Assembly (NCBI GenBank): GCA_025054715.1
Contig: JANWYH010000003.1
Location: 60,781-124,780 of the forward strand
Length of the DNA stretch: 64,000 nucleotides
Source of the DNA: Pyrinomonadaceae bacterium
GTDB taxonomy: Bacteria > Acidobacteriota > Blastocatellia > Pyrinomonadales > Pyrinomonadaceae
Reading direction: 5' to 3'
The position numbers and the translations under genes are program-made. Shown here one piece after another: positions 1-64,000 of the stretch. Position 1 is the first letter of the stretch, and each line of letters starts with the position of its first letter. The notes beneath the pieces are model-generated. The model was not told where the DNA came from, made no database searches, and saw nothing but the letters and a program-made list of their open reading frames with translations.

Positions 1-2050
1 GCAGCCCATCGGGAGTCGCAGCACCAGCAACACCGACACCCGGTGCTGTTACATCTGGTTTTATCTGCCTATAATTTGCTGTCGGATGATCATTTGGTCC
101 CCGAGAACTAAAACTTGCCATTTCAGAGGTAAACGCAGGAAGAGAAACTGAGTTAGCGATTCTTATCGGACGAAATGAAACAGCTCCATTCGCTGGATTT
201 GGAGCCGGACCTGGACTATTGTCTTCACCGTCAAGCAACATATCTATCAAGGTGTCTGCATCGGCAGTTCCTATTGTATAGGTTGGTCTTCCCCCGATAA
301 CTTGAACAGCTGTAGCTGATTGAACATTGCTTATGAGAAGAATAGCAGCAGGATTTTGGGTCGAAACAAGATTCGCAGCTTGAGCGAATGTTCCTGTAAA
401 CCTTACCAAGGCAATTCTGTTTTGAACAGATGCTGGAACCACTGGCACACCAGTAGTTAGATCAACATACACATAATGAGCGGAAACAGAGCCCTGTGGA
501 ATGTCACCGCCACCTGCTACCGAAAACACCTTGATTCCTATAGGATTATAAGCGGTGTTCGCGTTGGAAGCTGGTCCATACTCCGGCGAAGGACCGGCAC
601 CTACAGTACCTAAATTGCAAGTTGCGGGTCGAGAACCGCCACCATCGCAGATTTCGCCAGGAACCTGTCCTGTTAACAAAACGTCACTTCCGGAAGTAGA
701 ACCTGGATGAAGGCTTGCAGCAACTGCAATTGCCATAGTTGCCGCTGCTGGAGCACCTACGGTTCCAGCTCCAGGGCCTGAGTTTCCTGCCGAAGCAACA
801 ACTATAGTGCCATTTAATGCTGCATTGTTTGCAGCAACAGAAGAAGCTCCCGAAGCGCTGCCAGCCGTATCACCAAGAGAAAGATTTATAACATCTGCCA
901 CTGGCTTAGCAACAGGAACCGGTCCAGTATCACCAGAAGCTACCAATGTGTAAGGCGAAGCTGCATCTTCCATCGCAAGCTCGATATCCCCGAGACAATT
1001 CGGCCCAGGTCCGCAGACTTTATAAGACATAATCCTAGCTTGTGGTGCTGTTCCAAGATACTCTTCACCACTAACGGTTGGACCTACCCCGTTCCCGTCT
1101 CTTCCAATTCCATAACCCGGATTCGGCGGCGTGTTACCATCAACGCTGAATCCAGCAGCACAGGCAGCTACTAAAGTGCCATGCCCAAAATCATCCGTCG
1201 GATCACCCGGCGATGATAAAGCATAATAGTAAATAACCTTTCGGTTGTCTCCCGACCTAGCAGGATTACCAGATACTCTAGGTAATGCAGTTGAATCCCC
1301 TGTTCCACCAAACATCGGATGACGCCAATCCACCCCAGAATCTATAATTGCTATGTTTATACCTTGCCCTTCATAACCATCAATAGCGGAAGTGCGTGGG
1401 TTTTCAGGATGACCAGTAACTGGAAATGGGGTAAGTTCAGGTGTCTGCCCAAAAACAGCCAAACGACGATCACTTGGTGAAGGCTGTGTTCCCAAACTAT
1501 AATCAATTGCTTTAGCATCCATGAACTTGGTCTGTTCTATTTCGTAAATGGCAGAAACTTCAGGTTGTTCTCTTAGTAACTTAAGATCATCATCCGCTAC
1601 GTAAGCCACAAATCCGTTCATCAAGTAAGTAAAGCGATATTCAACTCGCCTGATTGAACCGTCTATCTGCCTTGCATAATTTACTCGCATTCTTGCTCGT
1701 ATGCCTCTATCGGCAAGCGATTCAAGGAAATCATCCTGCCTGTTTACCAGTTGAACTGCATAATTAGCTAGCTTCTGAAAAGCATCTTGTCCATCTTTGA
1801 TTGATTCTCGAAATTGTTTTAGTGCTACTGGATCGTCTTTTAGCAAAACAATCACGGGTGTAGCCTTTCCACCAACGCTCTTACGAAACTCTATCAAGTC
1901 TTCTGGCTCGGAGTATTTTACGATCTCTTCATCTTTCTGCTCTATTTCGTCTTGAGCCGAAGAAAACATCTGGAAATACCATCCCACTGCAATAACCGCG
2001 AGCAGGATTAAGATAAAAGCAAAGCTTTTTCTTTTTAAACTCTTCATCAT
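1..2050 (-). CDS. Secreted S8 (subtilisin-like) serine peptidase, C-terminus outside window
   Basis: Reading on the minus strand from the ATG at 2050, the frame stays open to the window edge, so about 683 residues are visible and the 3' end is missing. An N-terminal signal/anchor (MKSLKRKSFAFILILL) precedes a long prodomain of about 220 residues. The catalytic Asp sits in IAIIDSGVDWRHP (near residue 235) and the catalytic His in DDFGHGTLVA (near 290). The oxyanion region follows (SAGNSGPGAG). A PA-like insertion lies around residues 450-590, and the sequence runs out in SSRGP...DVTAPG just before the expected GTS-Ser motif. The catalytic Ser is therefore not seen. It is probably an exported protease. 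A second Met one codon downstream (2047) is an equally possible start. It is transcribed divergently from the zinc-ribbon gene at 2235. Confidence 0.9.
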   Translation of the reverse strand, partial: MMKSLKRKSFAFILILLAVIAVGWYFQMFSSAQDEIEQKDEEIVKYSEPEDLIEFRKSVGGKATPVIVLLKDDPVALKQFRESIKDGQDAFQKLANYAVQLVNRQDDFLESLADRGIRARMRVNYARQIDGSIRRVEYRFTYLMNGFVAYVADDDLKLLREQPEVSAIYEIEQTKFMDAKAIDYSLGTQPSPSDRRLAVFGQTPELTPFPVTGHPENPRTSAIDGYEGQGINIAIIDSGVDWRHPMFGGTGDSTALPRVSGNPARSGDNRKVIYYYALSSPGDPTDDFGHGTLVAACAAGFSVDGNTPPNPGYGIGRDGNGVGPTVSGEEYLGTAPQARIMSYKVCGPGPNCLGDIELAMEDAASPYTLVASGDTGPVPVAKPVADVINLSLGDTAGSASGASSVAANNAALNGTIVVASAGNSGPGAGTVGAPAAATMAIAVAASLHPGSTSGSDVLLTGQVPGEICDGGGSRPATCNLGTVGAGPSPEYGPASNANTAYNPIGIKVFSVAGGGDIPQGSVSAHYVYVDLTTGVPVVPASVQNRIALVRFTGTFAQAANLVSTQNPAAILLISNVQSATAVQVIGGRPTYTIGTADADTLIDMLLDGEDNSPGPAPNPANGAVSFRPIRIANSVSLPAFTSEMASFSSRGPNDHPTANYRQIKPDVTAPGVGVAGAATPDGL

Positions 2051-2125
2051 TAAACACCCCCAAATAATGCAGAATAATTACCTACCATCGAAAACAAGCA
2101 AAATGATTCCCTTTATGATTACAAT

Positions 2126-2186
2126 CAAGTTAACTCAAGACACTTGAGAAAAACTTGAATACACTTGAGAAAAACTTGGAGACAAG
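2126..2186. promoter_or_regulatory. Array of seven CAAG/CTTG boxes between divergent genes
   Basis: CAAG occurs at 2126, 2136 and 2183 and CTTG at 2143, 2154, 2164 and 2175. The four CTTG boxes are 11, 10 and 11 bases apart, so they fall on one helix face. The unit ACACTTGAGAAAAACTTG is perfectly repeated at 2140-2157 and 2161-2178 with a 21-base period. The array ends 14 bases upstream of the -35 box of the plus-strand promoter. It looks like a multi-site operator; the binding protein is unknown. Confidence 0.5.
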
Positions 2187-2199
2187 TATCGAAGAAACC

Positions 2200-2228
2200 T
2201 TGTAAGACTTTTTATCGTATCTTAAAAT
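2200..2228 (+). promoter_or_regulatory. Sigma-70-type promoter, predicted leaderless
   Basis: TTGTAA (2200-2205), a 17-base spacer and TAAAAT (2223-2228). The predicted transcription start falls at about 2235, which is the ATG of the next gene. No Shine-Dalgarno is present, so the mRNA is probably leaderless. Confidence 0.5.
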
Positions 2229-2234
2229 TGCAAA

Positions 2235-2663
2235 ATGATTCGGTGTAAAAATTGCGGAAACATTGACTACCAAGATAATAGATTTTGCACAAATTGCGGG
2301 CATAATTTTGAATCTGCAGACTTCGTTCCGCCACCCCCACACATTTGGAAAACAACTGAAGAAAATTTTTTAACTTCAGAAAAAGAAAATCCAAGAAAAG
2401 TCCAAAATTCTGCAAGAACGACATTTTTAGAAAGCGCAAATTACAACCAAAACACACCTCCTGCCTTCCAGCCTGCAAACTACTGCTGGCGATGTCAAAA
2501 ACATGTTTTTCCTATTATTGACAAAAAAATTTCCACGGCAGGTTGGGTAGTTTTTGCTATTTTACTAATTGCCTTTTTCCCGCTGTTTTGGATAGGCTTT
2601 CTGATAAAAGAAGAAGTTAGGTATTGTCCATATTGTTATTTGCAGATATCCCATCATTTATAG
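2235..2663 (+). CDS. Zinc-ribbon membrane protein, function unknown
   Basis: 142 residues. The N-terminus has a zinc ribbon, CKNCG...CTNCG (Cys at about 4, 7, 18 and 21), followed by a low-complexity linker. A second possible metal site is formed by CWRC (near 84) and CPYC near the C-terminus. Between them is a single hydrophobic segment (about 104-125, AGWVVFAILLIAFFPLFWIG). The likely topology is a cytoplasmic ribbon plus one membrane span. No enzymatic motif is visible and the partner is unknown. The 3' end overlaps the convergent VWFA gene by 10 bases. The start coincides with the predicted transcription start. Confidence 0.75.
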   Translation: MIRCKNCGNIDYQDNRFCTNCGHNFESADFVPPPPHIWKTTEENFLTSEKENPRKVQNSARTTFLESANYNQNTPPAFQPANYCWRCQKHVFPIIDKKISTAGWVVFAILLIAFFPLFWIGFLIKEEVRYCPYCYLQISHHL

Positions 2664-3580
2664 TAATAGCCTTTCGGGTGCTCTATTTTGATCTCTGGGT
2701 TAGTAGCTTTGATCTCAACACGATAGTATCCTTTCTTCATGTTGGTAGAAAGATAGGTTAGAACGAGCTGTCGGTCAAGAAAAAGTGCTAGCTCCCGTAA
2801 AAATGGCGAAAAACTAACCGGCATTGAAAGCCCAGTAAAAAGGGATTTCCCACCAGTTTCTTCGGAAAGTTTTATTAACACGCTCTGAGCGTTTAGAATT
2901 TGTTTACTACCAAGCCTCTCGCTTAGATTACTCGCAGCATAAAAAGCATAGACGGCAACCCCTCTCTGTTGCGCCGCCTTTATCGCCTTGTCCAAATCAA
3001 GGCTCTGCAAAGAGAAACTGGTTATTAGCGATGAATCTATTCCGTCAGAAACTAAAAGAATCGCTCTTCTACCAGAAGGCAAAGAATCAAATCTTTTAAT
3101 TACCTCTCTCAACGATTGGAAAATGTTATTTGCCGTAGGTATTTGACTTGAAGAAACTAAAGACAAAGCTTTCGATGCCTTCTCTAGATCATCTGTAAAT
3201 TTTTGTCTTACCAAAACATTTCCGCCCCTTATATAAGCAACCATTACACGGGAACCGCTAGGAAGTCTTCTTATAAACTCACGTATGGTTTTAAGCTCAA
3301 GATTAACGGCCGAAGAAAGATCATCTTGAATTAAAATCGCAAGTGAAAGAGGAGACTCATTTGCGCCACGAATAGAAATTATCTGTTGCTCCTGCCCATT
3401 TTCTTTAACTATGATCTCTCCAGCTTCAATTACCTCCTCAAGCTCCTTCTCCCTTATCTCCTGCTTAGAAAGAACAGTAATGGGTATTGTAACTACGCGA
3501 ATTCGCTGATTAGATCTCGACTCTTGCGCAAAAACAGAAATCGAACACAGAAAAAAAACTATTGCTACACGAAATCTCAT
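2654..3580 (-). CDS. Exported VWFA-domain protein of the acidobacterial type
   Basis: 308 residues with a signal peptide (MRFRVAIVFFLCSISVFAQ). The order of parts matches the acidobacterial VWFA-related family (TIGR03436-like): an N-terminal beta-rich part ending in GQEQQIISI, then a von Willebrand A fold from about residue 75. The usual MIDAS DxSxS is altered to QDDLSS, while DGIDSS later supplies a second acidic loop. It is probably periplasmic or secreted and involved in protein binding; its ligand is unknown. No Shine-Dalgarno is evident. This family is common in Acidobacteriota and is one reason for the taxonomic guess. Confidence 0.85.
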   Translation of the reverse strand: MRFRVAIVFFLCSISVFAQESRSNQRIRVVTIPITVLSKQEIREKELEEVIEAGEIIVKENGQEQQIISIRGANESPLSLAILIQDDLSSAVNLELKTIREFIRRLPSGSRVMVAYIRGGNVLVRQKFTDDLEKASKALSLVSSSQIPTANNIFQSLREVIKRFDSLPSGRRAILLVSDGIDSSLITSFSLQSLDLDKAIKAAQQRGVAVYAFYAASNLSERLGSKQILNAQSVLIKLSEETGGKSLFTGLSMPVSFSPFLRELALFLDRQLVLTYLSTNMKKGYYRVEIKATNPEIKIEHPKGYYYK

Positions 3581-3634
3581 CTAAGCAAACCGAGTTAATA
3601 ATACCAGAAATATCCATGCAAGTCATCCTAGATA

Positions 3635-3662
3635 AACCTGACAAAATTTTGTAAATTAGAAT
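3635..3662 (+). promoter_or_regulatory. Promoter of the coiled-coil membrane gene, predicted leaderless
   Basis: CTGACA (3635-3640), a 16-base spacer and TAGAAT (3657-3662). The ATG at 3668 begins 5 bases after the -10 box, so the transcript would start at or next to the start codon. Confidence 0.4.
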
Positions 3663-3667
3663 TAGCC

Positions 3668-4444
3668 ATGACAGAGATTCAAAAATACGAAGTCACCAAC
3701 AAAGACATTGTAAAAGATAAAGTTCTAAAGCATCTGTCATGGACAACCCCTTTCTTGTTTTCCTTACCGCCCGCCATTTTACTCTTCATAGTCGGCCTTT
3801 TCAGCTCGAATCCTGGTTCGGTAATGTTCTTTTTCTTACTTGCTTTAATTTCCCTAGTTGCAGGCTTTTTCTTAGGATTAGCAGCTTCGTTTTCAATTCT
3901 CTATTACCGCTCTAAGTGGTTACATCAGTTAAGAGAAAAAATAGCAGCTGATGGTATTAAACCTAAAGAAATCGAATGGTTCAAGTCTGAACTTACATCA
4001 GCCGAAAGAAAAGCTCTAGAAGAGATTCAATCAAAAGATAAAGTTTTAGCTGATGCCTACCGAGAAATGCTCGCTTCGCGCCTTACCGCTTCGAGAATAA
4101 TAAAAAAAGCTAAGCAACAAATGTCTGAACTTCAACGGCGCATTCAGAAACTGGAATTTTCCAAATCGGAAAAGGCAAAAGAACTTATTGAAGAGCTCAA
4201 GCAAGATAAACAAAAACTCGAAACATTAAAAACACAAGCAGAGCAAACGCTTGAAGAGGCAAAACTGAAGCTTCAGATGATAGAAGCAGCAAATTACAGA
4301 GATCAGAAGCTTGCCGATCTGGAACTCAATGTTGTAAAACTCTCTGCAATGACAAGCCAATTACCAATAGCCCTTGAAGCCATAAGAATACAAGAACAGC
4401 TCCGCCGACAACTCGAAGAAGAAACATCAAGGTTACTCAGCTAA
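3668..4444 (+). CDS. Inner-membrane protein with long C-terminal coiled coil, function unknown
   Basis: 258 residues. Two adjacent hydrophobic segments lie at about 28-48 and 52-80. They are followed by a highly charged region (about 85-255) rich in Glu, Lys and Gln with heptad-like Leu spacing, for example in KLETLKTQAEQTLEEAKLKL, indicating a long helical coiled coil. No catalytic motif is seen. The architecture suggests a membrane-anchored scaffold. It stands alone upstream of thiG with a 45-base gap. It has no clear family name. Confidence 0.8.
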   Translation: MTEIQKYEVTNKDIVKDKVLKHLSWTTPFLFSLPPAILLFIVGLFSSNPGSVMFFFLLALISLVAGFFLGLAASFSILYYRSKWLHQLREKIAADGIKPKEIEWFKSELTSAERKALEEIQSKDKVLADAYREMLASRLTASRIIKKAKQQMSELQRRIQKLEFSKSEKAKELIEELKQDKQKLETLKTQAEQTLEEAKLKLQMIEAANYRDQKLADLELNVVKLSAMTSQLPIALEAIRIQEQLRRQLEEETSRLLS

Positions 4445-4489
4445 AATTTTTTCCGTAAAAAAATTGTTGTAAACTCAAATTAGATACTT

Positions 4490-5260
4490 ATGGAAGACAC
4501 CTTTACTATTGCGGGAAAAACCTTCAAATCCCGCCTTATCATCGGTACAGGCAAATACCGCTCATACGAGCAAATGCAAGCAGCTCACCGAGCGTCTGGT
4601 GCAGAAATGGTAACCGTAGCAGTTAATCGAGTGCCGTTAGACCGAAAGGTCGAGTCCTTTCTGGACTATCTACTGCCAGAAATGCAAATCTTACCGAACA
4701 CAGCGGGATGTTACGACGCCGAACATGCTATACGAACGGCACGACTTGCAAGAGAGGCCCTAGGAACAAATTGGATTAAATTAGAAGTCATCGGTGATAA
4801 GACTACGCTTTTACCAGACAATGAACAAACTGTCCAAGCAGCACGCATTCTTGTTAAAGAAGGCTTTGTAGTTTTGCCTTATTTTAGCGATGACTTAGTG
4901 GTTGCAAAAAAGCTTCTAGATGCAGGTTGTCCTGCAATTATGCCTTTAGCAGCACCGATTGGCTCAGGTATGGGTGTGCAAAACCCATTAAATTTACGTA
5001 TAATGCGAGAGCAACTTCCTGATGCAATCATAATCGTTGATGCTGGAGTTGGAACTGCCTCGGATGCCGCTATAGCAATGGAACTCGGTGCTGACGCTGT
5101 TTTGATGAACACGGCAATAGCTGAAGCCAAAGACCCTGAAAAAATGGCAAAGGCCATGAAACTTGCTATTGAAGCCGGTAGACTCGCTTATTTGGCAGGA
5201 AGGATGCCAAAAAGAATGTACGCCAGCGCCTCTAGCCCAATAGAAGGTGCAATAAGATAA
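4490..5260 (+). CDS. thiG: Thiazole synthase ThiG
   Basis: 256 residues, full length for ThiG. It forms the thiazole ring of thiamine from deoxyxylulose phosphate, dehydroglycine/iminoglycine and ThiS thiocarboxylate. The Schiff-base lysine lies in WIKLEVIGD (about residue 101). The phosphate-binding loops of the TIM barrel are visible as PIGSG and [11 protein letters not shown], and the end of the barrel has [12 protein letters not shown]. It is first in the plus-strand run, 3 bases upstream of the cytochrome gene. ThiS, ThiF, ThiH/ThiO and ThiC are not in this window, so the gene is separated from the rest of its pathway. Confidence 0.95.
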
Positions 5261-5263
5261 GGT

Positions 5264-5638
5264 ATGAAGCTCACAAGGTCAAAGCTTAAGTGGCTCTTCA
5301 TAGCAAAAGCTGTAGCTTTATTTGTTTTTGCATGTAATACGGAAAAACCTAAGTCACGTGGCATAAAAATATCGGATGCAAAAACTTACGAGGCTTCCCT
5401 ATATCGTCAAAACTGTGCCGTATGCCACGGTGCCGAAGCTTACGGAAAAGAAATTGACGGAAAAATGGTTCCGTCACTTCGTTTCGGCGATATTGAAAAA
5501 AGAAGTGAAGAAGAAATCTTCAATCAGATTGCATACGGTAAAAACCCAATGCCATCGTTCAAAGGACAACTAACGGACGAAGAAATTTGGCGTTTAGTTA
5601 AATTCATTCGTCGTGATCTTCAAGGAAAAACAAATTAA
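5264..5638 (+). CDS. Lipoprotein class I c-type cytochrome
   Basis: 124 residues. The N-terminal hydrophobic segment ends in VFAC, a plausible lipobox with the lipidated Cys near residue 24. One haem-binding CAVCH motif follows near residue 50, and the distal Met ligand is likely in NPMPSF near residue 105. The size and spacing fit a small monohaem cytochrome c (cytochrome_CBB3/c6 fold) anchored on the periplasmic face of a membrane. It could act as an electron shuttle, but its redox partners are not encoded nearby. It starts 3 bases after thiG and is followed 9 bases later by the epimerase, so it is probably co-transcribed. Confidence 0.88.
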   Translation: MKLTRSKLKWLFIAKAVALFVFACNTEKPKSRGIKISDAKTYEASLYRQNCAVCHGAEAYGKEIDGKMVPSLRFGDIEKRSEEEIFNQIAYGKNPMPSFKGQLTDEEIWRLVKFIRRDLQGKTN

Positions 5639-5647
5639 GGAGTTTCT

Positions 5648-6541
5648 ATGAGAATCCTAATTTCCGGCGCAACAGGTCTAGTAGGGAAATCATTGATTTC
5701 AAATCTTCAAGGTCATGAGGTTTTTAAGTTAGTTCGTAAAGGGACTGGCGATAAAAATGAAATCATCTGGGATGCAGAAAGAGGTTTTTCTGAATCGGAA
5801 GAAGCTAAGCTTACAGGCTTTGACGCAGTAATAAATTTGGCAGGCGATAACGTAGCCTCGCAAAGATGGACTCCTGAAAAAAAACAAAGAATAAGGCTCA
5901 GCCGCACCTTAGGAACAAAAAATCTCGTAGAAGCTCTTAAAAGAAGAAACGTAAATCCAAAAGTGTTCATATCCGCCTCAGCTATCGGCTTTTATGGGAA
6001 TCGAGGTGATGAGGTTCTAACAGAAGAATCCTCTCCTGGAGAAGGCTTCTTCCCTGAAGTTTGTCAACAATGGGAAACCGAAGCAAAAAGAGCTGAAGAG
6101 TTAGGTTCAAGAGTTGTTTTACTTAGAATTGGTATCGTTCTTGCAAAAGAAGGTGGCGCACTGAAGAAAATGCTTTTACCCTTCCGACTGGGACTAGGTG
6201 GCGTTGTAGGAAGTGGTAATCAATGGATGTCATGGATTGCACTTGAAGACCTTATCAGAATTATTCTCTTCGTTTTAGAAAAAGATAAGATCAAAGGACC
6301 GTTTAATTGCACTTCCCCAAATCCAGTTACAAACCTAGAATTCACAAAAACGCTTGGAAAAGTCCTATCTAGACCAACCCTAATACCAGTTCCTGCTCTT
6401 GCTATAAAGTTTTTATTCGGCGAAATGGGAGAAGCTTTGCTTCTTGAAAGCACCAGAGTAATCCCAAAACGCTTGCAACAAGAAGGTTTTAAGTTTTCGC
6501 ATCCAAATCTTGAAGACGCACTAAGGAGTTTGCTCAAATGA
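5648..6541 (+). CDS. TIGR01777-type NAD(P)-dependent epimerase/oxidoreductase (SDR39U1 family)
   Basis: 297 residues, an extended short-chain dehydrogenase fold. The Rossmann motif GATGLVG lies at residues 7-13, NLAGDNVA near 70, and the active-site region SASAIGFYG, with its Tyr, near 115. The C-terminal domain has the family pattern ALLLESTRVIPKRL followed by EGFKF. This family includes E. coli YfcH; the substrate is unknown. An AAGGAG site precedes the ATG. Its stop overlaps the next start in ATGA, indicating translational coupling. Confidence 0.88.
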   Translation: MRILISGATGLVGKSLISNLQGHEVFKLVRKGTGDKNEIIWDAERGFSESEEAKLTGFDAVINLAGDNVASQRWTPEKKQRIRLSRTLGTKNLVEALKRRNVNPKVFISASAIGFYGNRGDEVLTEESSPGEGFFPEVCQQWETEAKRAEELGSRVVLLRIGIVLAKEGGALKKMLLPFRLGLGGVVGSGNQWMSWIALEDLIRIILFVLEKDKIKGPFNCTSPNPVTNLEFTKTLGKVLSRPTLIPVPALAIKFLFGEMGEALLLESTRVIPKRLQQEGFKFSHPNLEDALRSLLK

Positions 6542-7554
6542 AAGCCTATGAAATAAACGAATTCGGTATCGATTCATTGCGTATGGTTGATCGTAGCTTT
6601 CCGAAACCAGCCGAAAATCAAGTTTTGGTAAAAATGCACGCCGTTTCGTTAAATTACCGAGACTTAATGATGGTTACAGGTCGTTACAACCCAAGACTTA
6701 AAACTCCAATCATTCCTTGTTCTGACGGTGCCGGCGAGGTAGTCGAAATCGGTAGCAAAGTCACTAAATGGAAACGCGGCGATAGAGTTATGCCAGCGTT
6801 CATGCAAGGCTGGATTGACGGCGACATTGAATACAAAAAGGCAAGAACTGCCCTAGGGGGTGACCTCGATGGATGCCTCTGCGAATATGCCGTTTTCGAT
6901 GAAACGGGACTAGTCGAGATACCAGAACATCTAAGCTACGAGGAAGCCTCGACACTTCCCTGCGCCGCTCTGACTGCTTATAACGCTCTTTTCGTATCAG
7001 GAAATTTGAAATCAACAGATACAGTTTTACTTCAGGGAACTGGCGGAGTCTCAATCTTTGCACTTCAATTTGCAAAACTTGTGGGCGCAAAAGTCATAAT
7101 AACTTCATCAAGCAACGAAAAACTGCAAAGAGCAAAAAACTTAGGCGCTGACTTTTTGATAAATTACAAGGAAAATCCAGACTGGGATGAGAAGGTGCAA
7201 GAAATAACCGAGAAGCGCGGCGTTGATTGTATCGTAGAAGTCGGTGGAGCAGGAACACTACAAAAATCTCTAAAAGCCGTTCGGATGGGTGGTTACATAG
7301 CCGTAATAGGTGTTCTGGCAGGAAAAGGTGAATTTGACCCAGTAATGATTTTGATGAAAGCTGTTCGCCTTCAAGGAATTTTCGTCGGTTCTAGACAAAT
7401 GTTTGAACAAATGAACAAAATGATTGAAACACATAAGCTCAAACCCGTAATTGACAAGGTCTTTGAATTTTCGCAGGCAAAAGAAGCTTTCCGTATGATG
7501 GAAAGCGCTTCACACTTCGGAAAAATCGTTGTGAGGATAAGCCATGATAGTTGA
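6538..7554 (+). CDS. MDR-family NAD(P)-dependent alcohol dehydrogenase/quinone reductase
   Basis: 338 residues of the medium-chain dehydrogenase/reductase superfamily. The GroES-like N-terminal domain carries SLNYRDLMMVTGRY and PCSDGAGEVVEIG. The cofactor fold has GTGGVSIFALQFAKL in place of the usual AxxGGVG, and GADFLINYKENPDW. The Cys ligands of a structural zinc are absent and the catalytic zinc site is not convincing, so a zinc-independent, QOR-like reductase is likely. The substrate is unknown. It overlaps the preceding and following genes by 4 and 11 bases. Confidence 0.88.
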   Translation: MKAYEINEFGIDSLRMVDRSFPKPAENQVLVKMHAVSLNYRDLMMVTGRYNPRLKTPIIPCSDGAGEVVEIGSKVTKWKRGDRVMPAFMQGWIDGDIEYKKARTALGGDLDGCLCEYAVFDETGLVEIPEHLSYEEASTLPCAALTAYNALFVSGNLKSTDTVLLQGTGGVSIFALQFAKLVGAKVIITSSSNEKLQRAKNLGADFLINYKENPDWDEKVQEITEKRGVDCIVEVGGAGTLQKSLKAVRMGGYIAVIGVLAGKGEFDPVMILMKAVRLQGIFVGSRQMFEQMNKMIETHKLKPVIDKVFEFSQAKEAFRMMESASHFGKIVVRISHDS

Positions 7555-8179
7555 TAGAAACATCGAAGGTTACGCCACTAGTTTTACATCTCCTGAAAGC
7601 GAGATTCTTAAAAAAATTCGTCGAGAAAATGCCGAAAGAAAAGATTTCTCTATGTTGTCGGGATTTTATCAGGGGCGTATTCTAGCTTTTCTAAGTAAAC
7701 TCATCCGCCCGAGGCGAATCCTAGAAATCGGCACGTATCTTGGTTATTCAGCTCTTTGCCTTGCAGAAGGACTCGCAGAAGACGGTAAATTATTTACAAT
7801 CGATATAGACCCAACAACACACGAAAAAGCTCGGCATTACTGGGCTGAATCAAATTTTGCAGATAAGATTATCGCAATTACAGGCAATGCACTTCAAATC
7901 ATACCAACACTTGACGAAGTTTTCGATCTTGTTTTTATTGACGCAGACAAAGTCAATTACTCAAATTACTACGACGCTGTCTTTTCAAAACTCAAAATTG
8001 GCGGAATAATTTTAGCGGATAACGTTCTCTGGAGTGGTAAAGTATTAGACTTTACGAGCGACGAAGAAGCAGCGGCTTTACACAAATTTAATCAAAAAGT
8101 TCAATCAGACACTCGCACCTTCAACGTTTTGCTTACGGTGCGCGATGGTCTTATGATGATTAGAAAGGAGAAAGAATGA
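7544..8179 (+). CDS. O-methyltransferase (class I SAM-dependent, catechol/caffeoyl-CoA type)
   Basis: 211 residues. SAM-binding motif I is ILEIGTYLGYSAL (about 59-71), with an acidic loop FTIDIDP. The metal-binding motif VFIDADKVNYSNYYDA, typical of cation-dependent family 3 O-methyltransferases, lies at about residues 130-145. It ends in GLMMIRK, as usual in this family. It probably methylates a hydroxyl group on a small aromatic molecule; the substrate is not predictable. It overlaps the upstream reductase by 11 bases and the next ORF's longest form by 4. Confidence 0.9.
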   Translation: MIVDRNIEGYATSFTSPESEILKKIRRENAERKDFSMLSGFYQGRILAFLSKLIRPRRILEIGTYLGYSALCLAEGLAEDGKLFTIDIDPTTHEKARHYWAESNFADKIIAITGNALQIIPTLDEVFDLVFIDADKVNYSNYYDAVFSKLKIGGIILADNVLWSGKVLDFTSDEEAAALHKFNQKVQSDTRTFNVLLTVRDGLMMIRKEKE

Positions 8180-8193
8180 AAGGAGGACAGAAT

Positions 8194-8736
8194 ATGGAAA
8201 TCTACAAAATACCGGTCAAAACGATTGACGGCGAAGAAATAACACTCGAAAGATACAAAGGCAAAGTGCTTTTGATAGTCAACGTAGCCTCAAAATGCGG
8301 TCTAACGCCACAATATGAAGGGCTACAAAAAATTTACGAAAAATATAGCGATAAAGGCTTCGAAGTTCTAGGTTTCCCAGCAAACAACTTCTTAGGACAA
8401 GAGCCTGGTACAGAAGAAGAAATTAAACAATTCTGCACTTCGAAATACAATGTCAAGTTCCCTATGTTTTCGAAAATTTCAGTCAAAGGCGATGATCAAC
8501 ATCCACTTTATCGCTACTTGACGGAGAAAAAACCTGAAACAGATGTTCCCAGTCCGGAATTTGAAGCTAAGCTAGCCGACTACGGTCAGAGAAAAGAAAA
8601 ACCTAACGATATTCTCTGGAACTTTGAAAAATTCCTGATAAGCAAAAACGGCGAAATAGTGGCAAGATTCGCTCCTGCCATTACTCCTGAAGATGAGAGA
8701 TTGACAAGTAGAATCGAGCAAGAACTTAGCTCTTGA
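8194..8736 (+). CDS. Glutathione peroxidase family thiol peroxidase
   Basis: 180 residues from the ATG at 8194. This start is chosen because AGGAGG (8181-8186) lies 7 bases before it; a longer reading from 8176 would begin inside the upstream stop. The family signature NVASKCG carries the peroxidatic residue as Cys rather than selenocysteine. The conserved Gln in the FPANNFLGQEPG loop and the WNFEKFL motif with Trp and Asn complete the catalytic tetrad. Non-animal members usually use thioredoxin as reductant, and a thioredoxin is encoded 1 kb downstream. It probably reduces hydroperoxides in the cytoplasm. Confidence 0.93.
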   Translation: MEIYKIPVKTIDGEEITLERYKGKVLLIVNVASKCGLTPQYEGLQKIYEKYSDKGFEVLGFPANNFLGQEPGTEEEIKQFCTSKYNVKFPMFSKISVKGDDQHPLYRYLTEKKPETDVPSPEFEAKLADYGQRKEKPNDILWNFEKFLISKNGEIVARFAPAITPEDERLTSRIEQELSS

Positions 8737-8739
8737 TTT

Positions 8740-9642
8740 ATGGAGCGAAGAAAGCTGGGAAAAACAGAACTAGAAGTTTCTGTTCTCGGATTTGGCGGTG
8801 CTGAAATAGGCTTTAATCCTCAACAAACGCAAAGCGAAGTAAATCTTCTCCTAAATTCTGCAATTGACGCTGGATTGAATGTAATTGATACAGCTGCTGC
8901 TTACATGAAATCTGAGAAAATGATTGGCGAAGCAATACAGCACCGCCGAAAAGAACTCGTCTTAATGACCAAATGCGGTGCACTCGATGGTTTTACCAAA
9001 ACTGACTGGTCAAAGAAAGGCGTTCAAGAAACTATAACGCAGAGCCTAAGAAACTTAAAAACCGACTACATAGACGTCGTTTACTTGCACAGCTGCTCAG
9101 AAGAGATTTTAAGAAGAGCCGATTGCATTGAAGGGTTGATAAGAGCCATGGAGAAAGGCTATACAAGATTTGTTGGCTACTCAGGCGATAATGAAGCTGC
9201 GACTTATGCAATAGAGCTAGACTTTTTTCATTGCCTACAAATCTCCGTTTCAATAGCCGATCAAGCAGCCATTGACAACCAAATACCTCTTGCAACAGCA
9301 AAGCAAATGGGTATAGTAGCAAAAAGACCGCTAGCAAATACTGTTTGGAAATACGCACAAAAACCTGAAGATTCTTATCTTCACGAATACTGGGAAAGAT
9401 TAAAACTTCTAAAGTATGACTTCTTAGAAAAACCACTTTCTGAATCTATTTCAATCGCCTTACGCTTTACAATGACCGTTCCCGGCGTTGCCACAATGAT
9501 CGTCGGAACAACGAAACCGTATCGTTGGCAGGAAAACGCTAAATACATATCCGAAGGGCCCCTCTATGAAGAACAGTATGAAAAAATCCGCAACCGATGG
9601 AAAGAAATTGCAATTAATAAAAACTGGAAAGGCATGATCTAA
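8740..9642 (+). CDS. Aldo/keto reductase
   Basis: 300 residues of the AKR TIM-barrel family. The motif NVIDTAAAYMKSE contains the conserved Asp and catalytic Tyr, LMTKCG the conserved Lys, and DVVYLHS the conserved His. The C-terminal NADPH-binding region VATMIVGTTKPYRWQEN matches the family. The substrate is unknown. It starts 3 bases after the peroxidase and is probably in the same transcript, consistent with aldehyde detoxification downstream of lipid peroxidation (inference). A possible SD (GATTT) is weak, so expression may rely on coupling. Confidence 0.9.
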   Translation: MERRKLGKTELEVSVLGFGGAEIGFNPQQTQSEVNLLLNSAIDAGLNVIDTAAAYMKSEKMIGEAIQHRRKELVLMTKCGALDGFTKTDWSKKGVQETITQSLRNLKTDYIDVVYLHSCSEEILRRADCIEGLIRAMEKGYTRFVGYSGDNEAATYAIELDFFHCLQISVSIADQAAIDNQIPLATAKQMGIVAKRPLANTVWKYAQKPEDSYLHEYWERLKLLKYDFLEKPLSESISIALRFTMTVPGVATMIVGTTKPYRWQENAKYISEGPLYEEQYEKIRNRWKEIAINKNWKGMI

Positions 9643-9719
9643 TCCTTACAGGATTTGCCATAAGACAAAAAACAAGCGAAAATATGAATTTTGAAATTGA
9701 TACACAGGAGTGGTTAAAA

Positions 9720-10049
9720 ATGGGAAATTTTGCAAAAGAAGTCACAGACACAAACTTTGAAACAGAAGTTCTAAAATCAGACAAACCCGTATTAGTGGAT
9801 TTTTGGGCTGAGTGGTGTGGTCCATGCCGAATGATTGCACCTTCAGTAGAGGCAGTAGCAGAACAGTTTTTTGGGAAAGCAAAAGTTATGAAAATGAACG
9901 TTGACGAAAATCCTGAAACACCTTACAAATACGGTATTCGCGGAATCCCGACCTTGATTTTATTCAAAAACGGTGCGGAACAAGAAAGAATAGTAGGCGC
10001 AGTTCCAAGAGAAGTTCTAGTCAAACTACTTGAAAAGCATACATCCTAA
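9720..10049 (+). CDS. trxA: Thioredoxin
   Basis: 109 residues from the ATG at 9720, chosen because CAGGAG (9705-9710) lies 9 bases upstream and the length then equals typical thioredoxin. A longer frame from 9684 would add 12 residues without a ribosome site. The active site is FWAEWCGPCRM, with cis-Pro in GIRGIPTLILF. It is a cytoplasmic disulfide reductant and the likely electron donor to the glutathione peroxidase-type enzyme upstream. Confidence 0.96.
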   Translation: MGNFAKEVTDTNFETEVLKSDKPVLVDFWAEWCGPCRMIAPSVEAVAEQFFGKAKVMKMNVDENPETPYKYGIRGIPTLILFKNGAEQERIVGAVPREVLVKLLEKHTS

Positions 10050-11009
10050 ATGAAGGCTATCGTTGTCAGAGAGTTTGGCGATCCAGAAGTTATGAAGCTT
10101 GAAGAAGTGCCGATGCCTGAAGTCGGTGCTTCTCAAGTTTTGGTGCGTATCAAAGCTGCTGGTGTAAATCCGGTCGATACTTACATAAGGTCTGGTTGGT
10201 ATCCTTCAAAACCAAGTTTGCCATATACGCCTGGAAAAGATGGAGCTGGAATAGTAGAAGCAATCGGAGAAAAAGTAAATCGTTTCAAGCCAGGTGACAG
10301 GGTTTTCCTTTCCGGCTCTATTACAGGAACTTATGCCGAATTTGCACTGTGTGATGAAAGCGAAGTTCATCACTTACCTGAAAACATCTCTTTTGAAGAA
10401 GGCGCAGGTGTTTTTATTCCTTATGCAACCGCCTACAGAGCACTTTTTCAAAAGGCAAAAGCTAGCCAAGGTGAATCCGTCCTTATTCATGGTGCTTCTG
10501 GCGGCGTAGGTATAGCTGCCATTCAATGGGCAAAAAACGCTGGCCTTAAAGTAATAGGAACTGCAGGCTCGGAAGAAGGCAGAAAACTTGTCAAGGCACA
10601 AGGTGCTGATTTTGTATTTGATCACTCGAAAGAAAGTTACTCAGAAGAAGTTCTGCAAGTCGTTCCCGAAGGCATTAACATTGTTTTAGAAATGCTAGCA
10701 AATGTAAACCTTATCAAAGACCTTGACCTGTTGTCCAAATTCGGAAGAATTGTGGTAATAGGTAGTCGCGGAAGTTTGGATTTTGCACCACGCTTAATCA
10801 TGACTAAGGATGCCGTAATCTTCGGCATGTCGCTTTTTAATGCTTCTTCAGAGGACATGAACGAAATAATCAATGCTATAGAAGACGGACTAAAAAGAGG
10901 CTTTCTAAAACCTGTTGTTGGGAAAAAAATGCCTCTTGAACTTGCATACAGGGCACATCATGAAGTAATTGAAAAGAAAGCGTATGGAAAAATTGTCTTA
11001 ATTCCTTGA
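10050..11009 (+). CDS. NADPH:quinone reductase-like MDR oxidoreductase
   Basis: 319 residues. The N-terminal part VNPVDTYIRSGWY and TPGKDGAGIVEAIG is characteristic of quinone oxidoreductases (zeta-crystallin type), and the Rossmann motif ASGGVGIAAIQWAK lies near residue 150. Zinc ligands are lacking. It starts directly at the base after the thioredoxin stop. It probably carries out NADPH-dependent reduction of quinones or enones. This is the second MDR protein in the run and is clearly different from the one at 6538. Confidence 0.92.
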   Translation: MKAIVVREFGDPEVMKLEEVPMPEVGASQVLVRIKAAGVNPVDTYIRSGWYPSKPSLPYTPGKDGAGIVEAIGEKVNRFKPGDRVFLSGSITGTYAEFALCDESEVHHLPENISFEEGAGVFIPYATAYRALFQKAKASQGESVLIHGASGGVGIAAIQWAKNAGLKVIGTAGSEEGRKLVKAQGADFVFDHSKESYSEEVLQVVPEGINIVLEMLANVNLIKDLDLLSKFGRIVVIGSRGSLDFAPRLIMTKDAVIFGMSLFNASSEDMNEIINAIEDGLKRGFLKPVVGKKMPLELAYRAHHEVIEKKAYGKIVLIP

Positions 11010-11025
11010 AACAAGAAAGGCGGCT

Positions 11026-11322
11026 ATGATGGCTATGATGAAAAAGGCAGAAGATTACGCAAAAGCAATAATGAGGGACGAAACCGAAAAGTTTGCATCT
11101 GAAAAAACAATAACGCACACGGATAATTACATAGAACGGCTGTATGAGTTTCACGACGGAGCAGTTGTTAAATACGAGTGGCAAGGCTTGCCGCTAAATG
11201 CCGAAAAACCAGAAGAAATTTACAACCACCGCTTCACTTTGATCAAATTGCCCTCACCTAATCCAAATAACCTTAAACTAGGTGTAATAAAAGTAATAAA
11301 TTATCCCAAGCGCAATGCTTAA
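11026..11322 (+). CDS. Conserved-looking small protein, function unknown
   Basis: 98 residues, with an N-terminal helix (AEDYAKAIMRDETEKFASEK) and then beta-like segments (YEFHDGAVVKYEWQG, YNHRFTLIKLP). The start is uncertain because ATGs also occur at 11029, 11035 and 11038; AAAGG near 11016 suits the first. It has no signal peptide, membrane segment or known motif. It lies 16 bases after the quinone reductase and is the last gene of the plus-strand run. Confidence 0.65.
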   Translation: MMAMMKKAEDYAKAIMRDETEKFASEKTITHTDNYIERLYEFHDGAVVKYEWQGLPLNAEKPEEIYNHRFTLIKLPSPNPNNLKLGVIKVINYPKRNA

Positions 11323-11423
11323 GAATGGGCGAACACGAGTATTTTGATTGCCACCTATAGTTTCTAATATCGTTTCTAAATCAATTAGGTCAAGCACTCT
11401 CTTTATTCAGAGATAAAAGTTTT

Positions 11424-13316
11424 TCATTTTGCCTCGACTACTGCCTGTCGAGCTTTGAACTCATCAAGTACCTCAAAAACCTGTAGAGCATACTTTACAT
11501 TGCCAAACGGTGCAGAAACTTGCACACCTTGAATCAGGTCTCTTATTTCCATGAGACTTTCCCGAGCTATCCTTAATCCCTCTTCACGTGCCGCTTCTTT
11601 GGATATTTCTGAAGCTTTTCTCATTCGCTCCAGAATCTCTGGGGTTACATTAACTCCTGGAACTTCATTATGCATAAATTCCGCGTTGCGATAACTCACA
11701 AGCGGAAAAATCCCTGCAATAATCGGAATTCTACAGTGCTCAATCCTTCTTAGAAAGTCTCTCAGCTGCTTTGTATCATAAACTGGCTGCGTGATCGCAT
11801 ATTCAGCCCCTGCTTCAACCTTCCATTCAAAGCGTCTGATTTCCTCATCAAGGTTTATAGCACCCGGATTTACACCAACGCCTATCGAAAAGCGCGTAGG
11901 TTTTCCGATTGGATTATTTCCCAAGTCTAAGCCATGATTTAGTTTATTAACCATGTTGGTTAAGCCAATAGAATCAATATCAAAAACAGCGGTTGCATCT
12001 GGATAAGGTCCCATTTTCGGTGGATCACCCGTTATTATCAAAAGATTATTCACACCAAGAGCGGCAGCTCCGAGTAAATCTGACATCATGCCAAGAAGAT
12101 TTCTATCACGACAACAGTAGTGTAGAACAGCTTCGATTCCGACTTGTTGCTGAACTAAAACCGCCATTGCCAAAGCACTCATTCTTGTTTGCGCCCGCGG
12201 TCCATCAGGTATGTTTACTGCATCAACCCCTGCTTCAACTAAAAGCCTTATTGATTCTAAAGTTTTGCTAGCATCGATTCCCTTCGGCGGCAAGACCTCA
12301 ACAGAAGTTACAAACTCACCTCGTGCAATCTTCGCTGCCCATTTTGAACGCTCTTCGGGCGGAACGACTTGAACATCAGGCGGAGCGAGCTCCTCTACTT
12401 TCGGTTTATCATCACGCCTGATGTAAAACTTCTGCACACGGGGACTTAAAGATCGAACAACATCGCAGATCATCTTAATATGCTTCGGCGTCGTCCCACA
12501 ACAACCACCAATAAACGAGGCTCCGGCTTTTGCGAATCTCTTGGCGAATTTGGACATGTATTCTGGCGAACACATGTAAAACTGCCTGCCTTGAATGTCG
12601 CGAGGTAATCCTGCATTCGGCTGCGCCGAAAGCTTCTTTTCGGTAACCTCGCGCATCTGTTCGATCCCGCTTAATATATGCGTAGGACCAACACCGCAGT
12701 TCAAACCAATAACATCGGCACCAAATTCTTCCAGCTTTAGAGCTATCAGCTTTGCATCAGCCCCAAAAACCGTCTTACCGTCCGTTTGTATGGTCATTTG
12801 AGCGACTATTGGCAGATCACATATTTCTTTTACGGCTCTTATAGCTTGCTGAACTTCACTCAAATCAGAAAAAGTTTCTATAACGAAAAGATCAACCCCA
12901 CCTTCTAACAAAGCTTCTGCCTGCTCTTTGAACATTTCCTTCGCTTCATCATAAGAAGTCGGCCCGTAAGGCTCTATTCTCAAACCTAAAGGTCCTATCG
13001 CACCAGCCACAAAAACTTTGTCGCCAGCAGCTTTTCTGGCAATCCGAGCCGCTTGAATGTTTATTTCACGCAATTTACCTTCAAGACCAAAAAGCTGAAG
13101 CTTATGACGCGTCGCTCCATATGTGTTAGTCTCTATAATTTCTGCACCCGCTCGCACATATTCTTGGTGCACCTCTAAAACGAGCTCTGGAGCTGTCAAG
13201 TTCACCTCGTCATAATTTCGATTTATGTAGATTCCCTTTTCGTAAAGTCTGGTTCCTATAGCACCATCAAACACGTGCACACCGTTATCTTCGATGAGTT
13301 CCCTAAAATCTCTCAT
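11424..13316 (-). CDS. Bifunctional homocysteine S-methyltransferase / methylenetetrahydrofolate reductase
   Basis: 630 residues in two domains. Residues 1 to about 290 form a homocysteine methyltransferase barrel (DGAIGTRLYEKG at the start), with zinc ligands in LNCGVGP and GGCCGTTP. Residues about 325-615 form an FAD-dependent MTHFR barrel (TSVEVLPPKG, ITGDPPKMG, AEYAITQPVYD). The fusion matches the YitJ-type protein. It makes 5-methyl-THF and transfers methyl groups to homocysteine, probably without B12 in the N-terminal domain since no cobalamin module is present. It is a single-gene unit on the minus strand. Confidence 0.94.
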   Translation of the reverse strand: MRDFRELIEDNGVHVFDGAIGTRLYEKGIYINRNYDEVNLTAPELVLEVHQEYVRAGAEIIETNTYGATRHKLQLFGLEGKLREINIQAARIARKAAGDKVFVAGAIGPLGLRIEPYGPTSYDEAKEMFKEQAEALLEGGVDLFVIETFSDLSEVQQAIRAVKEICDLPIVAQMTIQTDGKTVFGADAKLIALKLEEFGADVIGLNCGVGPTHILSGIEQMREVTEKKLSAQPNAGLPRDIQGRQFYMCSPEYMSKFAKRFAKAGASFIGGCCGTTPKHIKMICDVVRSLSPRVQKFYIRRDDKPKVEELAPPDVQVVPPEERSKWAAKIARGEFVTSVEVLPPKGIDASKTLESIRLLVEAGVDAVNIPDGPRAQTRMSALAMAVLVQQQVGIEAVLHYCCRDRNLLGMMSDLLGAAALGVNNLLIITGDPPKMGPYPDATAVFDIDSIGLTNMVNKLNHGLDLGNNPIGKPTRFSIGVGVNPGAINLDEEIRRFEWKVEAGAEYAITQPVYDTKQLRDFLRRIEHCRIPIIAGIFPLVSYRNAEFMHNEVPGVNVTPEILERMRKASEISKEAAREEGLRIARESLMEIRDLIQGVQVSAPFGNVKYALQVFEVLDEFKARQAVVEAK

Positions 13317-13393
13317 AAAACCGACTATAAAGTTGAGTAAATTATCTCTTATTCTGACCTTTTTATCAATCGGAGCGGGCGACAGCTAACCTT

Positions 13394-14308
13394 TTAAGAT
13401 TTTGGATGAGCTTTTGTGTATTCTTCTATGAGCTTTTCCATAGAAACTTGTGTGTAAATCTGCGTGGTTGAAAGCCTTGCATGACCAAGTAGCTCCTGTA
13501 TTGAACGTAAATCTGCCCCTGCATCGAGAAGGTGAGTTGCAAAAGTATGCCTTAAAGAATGCGGCGATATCGAGTGCAAATCAGCACACTGTTTTATGTA
13601 TTTGTCAACCATTCTGCCGACCGAACGAGTAGTAATGCGCGTTCCTTGATAATTCAAAAACACTGCCTGCTCATCTCTTTTCTCGGGTGGACAATTAGCC
13701 AAGAACTTTGGTCTAGCTTCAGTAAGATAAAGCATCAAGGTTTGCGCAGCATGCTCCCCAAATGGAACAATTCTCTGCTTTCGACGCTTCCCCGTTACAC
13801 GAACCATTTTTTCTCGAAAATCAATATCGCGAAGATTTAAGTTGACTAGCTCGCTGACTCTAACCCCAGTCGCATAAAGAAATTCAAGTATCGCCCGATC
13901 CCGCTTCCCTAAATCTGTCGAAAGGTCAGGCATCTCGATAAACTTTGTAACTTCTTCAACCGAAAGAGTTACAGGGAGTTTTTGCTCAATTCTAGGTCTG
14001 GAAACAAGCTTTGCAGGGTTTTTCTCTAACACACCTTCACGAACCAAAAATTGAAAAAATGCCCGCAAGCTTGCTAGCTTCCGCGCAATAGAAGTCTTTT
14101 TTTTCTTCAACGAATGAAGATGTGCAATCCATTCACGAATCGTCAGATGATCAATTTCAGAAACCAAGATCCTGTTACCTCTCCCAATCGAAACAAGATA
14201 GCTTTGAAACTGCTCTAGATCACTTGCGTAGTTCCTTAAAGTATGCTGGCTAGCATTTCTCTCATACCGCAAATGCTCTAGAAACTGTTTTACATTCTCC
14301 TCAAACAT
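13394..14308 (-). CDS. xerC: Tyrosine recombinase XerC
   Basis: 304 residues, the usual Xer length. It has an N-terminal SAM-like core-binding domain ([14 protein letters not shown]) and a C-terminal catalytic domain. Catalytic residues are visible: Arg in [10 protein letters not shown], Lys in [14 protein letters not shown], the second His in [12 protein letters not shown] and the nucleophile Tyr in that same motif. The C-terminal EYTKAHPKS resembles XerC more than XerD. It would resolve chromosome dimers at dif with XerD; neither dif nor xerD is seen here. No mobile-element genes flank it, so a housekeeping role is favoured over an integrase. Confidence 0.92.
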
Positions 14309-14369
14309 AGTCCCTGCTCTTTACAAAAGATTTTACCTAAAAATGTCCTTTGATCTACAAAACTACTGG

Positions 14370-14397
14370 CAAAAAACAATTTCACCGCTTCCGGTGT
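14370..14397 (-). terminator. Rho-independent terminator after the protoglobin gene
   Basis: On the minus strand, CACCG-GAAG-CGGTG (plus coordinates 14383-14396) is followed by a T-rich run, TTGTTTTTT. The stem is short (5 GC-rich pairs) with a stable GNRA-like tetraloop. Confidence 0.55.
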
Positions 14398-14516
14398 AAA
14401 AAATCGAAAGAGCTCTCATCAGCCAGTAAATTCCCAAGCTATAAGGAAAGCCTATATTCACCTTAAGAACACTAGCTAACTACGGCTGCCTTCATTCTTA
14501 TTGTTGAGATCAAAAC

Positions 14517-15083
14517 TTAAAATTCACCTTCTTTCACATAAGGATATGTCCACAAGATAACCGTCAACACAACAGCCTTAAACCAAGCATCATGCATTTT
14601 CTGAACAGTCTCAGCATCGTGTCCCTTCTTTTCGAGAAAACTTTTGATGGTTGCAGTTATCGGATAAATAAAAGCAACCATGTATCTGAAGTGAACTATG
14701 GGCTCAGCATCCACGTTGTCGGTTTTGTTTTTCTTTGTCGAGTGATGTCTTAAGCCTATTTCGTATTGATAATTTAACCAGTCCTGATCGTAGGACCGAT
14801 TGCATAAATCCATTATCCACTGACCGAATCTTTCTCTAACCGCTGCTAAGTAGTTAGCGTTCGGTTGACCCTCCTTGCCAAAATACTTAACAAGATGCGG
14901 ATGACTCCCAACAAATCCGTACCACAAATCAAGCACATCCTGAACCTGATCCTTCAAAACTTCACCAGCAAGACGAAGATACTTCTGATCCTCATCCGTA
15001 AACAGTACTGTCTTTTTCAAAAGTTCAAAATCCTCTAAACTAATCGGCGATTTTGCTACATTTCCATAATCGTATCCCTTCAT
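14517..15083 (-). CDS. Protoglobin (single-domain haem sensor/carrier)
   Basis: 188 residues from the ATG at 15083. This start is preferred because AGGAGG lies 5 bases upstream; the frame extends 10 codons further without a site. The sequence has the protoglobin pattern: an N-terminal extension (GYDYGNVAKSPISLEDFELLKKT), an FVGSHPHLVKYF segment, a proximal His region RHHSTKKN, and VHFRYMVAFIYPI. There is no attached signalling domain, so it binds O2, CO or NO through haem without an obvious output module. Its promoter contains a 19-bp palindrome, suggesting repressor control. Confidence 0.88.
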   Translation of the reverse strand: MKGYDYGNVAKSPISLEDFELLKKTVLFTDEDQKYLRLAGEVLKDQVQDVLDLWYGFVGSHPHLVKYFGKEGQPNANYLAAVRERFGQWIMDLCNRSYDQDWLNYQYEIGLRHHSTKKNKTDNVDAEPIVHFRYMVAFIYPITATIKSFLEKKGHDAETVQKMHDAWFKAVVLTVILWTYPYVKEGEF

Positions 15084-15112
15084 AAATACCTCCTTTTGCC
15101 TTTTGATTTTCA

Positions 15113-15142
15113 ATTTTAGTTAGGATTACTAACTATTGTCAA
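15113..15142 (-). promoter_or_regulatory. Protoglobin promoter with 19-bp palindromic operator
   Basis: On the minus strand, TTGACA (15137-15142), an 18-base spacer and TAAAAT (15113-15118). The spacer is almost wholly occupied by the perfect palindrome TAGTTAG-gatta-CTAACTA (15117-15135). A dimeric repressor bound there would block RNA polymerase. The MarR protein encoded at 16416 is a candidate only by proximity. Confidence 0.55.
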
Positions 15143-15174
15143 ACTAAAAAATATCTTAGGAACTTGCAAAAAAT

Positions 15175-15203
15175 TTGTCATAAACTTATGATGAATTTAT
15201 ACC
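15175..15203 (+). promoter_or_regulatory. Promoter of the nitrilase-fold gene
   Basis: TTGTCA (15175-15180), a 17-base spacer and TATACC (15198-15203), with AAGGAG and the ATG at 15224 following. It is divergent from the protoglobin promoter and 32 bases from its -35 box. Confidence 0.45.
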
Positions 15204-15223
15204 AATTAAGAAGGAGTTTTGAG

Positions 15224-16354
15224 ATGAAAAATTCTTCGAGGCGGGACTTTCTCAAGATTTCTGCTGCGACAACTCTAGGAATTATTTCTAACGCAAAGTC
15301 GTTTTCAAGTGACCTGAAAAGAAAAGATGATATTTCGGTAAAAGCAGACGGAACTTATGAAGTTGTGCCTCTGGCAAAAAGTTCCATCACCCTCGGTGTA
15401 GTGCAATCTAGAGTTCGTGCTTTTGAGGCTTCAGAAGCTAAGCGAGGAATTGCCGAAAACTTGAAGCATTTTCTAGAGCTTATTGACAAAGCATTTTATT
15501 ATGGAACAAGACCCGACATTTTATTTTTTCATGAGTTTCCCATAACTGGTTGGCGAAAGTGGACTCGTAAAGAGATATTGTCCTTTGCTCCAGAGGTTCC
15601 GGGTGAAGAAACTGAGCAAATAGCCAAAAAAGCCCGTGAATATGGCTGTTACATTGTGTTTGGCACCTATGCAAAAGATAAGGACTGGCCAGGACACGTT
15701 CTAAGCATAACGGTCATTATTGACTCAAAAGGCGAAGTAATTGGTAAGCACTGGAAGGCACGAAACATAAAAGGCGTCTTTCCGGGTTTTGAACTTTTCA
15801 CAACAACCATTTACGACGTTCTTGATAGATACATTGAAATGTATGGAGCCGATGCAGTGATTCCTGTAACGAGGACTCCTTACGGTAACATCTCAACGAC
15901 TTCAACTCAAAATGAACCAGAAATCATTAGAGCCATGGCAATAAAAGGCGCTGAAATCGTCTTGCGAACAGCCTCTGGAGGATTCAATCCCTTGGACGTT
16001 CAAGCCTCAGCCATGTATAACAAAATCTATGTTGCAATAGCAAATAACGCTTATTCACCCGACAATCCTGGATTTTTTGACGATGCAGGCTCTGGTGGAA
16101 GTGCAATTTATGGCCCCGACGGGAAACCTTTAGCTATCGCCGACACAAAGTTTGAAACTATGATAACTGCCAGAATACCAATAGCAAGTTTCCGTGAGAC
16201 GCACCGACAGCCAATCCTGCATAGTGAACTTTATATGCCTGTCCTTGAAAAGTATCGAAGCAATTATCCACCAAACCTCTTCTTGTCGTATCAGCCTGAA
16301 GACCTAATAGACGCAAAGAGATATTTGTCAGAAAAGTCGAGATGGAAAAAATGA
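15224..16354 (+). CDS. Tat-exported nitrilase-superfamily protein lacking the catalytic Cys
   Basis: 376 residues from the ATG at 15224, chosen for its GAAGGAG site and because a twin-arginine signal (SSRRDFLKISAATTLG) then sits at the N-terminus. The fold matches carbon-nitrogen hydrolases: Glu in FFHEFPITGW, Lys in GKHWKARN, and GAEIVLRTASGG. At the nucleophile position, where relatives have C-x-D-x-x-x-P-E, the sequence is TTSTQNEPE: PE is conserved but the Cys is replaced by Thr. It could be a non-hydrolytic binding protein or use another nucleophile. Its closest resemblance is to aliphatic amidase/formamidase-type members. Confidence 0.85.
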   Translation: MKNSSRRDFLKISAATTLGIISNAKSFSSDLKRKDDISVKADGTYEVVPLAKSSITLGVVQSRVRAFEASEAKRGIAENLKHFLELIDKAFYYGTRPDILFFHEFPITGWRKWTRKEILSFAPEVPGEETEQIAKKAREYGCYIVFGTYAKDKDWPGHVLSITVIIDSKGEVIGKHWKARNIKGVFPGFELFTTTIYDVLDRYIEMYGADAVIPVTRTPYGNISTTSTQNEPEIIRAMAIKGAEIVLRTASGGFNPLDVQASAMYNKIYVAIANNAYSPDNPGFFDDAGSGGSAIYGPDGKPLAIADTKFETMITARIPIASFRETHRQPILHSELYMPVLEKYRSNYPPNLFLSYQPEDLIDAKRYLSEKSRWKK

Positions 16355-16395
16355 AAAACTTCGCTAAGTCCCATTAAAAACTAAAGGTCTTCTTG

Positions 16396-16413
16396 CTACA
16401 ATAGTCCTTGTAG
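16396..16413. promoter_or_regulatory. Palindrome over the -10 region of the MarR gene
   Basis: CTACAA-tagtcc-TTGTAG is a perfect 6-6-6 inverted repeat ending 2 bases before the ATG. It overlaps a -10-like TACAAT (16398-16403). It could be an autoregulatory operator, as is common for MarR proteins. No Shine-Dalgarno is present, so the mRNA may be nearly leaderless. Confidence 0.4.
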
Positions 16414-16415
16414 AG

Positions 16416-17024
16416 ATGTCGAAAAATGAATCTCCGTTTAATCCGGAAGCCCAGCAAAAGGAAATCGAGAATAAAATTGTTGCTTCCTTAGAAAGAATCT
16501 CTCAAATTTTTCGATCTCTTCTTTGGAAACAAGCAAAAAGTTTTAATCTAACGCCACTTCAAATCCAGATATTGATTTTTCTAAAATATCACAACGACGA
16601 AAAATCTTGTGTAAGCTATCTTTCAAAAGAATTCAATCTCTCTAAACCTACCGTTAGTGAGGCAATCTCAACTCTAATCAAAAAAGGTCTCATCAAAAAA
16701 AGAAAAAATCTTGAGGATAATAGGCGACAATCTTTTCTTCTAACGGAGAGTGGAATTGAATTAACCGAAAAAATAGAACTGTTCGCATTTCCGATAAAGG
16801 AAATAATCAAAAGCTTTAACCAAAACGAAAAGCAAGCGCTTTGGGAGAGCCTAATTAGAATAATTTCTCAGGCAAACCGAAAAGGATTAATTCCTCTTCA
16901 AAGAATGTGTTTTACTTGCAAGTTTTACGAACGTCGTCAAGGCACAGATTTCTGTAAACTTTTAGATACGGAACTTAAAATCCACCAAATCAGGATAGAC
17001 TGTCCAGAGTTTATCGAGGCTTGA
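16416..17024 (+). CDS. MarR-family regulator with C-terminal four-Cys cluster
   Basis: 202 residues. The winged helix-turn-helix is clear: FNLTPLQIQILIFLKYH, then SKEFNLSKPTVSEAISTLIKKGLI as the recognition region and NRRQSFLLTESG as the wing. After the dimerisation helix, a C-terminal tail has CFTC...FC...DCPEF (Cys at about 166, 169, 182 and 198), suitable for zinc or an iron-sulfur cluster and suggesting a redox or metal input. It ends 40 bases before udk. Candidate targets are its own promoter palindrome and, speculatively, the protoglobin promoter. Confidence 0.85.
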   Translation: MSKNESPFNPEAQQKEIENKIVASLERISQIFRSLLWKQAKSFNLTPLQIQILIFLKYHNDEKSCVSYLSKEFNLSKPTVSEAISTLIKKGLIKKRKNLEDNRRQSFLLTESGIELTEKIELFAFPIKEIIKSFNQNEKQALWESLIRIISQANRKGLIPLQRMCFTCKFYERRQGTDFCKLLDTELKIHQIRIDCPEFIEA

Positions 17025-17064
17025 AGATTTGACTTGTAAAGTCGATCAGAAAGAAAATCTGGTT

Positions 17065-17694
17065 ATGATTATAGGAATCTGTGGCGGAACTGGTTCTGGA
17101 AAGACTACTATTGCTAAAAAAATAATTGAAACCGTCGGTAAAGAGAAAGTTGTTTTAATAGAACAAGATTCATACTATCGAAATTTAGCAGACATGCCGC
17201 TAGATGAAAGGCATCAAGCAAATTTTGATCACCCTGACTCGATTGACAGTGAAATGCTTGCCAATCATCTGAAAAGATTAAAACTTGGTCAACCCATAGA
17301 CATGCCCATCTATGACTTCAAAACGCATACAAGAAGTCCTAAAACTGAAAGAGTTGAACCAAAACCTGTTGTAATCGTTGAAGGAATACTAATTTTTGCC
17401 GAGCCTAAAATTCTTGAACTCTTAGACGTAAAAATCTACGTCGATACTCCAGATGATATTCGCTTCATACGTCGCCTCCAACGCGACATAACAGAACGCG
17501 GAAGAACTGTCGAATCCGTTATCGAACAATATCTTAAAACTGTAAGACCCATGCATTTTGAATTCGTTGAGCCCTCGAAACGCTTTGCCGATATAATCAT
17601 ACCCGAAGGCGGAAACACCGAAATAGGCATCGAGTTCATCTGCAGTAAGATAAGAGAAGAAATAGAAAAGGTTTCGCTCCCTTCGGGGATCTAG
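17065..17694 (+). CDS. udk: Uridine/cytidine kinase
   Basis: 209 residues from the ATG at 17065, which gives the normal family length; an upstream TTG at 17029 would add 12 unlike residues. The P-loop is GGTGSGKTT at the N-terminus. EQDSYYRNLADMP is the substrate-binding loop, and FDHPDSID and PIYDFKTHTR are family motifs. It phosphorylates uridine and cytidine in pyrimidine salvage, complementing the de novo pyr genes at 53856-57866. Confidence 0.95.
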   Translation: MIIGICGGTGSGKTTIAKKIIETVGKEKVVLIEQDSYYRNLADMPLDERHQANFDHPDSIDSEMLANHLKRLKLGQPIDMPIYDFKTHTRSPKTERVEPKPVVIVEGILIFAEPKILELLDVKIYVDTPDDIRFIRRLQRDITERGRTVESVIEQYLKTVRPMHFEFVEPSKRFADIIIPEGGNTEIGIEFICSKIREEIEKVSLPSGI

Positions 17695-17786
17695 TTTTTT
17701 CTTACGCATACAAAGAAGCGTTTGCATACTTGAATTTTTTCTAGAAATGTAATATGTTTATTACAAATAGAATTAGGAGTAATAAG

Positions 17787-18056
17787 ATGAAAGAACAAGT
17801 TTTCTTCAATGACGAAGCTATTGACAAGCTCATGGGCGTCGTGATGGTCTTAGCAAGCGAGGTATATATTCTCCGAGATAGACTTAAAGCTATAGAAAAG
17901 CTATTAGATGAACGAGGATTTATATCTTCGGACGAGATAGAAAATAGTCCTTTCAGTATAGAGCCTTCGGAAAGAGAAAAATTTATTCAAAGACTTTTCG
18001 ATCCGATTTTGCCAAAAGCGTCTTCAAAAGTGGAAAGCGAATTTCAAATAGATTAA
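17787..18056 (+). CDS. Small protein at head of methyltransferase/cupin operon, function unknown
   Basis: 89 residues from the ATG at 17787, preceded by TTAGGAG at a 6-base distance; a longer frame from 17754 lacks a ribosome site. It is mostly helical (VMVLASEVYILRDRLKAIEKLLDERG), with an acidic C-terminus and no Cys, signal or membrane segment. It may be a small coiled-coil partner. It is followed 13 bases later by the methyltransferase, with which it is probably co-transcribed. Confidence 0.7.
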   Translation: MKEQVFFNDEAIDKLMGVVMVLASEVYILRDRLKAIEKLLDERGFISSDEIENSPFSIEPSEREKFIQRLFDPILPKASSKVESEFQID

Positions 18057-18069
18057 GGAGGTTGCTGTG

Positions 18070-19161
18070 ATGAAACCAACACCCAAAAAGAAAGTCGAGA
18101 TAAGACCGGATCGTTCTACAAAGGCTTTTCAAGATTTCTTACTTGGAGCAAAGCTGTATTGGGGAAGCAAGCTTTATCAAGCTCTTTATGACGAATACCG
18201 TGAAAAGGTTTCTCTAAGAAAAGGAATTGAGCCCGAAAGCTTCAAGGAAGCCGAGCAAATGATGAAGGGCACAACATATTCGTTTTTTGCATGGCTTGAA
18301 CGTCATATACAGAGATTAAAATACTCCGATCCAATTTACGGACTAGTCGCAGCAGCTAACCGCCAAAGAGAAGAGCTCCTGCAAGCCTTGGATGAGATTC
18401 AGCCAAACGAGCATTTGAGATTGAATCCTTCCATAAAATTTCCTAGATACTATGAAGCGGTTGATTTTCATCAACACCCGGGCGGCGTCTCAGGTGACGA
18501 GCTTGCTGGATTTGTTTATGAGTATGCACGCAAGACAACTGTGCCTCATTTCATTCATGAAGACGATCTGCATTTTAGAATGGCTCGAGCCGTTCCCAAA
18601 GGCGATTACAAAAGAATTCTAGATTTTGGTTGCGGAGTAGGAAAGAGCACGTATCCATTTAAGGACTTATATCCAGAAGCAGAAGTGCATGGTTGCGATA
18701 TTTCTGCGCCTTGCTTGAAGGTTGCGCACTTAAGAGCAAAAGAATCTGGAAGAGAAATTTTCTATTCTCAGCAAAACATGGAAGCAACAGATTACCCGGA
18801 CGAGTATTTTGATCTCGTTCACACAACATTTATTCAACACGAATTTCCGCTTCATGCCTTAGAGAAAATCACTCGCGAAGCCTACAGAATACTTAAACCC
18901 GGCGGTCTATATGTAAATTTAGACTTTCACAGCGCACCAGGTGGAATGTTCGGTAAGTTCTGTTATTTCGGACATTCAAAACGTAATAACGAAGTCTTTA
19001 TGAGAGTGTTTCACGATTTTGACTACATCGGACTTCTGAGAAAAGTAGGTTTTTCTGAGGCTCAAATGCTTCCCTTTGACGACGGAACCGGCTACGTCTC
19101 ACAAGATGAAGTTCCAAAAAACTGGCGATTTCCATGGCAGCTTTTCGTCAGTAAAAAGTAA
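18070..19161 (+). CDS. Class I SAM-dependent methyltransferase
   Basis: 363 residues from the ATG at 18070, 8 bases after a perfect AGGAGG (18056-18061); a GTG at 18067 is possible but too close. The first 170 residues are a helical domain of unknown role (LGAKLYWGSKLYQALYDEYREK). The methyltransferase fold begins at ILDFGCGVGKSTYPF (motif I), with VHGCDIS, FDLVHTTF and YRILKPGGLYVNLDF following. The substrate is unknown. The cupin gene begins 3 bases later, and the pair probably acts on the same compound. Confidence 0.88.
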   Translation: MKPTPKKKVEIRPDRSTKAFQDFLLGAKLYWGSKLYQALYDEYREKVSLRKGIEPESFKEAEQMMKGTTYSFFAWLERHIQRLKYSDPIYGLVAAANRQREELLQALDEIQPNEHLRLNPSIKFPRYYEAVDFHQHPGGVSGDELAGFVYEYARKTTVPHFIHEDDLHFRMARAVPKGDYKRILDFGCGVGKSTYPFKDLYPEAEVHGCDISAPCLKVAHLRAKESGREIFYSQQNMEATDYPDEYFDLVHTTFIQHEFPLHALEKITREAYRILKPGGLYVNLDFHSAPGGMFGKFCYFGHSKRNNEVFMRVFHDFDYIGLLRKVGFSEAQMLPFDDGTGYVSQDEVPKNWRFPWQLFVSKK

Positions 19162-19164
19162 TTT

Positions 19165-19959
19165 ATGGTTTGGGAAAGAAAACACATAGAGTTTATATAT
19201 TTCGACGAAATTGACTACAAACCGTTAGAAGCAAAAGGATTACCTCCAGGACTTGAGCTTAAAATCCTCAGCATTGATGAATCAGACGGTGCTTTAAGCG
19301 GTCTTCTGAGAATTCCACCCGGATGGCAAGCCGACCTAGATTTTACTTTTACAACTCCCGAACACCTTTTTATCTTGCAAGGTGATCTTACGATAAATGG
19401 AAAAACCCTAACAGAACAGTTCTATTCTTATCATCCGAAAGGAGCTTCACATGGCAATATGTACAGTCAAAACGGGTGCGAGGCAATTGTTATGTGGGAT
19501 GCAAAATTTTCTGTCAATATAAACGAAAAAGGCTCGGACGAAGGGATAATAGTCAAGGATACAATAAACATGAACTGGGAACCCACAATAGCCGAAGGAC
19601 CTCAAGCAGGCATTATGGTAAAAATGCTTAGATTCGTTCCTGATACAGGTGAAATGACCTTTCTAGTAGGGATTTTACCAAACTGGAAGGAAACCAGACA
19701 AAGACATCACGCATGCGTAGAAGAAAGTTTTAAAATATTCGGAGACATGAACCTCAATACCAATCTAGGCGATAAACTTTTAATGGGCGAAAGAAGCTAT
19801 TTTTATCGTCCTCCATGGATAAAACACGGTCCCTTATACACTAGAAAAGGCACCATGTCACTTGTCAGAACTAGCTCATGGCTAGAAAACCGATACATGC
19901 CTCTTGAAGAAGATGAGGAATATCTAAAATTTCTAAAGGAAAAATCTCCTAACAACTAA
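19165..19959 (+). CDS. Cupin-fold protein (DUF4437-like)
   Basis: 264 residues with two cupin-like barrels. In the first, PEHLFILQGDLTINGK and HPKGASHG carry the usual Gly and His pattern. In the second, WKETRQRHHACVEESFKIFGD and YFYRPPWIKHGP supply possible metal-ligand His and Glu. Whether it is an enzyme or a small-molecule binding protein cannot be told. It is the last gene of the operon at 17787-19959. Confidence 0.75.
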   Translation: MVWERKHIEFIYFDEIDYKPLEAKGLPPGLELKILSIDESDGALSGLLRIPPGWQADLDFTFTTPEHLFILQGDLTINGKTLTEQFYSYHPKGASHGNMYSQNGCEAIVMWDAKFSVNINEKGSDEGIIVKDTINMNWEPTIAEGPQAGIMVKMLRFVPDTGEMTFLVGILPNWKETRQRHHACVEESFKIFGDMNLNTNLGDKLLMGERSYFYRPPWIKHGPLYTRKGTMSLVRTSSWLENRYMPLEEDEEYLKFLKEKSPNN

Positions 19960-20191
19960 AAACTCATTGAGCAAAGTCCAGTATTCATCTGATCAGCACA
20001 GGTGTGCTTAAAATTTATAAGCGCTTCTCTAGAAGCTAAAAAGCAGTCATTCGAGAACACGAGTTGACAATCATAAAGGTTTTACGGCGAATTAGCGGGC
20101 GAGTTGTAAGCAAAGTATTTAAAAAGACTGTTTGAAAAATAGGAGCGCGAAAACTAAAATTTTAATTAGATGACTTTGAAAACTAAAAGAA

Positions 20192-20212
20192 TAAGCTTTC
20201 ATCAAAAGCTTA
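20192..20212 (+). promoter_or_regulatory. Hairpin in the ftsH leader
   Basis: TAAGCTTT-catca-AAAGCTTA, an 8-bp stem ending 16 bases before the GGAGGA of ftsH. It could influence translation or mRNA stability. No CIRCE element is seen. The remaining intergenic sequence (19960-20239) shows nothing else I can support. Confidence 0.3.
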
Positions 20213-20239
20213 GAAATTGACATTTTCGGAGGAAAGAAG

Positions 20240-22195
20240 TTGAGCAACAAAGCAAAAAATACTCTGTTATGGCTGATGATTATTTCTAGCGCTCTACTAT
20301 TCGTTTGGTTTATACAAAAAACACAAAGTGGTAGGAGTCCACAAGAGCTTAGCATTGATCAAGCCATAACAAGAATAAAAAACAAAGACTTCAAAGAAGC
20401 ATACTTCAAACAAAGTCAAGTCGAATTTACCGACGTAAATAATGCAAAATTTTACACTAAGATTGGTGAAACTAGCCGCAATGTTTTGATGCAAGAAGTA
20501 GTAAAACAGAACGAGACTAGCCCTTCTTCACCAATCAAAATATACGAAGAAGAACCTTCTAGCGGTATTTTCTGGTATCTTCTTATTCAAAGTCTTCCGT
20601 TTTTGCTTCTTATAGGCATTTTAATTTTCACACTACGACAGATGCAGGTTGGTGGAAATAAAGCTTTAAGTTTTGGAAAGTCGAGAGCAAAGCTACTAAG
20701 TGGACAACAAAAGCGTGTCACTTTCAAGGATGTAGCCGGCGTTGACGAAGCAAAAGAAGAACTGCAAGAAATTATAGAGTTTCTCAAAGACCCGCAAAAG
20801 TTTCAAAGACTAGGAGGTAGAATTCCAAAGGGCGTTTTGATGGTTGGACCGCCCGGTACTGGAAAGACACTTTTAGCGAAAGCTGTTGCTGGCGAAGCTA
20901 ACGTTCCTTTCTTTTCTATCTCGGGCTCGGACTTTGTCGAAATGTTTGTCGGAGTCGGGGCGTCAAGAGTTCGCGATTTATTTGAACAAGGGAAGAAGAA
21001 TGCGCCCTGCATAATTTTCATTGATGAAATAGATGCTGTTGGACGTCATCGCGGAGCCGGGCTTGGTGGAGGGCACGACGAAAGAGAACAAACTCTAAAT
21101 CAACTGCTTGTGGAAATGGATGGTTTCGAGTCAAACGATGGCGTCATTCTAATGGCTTCAACTAACCGACCTGATGTTTTAGACCCTGCACTTCTTCGTC
21201 CTGGAAGATTCGACCGTCGTATCGTAGTTGGTCGTCCTGACGTTAAAGGAAGAGAAGAAATTCTGAAGGTTCACACAAGAAAGATACCACTAGCTGATGA
21301 CGTTGATATAAGCGTCATTGCAAGAAGCACTCCAGGTTTTACTGGGGCTGACCTTGCTAATCTCGTCAACGAAGCTGCCCTTAATGCAGCACGGCACAAC
21401 AAAAAGGTAGTGACAATGGCAGATTTCGAGATAGCAAAAGATAAAGTCCTCATGGGAGCAGAACGCAAATCAATGGTTATATCCGAGGAAGAAAAAAAGC
21501 TTACTGCATATCATGAAGCCGGCCACACATTGGTAAGCTTGAAGGTTCCATCTGCTGATCCTATTCATAAGGTTACCATAATTCCACGTGGAATGGCTCT
21601 TGGCGTAACTCAACAGCTTCCAGAAGGTGATAGACATAGCTATACAAAAGAATATCTCTTAGGACAAATAGCTATTCTAATGGGCGGAAGATTAGCTGAG
21701 GAAATCTTTTTCGGAGAAGAAAGAATAACTACTGGTGCTTCAAATGATATTGAAAAGGCGACAGAAATAGCCCGTGCAATGGTCTGCGAATATGGAATGA
21801 GCGATCTAGGACCTCTGGCTTTCGGCAAAAAGGAAGAGCAGATCTTCTTGGGTAAAGAAATAGCTCAACATCGAAACTACTCTGAAGATACAGCAATCAA
21901 AATAGACCAAGAGGTTAGAAAAATTGTCTCAGAGCAGTATGAAAGAGCAAGAAAAATCATTTTAGACAATAAAGACACGCTCGTAAGGCTTGCCGAAGAG
22001 CTAATCAAACGCGAAACTCTTGATGGATTGCAAGTAAGACGAATTGCTGCCGGGCTTTCGATCGAAGATGAAAGCTCTTCCTCTGATTCTGCAAATAACA
22101 AAGGTGGCAAGGCAAAAGAAGAAAAGAAAACCCTAGAAAAGCTCAAAGACAGTATAATATCTCCGGTAACTCCAAATAACCCAGCCACAGCTTAA
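20240..22195 (+). CDS. ftsH: ATP-dependent zinc metalloprotease FtsH
   Basis: 651 residues starting at TTG, preceded by CGGAGGA (20227-20233). It has two membrane spans (about 10-28 and 113-135) around a periplasmic domain. The AAA ATPase has Walker A GPPGTGKT (about 205), Walker [10 protein letters not shown] and the second region of homology [19 protein letters not shown]. The zinc protease motif is HEAGH near residue 424. The C-terminal tail is low-complexity. It performs quality control of membrane and regulatory proteins. It is a single-gene unit with its own leader hairpin and terminator-like hairpin. Confidence 0.97.
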
Positions 22196-22198
22196 TGT

Positions 22199-22232
22199 GA
22201 TAAAGGTGGAGTAGCTGCTCTCCGCCTTTATC
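22199..22232 (+). terminator. Terminator-like hairpin after ftsH
   Basis: GATAAAGGTGGAG (22199-22211) pairs with CTCCGCCTTTATC-type sequence (22220-22232): 13 pairs with one G-T wobble. No T tract follows, so it may be a stabilising or Rho-assisted element. Confidence 0.5.
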
Positions 22233-22353
22233 CCCACAGCTATATCCGAATTGAAAAAGCCATTAATACTCTTCAGTAAAACTAAAAGCTATGTTAAACT
22301 TTTTGTAAGCTTAAAATACTGAAACAATAAGCTTTGAGGAAGGGAGTTCAAGG

Positions 22354-24177
22354 ATGACCTTCGGAGATAATGTAAAAGGTTTTGAAAAGCTTCAGCAAAC
22401 GATCCCACACTTCATAATGGAGTCATTCCGACGTAATGAGAATAGAGACATCCTACATTGCAAAGTAGGTAACGACTGGCAAAGATTCTCAGGCAAAAAG
22501 GCAAAAGAAAAGGTAAGGTGCTTATCATTAGCTCTGAAAGCACTAGGAGTGGAAAAAGGCGATCGGTTGGCTATTATTTCAGAAAACCGTCCGGAATGGT
22601 CTTTCACAGATTTAGCAATTTTATCTTTGGGAGCCGTCACGGTTCCTATTTTCACGACTCAAGCCGTAGAGCAAATAAGATACATACTGGAAAACTCAGG
22701 CTCAAAAATTTTGTTTGTATCAAACAAGAAAATTCTTGGTCATGCTGAACCTGCAATAGCAACTGTCGAAAGATTAGAAAAGATAATCCTTTTTGACGAA
22801 GACGCAAAACCAGAAAACAATGGCAAATACTTAACTTTGAAGGAACTTGAAAGCTTAGGTTCAACCGTTGAGGACAGCTACGAAAAACTAATCTCAGAGA
22901 TTTCCACCGAAGACCTTGCAACCATAATTTACACTTCTGGCACTACAGGGGAGCCAAAAGGTGTGATGCTGACTCATAAAAACTTCACGACAAACATACT
23001 AGCAATTTCAAAAGGGTTACCCATTCTTAAAACAGATCGTTCTCTTGCCGTCTTGCCGCTATCTCACATCTTTGAAAGATGCGTTTTTTACATCCTTTGT
23101 TCAAACGGGGTTTCCATTCACTATTGTCCATCATTTGACCAACTAGCTTCTCTTATGGGCGAGGTCAAACCAACTATTATGACTGCCGTTCCACGGCTTT
23201 TCGAACAGGTTTATCACAAAATAGTAAAGAAAGGAATGTCCGCAGGTGGTTGGAAAACAAAGCTCTTTGTCTGGGCTTTGGACATAGGTCAGAAATACTG
23301 GGATGCAAAAGAACATAAAAGAAAAGTACCAACAAATCTAGCCGTAAAACATGCAATAGCCGATAGACTGGTTTTTTCGAAATGGAGAGAGGCAATTGGT
23401 GGCAGACTGCGCTTTTTCGTATCTGGCGGCGCCCCGCTATCAAAAAAACTTGCTTATGCATTTTGGGCTGCTGGAATTCCCATATTACAGGGCTACGGTA
23501 TGACAGAAGCTTGCATTGTTTCGGCAAATCGTCCTGAAGACAATAAAGTAGGTTCTATTGGAAAACCCTTCGATGGAATCGAGATGAAAATTGACGAAAA
23601 TACTGGTGAGATTCTAGTTCGAGGCGATAACGTAATGCTTGGTTATTACGGTAAGCCTGAAGAGACTGCAAAAGTAATAGACGAACAAGGTTGGTATCAT
23701 ACGGGAGATGTAGGCTACATGGATGAAGACGGGCATTTTTACGTAACCGATAGACTCAAAGACCTATTCAAGCTTTCAAACGGAAAATACATTGCACCTC
23801 TACAAATAGAAAGTCTTCTAAAACAATCTCCTTTGATTTCCCAAGTAGTAGTAGTTGGAGCAGGAAGAAAACAAGTTGGGGCATTGATAGTACCTGACTG
23901 GATAACTCTTAGACAGACTCTCGAGGAAGAGGGATTTGATGTTAAAAATCTTACTAACGAAGAGCTATGCGAGGACCCAGCAGTTATAAAAAGAATTCAA
24001 AAAGATGCTTACGAACTAACTAAGGAATTAAGCGAGTACGAAAGAGTAAGGCGTGTTTACTTGCTACCGAGGGAATTTTCGATTGACAAGGGCGAAATGA
24101 CGCCCACTTTGAAAATTAAACGCAGCGTAATTGATGAAAAATATTCAGAAGCTATTGACGAAATTTGTGGCTCTTAA
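22354..24177 (+). CDS. Long-chain acyl-CoA synthetase (AMP-forming)
   Basis: 607 residues of the ANL superfamily. The AMP-binding motif is IIYTSGTTGEPKGVMLTH (about 192-209). GYGMTEACIVS and GWYHTGDVGYMDEDGHFYVTDRLKDLFKLSNGKYIAP match long-chain fatty-acid ligases (FadD15/FACL type). The C-terminal Lys lies in KGEMTPTLKIKR. It activates fatty acids for beta-oxidation or lipid synthesis at the membrane. A GGAAGGGAG site precedes the ATG. The 3' end overlaps the convergent MerR/B12 gene by 33 bases. Confidence 0.93.
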   Translation: MTFGDNVKGFEKLQQTIPHFIMESFRRNENRDILHCKVGNDWQRFSGKKAKEKVRCLSLALKALGVEKGDRLAIISENRPEWSFTDLAILSLGAVTVPIFTTQAVEQIRYILENSGSKILFVSNKKILGHAEPAIATVERLEKIILFDEDAKPENNGKYLTLKELESLGSTVEDSYEKLISEISTEDLATIIYTSGTTGEPKGVMLTHKNFTTNILAISKGLPILKTDRSLAVLPLSHIFERCVFYILCSNGVSIHYCPSFDQLASLMGEVKPTIMTAVPRLFEQVYHKIVKKGMSAGGWKTKLFVWALDIGQKYWDAKEHKRKVPTNLAVKHAIADRLVFSKWREAIGGRLRFFVSGGAPLSKKLAYAFWAAGIPILQGYGMTEACIVSANRPEDNKVGSIGKPFDGIEMKIDENTGEILVRGDNVMLGYYGKPEETAKVIDEQGWYHTGDVGYMDEDGHFYVTDRLKDLFKLSNGKYIAPLQIESLLKQSPLISQVVVVGAGRKQVGALIVPDWITLRQTLEEEGFDVKNLTNEELCEDPAVIKRIQKDAYELTKELSEYERVRRVYLLPREFSIDKGEMTPTLKIKRSVIDEKYSEAIDEICGS

Positions 24178-25050
24178 ACGATCAAAATCTTCAATGAAAC
24201 GCGAAAGCTCGGAAAAGCTACTTGGATAATACTCAGCCGGAAATCTGCTACGCACGCGCTCATCCTGAAACATTCTGCCCCCAAGTATCACAGGTATTTT
24301 CAGTCTCGATATTCTTGAACGAAAATGTGAATAATCTCTCGCCAAGCGATCATAATCTTCCATGACAGTCGAGGCTATGCAGATTACTTCAGGGCTATGC
24401 ACTAAAGTCTCTTCTGCGAGAGAATAAACAGGAGTATTTGAGCCAAAGTTCATTACTTCCCAACCGTGTGACTCGAAAATCATTTGAGACAGATATGTAG
24501 GCAGCTCGTGAAAATCACCTTCAAAACTACAACAAAAAGCTAATCTTGCCTTCTGCTCCACGACCGGCATCGCACTCCTCAAACGAAAAAGCGAGCTATA
24601 AACCACTCTAGTTGCAAGATGCTCCTGGGCAACATTTATTTTACCCTCAAACCACAACTCACCAATTCTTCTCATTGCTGGGCTTATTATCTGATCAAAA
24701 ATCTCAGCCAGTGAATTTCCGTTAAGATAAGCTTTGATTAGAAAACTTCCAGCTTCCTCTTCACAACCAGCCAAAAGTGCCTTTAAGAATGATGGCTCGC
24801 CGCTGGTCCGTATCAGACCTTTTCTGTATCTTGTAAGACTAAGCGGTGTTTCGTCTCCTTGGCAACGCTTTAACCCAAGCCCTGTTTCAATTTGGAATTT
24901 CGCAACATCTTCGATCCGGAAGCGACGATGACCGCCTTTTGTTCTTTCAGATCTCAGTAAACCAGCTTCTGTCCAACGCTTTACCGTTGCATCGCTTACA
25001 CAAAAAAGCTTTGCTACTTCCTTCGTAGTAAGGGTTTTCTTGTTACTCAT
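24145..25050 (-). CDS. CarH-type MerR regulator with cobalamin-binding photoreceptor domain
   Basis: 301 residues from the ATG at 25050 (a GTG lies one codon upstream). The N-terminal MerR helix-turn-helix is LTTKEVAKLFCVSDATVKRW, with GGHRRFRIEDV as the wing. Next is a four-helix B12 cap with LWFEGKINVAQEH, where Trp, Glu and His keep the W-x9-EH spacing that packs against adenosylcobalamin in CarH. A Rossmann B12-binding domain follows, with the axial His in EGDFHELP and GSNTPVYSL. CarH proteins repress in the dark and release DNA in light. Its promoter lies back to back with that of a predicted small RNA. Confidence 0.88.
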   Translation of the reverse strand: MSNKKTLTTKEVAKLFCVSDATVKRWTEAGLLRSERTKGGHRRFRIEDVAKFQIETGLGLKRCQGDETPLSLTRYRKGLIRTSGEPSFLKALLAGCEEEAGSFLIKAYLNGNSLAEIFDQIISPAMRRIGELWFEGKINVAQEHLATRVVYSSLFRLRSAMPVVEQKARLAFCCSFEGDFHELPTYLSQMIFESHGWEVMNFGSNTPVYSLAEETLVHSPEVICIASTVMEDYDRLARDYSHFRSRISRLKIPVILGGRMFQDERVRSRFPAEYYPSSFSELSRFIEDFDRLRATNFVNSF

Positions 25051-25137
25051 CACCTAACAAAATTTTACTAAATCCGCACGATTCGTAACAGCCAAAATTT
25101 AATCATTATCTTTTTACCGAAAAAATATCAACCTAGC

Positions 25138-25166
25138 TTGACAAGCGTGATTTTTTCTTATAGTAT
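25138..25166 (+). promoter_or_regulatory. Strong sigma-70 promoter for predicted small RNA
   Basis: Consensus TTGACA (25138-25143), a 17-base spacer and TAGTAT (25161-25166). A divergent minus-strand -35 TTGATA (25126-25131), with a GATAAT/TAATGA -10, points to the MerR/B12 gene, so the two -35 boxes are only 6 bases apart. Confidence 0.6.
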
Positions 25167-25172
25167 AAAAAT

Positions 25173-25262
25173 CGCACAAACCGCTCAACCTTTGTGCAAA
25201 AGAACGAGCAAGGGAAGGTTAGTAAACAAAAAGTCGTTACCCTTTCTGGTAACGACTTTTTT
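25173..25262 (+). ncRNA. Predicted orphan small RNA, about 90 nt
   Basis: The start is inferred 7 bases after the -10 box and the end is the T run of a strong terminator. A 5' hairpin is formed by GCACAAA (25174-25180) and TTTGTGC (25191-25197) with a 10-base loop. The loop GCTC (25183-25186) is complementary to GAGC (25206-25209), and AACCTT (25187-25192) to AAGGTT (25215-25220), allowing a pseudoknot or alternative fold. No convincing ORF with a ribosome site is present. The next plus-strand gene is 1.5 kb away, so it is not an ordinary leader. It resembles no RNA family I recognise. Confidence 0.55.
25228..25262 (+). terminator. Rho-independent terminator of the small RNA
   Basis: AAAAAGTCGTTACC (25228-25241), loop ctttct, GGTAACGACTTTTTT (25248-25262): a stem of up to 14 pairs ending in a T run. 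The 5' A run makes it potentially bidirectional, so it may also serve the minus-strand Clp-like gene that ends at 25289. Confidence 0.8.
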
Positions 25263-25288
25263 ATTTGGGAAAGACTATTTTCAGGTTT

Positions 25289-26497
25289 TTACTCTTGATT
25301 TTCTCCGTTTGACTTGTTACTTTTTCCGGTCGCAGCGGCTTGAGCTTGTGGAAGCGGAAGCCCTATGGCGTCTGATTTTGTCAAAGATTCCTCTTCTGAC
25401 GGGTATTCACCCGTTTCGCTTATGATCATCTTTCCCGTTTGTTTCATAAAAATAAGCTTTCCAGAACTTTCATCAAAATCTATCGTAACTAGATCACCTG
25501 TCTCGACTTGTTCGGTTGCAACCAGATTTGAAAGTGGATAAACGAGAAATCTTTCGATGGCACGTTTTAAGTGTCGGGCACCATATTTCAGATCGGTTCC
25601 CTCCCGCAAGAGAAATTCTTTTGCAGGTTGAGTGCATTCGAAAACAAATTTAGTTCCAGCAGATTCTGTTATTCTATTTTGCACTTGCTGAAGCTCTATT
25701 TCTAAAATCTGCCTCAAGTGATGTTCTTTGAGACTTCGGAAAACCACCACTTTGTCAATTCGATTCATAAATTCAGGCGAAAATTTGCGCTTTGCCGCCT
25801 CGAGTGCAGTTCTATAGATTTTCGTATCTATTTCGGTATCCTCTGGATTTTTAGTAGCTTTACTAGGAGTAAAACCTATTCCACCAGAAATTAACTCTGA
25901 CATTTCCCTAGCCCCTAGATTTGAAGTCATGATAACAATAGTTTTTGAAAAATCAACTTTGCGATTATCTCCAAGCGTCAGAGTTGCTTTGTCGAGAATT
26001 CCCAGAAGTAATTGCCAAAGCGCATCTGAAGCCTTTTCTATCTCGTCGAATAGAACAAAAGTAAGTTTAAGATCGTCAGTGTGGCATTTATCGAGGTTTT
26101 CTTGAGTCAGCATAGGAGAGGTTTCTCGATGCCCTAAGTATCCAGGCGGCGAACCAATCAATTTTGCTATTTCGTGTGAATGCTGAAATTCAGCACAGTC
26201 AATCTTAACTACAGCATTCGGATCTCCAAATAGAATTTCTGCAGCAGCTTCTACAACTCGCGTTTTCCCTGAACCGGTCGGTCCTAGAAATAACATCGTT
26301 CCGATGGGACGAGTAGGATTATTCATCCCTGCCAAATAAATTTGGAAAAGTCCTGTTATTCGGCGAACTGCCCTTTCCTGCCCAACTATTTTTGCAAAGA
26401 GCTTTTCCTCGAACTCTTGAGCTCTAGGACTCTTCAGGTCAGGATTAAGAAGAATTCTTTTACCTGTGGTCTTAAGCTTTTTTGCCTCGGTATTCAT
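25289..26497 (-). CDS. Single-ring Clp/Hsp100-type AAA+ ATPase
   Basis: 402 residues from the ATG at 26497, chosen for GAGGAG 5 bases upstream; the frame extends 8 codons further. The core is like the second ATPase ring of ClpB/ClpC: KIVGQERAVRRI, Walker A GPTGSGKTR, the pore loop GSPPGYLGH, Walker B LTFVLFDEIEKA, sensor 1 IVIMTSNLGA and the C-terminal D2-small domain (DLKYGARHLKRAIERFLVYPL). The N-domain, D1 ring and middle domain are absent. There is no ClpP-binding loop I can identify and no ClpX zinc finger. It may be a disaggregase/unfoldase variant with unknown substrates. Confidence 0.88.
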   Translation of the reverse strand: MNTEAKKLKTTGKRILLNPDLKSPRAQEFEEKLFAKIVGQERAVRRITGLFQIYLAGMNNPTRPIGTMLFLGPTGSGKTRVVEAAAEILFGDPNAVVKIDCAEFQHSHEIAKLIGSPPGYLGHRETSPMLTQENLDKCHTDDLKLTFVLFDEIEKASDALWQLLLGILDKATLTLGDNRKVDFSKTIVIMTSNLGAREMSELISGGIGFTPSKATKNPEDTEIDTKIYRTALEAAKRKFSPEFMNRIDKVVVFRSLKEHHLRQILEIELQQVQNRITESAGTKFVFECTQPAKEFLLREGTDLKYGARHLKRAIERFLVYPLSNLVATEQVETGDLVTIDFDESSGKLIFMKQTGKMIISETGEYPSEEESLTKSDAIGLPLPQAQAAATGKSNKSNGENQE

Positions 26498-26756
26498 ATT
26501 TTCTCCTCGCGTAATGCACATCTAAAAAAATCTTATACTTTGTTTGATGTAATAGACAAACTCTCAATCGGATTTTCCGTCCTTTCGGCACTAGCTAAAT
26601 TTTCTGATGTTTTCGAAAGAACCTTTGTTTACTGAGGTAGTCAGACAGGTTTAAAATGTGAAAAAGTAGCCACCAAGGAATTATTGCATAAAGACGGAAG
26701 ATTTGCAACGGACCTGTAGAAAATTATTGACAAAATCTTCTTATGAGAATTACACT

Positions 26757-27428
26757 ATGAGCAGAAAGAAACAGTTTGTTGAGCCTTTGACAATTGAGAA
26801 AGTAATCGCAACGCACAAAGAAAGAAAACTTGAAATTCGTGCTAGGCTAGCTGAATTCGCTCGAATATGGCAGTCTGCTTCAGATGAAAAGCTGTGGGAG
26901 GAGATGGTTTTCTGCTTTTTTACTGCTGGCTGCTCAGCTAGAATGGGGCTTCGCTGTATTGAGAAAGTTCGCCCGTTGCTAATAAATGGTAGTCAAGAAG
27001 AAATAGAAACTGCTTTGCTCGGAAGTCATCGTTACCCTAGAGCACGAGCAAGATATATAGTTGCTACGAGAGAGTTTCTGAAAAGTGAGATTAAAATGCA
27101 GATTCGTCAAAAGCTTGCTAGTTTCAGCGATCCTGTAGAAAGAAGAGACTGGCTTGCTAAAGAAAGACGAATAAAAGGGCTAGGTTACAAGGAAGCTAGC
27201 CATTTTCTAAGAAACATAGGCTTCAAAGGCTATGCGATACTTGATAAACACATTCTGAACTCGATGAAAGAACTCGGACTGATAGACGATGTTAAACCAC
27301 CGAGCACTCGTTCAAGGTATCTTGAGATTGAAGATAAATTAAAAAACTTTTCCGCATCACTGGAAATTGAGCTTGATGAAATGGACTTAGTTCTTTGGTC
27401 TATCAAAACAGGTGAGATATTAAAATAA
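26757..27428 (+). CDS. 8-oxoguanine DNA glycosylase/AP lyase, Ogg2 type
   Basis: 223 residues from the ATG at 26757. The helix-hairpin-helix region is LGYKEASHFLRNIGF, containing the Schiff-base Lys, followed by the catalytic Asp in YAILDKHIL. This pairing and the small size fit the Ogg2 (archaeal-type) subfamily rather than MutM or AlkA. It excises oxidised guanine and cleaves the strand. A TTG-initiated extension to 26703 seems unlikely. No clear SD precedes the ATG, and TTGACA (26727-26732) lies just upstream. It is followed by the protease gene after 32 bases. Confidence 0.87.
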   Translation: MSRKKQFVEPLTIEKVIATHKERKLEIRARLAEFARIWQSASDEKLWEEMVFCFFTAGCSARMGLRCIEKVRPLLINGSQEEIETALLGSHRYPRARARYIVATREFLKSEIKMQIRQKLASFSDPVERRDWLAKERRIKGLGYKEASHFLRNIGFKGYAILDKHILNSMKELGLIDDVKPPSTRSRYLEIEDKLKNFSASLEIELDEMDLVLWSIKTGEILK

Positions 27429-27460
27429 AAACAATAGTTTTTGAGAAAGGAGTAAAGAAA

Positions 27461-29035
27461 ATGCTTCAACTCGGCTTGTTACAAAAGAGTCGTGCTAGTG
27501 GGCTTGCCTGTTTTGTTTTAATTTCCATTATCTTTGCAAATCCAGCACTACCGTTAGCAAGCGAAGCAGATGATTTTTCAAAAACAAAAAAACAAGCCGA
27601 GAAACTCAAACGAAAAGGCGATTATGAGCAAGCTGAAAAGCTTTTTCGTTATCTTCTCGAATTAAGACCGCAAGATTCTGATCTCAAGTTAAAGCTTGCA
27701 TACGTTTTAATGAAGAAGCAGCGTCTTGTCGAAGCTTACGATTATGCTTATCCTGTAGCAAAAGAGGAACCTAAAAATTCGCTAGCTTTTGCAGTTTTAG
27801 GGATGATTCTGCTTGGAGCAGGCAATTTCAAAGACGCTTCCATCTGTTTCATTAACTCTCTAAACCTAAATAGAAAAGAAGACCTTGCATGGGCTGGGCT
27901 TGGACTTCTAGATTTTTACGAAAACCGCCTTCAAGAAAGCTTGGGAAAATTGGAAGAAGCCCATTTCCTTGAACCAGATGAGCCTGATTATCTGTTTTCG
28001 ATGGCTCAAGTTAGCGCAAGATTAGAGTTATACAAACAAGCTGCAAACTACTACCAAAAGTTCTTAGAAATAGCGCCTCCAACCGATGTTGATAGACGAG
28101 AAAGAATAAAGGGTTTGATGAAATTTCTTCGTTACGTAGGCGATCAAGGAAAGCTTTATTCGCTCAGCGGAGCAGATAGAACTTCTGTAACGATGAAGCT
28201 GATGCGAGACCGCCCAGCAATTCCGGTTTATATTGGAAAACACAAAGAACCTTTTAATTTCGTTTTAGACACGGGTTCAGGAATCTCAGTAATAAGTGAA
28301 AGGACAGCTGAAAGGCTTGGCATAAAACCGATTGCTAGAGGCGGAAAGGCACGCGGAATAGGTGGCGATGGCAAGTTTGAGATTATTTACGGCTTTCTTT
28401 CCTCAATAAAAATTGGAGACATAAAAATTGAAAACGTTCCTGTTTACATACGAAAGTTTCATAGCAGTCAAGAAAATGTTGATGGATATATCGGTCTATC
28501 AGTAATCTCGAAGTTTCTAGCAACAATTGATTATGGTTCACTTCAGTTTACGCTGATAAGACGTGACGACAAAAGGGCATTTGATTTTACACCAGCAGCA
28601 AAAACTAAGTTTTTCAAACTGAGGTTGACACCAAGCGGTTACCTTAGCGGAGAAGTGTTTATTGATGGCGTAGAATCACCGCTAAACTTCATAGTGGATA
28701 CAGGAGCAAGCATATCAGTCATATCTGACGAACTAGCCAGCTTGGAGCCTATCAGACAATTTGCTTCAGAAGAAAAATTGGTCGTGATTGGAGCAGCAGG
28801 TATCGCTGAAGACGTGCCCTCCTACATTCTCCCCAAAATTACTTTTGCAGAGCAAACCCGTGAAAACCTAAAAGCCATAGTCTTAAACCTCGATGTAATA
28901 AACGAAACAGCGGGTTTTTATCAGGCTGGAATTCTTGGAAGTAATTTCCTCAAGCATTATCGCTTAACTTTTGACTTCGTCGCTTCAAAAGTTTATCTTG
29001 AACCTATATACGATGGTGCCTCAGCAAAAAGATAA
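27461..29035 (+). CDS. Exported TPR protein with two retropepsin-like aspartyl protease domains
   Basis: 524 residues. A signal peptide (about 1-33, ending near LPLASEA) is followed by about four TPR units at 40-220 (RKGDYEQAEKLFRYLLELRP, AVLGMILLGAGNFKDASICF). Two clan AA protease domains come next: the first with FVLDTGSGISVIS (about residue 270), the second with FIVDTGASISVIS (about 412). Each has a hydrophobic-hydrophobic-Gly segment (IGLSVISKFL and GILGSNFLKHY). The two halves could form one pseudo-dimeric pepsin-like active site. GAAAGGAG precedes the ATG. Substrates are unknown; it is probably periplasmic. Confidence 0.88.
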   Translation: MLQLGLLQKSRASGLACFVLISIIFANPALPLASEADDFSKTKKQAEKLKRKGDYEQAEKLFRYLLELRPQDSDLKLKLAYVLMKKQRLVEAYDYAYPVAKEEPKNSLAFAVLGMILLGAGNFKDASICFINSLNLNRKEDLAWAGLGLLDFYENRLQESLGKLEEAHFLEPDEPDYLFSMAQVSARLELYKQAANYYQKFLEIAPPTDVDRRERIKGLMKFLRYVGDQGKLYSLSGADRTSVTMKLMRDRPAIPVYIGKHKEPFNFVLDTGSGISVISERTAERLGIKPIARGGKARGIGGDGKFEIIYGFLSSIKIGDIKIENVPVYIRKFHSSQENVDGYIGLSVISKFLATIDYGSLQFTLIRRDDKRAFDFTPAAKTKFFKLRLTPSGYLSGEVFIDGVESPLNFIVDTGASISVISDELASLEPIRQFASEEKLVVIGAAGIAEDVPSYILPKITFAEQTRENLKAIVLNLDVINETAGFYQAGILGSNFLKHYRLTFDFVASKVYLEPIYDGASAKR

Positions 29036-29038
29036 GAC

Positions 29039-29500
29039 ATGAAAACTTCTATATATCTTGAAACTTCTGTGATTGGAGCTTATCTGGACAACAGCGAGCC
29101 ATTTCGTCGTGACCTAACAATACGATGGATGGAGCATGAACTTTGCGAGTATGAGGCTTTCATATCACCGATTGTTCGGCGCGAAATCGAGATGATGCCT
29201 GAACCTTACAGAACAGGTTATCTTAAGATAATAGAGCCAATTAGATGTCTAGACATCTGCGAAGAAGCAGCGATTTTGGCAGAAGCATACATATCGAGAG
29301 GAATTTTTCACAGAAAAAATATGATTGACGCATTTCATGTAGCATTAGCATCAGTTAATGAAATTGATTATTTCGTTACATGGAGCTTTGGAAGGCTGGC
29401 AAATGTCAGAAAACAAGCCAGAATAAGCGTCTTTAACCTTGCCTCAGGATTTTTTGTGCCTACAATCGTAACGCCTGAATTTTTGGTTCACGTGAACTAG
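29039..29500 (+). CDS. PIN-domain protein (VapC-like), no cognate antitoxin seen
   Basis: 153 residues. The PIN pattern is [14 protein letters not shown], where the usual first Asp is Glu, followed by the conserved Glu in [11 protein letters not shown], then [23 protein letters not shown] with the last two acidic positions. This subfamily often keeps Glu at the first site. It is probably a Mg-dependent ribonuclease. It starts 3 bases after the protease gene. No small antitoxin gene precedes or follows it, so toxin function is uncertain. Confidence 0.82.
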
Positions 29501-29535
29501 CCATTATAAAAAGAACTCTGCTAAGATATTTTGAC

Positions 29536-30663
29536 ATGAAAAGCCTGAAACCTTCTGTTTACTGGCTTCTTGTTTTTGTTCCAGTCGCTTTTGTTTTTCG
29601 TTTTTTTCCGTCATTAGAAAATCCTACGATGCTATTTGTCTTCTCTTGTCTTGCTATTATTCCGCTTGCTGGTTTAATGGGAAAAGCAACCGAGCATCTC
29701 GCAGAAAAGCTTGGTGAAGGCGTAGGTGGACTTTTGAACGCTACATTTGGAAACGCAGCAGAGCTTATTATAGCCTTGTTTGCGCTCTGGAAAGGACTGG
29801 AAGGCGTTGTTAAAGCCTCAATAACTGGGGCTATAATCGGCAACATGCTTTTAGTTCTCGGTCTATCATTACTTTTGGGCGGGATAAAATTCAAAAAGCA
29901 AGAATTTGAGCGAACTGCAGCAAGTAGCACAGCGACAGCTTTGACACTTGCTGCTATTGCTCTCTTAATTCCTACGGTTTTTCACATTGTTGCAGCACAA
30001 ACTCCAATCGAGCTTGGTGGATGGACTCCAGAAAAAGAACAAGACTTGAGCCTAGCAATTGCAATAGTCCTCTTTATAACATATCTGGGAACGCTCTTTT
30101 TCTCCCTTTATACACACAAGGAGCTTTTTATCGGGAAAGCGATGCAGGGTGCCATCGCAGAAGTTGGTCGCGAAGAAGAAAAAGCAGGCGAACATTGGTC
30201 ACTGAAACGTTCAGTTATTACTCTGCTTATTGCAACGATTTTTGTAGCTATAGTTTCTGAATTTCTGGTAGGAGCTGTAGAACAGGCAAAAGAGGTTTTA
30301 GGTTTTACAGAGGTCTTTGTTGGAGTCGTAATCGTTGCTATTGTCGGAAATGCAGCGGAACACTCTTCAGCCATACTGATGGCTATGAGAAACAAAATGG
30401 ACTTAAGCTTAAGTATCGCTCTAGGTTCATCGCTTCAAATTGCCCTTTTCGTAGCTCCAATACTGCTTTTTGTCTCTTATCTTTTCGGAAAACCAATGAA
30501 CCTTGAATTTACGATCCCAGAAGTAGTAGCCGTTTTAGCTTCGATATTAATAGTCGAGCAAATCTGCTCCGATGGAGAAAGCAACTGGATTGAAGGCTTA
30601 CAACTTCTTTCTGTTTATGTAATTTTAGGTATCTTGTTTTACTTTCTACCAGACGCTCATTAA
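29536..30663 (+). CDS. Calcium/proton exchanger (CaCA family)
   Basis: 375 residues, about 11 membrane spans. The two alpha-repeats with the ion-binding glutamates are [21 protein letters not shown] (about 66-86) and [20 protein letters not shown] (about 266-285). A short acidic loop in the middle ([13 protein letters not shown]) separates the halves. It exports Ca2+ in exchange for H+ across the cytoplasmic membrane. It lies 35 bases after the PIN gene and may share its transcript or use a separate promoter. The region contains no riboswitch that I can support. Confidence 0.94.
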
Positions 30664-30670
30664 GATAGCT

Positions 30671-30919
30671 TTATACGATTTCTAGCAAAACGTATTCAAA
30701 CCAACACTCTGTGCAAAAAACGTGGTTTTGCCTAATTTGATTTGTCAATTCAGCAGACAAAGGAAGTCTTTCTACAATCATTCTTTCTTCCGCATCAAGC
30801 TCAAACCAAGTTTTTAAACGGAAAGAACAACATCTAGGGCAAATTTTACTAAAGAAAGGCTCTCTTTCGGTTTTAGTTTCCACGATGAAATTGTAAAATT
30901 TCATTAAGGTTCTTTTCAA
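30671..30919 (-). CDS. Small Cys-rich (zinc-ribbon-like) protein, function unknown
   Basis: 82 residues. Two Cys pairs, CPRCCSF (about 27-30) and CTECWFE (about 70-73), are 40 residues apart and could bind one zinc. The segment between is charged (TWFELDAEERMIVERLPLS). It has no signal or membrane segment. It is convergent with the exchanger gene (7 bases between stops) and divergent from the M14 peptidase. The balanced composition and Cys pairs suggest a real gene. Confidence 0.6.
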   Translation of the reverse strand: MKRTLMKFYNFIVETKTEREPFFSKICPRCCSFRLKTWFELDAEERMIVERLPLSAELTNQIRQNHVFCTECWFEYVLLEIV

Positions 30920-30942
30920 CTTTTGAAAACTTACGTTCGAAA

Positions 30943-33714
30943 ATGAAAAAGTCTCTTATTGTTGTTCTTTTGCTCTTCGCTTTTCTTCAAATCTTTTCTC
31001 AAAATTTTGAATCTCCTGAAATTCCAGAGTTTGATTTCTACACCCGCGGTCCTTATCGCAAGGAAGTACCGACACCGCAAAAATTACTTCGATATGACAT
31101 AGGCAAGTTTCATACGACCTATGCCCAGATGGAAACAGTCATAAACGCGATTGCAAAAGCAGCTTCCGATAGGGTTCGCATATTCGAACTAGGGCTTACA
31201 AACGAGTATAGGATGATTTATCTTATAGCAATCTCGTCGCCAGAAAATCTTGCTCGCCTTGACGAGATTAAAGCAAATAACGCTCGCCTTACTGATCCCC
31301 GAAAAACATCGCCAAAGGAAGCTGAAAACATCATTAATAGCAATCCACTTATAGTTTGGCTTGCCTACACGATTCACGGAAACGAATCAGCTTCATTCGA
31401 AGCCATGATGCAGGTCGTCTATCAGCTTGCTGCATCGGAAGAACCTGCAACACTTGAGATTCTGAAAAACCTGGTTGTTCTAATTATCCCCTGCCAAAAC
31501 CCAGATGGGCATGAGCGATTTGTTACGTGGTATAACTCCGTTGCAATGGGAAATGCTGATAAAAACGCATTAGAACATCGTGAGCCATGGAGCATTTTCG
31601 GAAGATACAATCATTATCGCTTTGATCTAAACCGCGACAACATCGCCGCAACACAGGTCGAAACTCAGATCTTGCAAAAAGCCTTTTTTGAGTGGAACCC
31701 TCAAGTCGTAGCTGATCATCACGGGCAGCCATCACAATATTTCTTCCCTCCTGCGGCACTACCAATAAACCCCAACCTACCTCAACCCGTTACAGACAAA
31801 TGGATGGACATTTTTGGTCGCGCAAATGCAGCAAGCTTTGATCTACAAAAATGGGATTACTATGTTCGGGACGTTTTCGACTTATTTTATCCGGGATATT
31901 GGGATTCTTTTCCTTCTCTGAATGGAGCAACGGGAATGACCTACGAGACGGATGGGGGCGGTTTCAAGGGGCTAAGATGGACACGCGACGATGGTTCCAT
32001 AATTACGCTTCGATCCGCGATTGCAAAGCATTTTGTTGCATCAATGACTACTCTTGAAACAGCATCAAAATACACTCGCGAAAGACTACGCGATTTTTAC
32101 GAATTCCGTCGCAGTGCAATCGAAGAAGTTAAAGCCGAGAAGATAAAAAGAATTATAGTTTTGCCCCAAAAAGACAGAGTAAAAACAGCAGAATTGATGG
32201 AAACCTTAAAGAAAATGCGCATCGAGATCGGTATTCTTCGTCAGCCATTTACTTCAAAACTTGCTCACAGCTACCGCCAAAAGAACTCTCCGGCAGAAAC
32301 AGTAAACTTCCCTGCTGGAGCATATGTAATAGAACTTAATCAGCCGCAAAAACGCCTGATAAAAGCACTCCTGGAACCCGACACTCCCCAGAATAAGGAA
32401 TTTATAGACGAGCAAGTTGCTCGCTTTAGAAGAAACCAAATGCGCGGGAAACAACAACCAAAAGAAGAATATGCCTTCTATGATATAACAGCATGGAGCT
32501 TACCACTTGCCTTTGGCGTTGACGCATACTGGACGGAAGACGCAGTTCCTATATCAACAGAACCGCTCACAGATGAGTATTTAAATGCCGTAAAAACAGG
32601 AAGCGTGAGCGGGCGAGCACAAATAGCTTATGTTTTCCCCTATGATACAGACTCAGCTCCAATAATGGCATTAAGGCTACTTAATGAAGGTTTCCGAGTA
32701 AACGTCGCAACTCGCCAAATTAACGCTGGTGGTAAAATGTGGAAACCCGGAACATTCGTTGTAAGAGTTACTAGAAACTCTGAAAAAGTGCATGAAGCGG
32801 TCTCTAGGCTAGCTCGTGAATTAGGAGTGAATGTTACAGCCGTTAACACGGGCTATTTTGACAGCGGTGATACAGGCGTAGGTAGTGAGGCGTTAGTTGC
32901 TCTGGAAAAACCAAAAATTGCAATGCTCGGTGACGAAGGCGTTGATCAAACCTCGTTCGGTTCAGTATGGTGGATCTTCGATAAATACAAGCTAGAATTC
33001 ACAGCGCTAAGTTTCGCTGCTATTCGCTCAGGCGCTCTGAAAAATTATGACATCTTAATATTGCCCGATGGCTCACCTGATAGATACTTTGCATCACTCG
33101 GCAAAAGCGGCGTTGAAAACTTAAAGGATTGGATTCAACGAGGCGGAACGCTTATCACAATTAGAGGTGCTTCCGTTTTTACCACGCTCAAAGACGTTGC
33201 ATTGACAACATCTTCTTTGGTTGGAACCGAAGAAGAAAAACCCGCTGAAGAAAAGAAAACTCCTGAAACAAAATCCGAAGAACCAAGCCAAACAGATAAA
33301 CAAAACATTTTGCTTCCTCCAGTTCTTTCACCTTCAGCCTCAATGAATAAAATACCTGAAGTTGTACCCGGTGCGATTATGCGAGCCACAGCCGATTTAA
33401 CTACTTACTTTAATTATGGACTTGAGGAAGAATTCTTACCAGTACTTCTTTCAAGCGGATATTTCTTCCGATTATCAAAGGAAGGAACTAATGCGATCAT
33501 TTTTGATCGAACACCGAAAAAAACACTGACAATCTCCGGGTTTACCTGGGAAGGAAATACAGAAGAACTTCTTCGCGGAACCGCTTATATGATAGTCGAG
33601 CATCGTGGGCAAGGAAATGTCGTTATTTTCGCTGAAGAGCCTTTCTTCCGAGGCTTTTTCCGTTCAATGACACGACCCTTTTTCAACGCTATCTTGTTCC
33701 GTAAAGGATTCTAA
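30943..33714 (+). CDS. Secreted M14-family zinc carboxypeptidase
   Basis: 923 residues with a signal peptide (MKKSLIVVLLLFAFLQIFSQ). The zinc ligands are HGNE (His145, Glu148) and the His in VVADHHGQP. Substrate-binding DLNRDN follows the family pattern, and the general-base Glu is likely in MTYETDGGG. After the peptidase domain (to about 370) comes a long C-terminal region with a GATase1-like fold (IAMLGDEGVDQTSFG, DILILPDGS) and a Pro/Glu/Lys-rich linker near residues 765-790. It probably digests peptides outside the cytoplasm. The next gene starts 3 bases after its stop. Confidence 0.9.
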   Translation: MKKSLIVVLLLFAFLQIFSQNFESPEIPEFDFYTRGPYRKEVPTPQKLLRYDIGKFHTTYAQMETVINAIAKAASDRVRIFELGLTNEYRMIYLIAISSPENLARLDEIKANNARLTDPRKTSPKEAENIINSNPLIVWLAYTIHGNESASFEAMMQVVYQLAASEEPATLEILKNLVVLIIPCQNPDGHERFVTWYNSVAMGNADKNALEHREPWSIFGRYNHYRFDLNRDNIAATQVETQILQKAFFEWNPQVVADHHGQPSQYFFPPAALPINPNLPQPVTDKWMDIFGRANAASFDLQKWDYYVRDVFDLFYPGYWDSFPSLNGATGMTYETDGGGFKGLRWTRDDGSIITLRSAIAKHFVASMTTLETASKYTRERLRDFYEFRRSAIEEVKAEKIKRIIVLPQKDRVKTAELMETLKKMRIEIGILRQPFTSKLAHSYRQKNSPAETVNFPAGAYVIELNQPQKRLIKALLEPDTPQNKEFIDEQVARFRRNQMRGKQQPKEEYAFYDITAWSLPLAFGVDAYWTEDAVPISTEPLTDEYLNAVKTGSVSGRAQIAYVFPYDTDSAPIMALRLLNEGFRVNVATRQINAGGKMWKPGTFVVRVTRNSEKVHEAVSRLARELGVNVTAVNTGYFDSGDTGVGSEALVALEKPKIAMLGDEGVDQTSFGSVWWIFDKYKLEFTALSFAAIRSGALKNYDILILPDGSPDRYFASLGKSGVENLKDWIQRGGTLITIRGASVFTTLKDVALTTSSLVGTEEEKPAEEKKTPETKSEEPSQTDKQNILLPPVLSPSASMNKIPEVVPGAIMRATADLTTYFNYGLEEEFLPVLLSSGYFFRLSKEGTNAIIFDRTPKKTLTISGFTWEGNTEELLRGTAYMIVEHRGQGNVVIFAEEPFFRGFFRSMTRPFFNAILFRKGF

Positions 33715-33716
33715 AG

Positions 33717-34346
33717 ATGATTTACGACATAACCTTTCCTATTTACGAAGGCATGCCAATTTACGAAGGTGATCCATCAGTCAGGATGGAAGCTTACACG
33801 CTAATAGCAAAGGGCGATACTGCAAACGTTACAAAATTGTGTTTCGGCGCTCACACAGCAACCCATATTGACGCACCTAATCACTTCATTGAAGGCGCCC
33901 GAAAAGTCCATGAAATCGACCTTGAAAAAATGATAGGAAAGTGTAAAGTTGTTGATATCGAAGAAACTGTGGATGCAATCGAGCCCAAACATCTCAAAGG
34001 CTTAGAGGAAGTCGAGCGCATCTTGTTTAAAACCAAAAACTCCAACTTTTGGAACGAACCTGAAAAAGGATTCCGAAAGGATTTTACCTACATAACGCCT
34101 GAAGCTGCAAAAATTCTAGCCGAGTATCAGATAAAATTAGTTGGAATTGATTATTTATCAGTTGAAAAATTCGGATCAGAAGACTTCAAAACTCATATAA
34201 CACTACTTAAAAGGGAAATAGTTATATTAGAAGGGTTAGACTTAAGAAACGTTCCTGCCGGCGATTATGAGCTAATTTGTCTACCATTAAAAATTATAAA
34301 CGAGTTGGGAGACGGAGCACCCGCAAGAGCTATTTTGCGCGCTTAA
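33717..34346 (+). CDS. Cyclase family protein (kynurenine formamidase-like)
   Basis: 209 residues. The metal-binding signature is CFGAHTATHIDAPNHF (HxxTHxDxPxH pattern, with Gly replaced by Ala), near residues 40-55. Further family motifs are YITPEAAKIL and KLVGIDYLSVEKFG. Members hydrolyse N-formylkynurenine or isatin-like amides with Mn/Zn; the exact substrate is open. It is coupled to the M14 peptidase gene, and its stop overlaps the convergent RDD gene by 4 bases. Confidence 0.88.
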   Translation: MIYDITFPIYEGMPIYEGDPSVRMEAYTLIAKGDTANVTKLCFGAHTATHIDAPNHFIEGARKVHEIDLEKMIGKCKVVDIEETVDAIEPKHLKGLEEVERILFKTKNSNFWNEPEKGFRKDFTYITPEAAKILAEYQIKLVGIDYLSVEKFGSEDFKTHITLLKREIVILEGLDLRNVPAGDYELICLPLKIINELGDGAPARAILRA

Positions 34347-35434
34347 GATTTTACAATGAACGTTCCAGCGACCAAATCATGAAACGTTCGTCTTTGTTTA
34401 TCGAAAAAAGCAGGTAAAAAACCTAAACCAAAGGTTAACAAAGAAAAAATGTAAAAAACCGTGTTGGCTATAGCCTGATGAAGAGTCGGGCACATTGCCT
34501 CTTCAGATTCTTCGTCAAAGGTAATTACTTCAAGAGAGAGCATCCTCATTCCCAAAGTCTTGCCAAAAAACGCTACTCCAGTTGTCATATAAATAAACAT
34601 TATGAGCAAGTCTGTAATCAAAAATACCACGAGCCATTCAAATAAAAGAAAGCCTCTACTCGTAATTACAAAAGGGAGCAAAATAACAAAGCTAAAAAAC
34701 GCGCATATGATAACATCAAACAGTGCAGCAACAAACCTTTGAGATAGAGAAGCATAAAAGTCAGCTTCTTCTTGTAAATCTTCTACCCTGCTTTCTATTA
34801 CCAGCGGCTCCTCAGGAAGAGCCTGCTTTTTTTCTATTCTACTTATGACTTGATTAAGATCAGGTAGCTTTTGAGTTTTAAACCTTTCTACATCATCAGA
34901 TATAGGAAAGGTCTTTATTTTCTCCTTCCTTACTTCCTGCGCTGAAGAAGAAGTAATTGATTCACCTGAGACTTCCTTTGTAACCTGTTGATTCTTCAGC
35001 CTCGAGTTTTCAATTCTTTTCAACGCCCTCGAAATTATCTCATTTGAATACTCTTGTCCTTTTTTCTCAGTTGCGTTTGACCAGCTTTCCGCTGAACTTG
35101 AGGATTTAACCTCTTTCATCTTCTGCTGAACAATGCTTTTTACTCTAAGGCGCCACTCGGGAAACTTGACATTCTGATTTGAGAATTCAAGAAGCGTCTG
35201 GTCTGTCGGTTTAACTTCTATCTGAGTCGTACTAACCTTTTGCTTGTCCGTTTGCGATATAATATTTGCTCTTTCTGCAGAAGAATCCTTCTTTTCGACC
35301 TTCGGGATCGGAATCACCTTTGATTCGAGCTCTTCACGCACCGAATCATTCACCATGGTACCGCAACTTGGGCAAACTGAAAGAGCTACAGGAAGCGATC
35401 TTTTGCAGTTTGAACAAACCAGAAAATCAGCCAT
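34343..35434 (-). CDS. RDD-family membrane protein with N-terminal zinc ribbon
   Basis: 363 residues. The N-terminus has CSNC...CPSCG (Cys at about 7, 10, 21 and 24). A long charged, probably disordered linker (25-220) follows. The C-terminal RDD domain has three spans: AALFDVIICAFFSFVILLP (with the Arg/Asp-type start), FEWLVVFLITDLLIMFIYM and VFYIFSLLTFGLGFLPAFF, with FFGKTLGMRMLSL and RRTFHDLVAGTFIV as conserved loops. The function of RDD proteins is mostly unknown (some are ion transporters). It lies upstream of nothing else on this strand. Confidence 0.88.
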   Translation of the reverse strand: MADFLVCSNCKRSLPVALSVCPSCGTMVNDSVREELESKVIPIPKVEKKDSSAERANIISQTDKQKVSTTQIEVKPTDQTLLEFSNQNVKFPEWRLRVKSIVQQKMKEVKSSSSAESWSNATEKKGQEYSNEIISRALKRIENSRLKNQQVTKEVSGESITSSSAQEVRKEKIKTFPISDDVERFKTQKLPDLNQVISRIEKKQALPEEPLVIESRVEDLQEEADFYASLSQRFVAALFDVIICAFFSFVILLPFVITSRGFLLFEWLVVFLITDLLIMFIYMTTGVAFFGKTLGMRMLSLEVITFDEESEEAMCPTLHQAIANTVFYIFSLLTFGLGFLPAFFDKQRRTFHDLVAGTFIVKS

Positions 35435-35495
35435 CTTTTTGTTAAGATTATCAGAGTTAACTTCCGTAGGTCAACTGGAAAGTTTTAAGCCGAAC

Positions 35496-36131
35496 CTAAG
35501 GCTTTGAAAAATGCTGTGCGAATCTATTAACAGAAATCTCATCTCCTTCGGGGACTAAAGACTCTGGAATTACATGAGAAGGAACTCCATTTCGTTCGCT
35601 AGAGCTATCTTTGCGAATCAGATCGGCTATCTCACCAAGATCAATAAAGTAATCCGCCACATCAATAAGGCGAGGTGCTGTGTTCGATCTAAAACCAGCC
35701 ACTTCTACACGACAACCCTTATATGCAACTGCATTAACAGCGTAAACAAAATCTTCATCACCAGATACAAGAACTGCAGTGTCATATTTGCCGGCTAAAC
35801 TCAACATATCAACAGCAATTTCAACATCCAAGTTCGCCTTGCGAGTTCCATCATAAAAGGTCTTAAGCTCCTTTTGAACAACACGAAAACCATTGCGTCT
35901 CATCCACAAAAGGAATCCCTGCTGCCTTTCTGCATTTGCATCGACACCAGTGTAAAAAAATGCCCTAAGGAGCCTGCCTTTACCTAAAAGAACGCGCAAA
36001 AGCTTGTTGTAATCAATATCAACGTTGTGAAACCTCGCTGCATGAAAAAGATTATTACCGTCAATAAAAATCGCTATACGACCCCTATGCCCAAATTCCC
36101 AAGAAATACCGCCTTCCGGTGTTTTTAACAT
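35496..36131 (-). CDS. NYN-domain (LabA/DUF88) putative ribonuclease
   Basis: 211 residues from the ATG at 36131, chosen for GGGAGG 8 bases upstream. The NYN fold resembles PIN nucleases: IAIFIDGNNLFHAAR with the first Asp and Asn, then the acidic DVEIAVDMLSLAG and VLVSGDEDFVYAVNAV, giving a complete acidic site. ADYFIDLGEI closes the domain. It probably binds RNA and may be a metal-dependent RNase. It starts 61 bases upstream of the RDD gene and may be co-transcribed. Confidence 0.88.
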   Translation of the reverse strand: MLKTPEGGISWEFGHRGRIAIFIDGNNLFHAARFHNVDIDYNKLLRVLLGKGRLLRAFFYTGVDANAERQQGFLLWMRRNGFRVVQKELKTFYDGTRKANLDVEIAVDMLSLAGKYDTAVLVSGDEDFVYAVNAVAYKGCRVEVAGFRSNTAPRLIDVADYFIDLGEIADLIRKDSSSERNGVPSHVIPESLVPEGDEISVNRFAQHFSKP

Positions 36132-36296
36132 CTTTAAAACCTCCCTGCTTTGCAAGAAATCCCTGCCGAGCTTTACTCTGTTTTTTAAACTCTAGCTAAA
36201 CTTATTGTTAACAGTTTATAAACAAGAGCTAATTATAGTGTGCCCTTTTCTGTCAATCAGGTCAAGTTTTTTTCGCCTAGGTTTATACTCAGAGAA

Positions 36297-36364
36297 GGCT
36301 ACGACTTCCTACGGGTGAGAGATGAACATACAAAAAAAGAAAATTAATCGGTGAAGCCGTAGCC
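36297..36364 (+). repeat. Long stem-loop, possible RNA element
   Basis: GGCTACGACTTC (36297-36308) pairs with GAAGCCGTAGCC (36353-36364): 11 of 12 positions with one A-C mismatch, enclosing a 44-base A-rich loop. A -10-like TATACT (36284-36289) lies just upstream, with a weak -35. This might be the start of a non-coding transcript or a remnant of a mobile element. I recognise no family. Confidence 0.4.
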
Positions 36365-36399
36365 ACTGATTTAAGATAGGTAAACTCTTTTCAAAGGGA

Positions 36400-36525
36400 A
36401 TGAAGATAGACTTTGGAGTTAAGGCTAGCCAGAAAAGAATAAAGAAGCAACCGATAGAGAAAAAGCTAAAAAGGTACGACAAACTAGAAAGTCTTATCTT
36501 TTATAAACAGAAGCAACTTGATTAA
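36400..36525 (+). CDS. Possible 41-residue lysine-rich small protein
   Basis: ATG at 36400 after AAAGGG, stop at 36523-36525. The product begins MKIDFGVKASQKRIKKQPIE and is strongly basic (about 12 Lys/Arg in the first 26 residues), ending YKQKQLD. The ribosome site is too close to be ideal, and A-rich DNA easily yields Lys-rich frames, so it could be spurious. There is no match to a known small protein. Confidence 0.25.
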   Translation: MKIDFGVKASQKRIKKQPIEKKLKRYDKLESLIFYKQKQLD

Positions 36526-36609
36526 TTCAATTTTTCATCGATGTTTAACGCCAACACGTCTCCTGCTTGAACAATTTCGGAATTTTCCTCAAAAGTTTTA
36601 TTACTCTGC

Positions 36610-36640
36610 TTGACAAAAATGATAATTAGAATTATTCTAA
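36610..36640 (+). promoter_or_regulatory. perR-peroxiredoxin promoter with PerR box
   Basis: TTGACA (36610-36615), a 17-base spacer and TATTCT (36633-36638). A perfect 7-1-7 palindrome, TTAGAAT-T-ATTCTAA (36626-36640), covers the -10 box. It differs from the Bacillus PerR consensus TTATAATnATTATAA by one base per half-site. It implies autoregulation of the operon by the PerR encoded next. Confidence 0.78.
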
Positions 36641-36680
36641 TAATCGTTAGGGATTTAATAGAAAGAAAAGCATTTGATTC

Positions 36681-37061
36681 ATGGCATATTGTTTAACCAA
36701 ACAAAGACAGGTGATATTACAAGTCATAAGGCAATCAGAGGAACATCTGACGGCGAATGAAATTTATCTTAAAGCAAAGCAGATTTTACCAACGATAAGC
36801 TTTGCTACTGTTTACAACTCACTGAAGTTTTTAAAAGATGCTGGTCTCATTGCAGAGATAAAGTTTGCTGACAGTGCAAGCCGTTTTGATAAAAAAGTTT
36901 CGCGTCATGACCACGCAATTTGTACAAAATGTGGAAAGCTAATTGACATCGAATTAAGCTTTCCACAAGAGCTAGTGGAAATGGCGTCAAAACTATCGGG
37001 ATTTAAGCCCAAATCCTTTGGGTTTACTTTGCATGGGCTTTGCCCAACATGTGACGAATAA
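36681..37061 (+). CDS. perR: Fur-family peroxide-responsive repressor PerR
   Basis: 126 residues. The winged helix is ISFATVYNSLKFLKDAGLI. The regulatory metal site is suggested by SRFDKKVSRHDHAICTKCGKLIDIE, with Asp rather than Glu at the position (IDIE) that distinguishes PerR from Fur, and by the HDH cluster. Structural zinc uses CTKCG and CPTCDE. Metal-catalysed oxidation of a His ligand would release DNA upon peroxide. It is followed 18 bases later by a peroxiredoxin start and preceded by its own operator, both supporting PerR over Fur. Confidence 0.9.
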   Translation: MAYCLTKQRQVILQVIRQSEEHLTANEIYLKAKQILPTISFATVYNSLKFLKDAGLIAEIKFADSASRFDKKVSRHDHAICTKCGKLIDIELSFPQELVEMASKLSGFKPKSFGFTLHGLCPTCDE

Positions 37062-37079
37062 AAATAAATGGAGGAAAAT

Positions 37080-37670
37080 ATGACAGCAGTAGGAACATCG
37101 AAAGTTGTAGAGACAAAACCTGAGATTCAGTTAGCAAAAGTTGGACAACCTGCTCCCGACTTTGATTTACCTTCTACGAAAAATCTAGAAACTCTGTCGG
37201 AAAACGTCAGGTTATCCGATTATAAAGGCAAGTGGTTAATTCTGCTATTTTATCCGCTTGATTTCACATTCGTCTGTCCGACAGAGTTGACTGCTTTCTC
37301 AGACAGGATAGAAGAGATAAACGGTGTCGGAGCAGAAGTTTTAGGTATTTCGACAGATTCCGTCTTTTCACATCGCGCGTGGCTTAAGACGCCTCGCGAG
37401 CAAAACGGAATCGAAGGGTTGAAATTCCCGCTTGCTTCTGATGTCGGAGGACGTCTTGCAGCAAAGTATAACATTCTTGTCGAAGACAAGATGGTTGCTT
37501 TGCGCGGTTTATTTATCATTGATCCAGAAGGCATCCTAAGATACTCTGTCGTTCATGATCTTAACATCGGTCGATCGGTTGACGAAACGCTCCGAGTTTT
37601 ACAAGCCTTGCAAACAGGCGGGCTTTGCGGAGCCGATTGGAAACCAGGTCAGGAAACTCTCAAAGTCTAA
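37080..37670 (+). CDS. 2-Cys peroxiredoxin (AhpC/Prx1 type)
   Basis: 196 residues from the ATG at 37080, chosen because GGAGG (37070-37074) precedes it; the ORF extends to 37068. The peroxidatic Cys lies in FTFVCPTELTAF and the resolving Cys in GGLCGADWKPG, as in typical 2-Cys enzymes. The conserved Arg is in DPEGILRYSVVHD. It reduces H2O2 and organic peroxides in the cytoplasm using thioredoxin-like donors. It is the second gene of the PerR operon. Confidence 0.95.
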   Translation: MTAVGTSKVVETKPEIQLAKVGQPAPDFDLPSTKNLETLSENVRLSDYKGKWLILLFYPLDFTFVCPTELTAFSDRIEEINGVGAEVLGISTDSVFSHRAWLKTPREQNGIEGLKFPLASDVGGRLAAKYNILVEDKMVALRGLFIIDPEGILRYSVVHDLNIGRSVDETLRVLQALQTGGLCGADWKPGQETLKV

Positions 37671-37682
37671 TCCATAAAAACC

Positions 37683-37707
37683 GGCCTGCTTTCGTAAAAA
37701 GCAGGCC
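37683..37707 (+). terminator. Intercistronic hairpin in the peroxide operon
   Basis: GGCCTGCTTT (37683-37692), loop cgtaa, AAAGCAGGCC (37698-37707): a perfect 10-bp stem 13 bases after the peroxiredoxin stop. No T run follows, so it probably sets mRNA stability or partial read-through to the third gene rather than full termination. Confidence 0.55.
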
Positions 37708-37738
37708 TCAATCTATTATTTCCAAGGAGAAAAAAACT

Positions 37739-38215
37739 ATGTCAATGAAGATAGGTGATTTAATGCCTTCACTTGAAGGTGCTACATCTTGGTTCAACTT
37801 AAACGAAAATTTAGAAGAAACGATCAAAGGTAAAGCAACCGTAGTCTATTTCTGGGCAGTAAGTTGTGGAATATGTAAAGAAAACCTGCCAAAGCTCAAG
37901 GAGTTAAAAGATAGATACGAACTGCAAGGAGTAAAATTCATATCAGTTCACATGCCTCGTTATGAATCTGACACTGATTTAGAAAAAGTAAGAACGGCTA
38001 TAGAAGAATTCTCTATCGAAGACCCTTGCGCCGTTGACAATTTACACAAATTACGCGAGGCTTTCCGTAATGAACAAGGCTGGGTTCCCGTTTATTACCT
38101 TTTTGATGCAGAAGGAAAACTAAAGGTAAGAGCTGCCGGAGAATTCGGAATTGGCATTTTAAAAAGCACATTAGAGAAGATGTTTCCTGAAGTTGCAAAG
38201 CAAACGGTAGCGTAA
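37739..38215 (+). CDS. Thioredoxin-like (TlpA/AhpC-TSA fold) protein
   Basis: 158 residues from the ATG at 37739, preceded by AAGGAG at a 9-base distance; an in-frame extension to 37625 would overlap the peroxiredoxin. The active site is YFWAVSCGICKEN (CxxC near residue 41-44). VPVYYLFDAEGKLKVRAAGE contains the cis-Pro region. There is no signal peptide, so it is cytoplasmic, unlike most TlpA proteins. It is a plausible reductant for the peroxiredoxin encoded just upstream. Confidence 0.88.
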   Translation: MSMKIGDLMPSLEGATSWFNLNENLEETIKGKATVVYFWAVSCGICKENLPKLKELKDRYELQGVKFISVHMPRYESDTDLEKVRTAIEEFSIEDPCAVDNLHKLREAFRNEQGWVPVYYLFDAEGKLKVRAAGEFGIGILKSTLEKMFPEVAKQTVA

Positions 38216-38350
38216 CTAATTAACCGAAAAGGAAACATTCACAGCGGCAAATCGTCTAAACTGTTCATCGAGAATACAAAAACGCTTTTGCCACAAATGA
38301 CCTAAACTGATAAAAAATCTTGTTACTTCGCGAAATTAAGCCTTTTAAGT

Positions 38351-38392
38351 TACGAAGTGTCTCCATCTTCTGCAGAATGGAGCCACTTCGTA
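38351..38392 (-). terminator. Hairpin after the FG-GAP subtilase gene
   Basis: TACGAAGTGTCTCCAT (38351-38366) pairs with ATGGAGCCACTTCGTA (38377-38392): 15 of 16 pairs with a 10-base loop. It begins 2 bases beyond the subtilase stop. T runs are weak on both sides. It lies between two convergent units and may serve both. Confidence 0.6.
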
Positions 38393-38394
38393 TT

Positions 38395-41300
38395 TTAGTA
38401 GCTTGCCGAAATCGGCATTGGCACTGGTAAATCTCCGTTAGAACCAAACTGAGTAACCTGTAGCTGATTATTAGAACTTCTTAAAATATACCAATTACCG
38501 TCAGATTGACGAAAAACAGCTATGTCTGTCTTGCTATCTCCATCGAAATTACCCGGTGATGGTAAATCAGTAAGCATAGAATTGCCCCACTGAGTAGCTG
38601 AAAATTGACCATCAGAACTTCTCAAAATATACCAAACTCCATTTGACGGCCTCCAAACGGCTACATCCGCTTTTCCATCACCGTCAAAATCAGAACTCAC
38701 CGGTCTATCACCGTTTGAGCCAAATTGAATTGCTGAAAACTGACCATCAGAACTTCTCAAAATATACCAAACCCCATTTGACGGTCTCCAAACGGCTATA
38801 TCTGCTCTTCCATCACCGTCAAAGTCAGAGTTTACTGGCCTATCACCATTCAAACCAAACTGAATAGTTAAAAGCTGGTTGTCAGAGCTTCTCAAAATGT
38901 ACCAAAACCCATTTGACGGTCTCCAAACAGCTATATCCGCTTTTCCATCACCGTCAAAATCTCCCGGCGCTGGAATATCACTTGCCAATCCAAAAACATA
39001 AGAAGTATAGCCAGTCTGTGATCTCTGCAAATACCAAATTCCATTGCGGTAAACGGCAAAATCTGCTCTTCCATCTCCATCATAGTCAGCAGTAACTATA
39101 CGATCGCCACTCGTGCCAAATTGAAAAGCATTAAATTGGGATGTTTGACTTGCAACAAAATACCAAGTCCCATTTGACGAACGCCAAACAGAAATATCTG
39201 TTTTACCGTCACCATCAAAATCCGCTACGTTAAAGCTTTGTGAGGAGGTATTTGCATTAAAGATAACTAGTGCAAAGTGCTGATCGGTCGGATCGGCGTT
39301 TCCCAAAATACCATTTCCGTTTAATCCTGCTACTGAAACCTCAACTGTAAAAGGCGTTCCAGCTGCAATCCCGGCAGGTAGAAAAACATTTTCTACATTA
39401 TCCCGATTGTTATATGCCCCGCCTGTGACTGACACACCGTTTGAAAAAACATTTCCTTTGTATGTTTGTCCGCCCACGGTCACGGTGAGATCTAGGTTAT
39501 TTACTAAGGCTGGGTCAGCCGTTCCTGGTGGATCAGTCCACACTAAGGTCACTCTAAAGTGCTTCGTTGAGCTTGCAACTCTTCCTGTAATTACATAATT
39601 TTGTCCAACATCTGTAAACTCAACTGTTTGGTTTAAGTAATATACTGGGACACCGGTATTTAGAACATTTTTCATGTTAATTCTTCCCCATCCTTCTGCT
39701 CCGTTCGGAATGGGCGCAGTCGTTCCGACTCCGTTCATGTCAACCGTCCCATTGATTAAAGCTGCTTTTATGAGGGCTGGAGAAGGATTTATCCCTGAAT
39801 TGTTGTTTTTCCAAAACTCTGTAAAAAGCGCCGCGGCGCCAGCAACTTGCGGTGCTGCATGAGAAGTCCCGCTGCTCCAGGCGTGAATTCCGTCTCCTAT
39901 AATTCCACTAACAGAGTTCCCGCTTCCAGCAAGGCTACCAGTTATTACGGTCCCTGGTGCTGTTATGTCTGGTTTTATGCGACTATCTGCCGCGGGACCA
40001 CGACTTGAAGAACTATTTAAGTCGTCTATGTTGTTTGCGGAACTTGAGATTTCCGTCCTAAGATTTTCTGAATTTGCTACGGCAATCGAATTTTTCGACA
40101 TTTTGGGTCTAGTTAGCCCAGACGTTCCACTATTTCCGGCAGAAAAAACCCAAAGAATTGGATCTATCGTGCCAGCAAAGGACGCATCTTGAGCCATGCT
40201 ATCATAAAGAGCAGCAAGCGAATCGTAAGCATTTCCGTTAGTGCCTGAACCCCAGCTATTGTTTGAAATTGTTCCACGAACACCGTTCACTCCAGTAGTC
40301 GTTACGGTGTCGTTAGCGGTTTGTTGATAGCTTCCACCATAACCACTTCTCAAAAATGGAATGTTTATGATATTGGCATTAGGAGCCACTCCCAGTCCAT
40401 AGTTGTACCCTAGCGGATCGAGAATAGAGGGAAAAGGGGTTGTTCCTGCAATAATGCTTGCATTTATATGTCCATGCCCGCCAGAAGCTCCGGCCGGAGC
40501 ACCGCCAAGAGCATTAACCGTGTTGTTGGCCGTAATATAAAATCCTCCATTACCTGGTATTGAAACACCATCATCTACTACGGATACAGTTACTGCTTGA
40601 CCGCTTACACCAAATTGACTCTGTGGATTATAACCAGGCGGTAAAATCTGTGTTTGTGAAATATAATTTCCTGCCACTATCTGTGCTGCTCGCTCATCTT
40701 CAGCCTTAGGAGGCAAGTAAGCTTCGATTGAAAAGACATCTTTCAAAGAAGCTATCTTTTCAACTTCGGAAAGCGGAACATTCACTCTTACATAATTGAA
40801 AAAATTATTTGGCATTTCATAAGCCTCTTCTACTCTTGCAGAAACACCCAACTCTATCTCGCTGAGAACACGCTGAAAGTCAGCCCTTGAAAAGATCGCA
40901 ACTTCTAACCTAACCCTTCCTTGATCCACTTCTATAGGCGTTATATCGTCTGGAACTGCTTTTTCCCCTCTGATATGTGCCAGCTGAGCTTGAAGAACTC
41001 TAGAAATCCTATCCTGAGGAAGATAGCGCCCAACCCATCGAACCCTATAATAATTGAAAACCTTGGAAATTTGCTCTGAATTTGCATAGACAAAAAAGGC
41101 ATTATTAGGGACATATTGTATAAACTCTAAGCCTATTTCCCTTAAGTCCTCAAACCATCTATCTCTAGCAGGGGCTATGAACTGAACAATGTAATAATCT
41201 TTTTCCGAAGAATTAAAATCAACCAAAGCATGTGCACTATCTGCAAAAGGCTCAAATTTTGAACCCGGCAAATTAATCTCCGTTTCTAAAAATTCTTTAG

Positions 41301-41586
41301 GTAAATCTTTGAGTCTTTCACTAGACCCGACTACTATAAGAAATTCTCCATAATCCTCCACAACTATTGCTGACCTTTCAATGCGCATCTTTTCTTCAGG
41401 CGACTTTACGAAAACGCGCCAAAGTTTGTTTGAAGGATTTAAGGCTGCCTTTTTAGCCTCATCAGATTTGAACCTTGCCTGCTTCAACGTTTTCTCCTGT
41501 CTAACCGCTGCAAAGAAAGAAACAGAGTTCACTAGTAAAAGATTTACCACTAAAAACAGGGATAAGAAAGCCTTGCTGATCTTCAT
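38395..41586 (-). CDS. Secreted S8 serine peptidase with C-terminal FG-GAP-like repeats
   Basis: 1063 residues with a signal peptide (MKISKAFLSLFLVVNLLLV). A long prodomain (to about 310) precedes the subtilase domain, with Asp in VSVVDDGVSI, His in GGHGHINASIIAG and Ser in SGTSHAAPQVAGA, so the triad is complete. A beta-sandwich domain (about 660-780) follows, then six repeats of about 49 residues, each starting with a calcium-type loop such as DFDGDGKADIAVWRPSNG and ending WYILRSSD. The repeats probably form a beta-propeller-like adhesive or substrate-binding tail. A shifted frame at the extreme 3' end would read NADFGKLLK, which resembles repeat consensus. Confidence 0.93.
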   Translation of the reverse strand: MKISKAFLSLFLVVNLLLVNSVSFFAAVRQEKTLKQARFKSDEAKKAALNPSNKLWRVFVKSPEEKMRIERSAIVVEDYGEFLIVVGSSERLKDLPKEFLETEINLPGSKFEPFADSAHALVDFNSSEKDYYIVQFIAPARDRWFEDLREIGLEFIQYVPNNAFFVYANSEQISKVFNYYRVRWVGRYLPQDRISRVLQAQLAHIRGEKAVPDDITPIEVDQGRVRLEVAIFSRADFQRVLSEIELGVSARVEEAYEMPNNFFNYVRVNVPLSEVEKIASLKDVFSIEAYLPPKAEDERAAQIVAGNYISQTQILPPGYNPQSQFGVSGQAVTVSVVDDGVSIPGNGGFYITANNTVNALGGAPAGASGGHGHINASIIAGTTPFPSILDPLGYNYGLGVAPNANIINIPFLRSGYGGSYQQTANDTVTTTGVNGVRGTISNNSWGSGTNGNAYDSLAALYDSMAQDASFAGTIDPILWVFSAGNSGTSGLTRPKMSKNSIAVANSENLRTEISSSANNIDDLNSSSSRGPAADSRIKPDITAPGTVITGSLAGSGNSVSGIIGDGIHAWSSGTSHAAPQVAGAAALFTEFWKNNNSGINPSPALIKAALINGTVDMNGVGTTAPIPNGAEGWGRINMKNVLNTGVPVYYLNQTVEFTDVGQNYVITGRVASSTKHFRVTLVWTDPPGTADPALVNNLDLTVTVGGQTYKGNVFSNGVSVTGGAYNNRDNVENVFLPAGIAAGTPFTVEVSVAGLNGNGILGNADPTDQHFALVIFNANTSSQSFNVADFDGDGKTDISVWRSSNGTWYFVASQTSQFNAFQFGTSGDRIVTADYDGDGRADFAVYRNGIWYLQRSQTGYTSYVFGLASDIPAPGDFDGDGKADIAVWRPSNGFWYILRSSDNQLLTIQFGLNGDRPVNSDFDGDGRADIAVWRPSNGVWYILRSSDGQFSAIQFGSNGDRPVSSDFDGDGKADVAVWRPSNGVWYILRSSDGQFSATQWGNSMLTDLPSPGNFDGDSKTDIAVFRQSDGNWYILRSSNNQLQVTQFGSNGDLPVPMPISASY
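38433..39230 (-). repeat. Six tandem coding repeats (about 147 bp) in the subtilase tail
   Basis: Six copies of the DxDGDGxxD unit, spaced about 147 bp. The units beginning near 38700 and 38850 are close to identical at DNA level, sharing blocks such as CCATTTGACGG and CTTCTCAAAATATACCAAA. This indicates recent duplication or gene conversion. Confidence 0.8.
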
Positions 41587-41695
41587 TTCTTATTCTGAAC
41601 CCTCCCTCTAGGAACGGTATCTAATTTTATCCTTGTTAAAGTTTTTATTCAACTCTAACTACTCAAAACTTACTTAATAGTGATACCATAGATTT

Positions 41696-42880
41696 ATGCC
41701 CGTTACTCAAAGAAATTTGGGATTCAAGGCATTAAGAGTAGGGATCTTCGTAGCTTTAACACTAATTTCTTTGGCTTTCCTAATCATAAACGCCTCTGGA
41801 GATTTCAATCCTTTTGAAAAAAAGCTCCGACTGCGCGCTAGATTCGCTAATGCCGATGGGTTACGACCTGGCGCTGAAGTCCAGCTTGCTGGGATAGTTA
41901 TCGGAAGAGTCGAAGACGTGCGCTTCCTTCCTCCAGATGATACCCAAACTGCAAAAGTAGAAGCTGTTTTGAGCGTATCAGCAGAAATCGACGATAGACC
42001 AATCACTGAAAGAATAAGAACTGATTCAACAGCTCAACTAATTGCAACTAGTGTCCTTGCAAACGATAAAATCATAAACATAACCCCAGGAACGGCTAAA
42101 GGTGATCCAGTTTCAGAAAATCACATACTTGAATCAAGCACTGCAATCTCAATAAATCAGCTCACTCAAACAGGCAATGATCTTCTAAATCAAATTAACA
42201 AGTTATCAATACCTGTAAACGAAATCCTAAACAAAGCTAATCGAGGTGAAGGAACTCTCGGTAAAATCATCAATGACGAATCCCTTTACGAAAATCTAGA
42301 TAACACTATAAACGAAACAAGGCTTACGATGATAAAGCTCCAAAAAACTCTGGACCAAATCAATAGTGGGAAAGGAACTGCAGGCAAACTTTTAACAGAT
42401 CCGAGTCTTTATGATAGCCTCAACAAGACCGTCGCTCAACTAGAAGCCATATCAACAAACCTACAACAAGGACGCGGAACGGCAGGAAAGCTTCTAAATG
42501 ATGAAAAACTTTACAACAATGCAAATGACGCTATCAATGAGATTCGCCTTCTAGCAGGCAAATTAGATAAAACTTTGCAGGAGCTCAATCAGCTTCTTAG
42601 CGATATCAATCAAGGAAAAGGAACTTTTGGCAAACTCCTAAAGGATGAAGCGTTGTATCAAGACTTACGTAGCTCTATTTCAAAGATAGACCTTCTGTTA
42701 GCAGATATGAGAAGCGGTAAAGGAACCGTAGGTAAGCTTCTTACGGATGAAACTTTATACAACAACCTTAGCCAAACCGCAGCTAATGTAAATCAATTTT
42801 CTAGCGAAGGAACAAAATTATTGAACGATTTTCGGCAAAATCCAAAAAAATTCCTGACTATAAGACTGAAGCTCTTCTAA
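41696..42880 (+). CDS. MCE-family (MlaD-like) lipid-transport protein with C-terminal repeats
   Basis: 394 residues. One N-terminal span (about 10-31, LRVGIFVALTLISLAFLII) is followed by a single MCE domain (LRARFANADGLRPGAEVQLAGIVIGRVEDVRF, residues about 42-73). The C-terminal half has five units of the pattern G[KRE]GTxGKLLxDxxLY at about residues 183, 224, 259, 307 and 341, each with helical spacers. MCE proteins form hexameric rings moving phospholipids between membranes. No MlaE permease is in the window; the next gene is a degenerate ABC ATPase. Confidence 0.9.
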   Translation: MPVTQRNLGFKALRVGIFVALTLISLAFLIINASGDFNPFEKKLRLRARFANADGLRPGAEVQLAGIVIGRVEDVRFLPPDDTQTAKVEAVLSVSAEIDDRPITERIRTDSTAQLIATSVLANDKIINITPGTAKGDPVSENHILESSTAISINQLTQTGNDLLNQINKLSIPVNEILNKANRGEGTLGKIINDESLYENLDNTINETRLTMIKLQKTLDQINSGKGTAGKLLTDPSLYDSLNKTVAQLEAISTNLQQGRGTAGKLLNDEKLYNNANDAINEIRLLAGKLDKTLQELNQLLSDINQGKGTFGKLLKDEALYQDLRSSISKIDLLLADMRSGKGTVGKLLTDETLYNNLSQTAANVNQFSSEGTKLLNDFRQNPKKFLTIRLKLF

Positions 42881-42906
42881 TCCATTGCAAAAAGGTTTAT
42901 GAAAAG

Positions 42907-43866
42907 ATGTGCCTTAAACTTGAGAAAGTGTCAAAGCGCTATCTCAGCGGGTGGGTTTTAAGAGATCTGAGCTTTAAGGTAGAACGTGGCGAAGTCTTTG
43001 GCTTAATTGGAGAAGCAGGTAGTGGTAGAAGCACTACTTTGAAAATAATAGCTGGCAAAGTTAAAGACTTCTCAGGAAAAATTTTCTTTGAGAATTCGTC
43101 AGTAAAGGATATCGAAATCCTTACTTCTGAGTCAAAATCAAAAAATACCTTCTTACGAAAACTTCTCGGCATTAGAAGAAATGATTTTGTTCCAGTTGGA
43201 AAAAGAAAATTGGCGGAGCTAGAACAAATCCTAGAAAAGGCAAAAGACGTAGTTTTATTAGATAATCCCTTTATGTGTCTTGATGAATCGGAAAGGCAAA
43301 AGGCAATTGAACTTCTAAGAACTACCGTCAAAAGAAAAAGTCTTGCTTCTATTTTCGTAACAAATAATCATGAGGAGATTTTTGGAGCTTGTGATCGAAT
43401 CGGTATTTTGCATCGGGGTGAGATAATACAGGAAGGAACCCCCCGAGAAGTCTATGAAAAACCCGAATATGCTATTTCAGCCTCCCTCTTAGGAAAATGT
43501 AACCTGATAACAGCGAGAAGAGTAACTTTTTCAAAAGAAACTCCAGAATTTCAAACACTTGAAGGAAATCATAGGCTTAAAACCGATAGAGTCGAGCGTC
43601 AGCGTTTAGGTGCTATAACACGAAACACGACACTTGCTGTAAGACCTGAACATATTTGCATCAGCTTCGGCGCTTCGTTTCCCGAGGATAATCTCTTAAA
43701 AGCAAAAGTCATAAAGATAGACTTTCGAGGAGAAATAACAAGAGTTTTACTTGATGCAAACGGACTCAAGTTAGAAGCTGCGGTTTTGAGATTAGTCGGA
43801 CTGGATGTAGGTGATGAATGCATAATAGCTATTCCGCCTAATAGAATAACTATTTTAAGAGATTAA
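42907..43866 (+). CDS. Degenerate ABC-type ATPase with TOBE-like C-terminus
   Basis: 319 residues. The ABC start is normal (KLEKVSKRYLSGWVLRDLSF), but Walker A reads GEAGSGRST, with Arg41 in place of the essential Lys. The segment to Walker B is only about 75 residues, and no LSGGQ signature or Q-loop is visible. Walker B ends VVLLDNP, with Asn120 where the catalytic Glu should be. The switch His (NNHEE, 155) is retained. The region from about 200 on (RPEHICISF and following) resembles a TOBE domain of sugar/polyamine importers. It probably cannot hydrolyse ATP normally. It starts 27 bases after the MCE gene, which suggests a link. Confidence 0.8.
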   Translation: MCLKLEKVSKRYLSGWVLRDLSFKVERGEVFGLIGEAGSGRSTTLKIIAGKVKDFSGKIFFENSSVKDIEILTSESKSKNTFLRKLLGIRRNDFVPVGKRKLAELEQILEKAKDVVLLDNPFMCLDESERQKAIELLRTTVKRKSLASIFVTNNHEEIFGACDRIGILHRGEIIQEGTPREVYEKPEYAISASLLGKCNLITARRVTFSKETPEFQTLEGNHRLKTDRVERQRLGAITRNTTLAVRPEHICISFGASFPEDNLLKAKVIKIDFRGEITRVLLDANGLKLEAAVLRLVGLDVGDECIIAIPPNRITILRD

Positions 43867-43923
43867 CCAGACTTTTCGGCTTTTACACGGCAAATTGATT
43901 TTGTTAATCTTATTCATTCATAA

Positions 43924-44880
<957 letters not shown>

Positions 44881-44885
44881 GATTA

Positions 44886-44929
44886 TTAGGCAACTCATTT
44901 TCGTCCTAAGATGAAAACAAGTTGCCTAA
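44886..44929 (+). terminator. Terminator-like hairpin after mdh
   Basis: TTAGGCAACT (44886-44895) pairs with AGTTGCCTAA (44920-44929), and inner ATTTTC/GAAAA pairing extends the stem. A run of five T follows after GAAAA, 7 bases beyond the stem. It starts 5 bases after the mdh stop. Confidence 0.65.
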
Positions 44930-44934
44930 CAGAA

Positions 44935-45082
44935 AATTTTTAGCTGCTAGGTTGATAAAAGCTCGTAGAATAGAGGTAACTCTGACTTTATGTCTGCAGG
45001 TAGATGAGCAGCCCTTATAAAGCATGACCTTCTACAAGGTAAATTACCCGAGAAGAGGGCCGTACCTGATACGGCCCCTTTT
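44935..45082 (+). ncRNA. Candidate structured RNA between mdh and the HEAT-repeat gene
   Basis: The 150-base stretch carries several hairpins on the plus strand: AGAG-gtaa-CTCT with a GNRA loop (44973-44984), ACCTT-ctac-AAGGT, and a final GGGCCGTA-cctga-TACGGCCC (45057-45077) followed by TTTT, which is terminator-like. It sits between the mdh terminator and the promoter of the next gene. I found no convincing promoter of its own, so it may be a read-through product. A minus-strand frame of 50 codons exists here but has a poorly spaced ribosome site. Confidence 0.3.
45057..45082 (+). terminator. GC-rich hairpin with T tail
   Basis: GGGCCGTA (45057-45064), loop cctga, TACGGCCC (45070-45077), then CTTTT. 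It is a perfect 8-bp stem and a plausible intrinsic terminator on the plus strand. Confidence 0.6.
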
Positions 45083-45092
45083 GAAATTTCAC

Positions 45093-45121
45093 GTGACATT
45101 CTCCATAAAAAGTTAGATAAT
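45093..45121 (+). promoter_or_regulatory. Promoter of the HEAT-repeat gene
   Basis: GTGACA (45093-45098), a 17-base spacer and GATAAT (45116-45121), both 5 of 6 to consensus, followed by a leader of about 36 bases. Confidence 0.55.
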
Positions 45122-45163
45122 ATAACCGCTTGTTGCAACTTTCTGAAGAACAAGCACAGGAAT

Positions 45164-46201
45164 ATGATTAAAATTTTTACAAAGTTAAGTTTTCTCCTAG
45201 CGTTTTACGGTGAAGCTTATTCTCAGGCCTTTCAGCAAGAAGACCCACAACAAAGTTTCTGGTGGTATGTAATTATCTTGCTTTTACTTCTAGCAGCACT
45301 CGGAACTGTGCTATGGGCAATGAGGCTTAGAAAGGAAACCGAAAAACTCACGCCACCAAAATCGAAAACCATAAAGACTACCCCCGTAGCTAAAGAACCG
45401 TTACAAGAAACACCTATTAAAACTAAACAAATTACACGCAAAGCAGAAGTTGATATTAACTTACTTTTACCCGTTTTTCTAACCAAAAGTCTTCCATCAC
45501 CAAAACCGCTCACACCATTACCAACATCAAATGATGAAGGACTTTTAAGTGCCATTGAAGAAGTAGAAACTCAAGGGGAAGACGAGGAGTTACGCTTGCT
45601 TTCACTAAAGGTTCTCGCTGCTTTCAAAACTAGAAACTCAGTCGAAGCACTTGAAAAGATAATTCGCTACGACCCATCCGACGAGATGAAGATAAAAGCT
45701 ATACAGATTCTTACTGAATTCAATCATGACTCTGTTTTTGAGCCTATTCTGATAGCTTGTGCTGACTCGTCAAAACGTGTTAGAGCAGCAGCGGTTCAGG
45801 CATTGTCTCGGCTTAATATTGACCGAACCGAAGCATGGATGAGAATAGTTCAATCAGACGACCCAGACAGACTAAAACTTGCAGCTCGAGCAGTCGTAGA
45901 AAGTGGCTTTGCTGATAAAGTTTTTGAAAGACTCATCAGCAAAGACTTCAAACAGGCAAACGAGGCTATAGCCTTAATAGCACTTCTCATAAAAGCCGAT
46001 GAAACTACCATAATTTTTCGGCGCCTTTCCGAAGAAAAAAATCAAATACTTCAAAAAGCTATTCTTCACGTTGTTAAACTCACAAACAGTGAAAAAGCTC
46101 TCGGCGGACTTTATTTAGTTTTGGAAAAAGGTGAGCTAACAGAAGAGCTCAAACAAGAAATTGATGAAATAATTGAACACATTAGCCTTAGTCTGAAGTG
46201 A
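45164..46201 (+). CDS. Membrane-anchored HEAT-repeat protein, function unknown
   Basis: 345 residues. A signal-like N-terminus ending near YSQAF precedes a membrane span at about 33-52 (WWYVIILLLLLAALGTVLW), then a Lys/Thr/Pro-rich linker. From about residue 125 come HEAT-like helical repeats (LRLLSLKVLAAFKTRNSVEALEKII, SVFEPILIACADSSKRVRAAAVQAL). The repeats probably form a protein-interaction surface in the cytoplasm. It has no enzymatic motif. The stop overlaps the convergent response-regulator gene by 14 bases. Confidence 0.83.
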   Translation: MIKIFTKLSFLLAFYGEAYSQAFQQEDPQQSFWWYVIILLLLLAALGTVLWAMRLRKETEKLTPPKSKTIKTTPVAKEPLQETPIKTKQITRKAEVDINLLLPVFLTKSLPSPKPLTPLPTSNDEGLLSAIEEVETQGEDEELRLLSLKVLAAFKTRNSVEALEKIIRYDPSDEMKIKAIQILTEFNHDSVFEPILIACADSSKRVRAAAVQALSRLNIDRTEAWMRIVQSDDPDRLKLAARAVVESGFADKVFERLISKDFKQANEAIALIALLIKADETTIIFRRLSEEKNQILQKAILHVVKLTNSEKALGGLYLVLEKGELTEELKQEIDEIIEHISLSLK

Positions 46202-47216
46202 AGAGCTTTCTAAAATCAGTCATTTTGTAGATTACTTTGCCTAACCCTTTTTTCTCAATAATCATGCCGCAGGCAAGTCCTTTAATTATGAACACAATCA
46301 AGCATAAACGCTCGCCACAAAATAGAATGTACTCCAATTCATCTTCACAGTTCCGCTCACAATTCTGAAACACTTCTAGGGTTTCAAGTAAAAAAGAACG
46401 AAGACCTTCGAACTTAGCTTCTTCAACGTAACTCTTTATCAACCGATTATCTGCTAAATTCCAAGTAAAAAAACCTTTTAACTCATTTAACTTAGAGAAG
46501 GTAGAAAAAAGACTTTCATGCAGAAGTCCACTACCCTCAGGACTAGATTCATCCTTTATTCTCATTGCTTCCATTAGGAGATTTTGAAGTGAAGATTTGA
46601 TTTTAACAGAAATGTCTTTTGGAAGTTTCTGGACTTCTATCTCAACCTCCTCCCAAGACATAATCTCATAAAAGGCTTTCTCACCATCTAATTCCATAGT
46701 TTTTGCATTGATTATTTTACCCTTAGAAAAGTAAATATGACCTTTTTTACCACTAGCTGAACTCACAAAAAGTGCGCCAGATTTTCTTTCTATTTCTACA
46801 ATTTGCAAAAAGCTAGCAAGAGTAATGCCGCTTAGATAACCTTCTGCAAATTGATCGAGTTCAGATTGAATTGTTTGTACTAACAGATCAAAGTCTATCG
46901 GTTTTTCCAAATAAACTACTCCCTTTACGGTTGCTTTGATCTCTCTTTCTAAATCTGGCGTTCCATAGGCAGTCATTACTATAACCGGCATGTCCGGAAA
47001 GTTGTTTAGAACATGAGCTAACAATCCAAAGCCGTCCAGAACTGGCATTTTTATATCTGTGACGAGCAAATCAACTTTCTGCTTAGACAATCTCTCTATT
47101 GCTTCTTTTCCATTTGAAGCTGTCAAAACAGTGAATTTATCCTGATAGTTCTTCAAGCCTTCAACTAAACTTTGAAGAAACGCCTTCTCATCGTCAACTA
47201 TAAGTATATTTCTCAT
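46188..47216 (-). CDS. Response regulator with C-terminal PATAN/DUF4388 domain
   Basis: 342 residues. The receiver domain has acidic DDEKAF, the phospho-acceptor Asp in DLLVTDIKMP (near residue 54), Thr in VIVMTAYG and Lys in VYLEKPIDF. A PATAN/DUF4388 domain follows at about 135-235 (SGITLASFLQIVEIERKSGALFVSS, GHIYFSKGKIINAKTMELDGEKAFYEIMSW). The C-terminal 100 residues are unassigned. There is no DNA-binding or enzymatic output, so it probably signals by protein contact. It lies 36 bases after the roadblock-like gene and probably shares its sigma-54 promoter. Confidence 0.88.
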   Translation of the reverse strand: MRNILIVDDEKAFLQSLVEGLKNYQDKFTVLTASNGKEAIERLSKQKVDLLVTDIKMPVLDGFGLLAHVLNNFPDMPVIVMTAYGTPDLEREIKATVKGVVYLEKPIDFDLLVQTIQSELDQFAEGYLSGITLASFLQIVEIERKSGALFVSSASGKKGHIYFSKGKIINAKTMELDGEKAFYEIMSWEEVEIEVQKLPKDISVKIKSSLQNLLMEAMRIKDESSPEGSGLLHESLFSTFSKLNELKGFFTWNLADNRLIKSYVEEAKFEGLRSFLLETLEVFQNCERNCEDELEYILFCGERLCLIVFIIKGLACGMIIEKKGLGKVIYKMTDFRKLFTSD

Positions 47217-47252
47217 AAGCGAGGTTCCTTAATGTTGAAGGCCTCTTCGTCA

Positions 47253-47612
47253 CTAAAAAACCAGTTCACTTTCTACTTCAGTCAGTTTGTGCCTAGCAAG
47301 GGCCAGGTTTGCCTTTTTTCTATCAAGCACATAATAGATGAAGATGTTTGGAACTCTTTCTACTATGCGAATTAGATGATAATGCTTTCCAAGAGTAATT
47401 AGTATGTCCTCTATCTTATCATTCAAACCTAAAGCTTCTATAACTTTTTGTTTCGCCTTTACGACTTCTGAATTACCTGCAGCAGCAATCTCGAGATTTA
47501 CACCTCCACCTATCATACCGAGTGCCATTCCACTTTTTGAGTCTGCAATAGCAGCACCCAAGGCACCGTCTAATTCCATTAATTTGTTCAATCCTTCTTC
47601 AATGGTAGCCAT
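47253..47612 (-). CDS. Roadblock/LC7-like small protein
   Basis: 119 residues from the ATG at 47612, chosen because AAGGAGG lies 9 bases upstream; the frame reaches further without a start signal. The sequence MATIEEGLNKLMELDGALGA, then ADSKSGMALGMIGG and the long central helix AAGNSEVVKAKQKVIEALG followed by IEDILITLGKHYHLIRIV, fits a roadblock/longin-type fold like that of MglB partners. ALARHKLTEVE closes the domain. It is probably a dimeric scaffold or regulator of a small GTPase or signalling protein. It is first gene after a consensus sigma-54 promoter. Confidence 0.8.
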   Translation of the reverse strand: MATIEEGLNKLMELDGALGAAIADSKSGMALGMIGGGVNLEIAAAGNSEVVKAKQKVIEALGLNDKIEDILITLGKHYHLIRIVERVPNIFIYYVLDRKKANLALARHKLTEVESELVF

Positions 47613-47672
47613 CTTCAAATTCCTCCTTTTTGTCTTTAACCAACAAAAGTTGGTTTCTATTTTTGTCCAATT

Positions 47673-47689
47673 AGCAAGTCTTGTGCCAA
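47673..47689 (-). promoter_or_regulatory. Sigma-54 (RpoN) promoter of the roadblock-PATAN operon
   Basis: On the minus strand TTGGCACAAGACTTGCT: the -24 GG and -12 GC dinucleotides are correctly 10 bases apart, and TGGCAC-N5-TTGC matches the consensus. The predicted start of transcription is near 47662, giving a 50-base leader to the ATG at 47612. Confidence 0.82.
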
Positions 47690-47740
47690 AAAATAGCATC
47701 TAGAAACCTAAGTATCTTCACTAAAAGCAAAGAGACGACA

Positions 47741-47781
47741 CTAGTTCAAAATGAACTATCGCTAGTTTATTTTAAGCTATC
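47741..47781 (-). promoter_or_regulatory. Two tandem 20-bp palindromic enhancer sites (UAS)
   Basis: CTAGTTCAAAATGAACTATC (47741-47760) contains the perfect palindrome AGTTCA-aaa-TGAACT. CTAGTTTATTTTAAGCTATC (47762-47781) is its near-copy, with AGTTTA-ttt-TAAGCT (5 of 6). The sites are 21 bp apart (two helical turns) and centred about 88 and 109 bp upstream of the predicted sigma-54 start. The second overlaps the stop codon of the bEBP gene. They are the expected binding sites for that bEBP. Confidence 0.75.
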
Positions 47782-49084
47782 TTAATCCGTATAGCTTAAG
47801 TTTCCGCTTGAGAGTTGACAAAGATACACCTAGAAGCTTGGCTGTTCTAGAAAGATTGCCTCCCGTAGATTCCAAAACTTGTAAGATATGTTCCTTTTCT
47901 AATTCACTCAAACTCAGAACCCTACTTTTGGAGGAAATTTTAGATGATTGGACTATAAGTCTTGAGGGGCGAAGTACAGAGTCTTCAGAAAGAATAATGC
48001 TTCTTTCAATGATGTTCCTAAGCTCTCTTATGTTACCTGGAAATTCATATTCAAGTAACCTATTCATCTCTTCTTCTGGCAAAAGATAGTGCTTTCCGGC
48101 CGGTGTCAGGGCTTTGATAAAATACTGACAAAGTATAGGTATATCCTGCCTTCTTTCACGCAAAGGTTTCAGGTGAATTCGAAAGACATTCAAACGATAA
48201 AATAAATCAGATCGAAACTTTCCCTGAGCTACAGCTTCTTCTGGATCCAAGTTTGTCGCAGCTATTACGCGCACATCAAAATCATAAAAAGCACTACCAC
48301 CTAGGCGTTTAGCACGTTTTTCTTCAAGCACGCTTAAAAGCTTTACTTGAAGATTAGGTGTCATCTCACCGATTTCATCAAGAAAAATTGTTCCACCATC
48401 TGCTATTTCAAAGATTCCTTTTCTTGTTCTAGCGTCCGTGAATGCTCCACGCTCAACTCCAAAAAGTTCTGACTCAATAAGATTTTCAGGCAAAGTAGCG
48501 CAATTTACCGAAACAAAAGGTTGATTTGACTCTTTGGATCTAAGATGAATTTCTCTTGCAACTAAACCCTTTCCGGTTCCCGTTTCGCCCGTGATCAAAA
48601 CTGTAACCTTTGATTGAGAAGCTTTGTTGATCAGAAAATTTACTCTTTCAAATTCCTCACCCCCTCCAACTAAATGCTGCTTTTCCTCTTCGTACCTTCT
48701 TACTTGCTCGATTTTCTGCAAACGATTAAACTCAAGGGCTCTTTCAATCTTCAAAGAAAGCTCATCTATATCGATAGGTTTCGGAATATAGTCAAAAGCA
48801 CCTCTTCTTATCGCCTCAGTAGCATCCTTAAAATCGGGAAAGGCGGTAATTAAAATAATCTTACTTCTATCACTTCTTCTCAGAATTTCAGGTATAAGCT
48901 CAATTCCTTTTCCATCAGGCAGGAAATTATCGAGTAAAATGACATCAAAACTGTCTTGAGATAACTCACTCCTTGCAAATCGTAGCGAATTCGCTGTTTT
49001 AACGAGATACCTATCCTCAAAAAAATCTTGTAAACTACCAACAAAATTCTCTTCATCTTCAACGATCAATATCTTTGACTTCAT
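47777..49084 (-). CDS. NtrC-family sigma-54-dependent response regulator
   Basis: 435 residues. It has a receiver with the phospho-Asp in DVILLDNFLPDGKG (near residue 51) and Lys in YIPKPID. The AAA+ domain has Walker A GETGTGKG, a sigma-54-contact loop reading ERGAFTDA (canonical GAFTGA with Gly to Asp), and Walker B GGTIFLDEIGEM. A C-terminal Fis-type helix-turn-helix (NLSRTAKLLGVSLSTLKRKLKLYG) completes it. It activates sigma-54 promoters when phosphorylated. It overlaps the kinase gene by 26 bases, so the two are coupled. Its obvious target is the promoter 90 bases past its own stop. Confidence 0.95.
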   Translation of the reverse strand: MKSKILIVEDEENFVGSLQDFFEDRYLVKTANSLRFARSELSQDSFDVILLDNFLPDGKGIELIPEILRRSDRSKIILITAFPDFKDATEAIRRGAFDYIPKPIDIDELSLKIERALEFNRLQKIEQVRRYEEEKQHLVGGGEEFERVNFLINKASQSKVTVLITGETGTGKGLVAREIHLRSKESNQPFVSVNCATLPENLIESELFGVERGAFTDARTRKGIFEIADGGTIFLDEIGEMTPNLQVKLLSVLEEKRAKRLGGSAFYDFDVRVIAATNLDPEEAVAQGKFRSDLFYRLNVFRIHLKPLRERRQDIPILCQYFIKALTPAGKHYLLPEEEMNRLLEYEFPGNIRELRNIIERSIILSEDSVLRPSRLIVQSSKISSKSRVLSLSELEKEHILQVLESTGGNLSRTAKLLGVSLSTLKRKLKLYGLR

Positions 49085-50876
49085 AAGCTTCCAAAAGAAT
49101 TTTAACTACAGTTCCTTTGCCGACTTCACTTTCCACTTCAACATTCCCAAACATCCTTGAAACCATATTCTTGACTAATGCTAAACCAATTCCTCGACCT
49201 TTTGGTTTTGTCGTCCAGAACGGTTTGAATATATTTTCTTTTTGCTCTTCGGTCATACCAATTCCATTATCAGCAACAGAAATCTCCACAAAAGAACCAG
49301 TTTTGGCAACTTTCAGGGTTATAGTTGGCTGTTCTCTACCTTCCAAAGCATCTGACGCGTTACTAAAGAGATTAAGCATAACTTGATGCAAGGCACTCTC
49401 ATCACCTAAAAACTTGATCTTACCATCTAAATGGAGTTTAATTTTTATACCTTTCGATTTTAATTCCTCCTCAATCATTCCCAAAAACCTTGTGAAAAAC
49501 TCCTTAGCTTCAATAGGTTTACGTCGTATTTCATCGCTCAATCTGAAGCTTCTTAAGATACTCAACAGATATTCTATTCTCGAAAGCTCACCCGATAAGC
49601 GCTTAACATATTCTAGAATCTTTTCCTTTTCCCAACTTTCAATAGACTTTTCCATCACCTTTAGAGTCGTTTTCATGGTATTAACCGGATTACCTATTTC
49701 ATGCCGAAGAGCCATGAAAGCGTATCCCATGTTTTCTGCCAAATTGATGGCTGATATTATATCGTTAAACTTTCTCTGAAAAGTTACATCGCGTTTTACG
49801 ATGACATAGTTAATTACATTTCCAGAATCATCCAAAACTGGCGATATAGACATTTCCTCCAAATATTTTTCACCCGTCTTTTTTCTAGTCTCAAAAACTC
49901 CGTTCCAGCTTTCTCCAGAGGAAACTTTCTCATATACTTGTTTTTTCTCCTTGGGCGAAATATCCCAAAAAGTTGCAAAGTGATGTCGTCCTATAACCTC
50001 TTCCTTTTTAAAAAGGGTTATTCTCTCAAATGCAGAATTAACCTGTTGAATAGTTCCATTCTTATCAGCAATTAAAATAGCTTCTGAAATATGGTTTATC
50101 GCAGTTTCAAGTCGCTTCATCTCAATTTGATGAGCTTTTTCTCTTGAAATATCACGGATAACGTGAAGCCACTCTGTGTTTCTTTCTTTACTTTCGATTC
50201 TGTAATTTCTTATTTCATAAAAGTTATCACCAATTTTAAATTCTTTGCTGGCTGAATAAAAGACATCATCTAATGATAAGCCTTTAAGTAGAAAGACAGA
50301 AGAAAAGAAATCCTCTAGTTTTCTATTCACTATCCGATCGTACGGCAACCTAAGAAAATCTTTAAAAGCCCAATTACACCGCAATATACATTTGTTAGCG
50401 TCGGTTAAAAGGATCATATCTGGTATGGAATCTACTGTCATTCGCCATTCCTTGGCAATACTTATCAACTTCTCTCTTGAGGACTTTGCTTCTTCCATAG
50501 CTAAGATTTCCGAAGTTACATCTTGTTGAATGCCAACATAATAAATCAAATCCCCAGCTTTATTGAAAACTGGGGAAATAGTTACTCTATTCCAAAAAAG
50601 CTCTCCGTTTTTTCTATAGTTTCTTAAAACAACCTGGCATGGCTTTTTCGACAATAAACTTTCTTTGATCACTTTAATGCCCTCTTGATTTCTGTCAGTT
50701 CCTTGCAAAAATCTACAATCCTTTTGCAAAACATCACCTTTTTCATACCCCGTAATTTCAAAAAATGCTTTGTTGGCATAAATGATGACATTGTCCTCTA
50801 GATTCGGCCTTGTTACAGTAACTCCAACTGGTAGGACGTCTAAGATTTCATCTCTAAATTCGAATTCGTAAATCAT
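49059..50876 (-). CDS. LOV-PAS-PAS sensor histidine kinase
   Basis: 605 residues without membrane spans, so cytoplasmic. Residues 1-123 are a LOV domain: the photoactive Cys54 lies in KDCRFLQGT, and flavin contacts are expected at Asn86 (NYRKNG), Asn96 (LFWNRVTISP) and Gln117 (GIQQDVT). Two more PAS domains follow (about 140-250 and 255-375). The dimerisation His is in LRHEIGNPVNTMK (near 405). The ATPase has NLFSNASDAL, DNGIGM and GRGIGLALV. It probably phosphorylates the NtrC-type regulator encoded by the overlapping downstream gene. The signal is likely blue light or flavin redox state. Confidence 0.92.
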   Translation of the reverse strand: MIYEFEFRDEILDVLPVGVTVTRPNLEDNVIIYANKAFFEITGYEKGDVLQKDCRFLQGTDRNQEGIKVIKESLLSKKPCQVVLRNYRKNGELFWNRVTISPVFNKAGDLIYYVGIQQDVTSEILAMEEAKSSREKLISIAKEWRMTVDSIPDMILLTDANKCILRCNWAFKDFLRLPYDRIVNRKLEDFFSSVFLLKGLSLDDVFYSASKEFKIGDNFYEIRNYRIESKERNTEWLHVIRDISREKAHQIEMKRLETAINHISEAILIADKNGTIQQVNSAFERITLFKKEEVIGRHHFATFWDISPKEKKQVYEKVSSGESWNGVFETRKKTGEKYLEEMSISPVLDDSGNVINYVIVKRDVTFQRKFNDIISAINLAENMGYAFMALRHEIGNPVNTMKTTLKVMEKSIESWEKEKILEYVKRLSGELSRIEYLLSILRSFRLSDEIRRKPIEAKEFFTRFLGMIEEELKSKGIKIKLHLDGKIKFLGDESALHQVMLNLFSNASDALEGREQPTITLKVAKTGSFVEISVADNGIGMTEEQKENIFKPFWTTKPKGRGIGLALVKNMVSRMFGNVEVESEVGKGTVVKILLEAYEVKDIDR

Positions 50877-51041
50877 TTTCTCACCTCATTTACTATTTAA
50901 AAGGCGAACAGGATTTCTTCCAGTTAATATAACACAAACTGAATCCTTGAGGTCTTTTTTCTTAAGAAATCATTTAGCAGTCTTGCCGATCTCTACATGA
51001 CAAATCATGAAAAGTGGTCAGGCTTAATGAACCAAGAGATT

Positions 51042-51072
51042 TTGCAACGTAGCCTCGCCGATTCTGTATAAT
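51042..51072 (+). promoter_or_regulatory. Promoter before plsC, predicted leaderless
   Basis: Perfect -10 TATAAT (51067-51072) with TTGCAA (51042-51047) at a 19-base spacing. The ATG is 8 bases after the -10, so the mRNA would start at or next to it. No SD is present. Confidence 0.5.
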
Positions 51073-51080
51073 AGAAAGTC

Positions 51081-51707
51081 ATGAAATCGCACTACCCGCC
51101 GAGTTTCATCATCGAGCCACTCCGGCTTTTCGCTACCATCGTAAGCAAGATTTTGTGGCAGATTGAGTTCCACTCTACAGAAAATATACCACAACAATCA
51201 AGTATCGGCCTCGTAGTCGTCGCAAACCATCAGACATATTTAGACCCTTTTTGGATATGCATTCCTATCAAAAGGAAATTTAGGTTTATGGCTTGGGAAA
51301 AAGCTTTTGACTGGTTCATAATTGGACGATTGATTAAGTATCTAGGTGCTTTTCCCGTGAATGTAGAACGCGGGACAAAGCAAGCCTTAAAACAAGCTAT
51401 TGAAGCCATAAGTGACGGCGCCGCTCTGGTTGTCTTTCCTGAAGGAACAAGAGAGCTCTCTGACGGAAAACTCCTCCCATTCAAAACAGGTGCAATCAGA
51501 ATAGCAATCAAAACCGCAACGCCTATTCTTCCCGTAACAATTCAAGGAGCTAACAAAGTTTGGGCTAGAGATATGAAGCTTCCGAGACCTTGGGGGAAAA
51601 TTAAAGTTTTCTATCATAAAGTGATCGAAACAAAGGGTCTTAGTGAAAACGACATTGATAGCTTAACTAAAAAGCTTGAGCAAATAATCCAGAGCAAAAT
51701 GAAATGA
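51081..51707 (+). CDS. plsC: 1-acyl-sn-glycerol-3-phosphate acyltransferase (PlsC family)
   Basis: 208 residues. The catalytic H(x)4D motif is ANHQTYLDPF (near residue 50), the glycerophosphate-binding motif VFPEGTRELSDGKLLPFKTGA (near 117), and motif IV GANKVW. It acylates lysophosphatidate in phospholipid synthesis at the inner membrane, although related proteins acylate other lipids. Its stop overlaps the start of the next glycosyltransferase gene in ATGA, linking it to the glycan/glycolipid genes downstream. Confidence 0.9.
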   Translation: MKSHYPPSFIIEPLRLFATIVSKILWQIEFHSTENIPQQSSIGLVVVANHQTYLDPFWICIPIKRKFRFMAWEKAFDWFIIGRLIKYLGAFPVNVERGTKQALKQAIEAISDGAALVVFPEGTRELSDGKLLPFKTGAIRIAIKTATPILPVTIQGANKVWARDMKLPRPWGKIKVFYHKVIETKGLSENDIDSLTKKLEQIIQSKMK

Positions 51708-52816
51708 GAGTATTGCAGTTAGTTTCAAGTTTTAATTTAGGCGGCAGCGAAAATCATGCAGTGCAGCTTATAAATAGCCTTTACCAAAGAAAAATAAAAG
51801 TTTTCGTTGCGGCTTTGCGTAAAGAAGGCGAGTTACTTAAACAGATCTTCAACCAAGACAAAATAGTAGAATTCAGGATAAATTCGTTCTACAACCTAAA
51901 TTTTGTTCGTCAGCTTTTCAGAGGTGCAAAGTTTATACGACAAAATGGAATTCAAATTGTTCACACACACGACTTCTACAGCAATATTTTCGGCACGCTT
52001 GCTGCTCTCTCTGTGGGTGCAAAAGTAATCGCATCGAAGCGCGAAACTGGCGGTATGCGCTCAAAAATGCAGACTTGGGTAGAAAAACAGGTCTTTCGAC
52101 TTGCCAGCGTAATTTTGGCAAATTCGGTCGAAGTTAAGAATTATCTCGTCAATCACGGCATTCAAAAAGAAAAGATTGTAGTCATTCATAACGGCGTTGA
52201 TCTGAAAAGGTTTGACGCCGTAGGGAAAAGCAAAAAAGAGCTACTTCAAAACTTTGGCCTACCAGACGACGAGCAGATAAAGTTTGTGATGCTAACGGCG
52301 AATTTTCGCCATAAGGTAAAAAACCAAGCTATGCTGTTAAGAGCAGCCCAAAGACTTTCAGAAGCTTTTCCAAAACTACACTTCATTTTTGCGGGCGAAG
52401 GTGAATTGCTCGATCAACATAAAAAATTAGCAGACGAATTAGGCGTTACAGAGAAAACTCACTTCGTCGGTAGATGTAAAAACATACCAGAGCTTCTGAA
52501 AATAAGTGACTTTTGTGTGCTCACTTCTCATTATGAAGGCTTCCCTAACGCCATTTTGGAGTATATGGCAGCTAGAAAGCCTGTAGTAGCGACAGACGTC
52601 GGAGGAGTTAGAGAAGCCGTAATTGATGGCGTGACAGGTTTAATTGTTAAACCAGACGATGATGAAGCCCTCGCAAATTGCCTTAAGTTTCTTCTTCAGA
52701 ACAACGAACAAGCACAAAGGCTTGCTATTGCAGGAAGAAAATTGGTAGAAGAAAAATTCTCTCTAGAAACGCAAATTGAAAAATTTTTGGAACTTTACAG
52801 GAAGATTTTACAATGA
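51704..52816 (+). CDS. GT4-family glycosyltransferase
   Basis: 370 residues, GT-B fold. The N-terminal domain begins RVLQLVSSFNLGGSENHAVQL (the glycine-rich acceptor loop). The C-terminal nucleotide-sugar site has the EX7E motif in TSHYEGFPNAILEYMAARKPVVATDVGG. The donor and acceptor are unknown. It is translationally coupled at both ends (ATGA overlaps with plsC and with the next glycosyltransferase), suggesting the three act on one lipid-linked or surface glycan. Confidence 0.92.
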   Translation: MRVLQLVSSFNLGGSENHAVQLINSLYQRKIKVFVAALRKEGELLKQIFNQDKIVEFRINSFYNLNFVRQLFRGAKFIRQNGIQIVHTHDFYSNIFGTLAALSVGAKVIASKRETGGMRSKMQTWVEKQVFRLASVILANSVEVKNYLVNHGIQKEKIVVIHNGVDLKRFDAVGKSKKELLQNFGLPDDEQIKFVMLTANFRHKVKNQAMLLRAAQRLSEAFPKLHFIFAGEGELLDQHKKLADELGVTEKTHFVGRCKNIPELLKISDFCVLTSHYEGFPNAILEYMAARKPVVATDVGGVREAVIDGVTGLIVKPDDDEALANCLKFLLQNNEQAQRLAIAGRKLVEEKFSLETQIEKFLELYRKILQ

Positions 52817-53907
52817 ACTCGAAAATAAAAATTCTCATTGTGGCTCCTTCAATGCGTAATTTCGGAGGACAATCCATTCAAGCCAAAAACTTGATTGATG
52901 CCTTCAAAAATGACGAAACTTTCGACTTGGAGCTTGTTGAAAACGATCCAACAACTTTCCTACAAATAAAATATCTACGCACTTTGGCAAAAAGCGTAAA
53001 GTTCTGGTTGAAACTCATAAAAAAAATTCCAAAATCAGACTTGGTTCATGTTTCCTCGGCCGCAAAAAGTGGATATCTCGTTGCTACGATACCACCATTT
53101 ATAATCTCAAAGCTATTTCGTAAGCCTGTTCTTTTACATTACCACAGCGGAGAACTCGAAGAACACATAAAGAAGTGGAAAATGACTTCGCTACCTGTAA
53201 TGCGCAGATTTGAGCAAGTAGTCGTGCCTTCAGAATTTCTTGCTAAAATTTTTGCAGACTTCGGCATTCGCGCAGAGATAATAGCCAACTTTGTTGATCT
53301 CAACAAATTCAAATTCAGAACCAGAAATCCGTTACGTCCTTTTTTTCTATCAAATCGAAACTTTGAAGAACACTATAACGTCGCCGATGTCCTAAGAGCT
53401 TTTCAGATAATTTCACAAAAATTTCCTCAGGCTAAACTTATCGTTGTAGGCAGCGGCAAAAAGGAACAAGAACTAAAAAACCTTGCCACAGAATTAAAAC
53501 TAAAGGAAGTAGAATTCGTCGGCAAGGTAACAAACGAGCAAATGGCTTCTTATTACGATAGGGCTGATATTTACCTGAATGCTTCATTAGTCGATAATAT
53601 GCCAGTATCACTGATAGAGTCTTTCGCTTGCGGACTTCCTGTCGTTTCTTACGCAACAGGCGGGATTAACTTTATGATAGAAAACCGAAAAACAGGAATT
53701 CTCATTCCAAAAGGAGACTACAAGGCTCTAGCCAAAGCAGCTATCGAACTTTTAGAAGACAACCATCTAGCTCAACAAATTATCGAAAATGCACGCATAG
53801 AAGCCAAAAGATATGAACCTGTCGGCATCATTAAAAAATGGCGCAAAATTTACGGTCAAATGCTTTCGCTACCTACAGCCTCATCGAGCGAAGCAAAACC
53901 TTTCTGA
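52813..53907 (+). CDS. GT4-family glycosyltransferase (second)
   Basis: 364 residues, GT-B fold. The start IKILIVAPSMRNFGGQSIQAKNL gives the N-terminal loop. The donor-site EX7E region is ASLVDNMPVSLIESFACGLPVVSYATGGI, where the first Glu is Asp. It is clearly paralogous to, but diverged from, the preceding transferase. Substrates are unknown. Its 3' end overlaps the convergent pyrD gene by 52 bases, an unusually long overlap. Confidence 0.9.
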   Translation: MNSKIKILIVAPSMRNFGGQSIQAKNLIDAFKNDETFDLELVENDPTTFLQIKYLRTLAKSVKFWLKLIKKIPKSDLVHVSSAAKSGYLVATIPPFIISKLFRKPVLLHYHSGELEEHIKKWKMTSLPVMRRFEQVVVPSEFLAKIFADFGIRAEIIANFVDLNKFKFRTRNPLRPFFLSNRNFEEHYNVADVLRAFQIISQKFPQAKLIVVGSGKKEQELKNLATELKLKEVEFVGKVTNEQMASYYDRADIYLNASLVDNMPVSLIESFACGLPVVSYATGGINFMIENRKTGILIPKGDYKALAKAAIELLEDNHLAQQIIENARIEAKRYEPVGIIKKWRKIYGQMLSLPTASSSEAKPF

Positions 53908-54932
53908 TGAATTATCTTTTGTAATCCTAAGTTAATATCACGAGCAACGGCAGGACCCATATAAACAAAACCAGTGTAAACTTGAAGGAGCGAAGCCCCA
54001 GCACATATTTTCTTAAAAGCATCCTCCGCCGTAAAAATCCCGCCAACACCTATTATCGGCAATTTTCCTTGACTTAAGCGATAAACCTTTCTTATTACCT
54101 GATTTGAAACTTCCGCAAGAGGTTTACCACTTAAACCGCCTTCACCCGCCTTTTGAATTTCGTAAGACGCTGTCTGCAAACCTTCACGACTTACAGTCGT
54201 GTTTGTAGCAATCACGCCATGAATCTTCGTTTCAAGGCAAACTTCGACTATAGCTTCGATCTGTGCTTCCGAAAGATCAGGAGAAATTTTAACTAAAATC
54301 GGAATGCAAGTTGTGTTTTCTTCCTGCATAGATTTTAGCAGCTTTCGGAGCTTATCGGCTTCTTGAAATTTTCTAAGATTAGGCGTGTTTGGACTTGATA
54401 CGTTGATAGCTACGTAGTCGGCTTCTTCGCGAATCAATCGAAAACAAGAAAGATAATTTTCGACGGCTTCTATCTCTTCGATTTCTCTATTTTTACCTAT
54501 GTTTACGCCCAAGATAAAATCTCTGTTCTTTATTTTCTTCAAACGCGAAACCACTACTTCTGCTCCATCGTTATTAAAACCCATTCGGTTTATCAAAGCT
54601 TTATCTGCTTCAAGTCTAAAAAGACGCGGTTTCGGACTTCCCGATTGCGGCTTGTAAGTAACCGTGCCTATTTCAACAAAGCCAAAACCGAGACAAGCAA
54701 GCTGAGCCGCCGCAACACAGTTCTTATCAAAACCAGCCGCTAGACCTAGCGGATTTTTGAATTTCAAGCCAAATCTTTCCACGGCTAGATCGACGCAGAG
54801 CCTTTTAGACAATACATTCTGGATAAAAGAAGGTCGTAGAAACGTCCTTATCGAAGACAAAGCAAAATTGTGGGCAGTTTCTGCAGGAAGACTAAATAAA
54901 AGAGGACGGACAAAGGTGTTGTAAAATGACAT
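53856..54932 (-). CDS. pyrD: Dihydroorotate dehydrogenase (quinone), class 2
   Basis: 358 residues. An N-terminal membrane-associating helix region ([22 protein letters not shown]) marks class 2. The FMN/orotate motifs are [33 protein letters not shown] and [11 protein letters not shown] with the catalytic Ser, and [11 protein letters not shown] binds phosphate. It oxidises dihydroorotate using membrane quinone in UMP synthesis. It is divergent from pyrR-pyrB-pyrC, with about 130 bases between starts. Confidence 0.95.
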
Positions 54933-55061
54933 ATAGATTTTGACTGTAGCTATTCAACAAGCAGCCGTCAAGCCGTGTCAATCAATCCATTAATCAAAAA
55001 TCCTTTGTCTTGTAACTTGTCAATTTGCCAGCCTGTTTGTTACGATTTGCGATTGAGGAAT

Positions 55062-55637
55062 ATGACACAAGAACACGATCTAGTTGAAAAAGCCCGCATA
55101 ATGGATGCAGCGCGTATAAATCGCGCATTGTCGAGGCTTGCTTCTGAAATTGTAGAGGAAAACCAAGGTGCTAACGATCTTTATCTAGTGGGTATCAGAA
55201 GACGTGGCGTTCCCTTAGCCGAAAGGATCGCAAAGAAAATCGGAGAATTAGAAGGAAGAATACCTCTTCTTGGTAGCCTCGATATAACTCTTTACAGAGA
55301 CGATCTTTCTACTGTAGGAGCTAGCCCAATAGTCAACAGAACCGAGCTTGAGGCTAGCATAGAAAATAAAAACATTGTTCTTGTTGACGATGTCCTATAT
55401 ACAGGAAGGACCATTCGTGCAGCACTTGATCAGCTAATGGACTTCGGAAGACCTCGCAAGGTTCGGCTTGCAGTCTTGATTGATCGAGGACGAGAACATC
55501 GTGAACTTCCTATTCAAGCTGACTTCATCGGAAAAACTGTTCCTACGAAAAGAAGCGAGATTATCAAGGTAATGCTAAAAGAAATTGATGGAGAAGAAGC
55601 AGTAGGAATTTTCGTGCGCGCAGGCGAAGAAGCTTAA
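55062..55637 (+). CDS. pyrR: PyrR regulator / uracil phosphoribosyltransferase
   Basis: 191 residues from the ATG at 55062, chosen for TGAGGAA just upstream; the frame extends to 54975 without a signal. The PRPP-binding motif is [19 protein letters not shown] (about 106-124). [15 protein letters not shown] and [10 protein letters not shown] are typical of PyrR. It senses UMP/UTP and in many bacteria binds pyr mRNA. I see no clear PyrR anti-antiterminator sequence in the 130-base leader region. It is first in the pyr operon, 1 base before pyrB. Confidence 0.93.
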
Positions 55638-55638
55638 G

Positions 55639-56577
55639 ATGAATAAGCCATTCAAACGAAAGGATCTACTGGGAATTAGGGATTTATCGGCAGAAGAAAT
55701 AAATACGATTCTTCACACGGCTGAGGCCTTTAGAGAAGTATCTAGGCGTGATGTGAAAAAAGTACCTACGCTTAGAGGTAAAACCGTCATCAATCTTTTT
55801 TTTGAACCTTCGACGAGAACAAGAACCAGTTTTGAACTAGCTGCTAAACGACTTTCCGCTGACGCTGTAAACATTTCGACATCAACATCCAGTCTTGCAA
55901 AGGGTGAAACGATATTAGACATGGCTAAAAATCTAGACGCTATGGCACCTCACGTGATCGTTGTAAGGCATAGCTCCGCAGGTGTTCCACATCAGCTAGC
56001 CAAAGCCAGCCGTGCATCAATAGTAAATGCTGGAGACGGTTCAAACGAACATCCAACTCAAGCCCTGCTCGACGCAATGACGATACGAGAGCACAAAGGC
56101 AAAATAGAAGGCTTGAAAGTGGCTATACTCGGCGACATACTACATAGCCGCGTTGCTCGCTCAAACGTTCATCTTCTGACAAAACTAGGCGCAAGAGTCT
56201 GTATAGCTGGCCCAGGCACTCTGGTTCCAAAAGATTTCGCCAAACTAGTAGATGATAATTTGGAAATTTGCCAGAACATAGAATCAGCAATCGAAGATTC
56301 AGACGTTGTTATGGTTCTGCGAATCCAGAAGGAAAGAATGAATCAAGCTTTTTTTCCGACGATGCGAGAGTATTCTATTCATTACGGACTTACTAAGGAA
56401 AGATTAAAACTAGCTAAAAAGGATGCAATAGTTCTCCATCCGGGACCGATGAATAGAGGTGTCGAAATAGCCTCTGACGTAGCTGACGGCTCTAGCTCAC
56501 TGATTCTTAATCAAGTTGAATACGGACTAGCAGTAAGAATGGCAGTTTTATACCTTTTGACTGGTGGAGAAGAATAG
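55639..56577 (+). CDS. pyrB: Aspartate carbamoyltransferase catalytic subunit
   Basis: 312 residues. The carbamoyl-phosphate motif is [13 protein letters not shown] (about 54-66), with [11 protein letters not shown] and the aspartate-binding region [20 protein letters not shown] is the conserved C-terminal loop. It forms carbamoyl aspartate, the first committed step of pyrimidine synthesis. No pyrI regulatory subunit is present. The TAG stop overlaps the GTG start of pyrC by one base. Confidence 0.96.
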
Positions 56578-57866
56578 TGAAAAGACTTGTAATCATCGGC
56601 GGACATCTGATCGATCCTCTGGAAAAACAAAATGGCGGACGTAATCTTCTCATAGAAAATGGACGTGTAAAAGCATGGCTTAAGCAGGACGAACCCTTCC
56701 CAGAAGATGCCGAAATCATAGACGCAACCGGAATGATAGTAGCACCAGGCTTTATTGACATGCACGTTCACCTTAGGGAACCAGGCCAAGAACACAAAGA
56801 AACAATTGAAACCGGCACTGCAGCAGCTGTAGCAGGTGGATTTACGAGCGTATGCTGCATGCCTAACACTAATCCAATCAACGATAACGCTGCCATAACA
56901 AGATTCATAATTGAGCAGAGCGAACGAGCAGGATTAGCAAATGTATTCCCAATCGGTGCAATAACCAAAAATTCTGAAGGAACAGAACTTGCCGAAATGG
57001 GCGAGATGCGAAATGCCGGAATCGTAGCGGTATCTGATGATGGTCGTCCTGTCCCAAATGCAGGAATAATGCGTCGAGCAATGGAGTATGCAAAAGATTT
57101 CGATCTCACCGTAGTTGATCATTGCGAGGATAAATCACTATCTAACGGGGGCGTTATGCACGAAGGAAAAATTTCCCTTCTTCTTGGACTAAGGGGAATA
57201 CCGGCTCTAGCAGAGGAGCTTGACGCTATCAGAGACGTTATGCTTGCAGAACTGACTGGCGCCAAAGTTCACATTGCTCATATATCAACAAAAGGAGCTA
57301 TCGAAGCCGTTCGAATAGCAAAAAGCAAAGGATTAAAAGTGACTTGTGAGGTAACACCGCACCATTTCACTCTCACCGACGAAGCAGTCGAAGGTTATAA
57401 CACGAATGCAAAAATGTCACCACCTCTTAGAAGTCAAGAACACCTAGAAGCAATTCTCGAAGCCATAAAGGATGGAACGATAGACGCAATAGCAACCGAT
57501 CACGCCCCACATCACCCAGACGAAAAAAATCTAGAATTTGATCGTGCTCCGTTTGGAGTAATCGGTCTTGAAACTGCTGTAGGATTGACTTTTGAGAAAT
57601 TGGTGCATGTGGGAATCATTGATCTTGTGAGAATGGTCGAGATGTTCTCGACAAATCCAGCTCGTATCTTCGGACTAACAGATAGAGGCACATTGCGACC
57701 TGGTTCTATGGCCGACATTACCATTTTAGACCCACATCTTGAATGGACCTACAGAGTCTCAGAAACACGCTCGAAATCAAAAAATTCTCCTTTTGATGGC
57801 TGGTCATTTCATGGCGCAGTTGTAATAACTATTGTAAATGGTAAAATAGTTTACCGGCGATCTTAA
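56577..57866 (+). CDS. pyrC: Dihydroorotase (class I)
   Basis: 429 residues starting at GTG (56577). The metal-binding motif is [20 protein letters not shown] (about 61-80), which is the dihydroorotase signature. Other ligands lie in VVDHCED and HIAHISTKG, and the catalytic Asp in [14 protein letters not shown]. It closes the pyrimidine ring precursor in the step after PyrB. The length and sequence fit active class I enzymes rather than the inactive PyrC' partners of some aspartate carbamoyltransferases. Confidence 0.95.
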
Positions 57867-57889
57867 ATTACCTTTAAAATAGAAGAAAG

Positions 57890-59488
57890 ATGCTTCGTCT
57901 AGCCCTTATTTTTTCACTCACAATCGTTCTTTTTCTTCCTCAAAACTCCACGCAAAAGGCTTCTGAAAAACCATACGATCTTCTCATAGTAAACGGCAGA
58001 ATAGTGGATGGCACAGGTAACCCATGGTTTCGTGCTTCAATCGCAGTCAAGAATGGGCGGATCGCTAAAATTGGCAAAATAGAACCTGACAGCGCTAAAC
58101 AAGTCATAGACGCAAAAGATAAAATCGTTGCTCCAGGATTCATTGATGTCCACACTCACGTTGAAAATATCTTCAACCTGCCAGATGCTGAAAATTTTGT
58201 CCGAATGGGAGTAACTTCCCTGATAACAGGAAACTGTGGAAGTTCAACAATAAATGTTGCTGAGTTTCTAGCAAGATACGAAAAAACGCCTCTTACGGTA
58301 AATTTAGGGACACTCATAGGACATGGCTCAGTAAGAAGCAAAGTTATGGGAACTGAAGACAGGCTCCCGTCACCAGAAGAACAAGCACAGATGGAAGCCT
58401 TGGTAGAAAAGGCCATGCAAGAAGGAGCTTTAGGGCTTTCAACCGGCTTAATCTACGTTCCCGGCACCTACGCAAAAACCGAGGAAATAGTAGCTCTAGC
58501 AAAAGTTGCAGCAAAATACGGCGGGATTTATGTTTCTCACATCAGAGACGAAGGCACAAAGGTTATTGAATCTATAAAGGAAGCAATTGAGATAGGTGAA
58601 AAGGCTCAGATTCCGGTCCAGATTTCTCATTTTAAGATTTCCAGCAAACGTCTCTGGGGCAAAAGCAACATGACACTTGAGCTTGTAAAATCAGCAAGAG
58701 AGCGTGGTCTTCAAATTACAGTTGATCAATATGTTTATCCTGCTTCTTCTACCTCTCTAGATGCAAGATTGCCGAATTGGGTGGCTGCAGGCGGACGTAA
58801 CGAAGCCATAAAAAGACTTTCCGATACTCAAACCCGAAAGAAAATTATCGAAGAGATGAAAGAAGAACTTAAAAATAGAGGATTCAAGGATTACAGCTTT
58901 GCTTATGTAGCTAACTACTCACCAAATCCTGAATATAACGGCAAGAACATCGTAGAAATTACAAAAATTGAACAAGGCAGAAAAGACCTAAACTCACAAA
59001 TAGAACAAATTTTTCGTATGTATGAAAAAGGCGGTGCTTCGATGGTTTATCGAGTAATGAGCGAAGAAGATGTGCAAAGAATCCTGCAAGCACCCTTTAC
59101 CATGTTCGCTTCTGATAGCGGAGTTAGAAGTTTCGGGCAAGGAGTCCCGCATCCAAGAGGATACGGCAACAACGCTAGAGTTTTAGGAGAGTACGTGAGA
59201 AAACTGAAACTTATAAGCCTCGAAGAAGCCATACGCAAAATGACATCTCTTCCGGCTCAGGTATTCAGTCTTCGTGATAGAGGACTTCTCCTAGAAGGCT
59301 TTGCGGCAGACATTGTCATTTTCGATGAAAAAACGGTAACGGATAAGTCTACCTTTGAAAATCCGCATCAATACCCAGAGGGATTTAGTTACGTAATCAT
59401 CAACGGTGAGATAGTCTTGAACGAATCTGGCTTGACAGGCAGACGACCAGGTCGTCCGTTAGTTAGATCAAATCGAGGAGTCTTATGA
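57890..59488 (+). CDS. Exported N-acyl-D-amino-acid deacylase-type amidohydrolase
   Basis: 532 residues with a signal peptide (MLRLALIFSLTIVLFLPQNS). Amidohydrolase metal ligands are in APGFIDVHTHVEN, and GALGLSTGLIYVPGTYAKTEEI, YVSHIRDEG and QISHFKISS match the D-aminoacylase/dihydroorotase-like family. The late Asp is in FASDSGVRSFGQGVPHPRGYG. It probably releases D-amino acids or similar from N-acyl compounds in the periplasm. It begins 23 bases after pyrC and is coupled by a 4-base overlap to the following hydrolase. Confidence 0.92.
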   Translation: MLRLALIFSLTIVLFLPQNSTQKASEKPYDLLIVNGRIVDGTGNPWFRASIAVKNGRIAKIGKIEPDSAKQVIDAKDKIVAPGFIDVHTHVENIFNLPDAENFVRMGVTSLITGNCGSSTINVAEFLARYEKTPLTVNLGTLIGHGSVRSKVMGTEDRLPSPEEQAQMEALVEKAMQEGALGLSTGLIYVPGTYAKTEEIVALAKVAAKYGGIYVSHIRDEGTKVIESIKEAIEIGEKAQIPVQISHFKISSKRLWGKSNMTLELVKSARERGLQITVDQYVYPASSTSLDARLPNWVAAGGRNEAIKRLSDTQTRKKIIEEMKEELKNRGFKDYSFAYVANYSPNPEYNGKNIVEITKIEQGRKDLNSQIEQIFRMYEKGGASMVYRVMSEEDVQRILQAPFTMFASDSGVRSFGQGVPHPRGYGNNARVLGEYVRKLKLISLEEAIRKMTSLPAQVFSLRDRGLLLEGFAADIVIFDEKTVTDKSTFENPHQYPEGFSYVIINGEIVLNESGLTGRRPGRPLVRSNRGVL

Positions 59489-61377
59489 AAAAACTTGTCT
59501 TTATTTTCTTTACTTTTATCTTTCAAGTCAATGCTCAACAAATAAGCGAGCTTGCAAGATATATTCGTGAAAACTACACAAAAAGAGAAGTCTATATACC
59601 GATGCGAGACGGAGTAAAACTTTTTACCGCAATTTACGAACCAAAAGATAAGTCTCAAAAATATCCCATACTTCTAAACCGCACTCCCTATTCAGTAGCT
59701 CCTTACGGCGAAGACAAGTTCAGAGAAACACTGGGACCAAATGAGCTATTCGCATATGAAGGATATATCTTTGTTTACCAAGACGTTCGTGGTCGCTGGA
59801 TGTCGGAAGGAAAATTTGAGAATGTCCGTCCTCATATTGAAAATAAAATGCCTCAGCAAATAGATGAATCCAGCGACACTTACGATACAATCGAGTGGCT
59901 CATAAGAAATCTCGATAATCACAACGGACGAGTCGGAATCTATGGAATCTCATATCCGGGATTTTATACCTCTGCTGGTTCGATAGATTCTCATCCCGCC
60001 TTAAAAGCCTGCTCACCACAAGCACCCGTTTCCGATTGGTTTCACGGAGATGATATGCATCATAACGGCGCTCTTTTCCTTGCTCAGAACTATGCCTTCT
60101 TCACTCTTTTTGGGCAACCTCGTCCTGGTCCTACAAGCACAGCAGATTACCTCGTTCGCTGGTCTGCTCCACAGGATGGATATAACTATTTCTTAAACTT
60201 AGGTGGTCTAAAAGAAGTTGCCGATTCTTATCAGAAAAACCTTGGAATGAGGATAGAGTTCTGGGATGAAATGATGAAGCATCCTAACTATGACGACTTT
60301 TGGAAAGAAAGAAACATTTTACCGAAGCTGAAAAACATCCGCTGTGCAACAATGACCGTTGGTGGCTGGTACGACAATGAAGATTTATACGGAGCATTGC
60401 AAACTTATCAACACATTGAAAAACAAAATCCTGGTATTTTCAATGTGCTGGTTGTAGGTCCTTGGTTTCACGGCGGTTGGGCAAGATCAGACGGTGATTG
60501 GCTCGGAACAGCCTATTTTGAACAAAAAACAGCAAAGTGGTACAGGGAAAACGTAGAATTACCTTTCTTCAACTATTTCCTCAAAGACAAAGGCGATCTT
60601 TCCAAAATAAAGGAAGTTTTATTATTCGACACAGGAGCAAACCGCTGGCAAAGTTTTAGCGGCTACAACCCTCCAGAAACTGTTCCTCTAAGACTTTATT
60701 TAACAGAAAATGGAGGACTGTCACTAAAAGCACCTGAAAAACAAGGCTATGAAGAGTACATTTCTGATCCAATGAACCCTGTTCCCTATACGCAAAAAAT
60801 CACATTCAATTATCCGAGAGATTTCATGACCGAAGATCAAAGATTTGCTGCAACACGTCCCGATGTCCTTGTCTTTCAAACAGAACCATTGAAAGAAGAC
60901 ATAACGATCGTAGGCGACATAAGACCTGAATTATTTATATCTTCAAGCGGCACCGATTCAGATTTTATTGTTAAATTGATAGATGTTTTTCCAGATGATT
61001 ACAGATTCCCACAAGGCGTAAGACCACCTGAAAGCTCGGCTTGGACAGTCTTTCAACCCGGTGGTTATCAAATGCTACTTCGGGGTGAGCCAATGCCGGC
61101 AAGATTTCGCAATAGCTTCGAGCGTCCAGAACCACTCAAGCCCAACACGCCAACAAAACTTTCTTTCGTTATGCCCGGCGTGTTTCATACCTTCAAAAAG
61201 GGACATCGCATAATGATACAAATCCAAAGCACATGGTTTCCATTGGTTGCGAGGAACCCGCAAAAATTTATGCTGAATTACAAGCTAGCGACAAAGAACG
61301 ACTTTCAAAAGGTTTTAAATCGAGTTTATTTCGGAGGTAAGACAGCGTCTTCTATCGTTTTAAGAGCTCTAAAATAA
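59485..61377 (+). CDS. Exported CocE/NonD-family serine hydrolase
   Basis: 630 residues with a signal peptide (MKKLVFIFFTFIFQVNA). The alpha/beta hydrolase core has the nucleophile Ser in RVGIYGISYPGFYTSAG (near residue 157) and the His in VVGPWFHGGW; PMRDGVKLFTAIYEP and YQDVRGRWMSEG are family motifs. A C-terminal jelly-roll domain of the X-Pro dipeptidyl-peptidase type (from about 410, VPLRLYLTENGG) follows. Members hydrolyse acyl esters, amides or peptides. With the deacylase upstream it may form an exported two-gene catabolic unit. Confidence 0.92.
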   Translation: MKKLVFIFFTFIFQVNAQQISELARYIRENYTKREVYIPMRDGVKLFTAIYEPKDKSQKYPILLNRTPYSVAPYGEDKFRETLGPNELFAYEGYIFVYQDVRGRWMSEGKFENVRPHIENKMPQQIDESSDTYDTIEWLIRNLDNHNGRVGIYGISYPGFYTSAGSIDSHPALKACSPQAPVSDWFHGDDMHHNGALFLAQNYAFFTLFGQPRPGPTSTADYLVRWSAPQDGYNYFLNLGGLKEVADSYQKNLGMRIEFWDEMMKHPNYDDFWKERNILPKLKNIRCATMTVGGWYDNEDLYGALQTYQHIEKQNPGIFNVLVVGPWFHGGWARSDGDWLGTAYFEQKTAKWYRENVELPFFNYFLKDKGDLSKIKEVLLFDTGANRWQSFSGYNPPETVPLRLYLTENGGLSLKAPEKQGYEEYISDPMNPVPYTQKITFNYPRDFMTEDQRFAATRPDVLVFQTEPLKEDITIVGDIRPELFISSSGTDSDFIVKLIDVFPDDYRFPQGVRPPESSAWTVFQPGGYQMLLRGEPMPARFRNSFERPEPLKPNTPTKLSFVMPGVFHTFKKGHRIMIQIQSTWFPLVARNPQKFMLNYKLATKNDFQKVLNRVYFGGKTASSIVLRALK

Positions 61378-61381
61378 GGCC

Positions 61382-62065
61382 CTACAATGGAATTCTATAT
61401 CTTAGGTTAACTCCGAAACCTAGCGTTTCTTTTATTGCTGCACCAGTTATGTTTTGCCTGATTAGAAAAACATCTATATCAAGTTTCCGAGTGACATTTT
61501 TCGTAACTCCGGCAAAAAAGTCATTTCGGTAAAGCTTTCGGCTTTGATAACTGTAGAAAACTTCGTCAGCAACAAAAAAAGAGAAAACTTCCTTTCCCTT
61601 ATGCCTTACAGGGAAAAACGGCTGGAGACGAGCACGTTGAACAACTAAGTTGGGGCGCGACCGGATAATCTGGTAACTTGTAAAAAGGCGGCCGCGCAAA
61701 CCAAAATTTCGCCACCTTTTTTCGGTTTGTATAAAAAAATTCAGACGATGCTCAAAAAAAGCCGTCCCTTCCGTTGGTCTTGCCTCACGATAAAGATAAG
61801 ACCATCCAAGTGTAAAGTTTCTGTTTACTCGGTAATTTAACCCAACACCAACCCGCTTATCTATTGGGCGGGCTAAGTTTCTTCCTCTTCTTAATACAAA
61901 ACTTAAATTCAGACTTAGATTATCAACCTCTTTATTCACTTCTTTCTTTTTCACAACAGGAAAAACTAAGGTAAGTTCATTCCAATTCACTACATCATCC
62001 GTATCTTGGGAAAAAGTTCCAGAAAATAAGAAAAATAACAGGAAAATAAGTGATAATTTTTTCAT
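61382..62065 (-). CDS. DUF2490-family outer-membrane beta-barrel-like protein
   Basis: 227 residues with a signal peptide (MKKLSLIFLLFFLFSGTFSQ). It has repeated amphipathic strands, each with Arg and Tyr/Phe at the ends, for example NFTLGWSYLYREARP, HRLNFFIQTEKRWRNFGLRG and ETLGFGVNLRYRIPL at the extreme C-terminus ending in Leu. This pattern fits a small outer-membrane barrel of the DUF2490 type. Function is unknown. It is convergent with the CocE gene (4 bases between stops). Confidence 0.82.
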   Translation of the reverse strand: MKKLSLIFLLFFLFSGTFSQDTDDVVNWNELTLVFPVVKKKEVNKEVDNLSLNLSFVLRRGRNLARPIDKRVGVGLNYRVNRNFTLGWSYLYREARPTEGTAFFEHRLNFFIQTEKRWRNFGLRGRLFTSYQIIRSRPNLVVQRARLQPFFPVRHKGKEVFSFFVADEVFYSYQSRKLYRNDFFAGVTKNVTRKLDIDVFLIRQNITGAAIKETLGFGVNLRYRIPL

Positions 62066-62146
62066 AATAAGCTTTTGAGTTTACAAAAAAGTTAAAGCTC
62101 AGGCAAATTCAAGATGGTGAGTCTTGGGTATTTTTGATGTAGGAGA

Positions 62147-62176
62147 GAATCGGGCGATTCTTCAATCGCCCGATTC
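62147..62176. terminator. Perfect 13-bp hairpin, intrinsic terminator
   Basis: GAATCGGGCGATT (62147-62159), loop cttc, AATCGCCCGATTC (62164-62176). A T-rich tract follows on the plus strand. It lies 4 bases past the stop of the minus-strand rhodanese fusion and separates it from the DUF2490 gene. Confidence 0.75.
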
Positions 62177-62180
62177 GTCT

Positions 62181-63545
62181 TTAATTTTTAGCAGGTTCTA
62201 CTTCAAGATTTTCCTTCAGCCACGCATTAGTCCCACCGACAATGTTGTAGATTTCCTTAAAACCTGCATTCTCCAGTATGCTAGTTCCGATGCTCGAACG
62301 ATAGCCGCTTTGGCATATCACATAAGTTGGTTTATCAGGATCAAGGCTTCCCAATTCCTTACTCAAAGTATGTAAAGGAATGTTTACGGCACCTTTTGCA
62401 TGAACCGATTCGTATTCAGCCTTACGACGCACATCAACAAGTTGAGCTCCATTTCTTGACAAGGCCTCGTTTGCCTCTTTTGGTGATACTTGCGTTACAG
62501 TCTTTTTCTCACCGGTGTAATTCTTTATCAATATGAATCCTTTGACCGATTCGTGACCCACACGAGCTAGACGAGTGAATGCTTCTTCAACCTGTTCTGC
62601 AGTTTCGGCAACAATAGCTATTGGTGTCCCAATCGGTATCAAAGTTCCAGCCCAAGAAGCAAACTGCCCACCTAAACCTATGTTTATCGAGTTAGGGATA
62701 TGCCCACTGCCATACTCACTTGATGGCCTCACATCAATCACCACACCTTCAAATTTCAAGATTTCTTCTGTAGAAAGCTCCTTCGGCCTCGGAAGCTCAT
62801 CTAATGAAGGTGCTCCTTCGAGATTTTTGGCTGCAGATTTCGGGAAATACATCGGAACCTCAGGTTGATCGGCTGTCACTAATTTTATAAACTCTTCCTT
62901 GCTCATCGGTTGCAAGGCATAGTTTGTGCGTTTCTGCTCACCTAAAGTTGACCAAGTGTCCTTTGATAAAGATTTGCCGCAAAGACTACCCGCTCCATGA
63001 GCAGGATAAACTTCGGTTTCATCCGGTAAGGTAAGAATCTTTTGATGAAGCGAGTCATAGAGCATAGAAGCCATCTGTTCAGCAGTATAACCTTTCGAAC
63101 CCACAAGATCAGGCCGACCTACATCGCCTATAAAAAGTGTGTCACCTGTAAACATTTTCATCGGCGCATCCGGATTTTCGGTATCTTGTGCTAAAATTGT
63201 TATACCTTCAGGCGTATGCCCTGGTGTTTCTAAAAATCTTAGCTTCACCTTCCCAATCATTAATTCATCGCCATCTTTTACTTTCAAGGCAGGAAACTTT
63301 GTGTCCGCTCTTTGACCATAAACAATCTGAGCTCCTGTTCTTCTAGCTAGCTCTAGATGTCCCGACACGAAATCCGCATGCGAATGGGTCTCGATCACAT
63401 ACTTGATCTTTTGCCCGTTCGCTTCGGCCTCATCTAGATACTGCTGAACGTCTCTTTGTGGATCAATCACTACTGCTTCATCTTCAGAGCCAATATAATA
63501 TGAAGCATGAGAAAGACAACCTAAGTAGAACTGTTTGAAAATCAT
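62181..63545 (-). CDS. ETHE1-like persulfide dioxygenase/rhodanese fusion
   Basis: 454 residues. The metallo-beta-lactamase domain (1-240) has THSHADFVSGH (His54, His56, Asp58, His63), then the His in ETPGHTPEGI and the Asp in MFTGDTLFIGDVGRPDL, as in ETHE1-type iron dioxygenases. Two rhodanese domains follow: the first (about 260-350, VIDVRPSSEYGSGHIPNS) has no active-site Cys, and the second (about 365-450) has it in YVICQSGYRSS. The protein would oxidise glutathione or low-molecular-weight persulfides and transfer sulfur. No SD is seen, and a hairpin lies 18 bases upstream of the start. Confidence 0.93.
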   Translation of the reverse strand: MIFKQFYLGCLSHASYYIGSEDEAVVIDPQRDVQQYLDEAEANGQKIKYVIETHSHADFVSGHLELARRTGAQIVYGQRADTKFPALKVKDGDELMIGKVKLRFLETPGHTPEGITILAQDTENPDAPMKMFTGDTLFIGDVGRPDLVGSKGYTAEQMASMLYDSLHQKILTLPDETEVYPAHGAGSLCGKSLSKDTWSTLGEQKRTNYALQPMSKEEFIKLVTADQPEVPMYFPKSAAKNLEGAPSLDELPRPKELSTEEILKFEGVVIDVRPSSEYGSGHIPNSINIGLGGQFASWAGTLIPIGTPIAIVAETAEQVEEAFTRLARVGHESVKGFILIKNYTGEKKTVTQVSPKEANEALSRNGAQLVDVRRKAEYESVHAKGAVNIPLHTLSKELGSLDPDKPTYVICQSGYRSSIGTSILENAGFKEIYNIVGGTNAWLKENLEVEPAKN

Positions 63546-64000
63546 AACCCCGACCTATTTAACTAAAGTGTTCGAGATTTCGACACTTTAGGTCAGCGTA
63601 TTTATACCCCGCCTTTTCAGGCTGACCCACGCTGACTGGCGGCTTTTGGTCAGCCATAGCCCCTGCATCAGCAGGAACTAACCCTTCCGCCTCCCTATCA
63701 CAATTCATTACACAACTTCTCGGCATAAAAAGTCTCTCACAGAATAACTCTCAAAGATAGAAAAGCTAAGGGCTACCTCAGCAACTTGCCATCGCTTTCT
63801 TGCTTTTGCTTTACCTATCAACTGTTTCTTCCTTCCATTCATAGCTTCAGCCAATGGCTACTGCTGAGGCTTCTTAGTAAAATCTCATCTACTTCGTTTT
63901 TCAAATTCTCTTTCACGCATGTAACAACGAATCACTTAAACTTGAAAAGCACGCATTTTTGCTAAGTTTTGTTAACCATTTTTAGTTACAACAAGCTGTC
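63546..64000. other. Gene-free, strongly self-complementary region to window edge
   Basis: 455 bases with no ORF longer than about 55 codons on either strand. Three mutually interleaved complementary pairs lie at 63592-63655, and two simple hairpins at 63563-63591 and 63663-63676. A minus-strand frame (starting near 63722) would encode MPRSCVMNCDREAEGLVPAD and about 35 further residues; it might be a decayed transposase tail. The overall picture resembles the 3' structured end of an IS200/IS605-type element or a pseudoknotted RNA, but no transposase is visible in the window. Confidence 0.35.
63563..63591 (-). repeat. Hairpin upstream of the persulfide dioxygenase gene
   Basis: CTAAAGTG (63563-63570) pairs with CACTTTAG (63584-63591), continued by TCGA-gatt-TCGA after one bulged T. 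On the minus strand it precedes the ATG by 18 bases, so it is either in the mRNA leader or the 3' hairpin of an upstream element. Confidence 0.5.

Follow-up and report, generated by a model that had tools for sequence, protein, structure and literature searches.

Regulons under CarH/LitR photoreceptors have been described in Thermus, Myxococcus and Pseudomonas, and the locus reported here shares with them a regulator with a MerR-like HTH and B12-binding domains, a repeat operator over target promoters and over the regulator's own promoter, and targets of the light-response type. In contrast to these regulons, the divergent output is here a predicted non-coding RNA. Known CarH operators consist of 11-bp repeats of the form nAnnTnnACAn (PMC8156234), a pattern that was not found here, and a TGTACA-N12-TGTACA operator has also been described (PMC9758184), whereas the recurring site at our locus is a 9-bp repeat, CGCWCAAAN. 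The closest solved relative of the regulator is CtMerR (8JBS/8JBT), which was shown to form an AdoCbl-dependent tetramer in the dark and monomers in the light, the motifs GxxW, EH, GxxH and GxxxP being the light signature of AdoCbl photoreceptors (PMC11796333). Our literature search found no link between a CarH/LitR photoreceptor and a small RNA under its control. The sponge RNAs CsrB, RsmY and RsmZ carry a repeated ribosome-binding-site-like motif, the copy number of which varies between species. The RNA described below may resemble them in its motif, which is repeated in some relatives, and differs from them in that the motif is GGGNAGG without an obligatory GGA and that CsrA is missing from the carriers tested.

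The window, by which we mean the whole 64-kb stretch of DNA that was analyzed, belongs to a genome of 2.45 Mb (G000). A sequence-only reading of this stretch had proposed an orphan small RNA that diverges from a CarH-type regulator gene, and this arrangement is supported by its conservation in four genera, by repetition of an internal motif, by covariation in the terminator and by a common putative operator of direct repeats (Table 1). The sequence data give good support to a conserved unit for an orphan RNA, placed under what is probably an operator of the B12 photoreceptor.

Table 1. Features of the locus, with positions in the window.
Feature	Position	Strand	Remark
CarH/LitR-type regulator, MerR-like HTH and B12-binding domains, 301 aa	24145..25050	-	
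Predicted carH promoter TGTTAC-N17-TAAAAT	25062..25090	-	alignment with relatives having the -35 inside the repeat
Sigma-70 promoter of the orphan RNA, TTGACA-N17-TAGTAT	25138..25166	+	in relatives, too, ahead of the repeat
Predicted non-coding RNA, about 90 nt	25173..25264	+	90.8 bits with a covariance model trained in part on the window
CGCACAAACCGCTCAA, putative operator of two 9-bp direct repeats, at the predicted +1	25173..25188	+	same place in relatives
5' hairpin GCACAAA/TTTGTGC	25174..25197	+	window and G001 only
AACGAGCAAGGGAAGG, ribosome-binding-site-like motif without start codon	25203..25218	+	18 copies in 11 RNAs
Near-symmetric intrinsic terminator with a 14-bp stem	25228..25262	+	compensatory changes in relatives
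Convergent AAA+ protein, 410 aa	25289..26521	-	similarity confined to the second ClpB ATPase domain

The regulator scores above the Pfam cut-offs for HTH_17/MerR and B12-binding_2 and below that for B12-binding (24.3 of 32.1 bits). It carries all four AdoCbl light signature motifs (G130..W133, E143 H144, G178..H181 and G203..P207), the residues of which it shares with CtMerR. Among solved structures, 8JBS is closest with an E value of 1.7e-48, compared with 5.5e-11 for Thermus CarH. Against the NCBIfam CarH equivalog NF052513 the protein reaches 76 bits with a cut-off of 400, and we therefore regard it as CarH-like and not as a CarH equivalog.

Both the promoter and the intrinsic terminator recognized earlier are present. 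The promoter (TTGACA at 25138-25143, TAGTAT at 25161-25166, spacer 17) scores 10/12, and the terminator arms AAAAAGTCGTTACC and GGTAACGACTTTTT form a perfect 14-bp stem at 25228-25261, followed by a T run. When both strands of the window were scanned under strict conditions (exact TTGACA, spacer of 16-18, TAnnnT, and within 150 nt a perfectly paired stem of 11 bp or more with a T run), this promoter-terminator pair was the only one. In agreement with the earlier reading, the unit contains no ORF with a plausible start codon and the gene beyond it is convergent. The 92-nt RNA folds with a z of -4.3, mostly due to the terminator. Rfam gave no family match in the window, and such matches as there were here lay far below the gathering scores. 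We consider it very probable that the RNA of about 90 nt is transcribed.

The unit lies divergent from a carH-like gene in 10 assembled loci from four genera of Pyrinomonadaceae (Acidobacteriota), which were drawn from 22 orthologous loci and a search of 119 genomes of the family, 35 of them with the regulator; the motif-bearing RNAs belong to the window, G001, G006, G032, G027, G018, G060, G062, G063 and G064. A DNA search of 60 relatives matched the 5' part of the RNA and the motif in several genomes, and the order of promoter, repeat, motif and terminator with a divergent carH-like gene is common to them. An eleventh copy, in G070, was found by covariance search at a contig edge with its neighbor cut off. 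It scored 45 bits and the RNA of L145 36 bits, both being outside the model; the model was built from five of the sequences, the scores of which prove nothing. In G073 the RNA is longer, about 270 nt, and shows no clear motif. The unit is missing from roughly one third of the examined carH-like loci, and in some other carH-like loci it is FAS1 or another gene that is driven from this promoter slot. In a midpoint-rooted tree of the regulators, with low support inside the RNA clade and several gains or losses required, the RNA is confined to an inner clade, scattered among loci with FAS1 or without the unit, and the outer branches hold FAS1 and small membrane proteins. From this distribution the operator-bearing promoter looks older than the RNA.

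The consensus CGCWCAAAN occurs twice with 9-bp spacing and begins at the predicted +1 in all units; an exact copy of CGCACAAACCGCTCAA is found only once in this genome. The repeat is also present over the carH promoter in most relatives. In this genome a one-mismatch operator lies upstream of CTTGAC at a PilZ-like gene with a PilZ match below the Pfam cut-off (L174, G000:C23:47324), an arrangement seen in many relatives. There, a distance of 8-12 bp separates the repeat from the downstream -35 of PilZ-like genes and likewise of two microbial rhodopsin genes (L246 and L278, just 5' of the -35). Genes for RibA and FAS1 have it at their +1. As judged by eye, the carH repeat and that of the target vary in concert in distant loci. 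Its presence over the promoter of carH and next to genes for PilZ, RibA, FAS1 and rhodopsin suggests that the repeat is probably the operator of the CarH-type regulator.

The carH promoter itself has to be placed differently than before. It had been proposed that the -35 of carH, TTGATA, lies 6 bases from that of the RNA, so that one tetramer would cover both boxes. TTGATA scores 9/12, is one of 8 promoter-like sites compared with 6.6 ± 3.2 in shuffled sequences, and has no counterpart in G001; the relatives use a site embedded in the operator. We rejected it as probably wrong. In at least 14 relatives the carH -35 is contained in the repeat (TTGNNC-N17/18-TAnnnT), and in the window a degenerate operator copy at 25075-25090 is located within the predicted carH promoter. 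This aligned promoter is about 50 bp away from the -35 of the RNA promoter, which does not support an overlap of the two -35 boxes under one tetramer.

Covariation of the stems among relatives was seen for the terminator, in which 5 base pairs have changed on both sides among five sequences, a small set, and the 5' helix shows no double changes among the same five. The 7-bp 5' hairpin of the sequence-only reading does exist in the window, where 25174-25180 pair with 25191-25197, and is longer in the sister G001, but it is not kept in other genera. For want of double changes we discarded it as a conserved RNA structure, and a role as the functional element is not supported. The proposed pairing of its loop with downstream sequence is likewise not supported as a general feature. 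Conservation of the 5' sequence is better explained by the putative DNA operator than by an RNA hairpin, because the operator occurs outside the RNAs too. In the RNA of L129 (3600-3750, reverse strand) we observed a pair of similar hairpins, CCTCTTAGCGAGG and CCTCTTAACGAGG, and a copy of the motif follows each of them.

The motif GARCAAGGGNAG was found in 18 copies with at most one mismatch in 11 RNAs (window, L111, L112, L114, L115, L118, L120, L121, L122, L129 and L145), compared with 0.13 expected from dinucleotide shuffles. It is present in nine of the 11; L115 has a two-mismatch copy and L118 none. For AACGARCAAGGGNAGG the script counted 0-5 copies per RNA, with one in the window, and about five were seen by eye in L145. 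A related string stands 3-9 bases before an ATG at 11 places and at none for the reversed pattern. Such start-codon sites occur in ten genomes, nine of them with the regulator, a link that shared ancestry may explain. Mechanical classification of the motif contexts gave 24 start-codon, 20 terminator, 4 both, 27 long open frames and 19 other, some of the start-codon assignments probably being due to chance. Furthermore, across the family unrelated genes have AACGARCAAGGGNAGG at their 3' ends, directly 5' of an intrinsic terminator (among them L305:1534, L308, L309, L310, L012:1501, L230 and L232), and these include genes of genomes in which no carH-like gene was detected.

In this genome the full 16-base motif occurs only once at up to one mismatch. 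A scan with the core 15-mer and up to two mismatches gave 31 matches, compared with 20 for the reversed control. By eye, most of the matches lie within genes, and no obvious ribosome-binding site was among the 30 that were read. Therefore, no decoy partner is visible in this genome. A comparison with the 16S anti-SD matched no 3' end of 16S in this assembly, and the SRPBCC orthologue was dropped as a target here, as it is cut at a contig end and its start region is missing. CsrA (PF02599) was detected in four of 60 genomes and in none of G000, G001, G006, G018, G027 and G032; a CsrA sponge was rejected, canonical CsrA being absent from this genome and the other carriers tested.

The most likely reading is a dark-repressed, light-released non-coding RNA, both its transcription and its light control being deduced from sequence. 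Leaving the decoy step aside, we put the probability of a non-coding RNA under the control of the CarH-type regulator at roughly 0.6. Control of the RNA by this regulator seems quite likely, and its release by light fairly likely. In the dark, the AdoCbl-bound regulator, presumably as a tetramer, would sit on the 9-bp repeat at the +1 of the RNA and block its synthesis, and would also block carH from the related repeat over its own promoter. In the light, the cobalt-carbon bond would be broken, the regulator would leave the DNA and the RNA would be made. The RNA may then act via the AACGARCAAGGGNAGG element, which elsewhere stands just upstream of start codons. As the motif is used there as a ribosome-binding site, our best guess is a decoy for whatever recognizes those sites, some protein or an antisense RNA, and we put forward such an action through the motif only tentatively. 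The complete chain, in which a B12 photoreceptor would control an RNA with one to five motifs that titrates a translational regulator as a CsrA-independent sponge, with the motif also before terminators family-wide, is doubtful.

We also regard it as rather unlikely that the RNA is an ordinary trans-acting small RNA whose 5' end or G-rich motif pairs with C-rich stretches of mRNAs, with no decoy involved. Size, the strong terminator and an accessible motif are typical of such RNAs and the 5' sequence is highly conserved, but this conservation is explained by the operator. Moreover, the motif is the same string that is used at start codons, and within one mismatch this genome contains no complement of it apart from the locus itself. 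Another explanation is a relic leader, in which the promoter would originally have served a gene such as FAS1; after loss of the gene the operator and the ribosome-binding site would have been left in front of a terminator. This would fit the relatives in which FAS1, small membrane proteins or RibA are driven from this slot, the FAS1 leaders with a similar motif before the ATG (L113, L116) and the position of the FAS1 and membrane-protein versions outside the RNA-holding clade. However, the motif has been multiplied to 2-5 copies without any ORF, the terminator covaries and the unit persists among regulators that are only about 50-70% identical, which makes a relic improbable.

The terminator might further be an attenuator within a regulated leader, since several relatives have a downstream gene on the same strand (rpiB, a membrane protein). 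We consider this very improbable, as the next gene is convergent in the window and in the sister genus member and the downstream gene varies among lineages. The symmetric terminator, whose stem ends 27 bases from the stop of the convergent AAA+ gene, could also serve that gene. That it serves this gene only, the promoter being a chance match, is hardly credible: promoter, operator, motif and terminator stay together in relatives without the convergent gene, and the promoter-terminator pairing is unique in 64 kb.

If the light-released RNA acts as a decoy, B12-based light sensing would affect translation and not only transcription. In a phylum that has been little studied, the repeated RNA element of 16 bases, in the absence of CsrA, would then give a clear and testable way towards a new RNA-binding regulator. 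The putative 9-bp operator in addition yields a predicted regulon with rhodopsin, RibA, PilZ and FAS1 genes. As a separate observation on repeated elements, G101 and G105, which are not among the listed regulator carriers, contain 12 and 7 copies of CGCACAAANCGCACA-type repeats, some of them as three in tandem.

Follow-up and report, generated by a model that had tools for sequence, protein, structure and literature searches.

The window, the whole 64,000-nucleotide stretch of DNA that we analysed, carries a gene for a degenerate ABC ATPase directly behind a gene for an MCE protein. The following features of the locus enter the argument below.

41696–42880, forward strand: MlaD/MCE protein, directly upstream of the pseudo-ABC-ATPase gene; the sole MlaD-family match in the window's genome.
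42907–43866, forward strand: pseudo-ABC-ATPase gene, encoding a RecA-like core without Q-loop, helical subdomain or LSGGQ, and a fused TOBE (double OB) domain.
43009–43035, forward strand: degenerate Walker A, GEAGSGRST, with Lys replaced by Arg.
43249–43272, forward strand: Walker B region, VVLLDNPF, with the Asp kept and the catalytic Glu replaced by Asn.
43633–43854, forward strand: TOBE_2 part of the conserved C-terminal region (residues 243–316), including the GASFPEDNLL motif.

The opposite strand carries a gene for a 1063-aa subtilase with FG-GAP repeats (38395–41586). The pseudo-ATPase gene is a single open frame of 319 aa with an ATG start, and its product matches Pfam ABC_tran at residues 18–131 (E 5.6e-13) and TOBE_2 at residues 243–316 (E 4e-5, over its cut-off), which confirms the sequence-only reading that the frame is intact and that a TOBE-like domain remains. 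That reading had also singled out GEAGSGRST, VVLLDNP and a missing LSGGQ helical domain, and alignment with 10 intact orthologues showed all three to be right. The Walker A fails the importer-ATPase pattern GxxGxGK[ST], Asn stands at both the catalytic Glu and the switch His positions, the signature region reads VPVGKRKL, there is no Q-loop, and most of the helical subdomain has gone.

By overall type, the window protein is a MalK/FbpC-type ABC ATPase with a TOBE domain. It shares fold, TOBE domain and descent with the PhnT2/FbpC/PotA-type importer ATPases (MalK group; NCBIfam TIGR03265 and kin). Its best NCBIfam match, in two separate pieces, is PhnT2 with 127 bits (cut-off 457.7); an intact orthologue from the same bacterial family scores 361 bits. 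An AlphaFold2 model built with 41 relatives (pLDDT 87.7, pTM 0.84) was weak at residues 77–91, the site of the missing helical subdomain. In structure comparisons of this model (Foldseek, VIA-align), MalK gave the best PDB matches, along the entire length of the protein (305 residues aligned at rmsd 3.2, Z 28.5), and GlcV and FbpBC followed closely; the protein is accordingly predicted to have a MalK-type overall fold with a C-terminal TOBE (double OB) domain. A published account of Neisseria FbpC describes a regulatory domain with two OB-folds per monomer that is part of the dimer, and states that substrates can regulate some ABC transporters through binding to the NBD dimer (PMC2896483). The window protein differs from the importer ATPases in having no Q-loop, helical subdomain, LSGGQ, catalytic Glu or switch His, and no permease or binding protein accompanies the degenerate form.

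The short build is not peculiar to this locus. Among 40 relatives there were eight more short-build proteins from the window's bacterial family (L002–L009) and five full-length FbpC-type ATPases with a related C terminus (L010–L014). A scan of genome contigs yielded 45 loci, from genomes named Acidobacteria, Pyrinomonadaceae, Blastocatellia or alike and in one case just 'bacterium', every one of the short degenerate build, including one partial gene (L103); a recent fusion or an assembly artefact is ruled out by this recurrence. For a comparison of motifs we then aligned the window protein with 44 full degenerate and 10 intact proteins; counts out of 45 include the window. The Q-loop and the helical subdomain were missing in 45/45 and LSGGQ was present in none, the nearest being LSGGE (L078), with a scrambled trace such as LADGEGQ retained by many; the catalytic Glu survived in 4/45 and the switch His in 1/45. 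The Walker B Asp and D-loop Asp were kept in all 45, and the Walker A Lys (GK) in 44, the sole exception being the window protein. The Ser/Thr after that Lys was lost in three proteins (L096, L097 and L102), and the ABC core as a whole was degraded differently from lineage to lineage. This pattern implies that nearly all members of the family should be hydrolysis-dead, and that most are probably still nucleotide-shaped. The idea that orthologues would carry the same substitutions thus held for the degenerate form, which recurs at all 45 loci, but not for the Lys-to-Arg change, which occurs in the window only. From the alignment, loss of the P-loop Lys appears private to the window species, whose protein seems to have gone one step further than its relatives.

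The retained GK and Asp residues would suit an adaptor that binds nucleotide and acts in a different cytosolic process, its P-loop being a switch and its TOBE domain a platform for binding, not for ligand sensing. Against this stand the Arg of the window protein itself, the three losses of Ser/Thr, and the finding below that constraint is strongest on the TOBE domain and not on the core; we regard an adaptor as possible but doubtful.

We searched 162 genomes of the class with a C-terminal profile. It matched in 74, once per genome, which rules out that the degenerate gene is a duplicate of a still-working copy. Fifty-three of these genomes carried the degenerate form (30 and 22 read in two batches, plus G076; one of the 30, L060, is a contig-end fragment) and 21 the intact kind. 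LSGGQ was seen in the 19 of the 21 that were inspected for it, which are all but G132 and G137. One genome (G016; L011, C44) has an intact-type ATPase gene with an in-frame TAG near its start, reflecting either decay or a sequencing error, and holds permease and binding protein. The fused permease was found in 21 genomes of family f1, to which the window belongs, exactly the 21 of the intact kind, and the binding protein in the same 21 plus G139. Neither cognate permease nor binding protein gave a match at E 1e-30 in G000 or in any of the 53 degenerate genomes. Both proteins score best against 2-aminoethylphosphonate models but far under those models' cut-offs, so the substrate of the old importer is not fixed. 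Relatives with intact motifs had been proposed as a sign that the gene is decaying here; such relatives occur only where the genome also holds the permease and binding protein, and the proposal fails.

In a tree of the TOBE region, one branch (100/99) parts 18 intact rows from all others. The outgroup sits on a long branch with one of its three rows inside, so the position of the root is uncertain, and no branch has exactly the degenerate rows on one side. A single origin of the degenerate form is likely from the shared deletion and is not proven by the tree.

Loss of the transport partners and lineage-specific erosion of the core, together with absence of the gene from its ancestral place in at least one relative, are what one would expect of a decaying remnant of a lost importer, its function gone and the gene kept by chance. 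We addressed this with measures of selection. None of the 44 full-length copies in the named genomes contains an internal stop, and their open frames span 288–326 aa. In the 11 close pairs with dS under 1, dN/dS was 0.07–0.18 for the core and 0.03–0.19 for the TOBE region, indicating purifying selection on both halves. Mean pairwise identity among degenerate proteins was 37% in the core and 60% in the TOBE region, the latter being higher in 986/990 pairs; among intact proteins the values were 80% and 54%, with the TOBE region higher in 0/45 pairs. Constraint is thus inverted: the ABC core is the conserved half when the protein is intact and the TOBE half when it is degenerate, and the TOBE half of the degenerate proteins is more alike than that of intact transporters. 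Between the window and its congener, synonymous sites were saturated (fraction differing 0.85 in the core, 0.72 in the TOBE region), so that no dN/dS is possible for this pair; at non-synonymous sites the fractions were 0.31 and 0.22, so that the frame has been held since their split. A decaying gene or pseudogene is ruled out for the family by dN/dS and open frames, and the chance-kept remnant is very unlikely because selection has been maintained. The recurrence of these losses throughout the family, with purifying selection acting, is consistent with two further suggestions of the sequence-only reading, a loss of ATP hydrolysis and a structural or regulatory role.

The place of the gene gives an indication of its history. 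Most degenerate copies lie beside a conserved small gene that we call c15.

L067 9610–9921, reverse strand: c15, a conserved small gene of about 90–104 aa; the copy tested has no Pfam match.

c15 is present in 92/162 genomes of the class. It is divergent from the degenerate gene and adjoins it in 40/46 loci, the gene start being about 80–200 bases away, and it stands next to the intact operon in 6/10 stretches read, with binding protein and permease in the same stretch in those 6. Since c15 flanks both arrangements, the ATPase appears to have stayed in place while the rest of its transporter was lost, and removal of binding protein and permease is the simplest history. c15 is also retained where neither importer nor pseudo-ATPase was found (G083 and G092). 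In G092 (L210 2640–2780) there is no pseudo-ATPase gene between c15 and an OmpA-like gene, the upstream element described below being still present, which means that the gene can be dispensed with. Window and congener have no c15; in both, the pseudo-ATPase gene follows the MCE gene. This genus has therefore moved the gene from its ancestral place, and the window copy, having left that place and lost its P-loop Lys, may be further along in loss.

A rival reading is that the protein still serves a transporter, as a non-catalytic, structural nucleotide-binding partner of another permease, such as that of the MCE/Mla system or of a neighbouring MsbA-like exporter. In its favour, the gap to the MCE gene in the window is 26 bases, the congener's gene also lies directly behind its MCE gene, an MsbA-like gene lies nearby in many loci, and there are precedents for degenerate sites in NBD pairs. 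However, all 45 proteins lack the Q-loop and helical subdomain, through which such a protein docks on a permease, and the MsbA-like protein has an ATPase domain of its own. Moreover, the permease and intact ATPase of the MCE system, which the sequence-only reading had proposed to look for elsewhere, are indeed found as a single MlaE and an intact MlaF together on another contig (C11) of the window's genome. In the other degenerate genomes compared (G009, G014, G017 and G018), the MCE orthologue was on a different contig in 4/4. We conclude that identity as the MCE/Mla ATPase is ruled out; the window gene resembles mlaF in adjoining an MCE gene in this genus, an adjacency that appears, as far as genomes were compared, specific to the genus. 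The MCE protein is probably a neighbour and not a functional partner, and a structural role with any other permease is highly improbable. The puzzle of a TOBE domain beside an MCE gene is resolved by descent from an importer ATPase.

The reading that fits best, and to which we give about an even chance, is that the window protein is a domesticated pseudo-ATPase, probably regulatory and binding nucleotide or ligand, whose role rests on the TOBE domain of the importer. The ancestor would have been a phosphonate/iron-type ABC importer made up of binding protein, MalK/FbpC-type ATPase and fused permease. Within Pyrinomonadaceae, one lineage would have lost both transport partners but not the ATPase, which would have shed its Q-loop, signature and helical subdomain as well as the catalytic Glu and switch His, while retaining the P-loop/Walker B fold and, above all, the C-terminal TOBE domain; in the window species the P-loop Lys would have gone too. 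Such a protein would be expected to form no ATP sandwich and to have no grip on a permease, and transport is very unlikely because both the partners and the permease-docking parts are lost. It would most likely be soluble, probably a dimer through its TOBE domains, and could bind nucleotide and/or a small ligand and control another protein, much as MalK controls MalT. The architecture, distribution, loss of partners, selection and shift of constraint on which this reading draws are observed; we infer the regulatory role, with its dimerisation, ligand binding, output and partner.

Known systems offer partial parallels. MalK is an importer ATPase that also regulates MalT, a job apart from transport, but it is still a working transport ATPase, whereas transport is lost in the pseudo-ATPase. 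The degenerate NBDs of heterodimeric exporters (TAP, TM287/288 and CFTR site 1) are likewise ABC domains that have lost catalytic residues and are kept by selection; theirs retain the helical subdomain inside a transporter, whereas the pseudo-ATPase is an orphan without it. In the open-licence literature, searched by titles and abstract openings, we found no description of this family or of an orphan ABC ATPase that has been retained while lacking its helical subdomain. It is usual to assess ABC ATPases by their motor motifs, and here about 50 species keep one with the motor removed and with its regulatory domain under tighter constraint than in functional transporters. Within one family of environmental bacteria, working and dead versions take each other's place, often at one and the same ancestral locus, so that both the separate functions of TOBE domains and the path from enzyme to pseudoenzyme become directly testable.

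A bolder extension, which we think unlikely, is that the family is a new class of signalling protein made from a transporter motor, in which the TOBE double-OB would serve as a stand-alone sensor and the nucleotide-binding, non-hydrolysing ABC core as a dimer platform. Its target would be either the divergent promoter that its gene has in common with c15 or a different cytosolic partner. Reading about 95 bases upstream of the gene in L061–L105, we found a divergent promoter-like element in 43 loci, ACTTGC-N8-GATGACAA-MAGCATACT-N3-6-TTTGCACG-N13-AAAGTTYC, with TTTGCACG exact in 39/43; there was none in five intact-operon intergenic regions examined and none in the window. A search of the 162 genomes with GCATACT-N3-6-TTTGCACG revealed no regulon, the element being single-copy per genome: it occurred once in 38/53 degenerate genomes, of which 37 have it no more than about 1 kb from the C-terminal match of the gene and one (G143) on a separate contig. 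Outside the degenerate set, 4/109 genomes had it (G030, G048, G114 and G134). The pattern TTTGCACG-N12-15-AAAGTTYC was present in 32/162 genomes. In G092, GATGACAA, TTTGCACG and AAAGTTCC are retained and the -35/-10-like parts are altered, which suggests that the downstream part of the element serves c15; going by the ECF consensus, we take this part, as a guess only, to be perhaps an ECF-type promoter directed towards c15.
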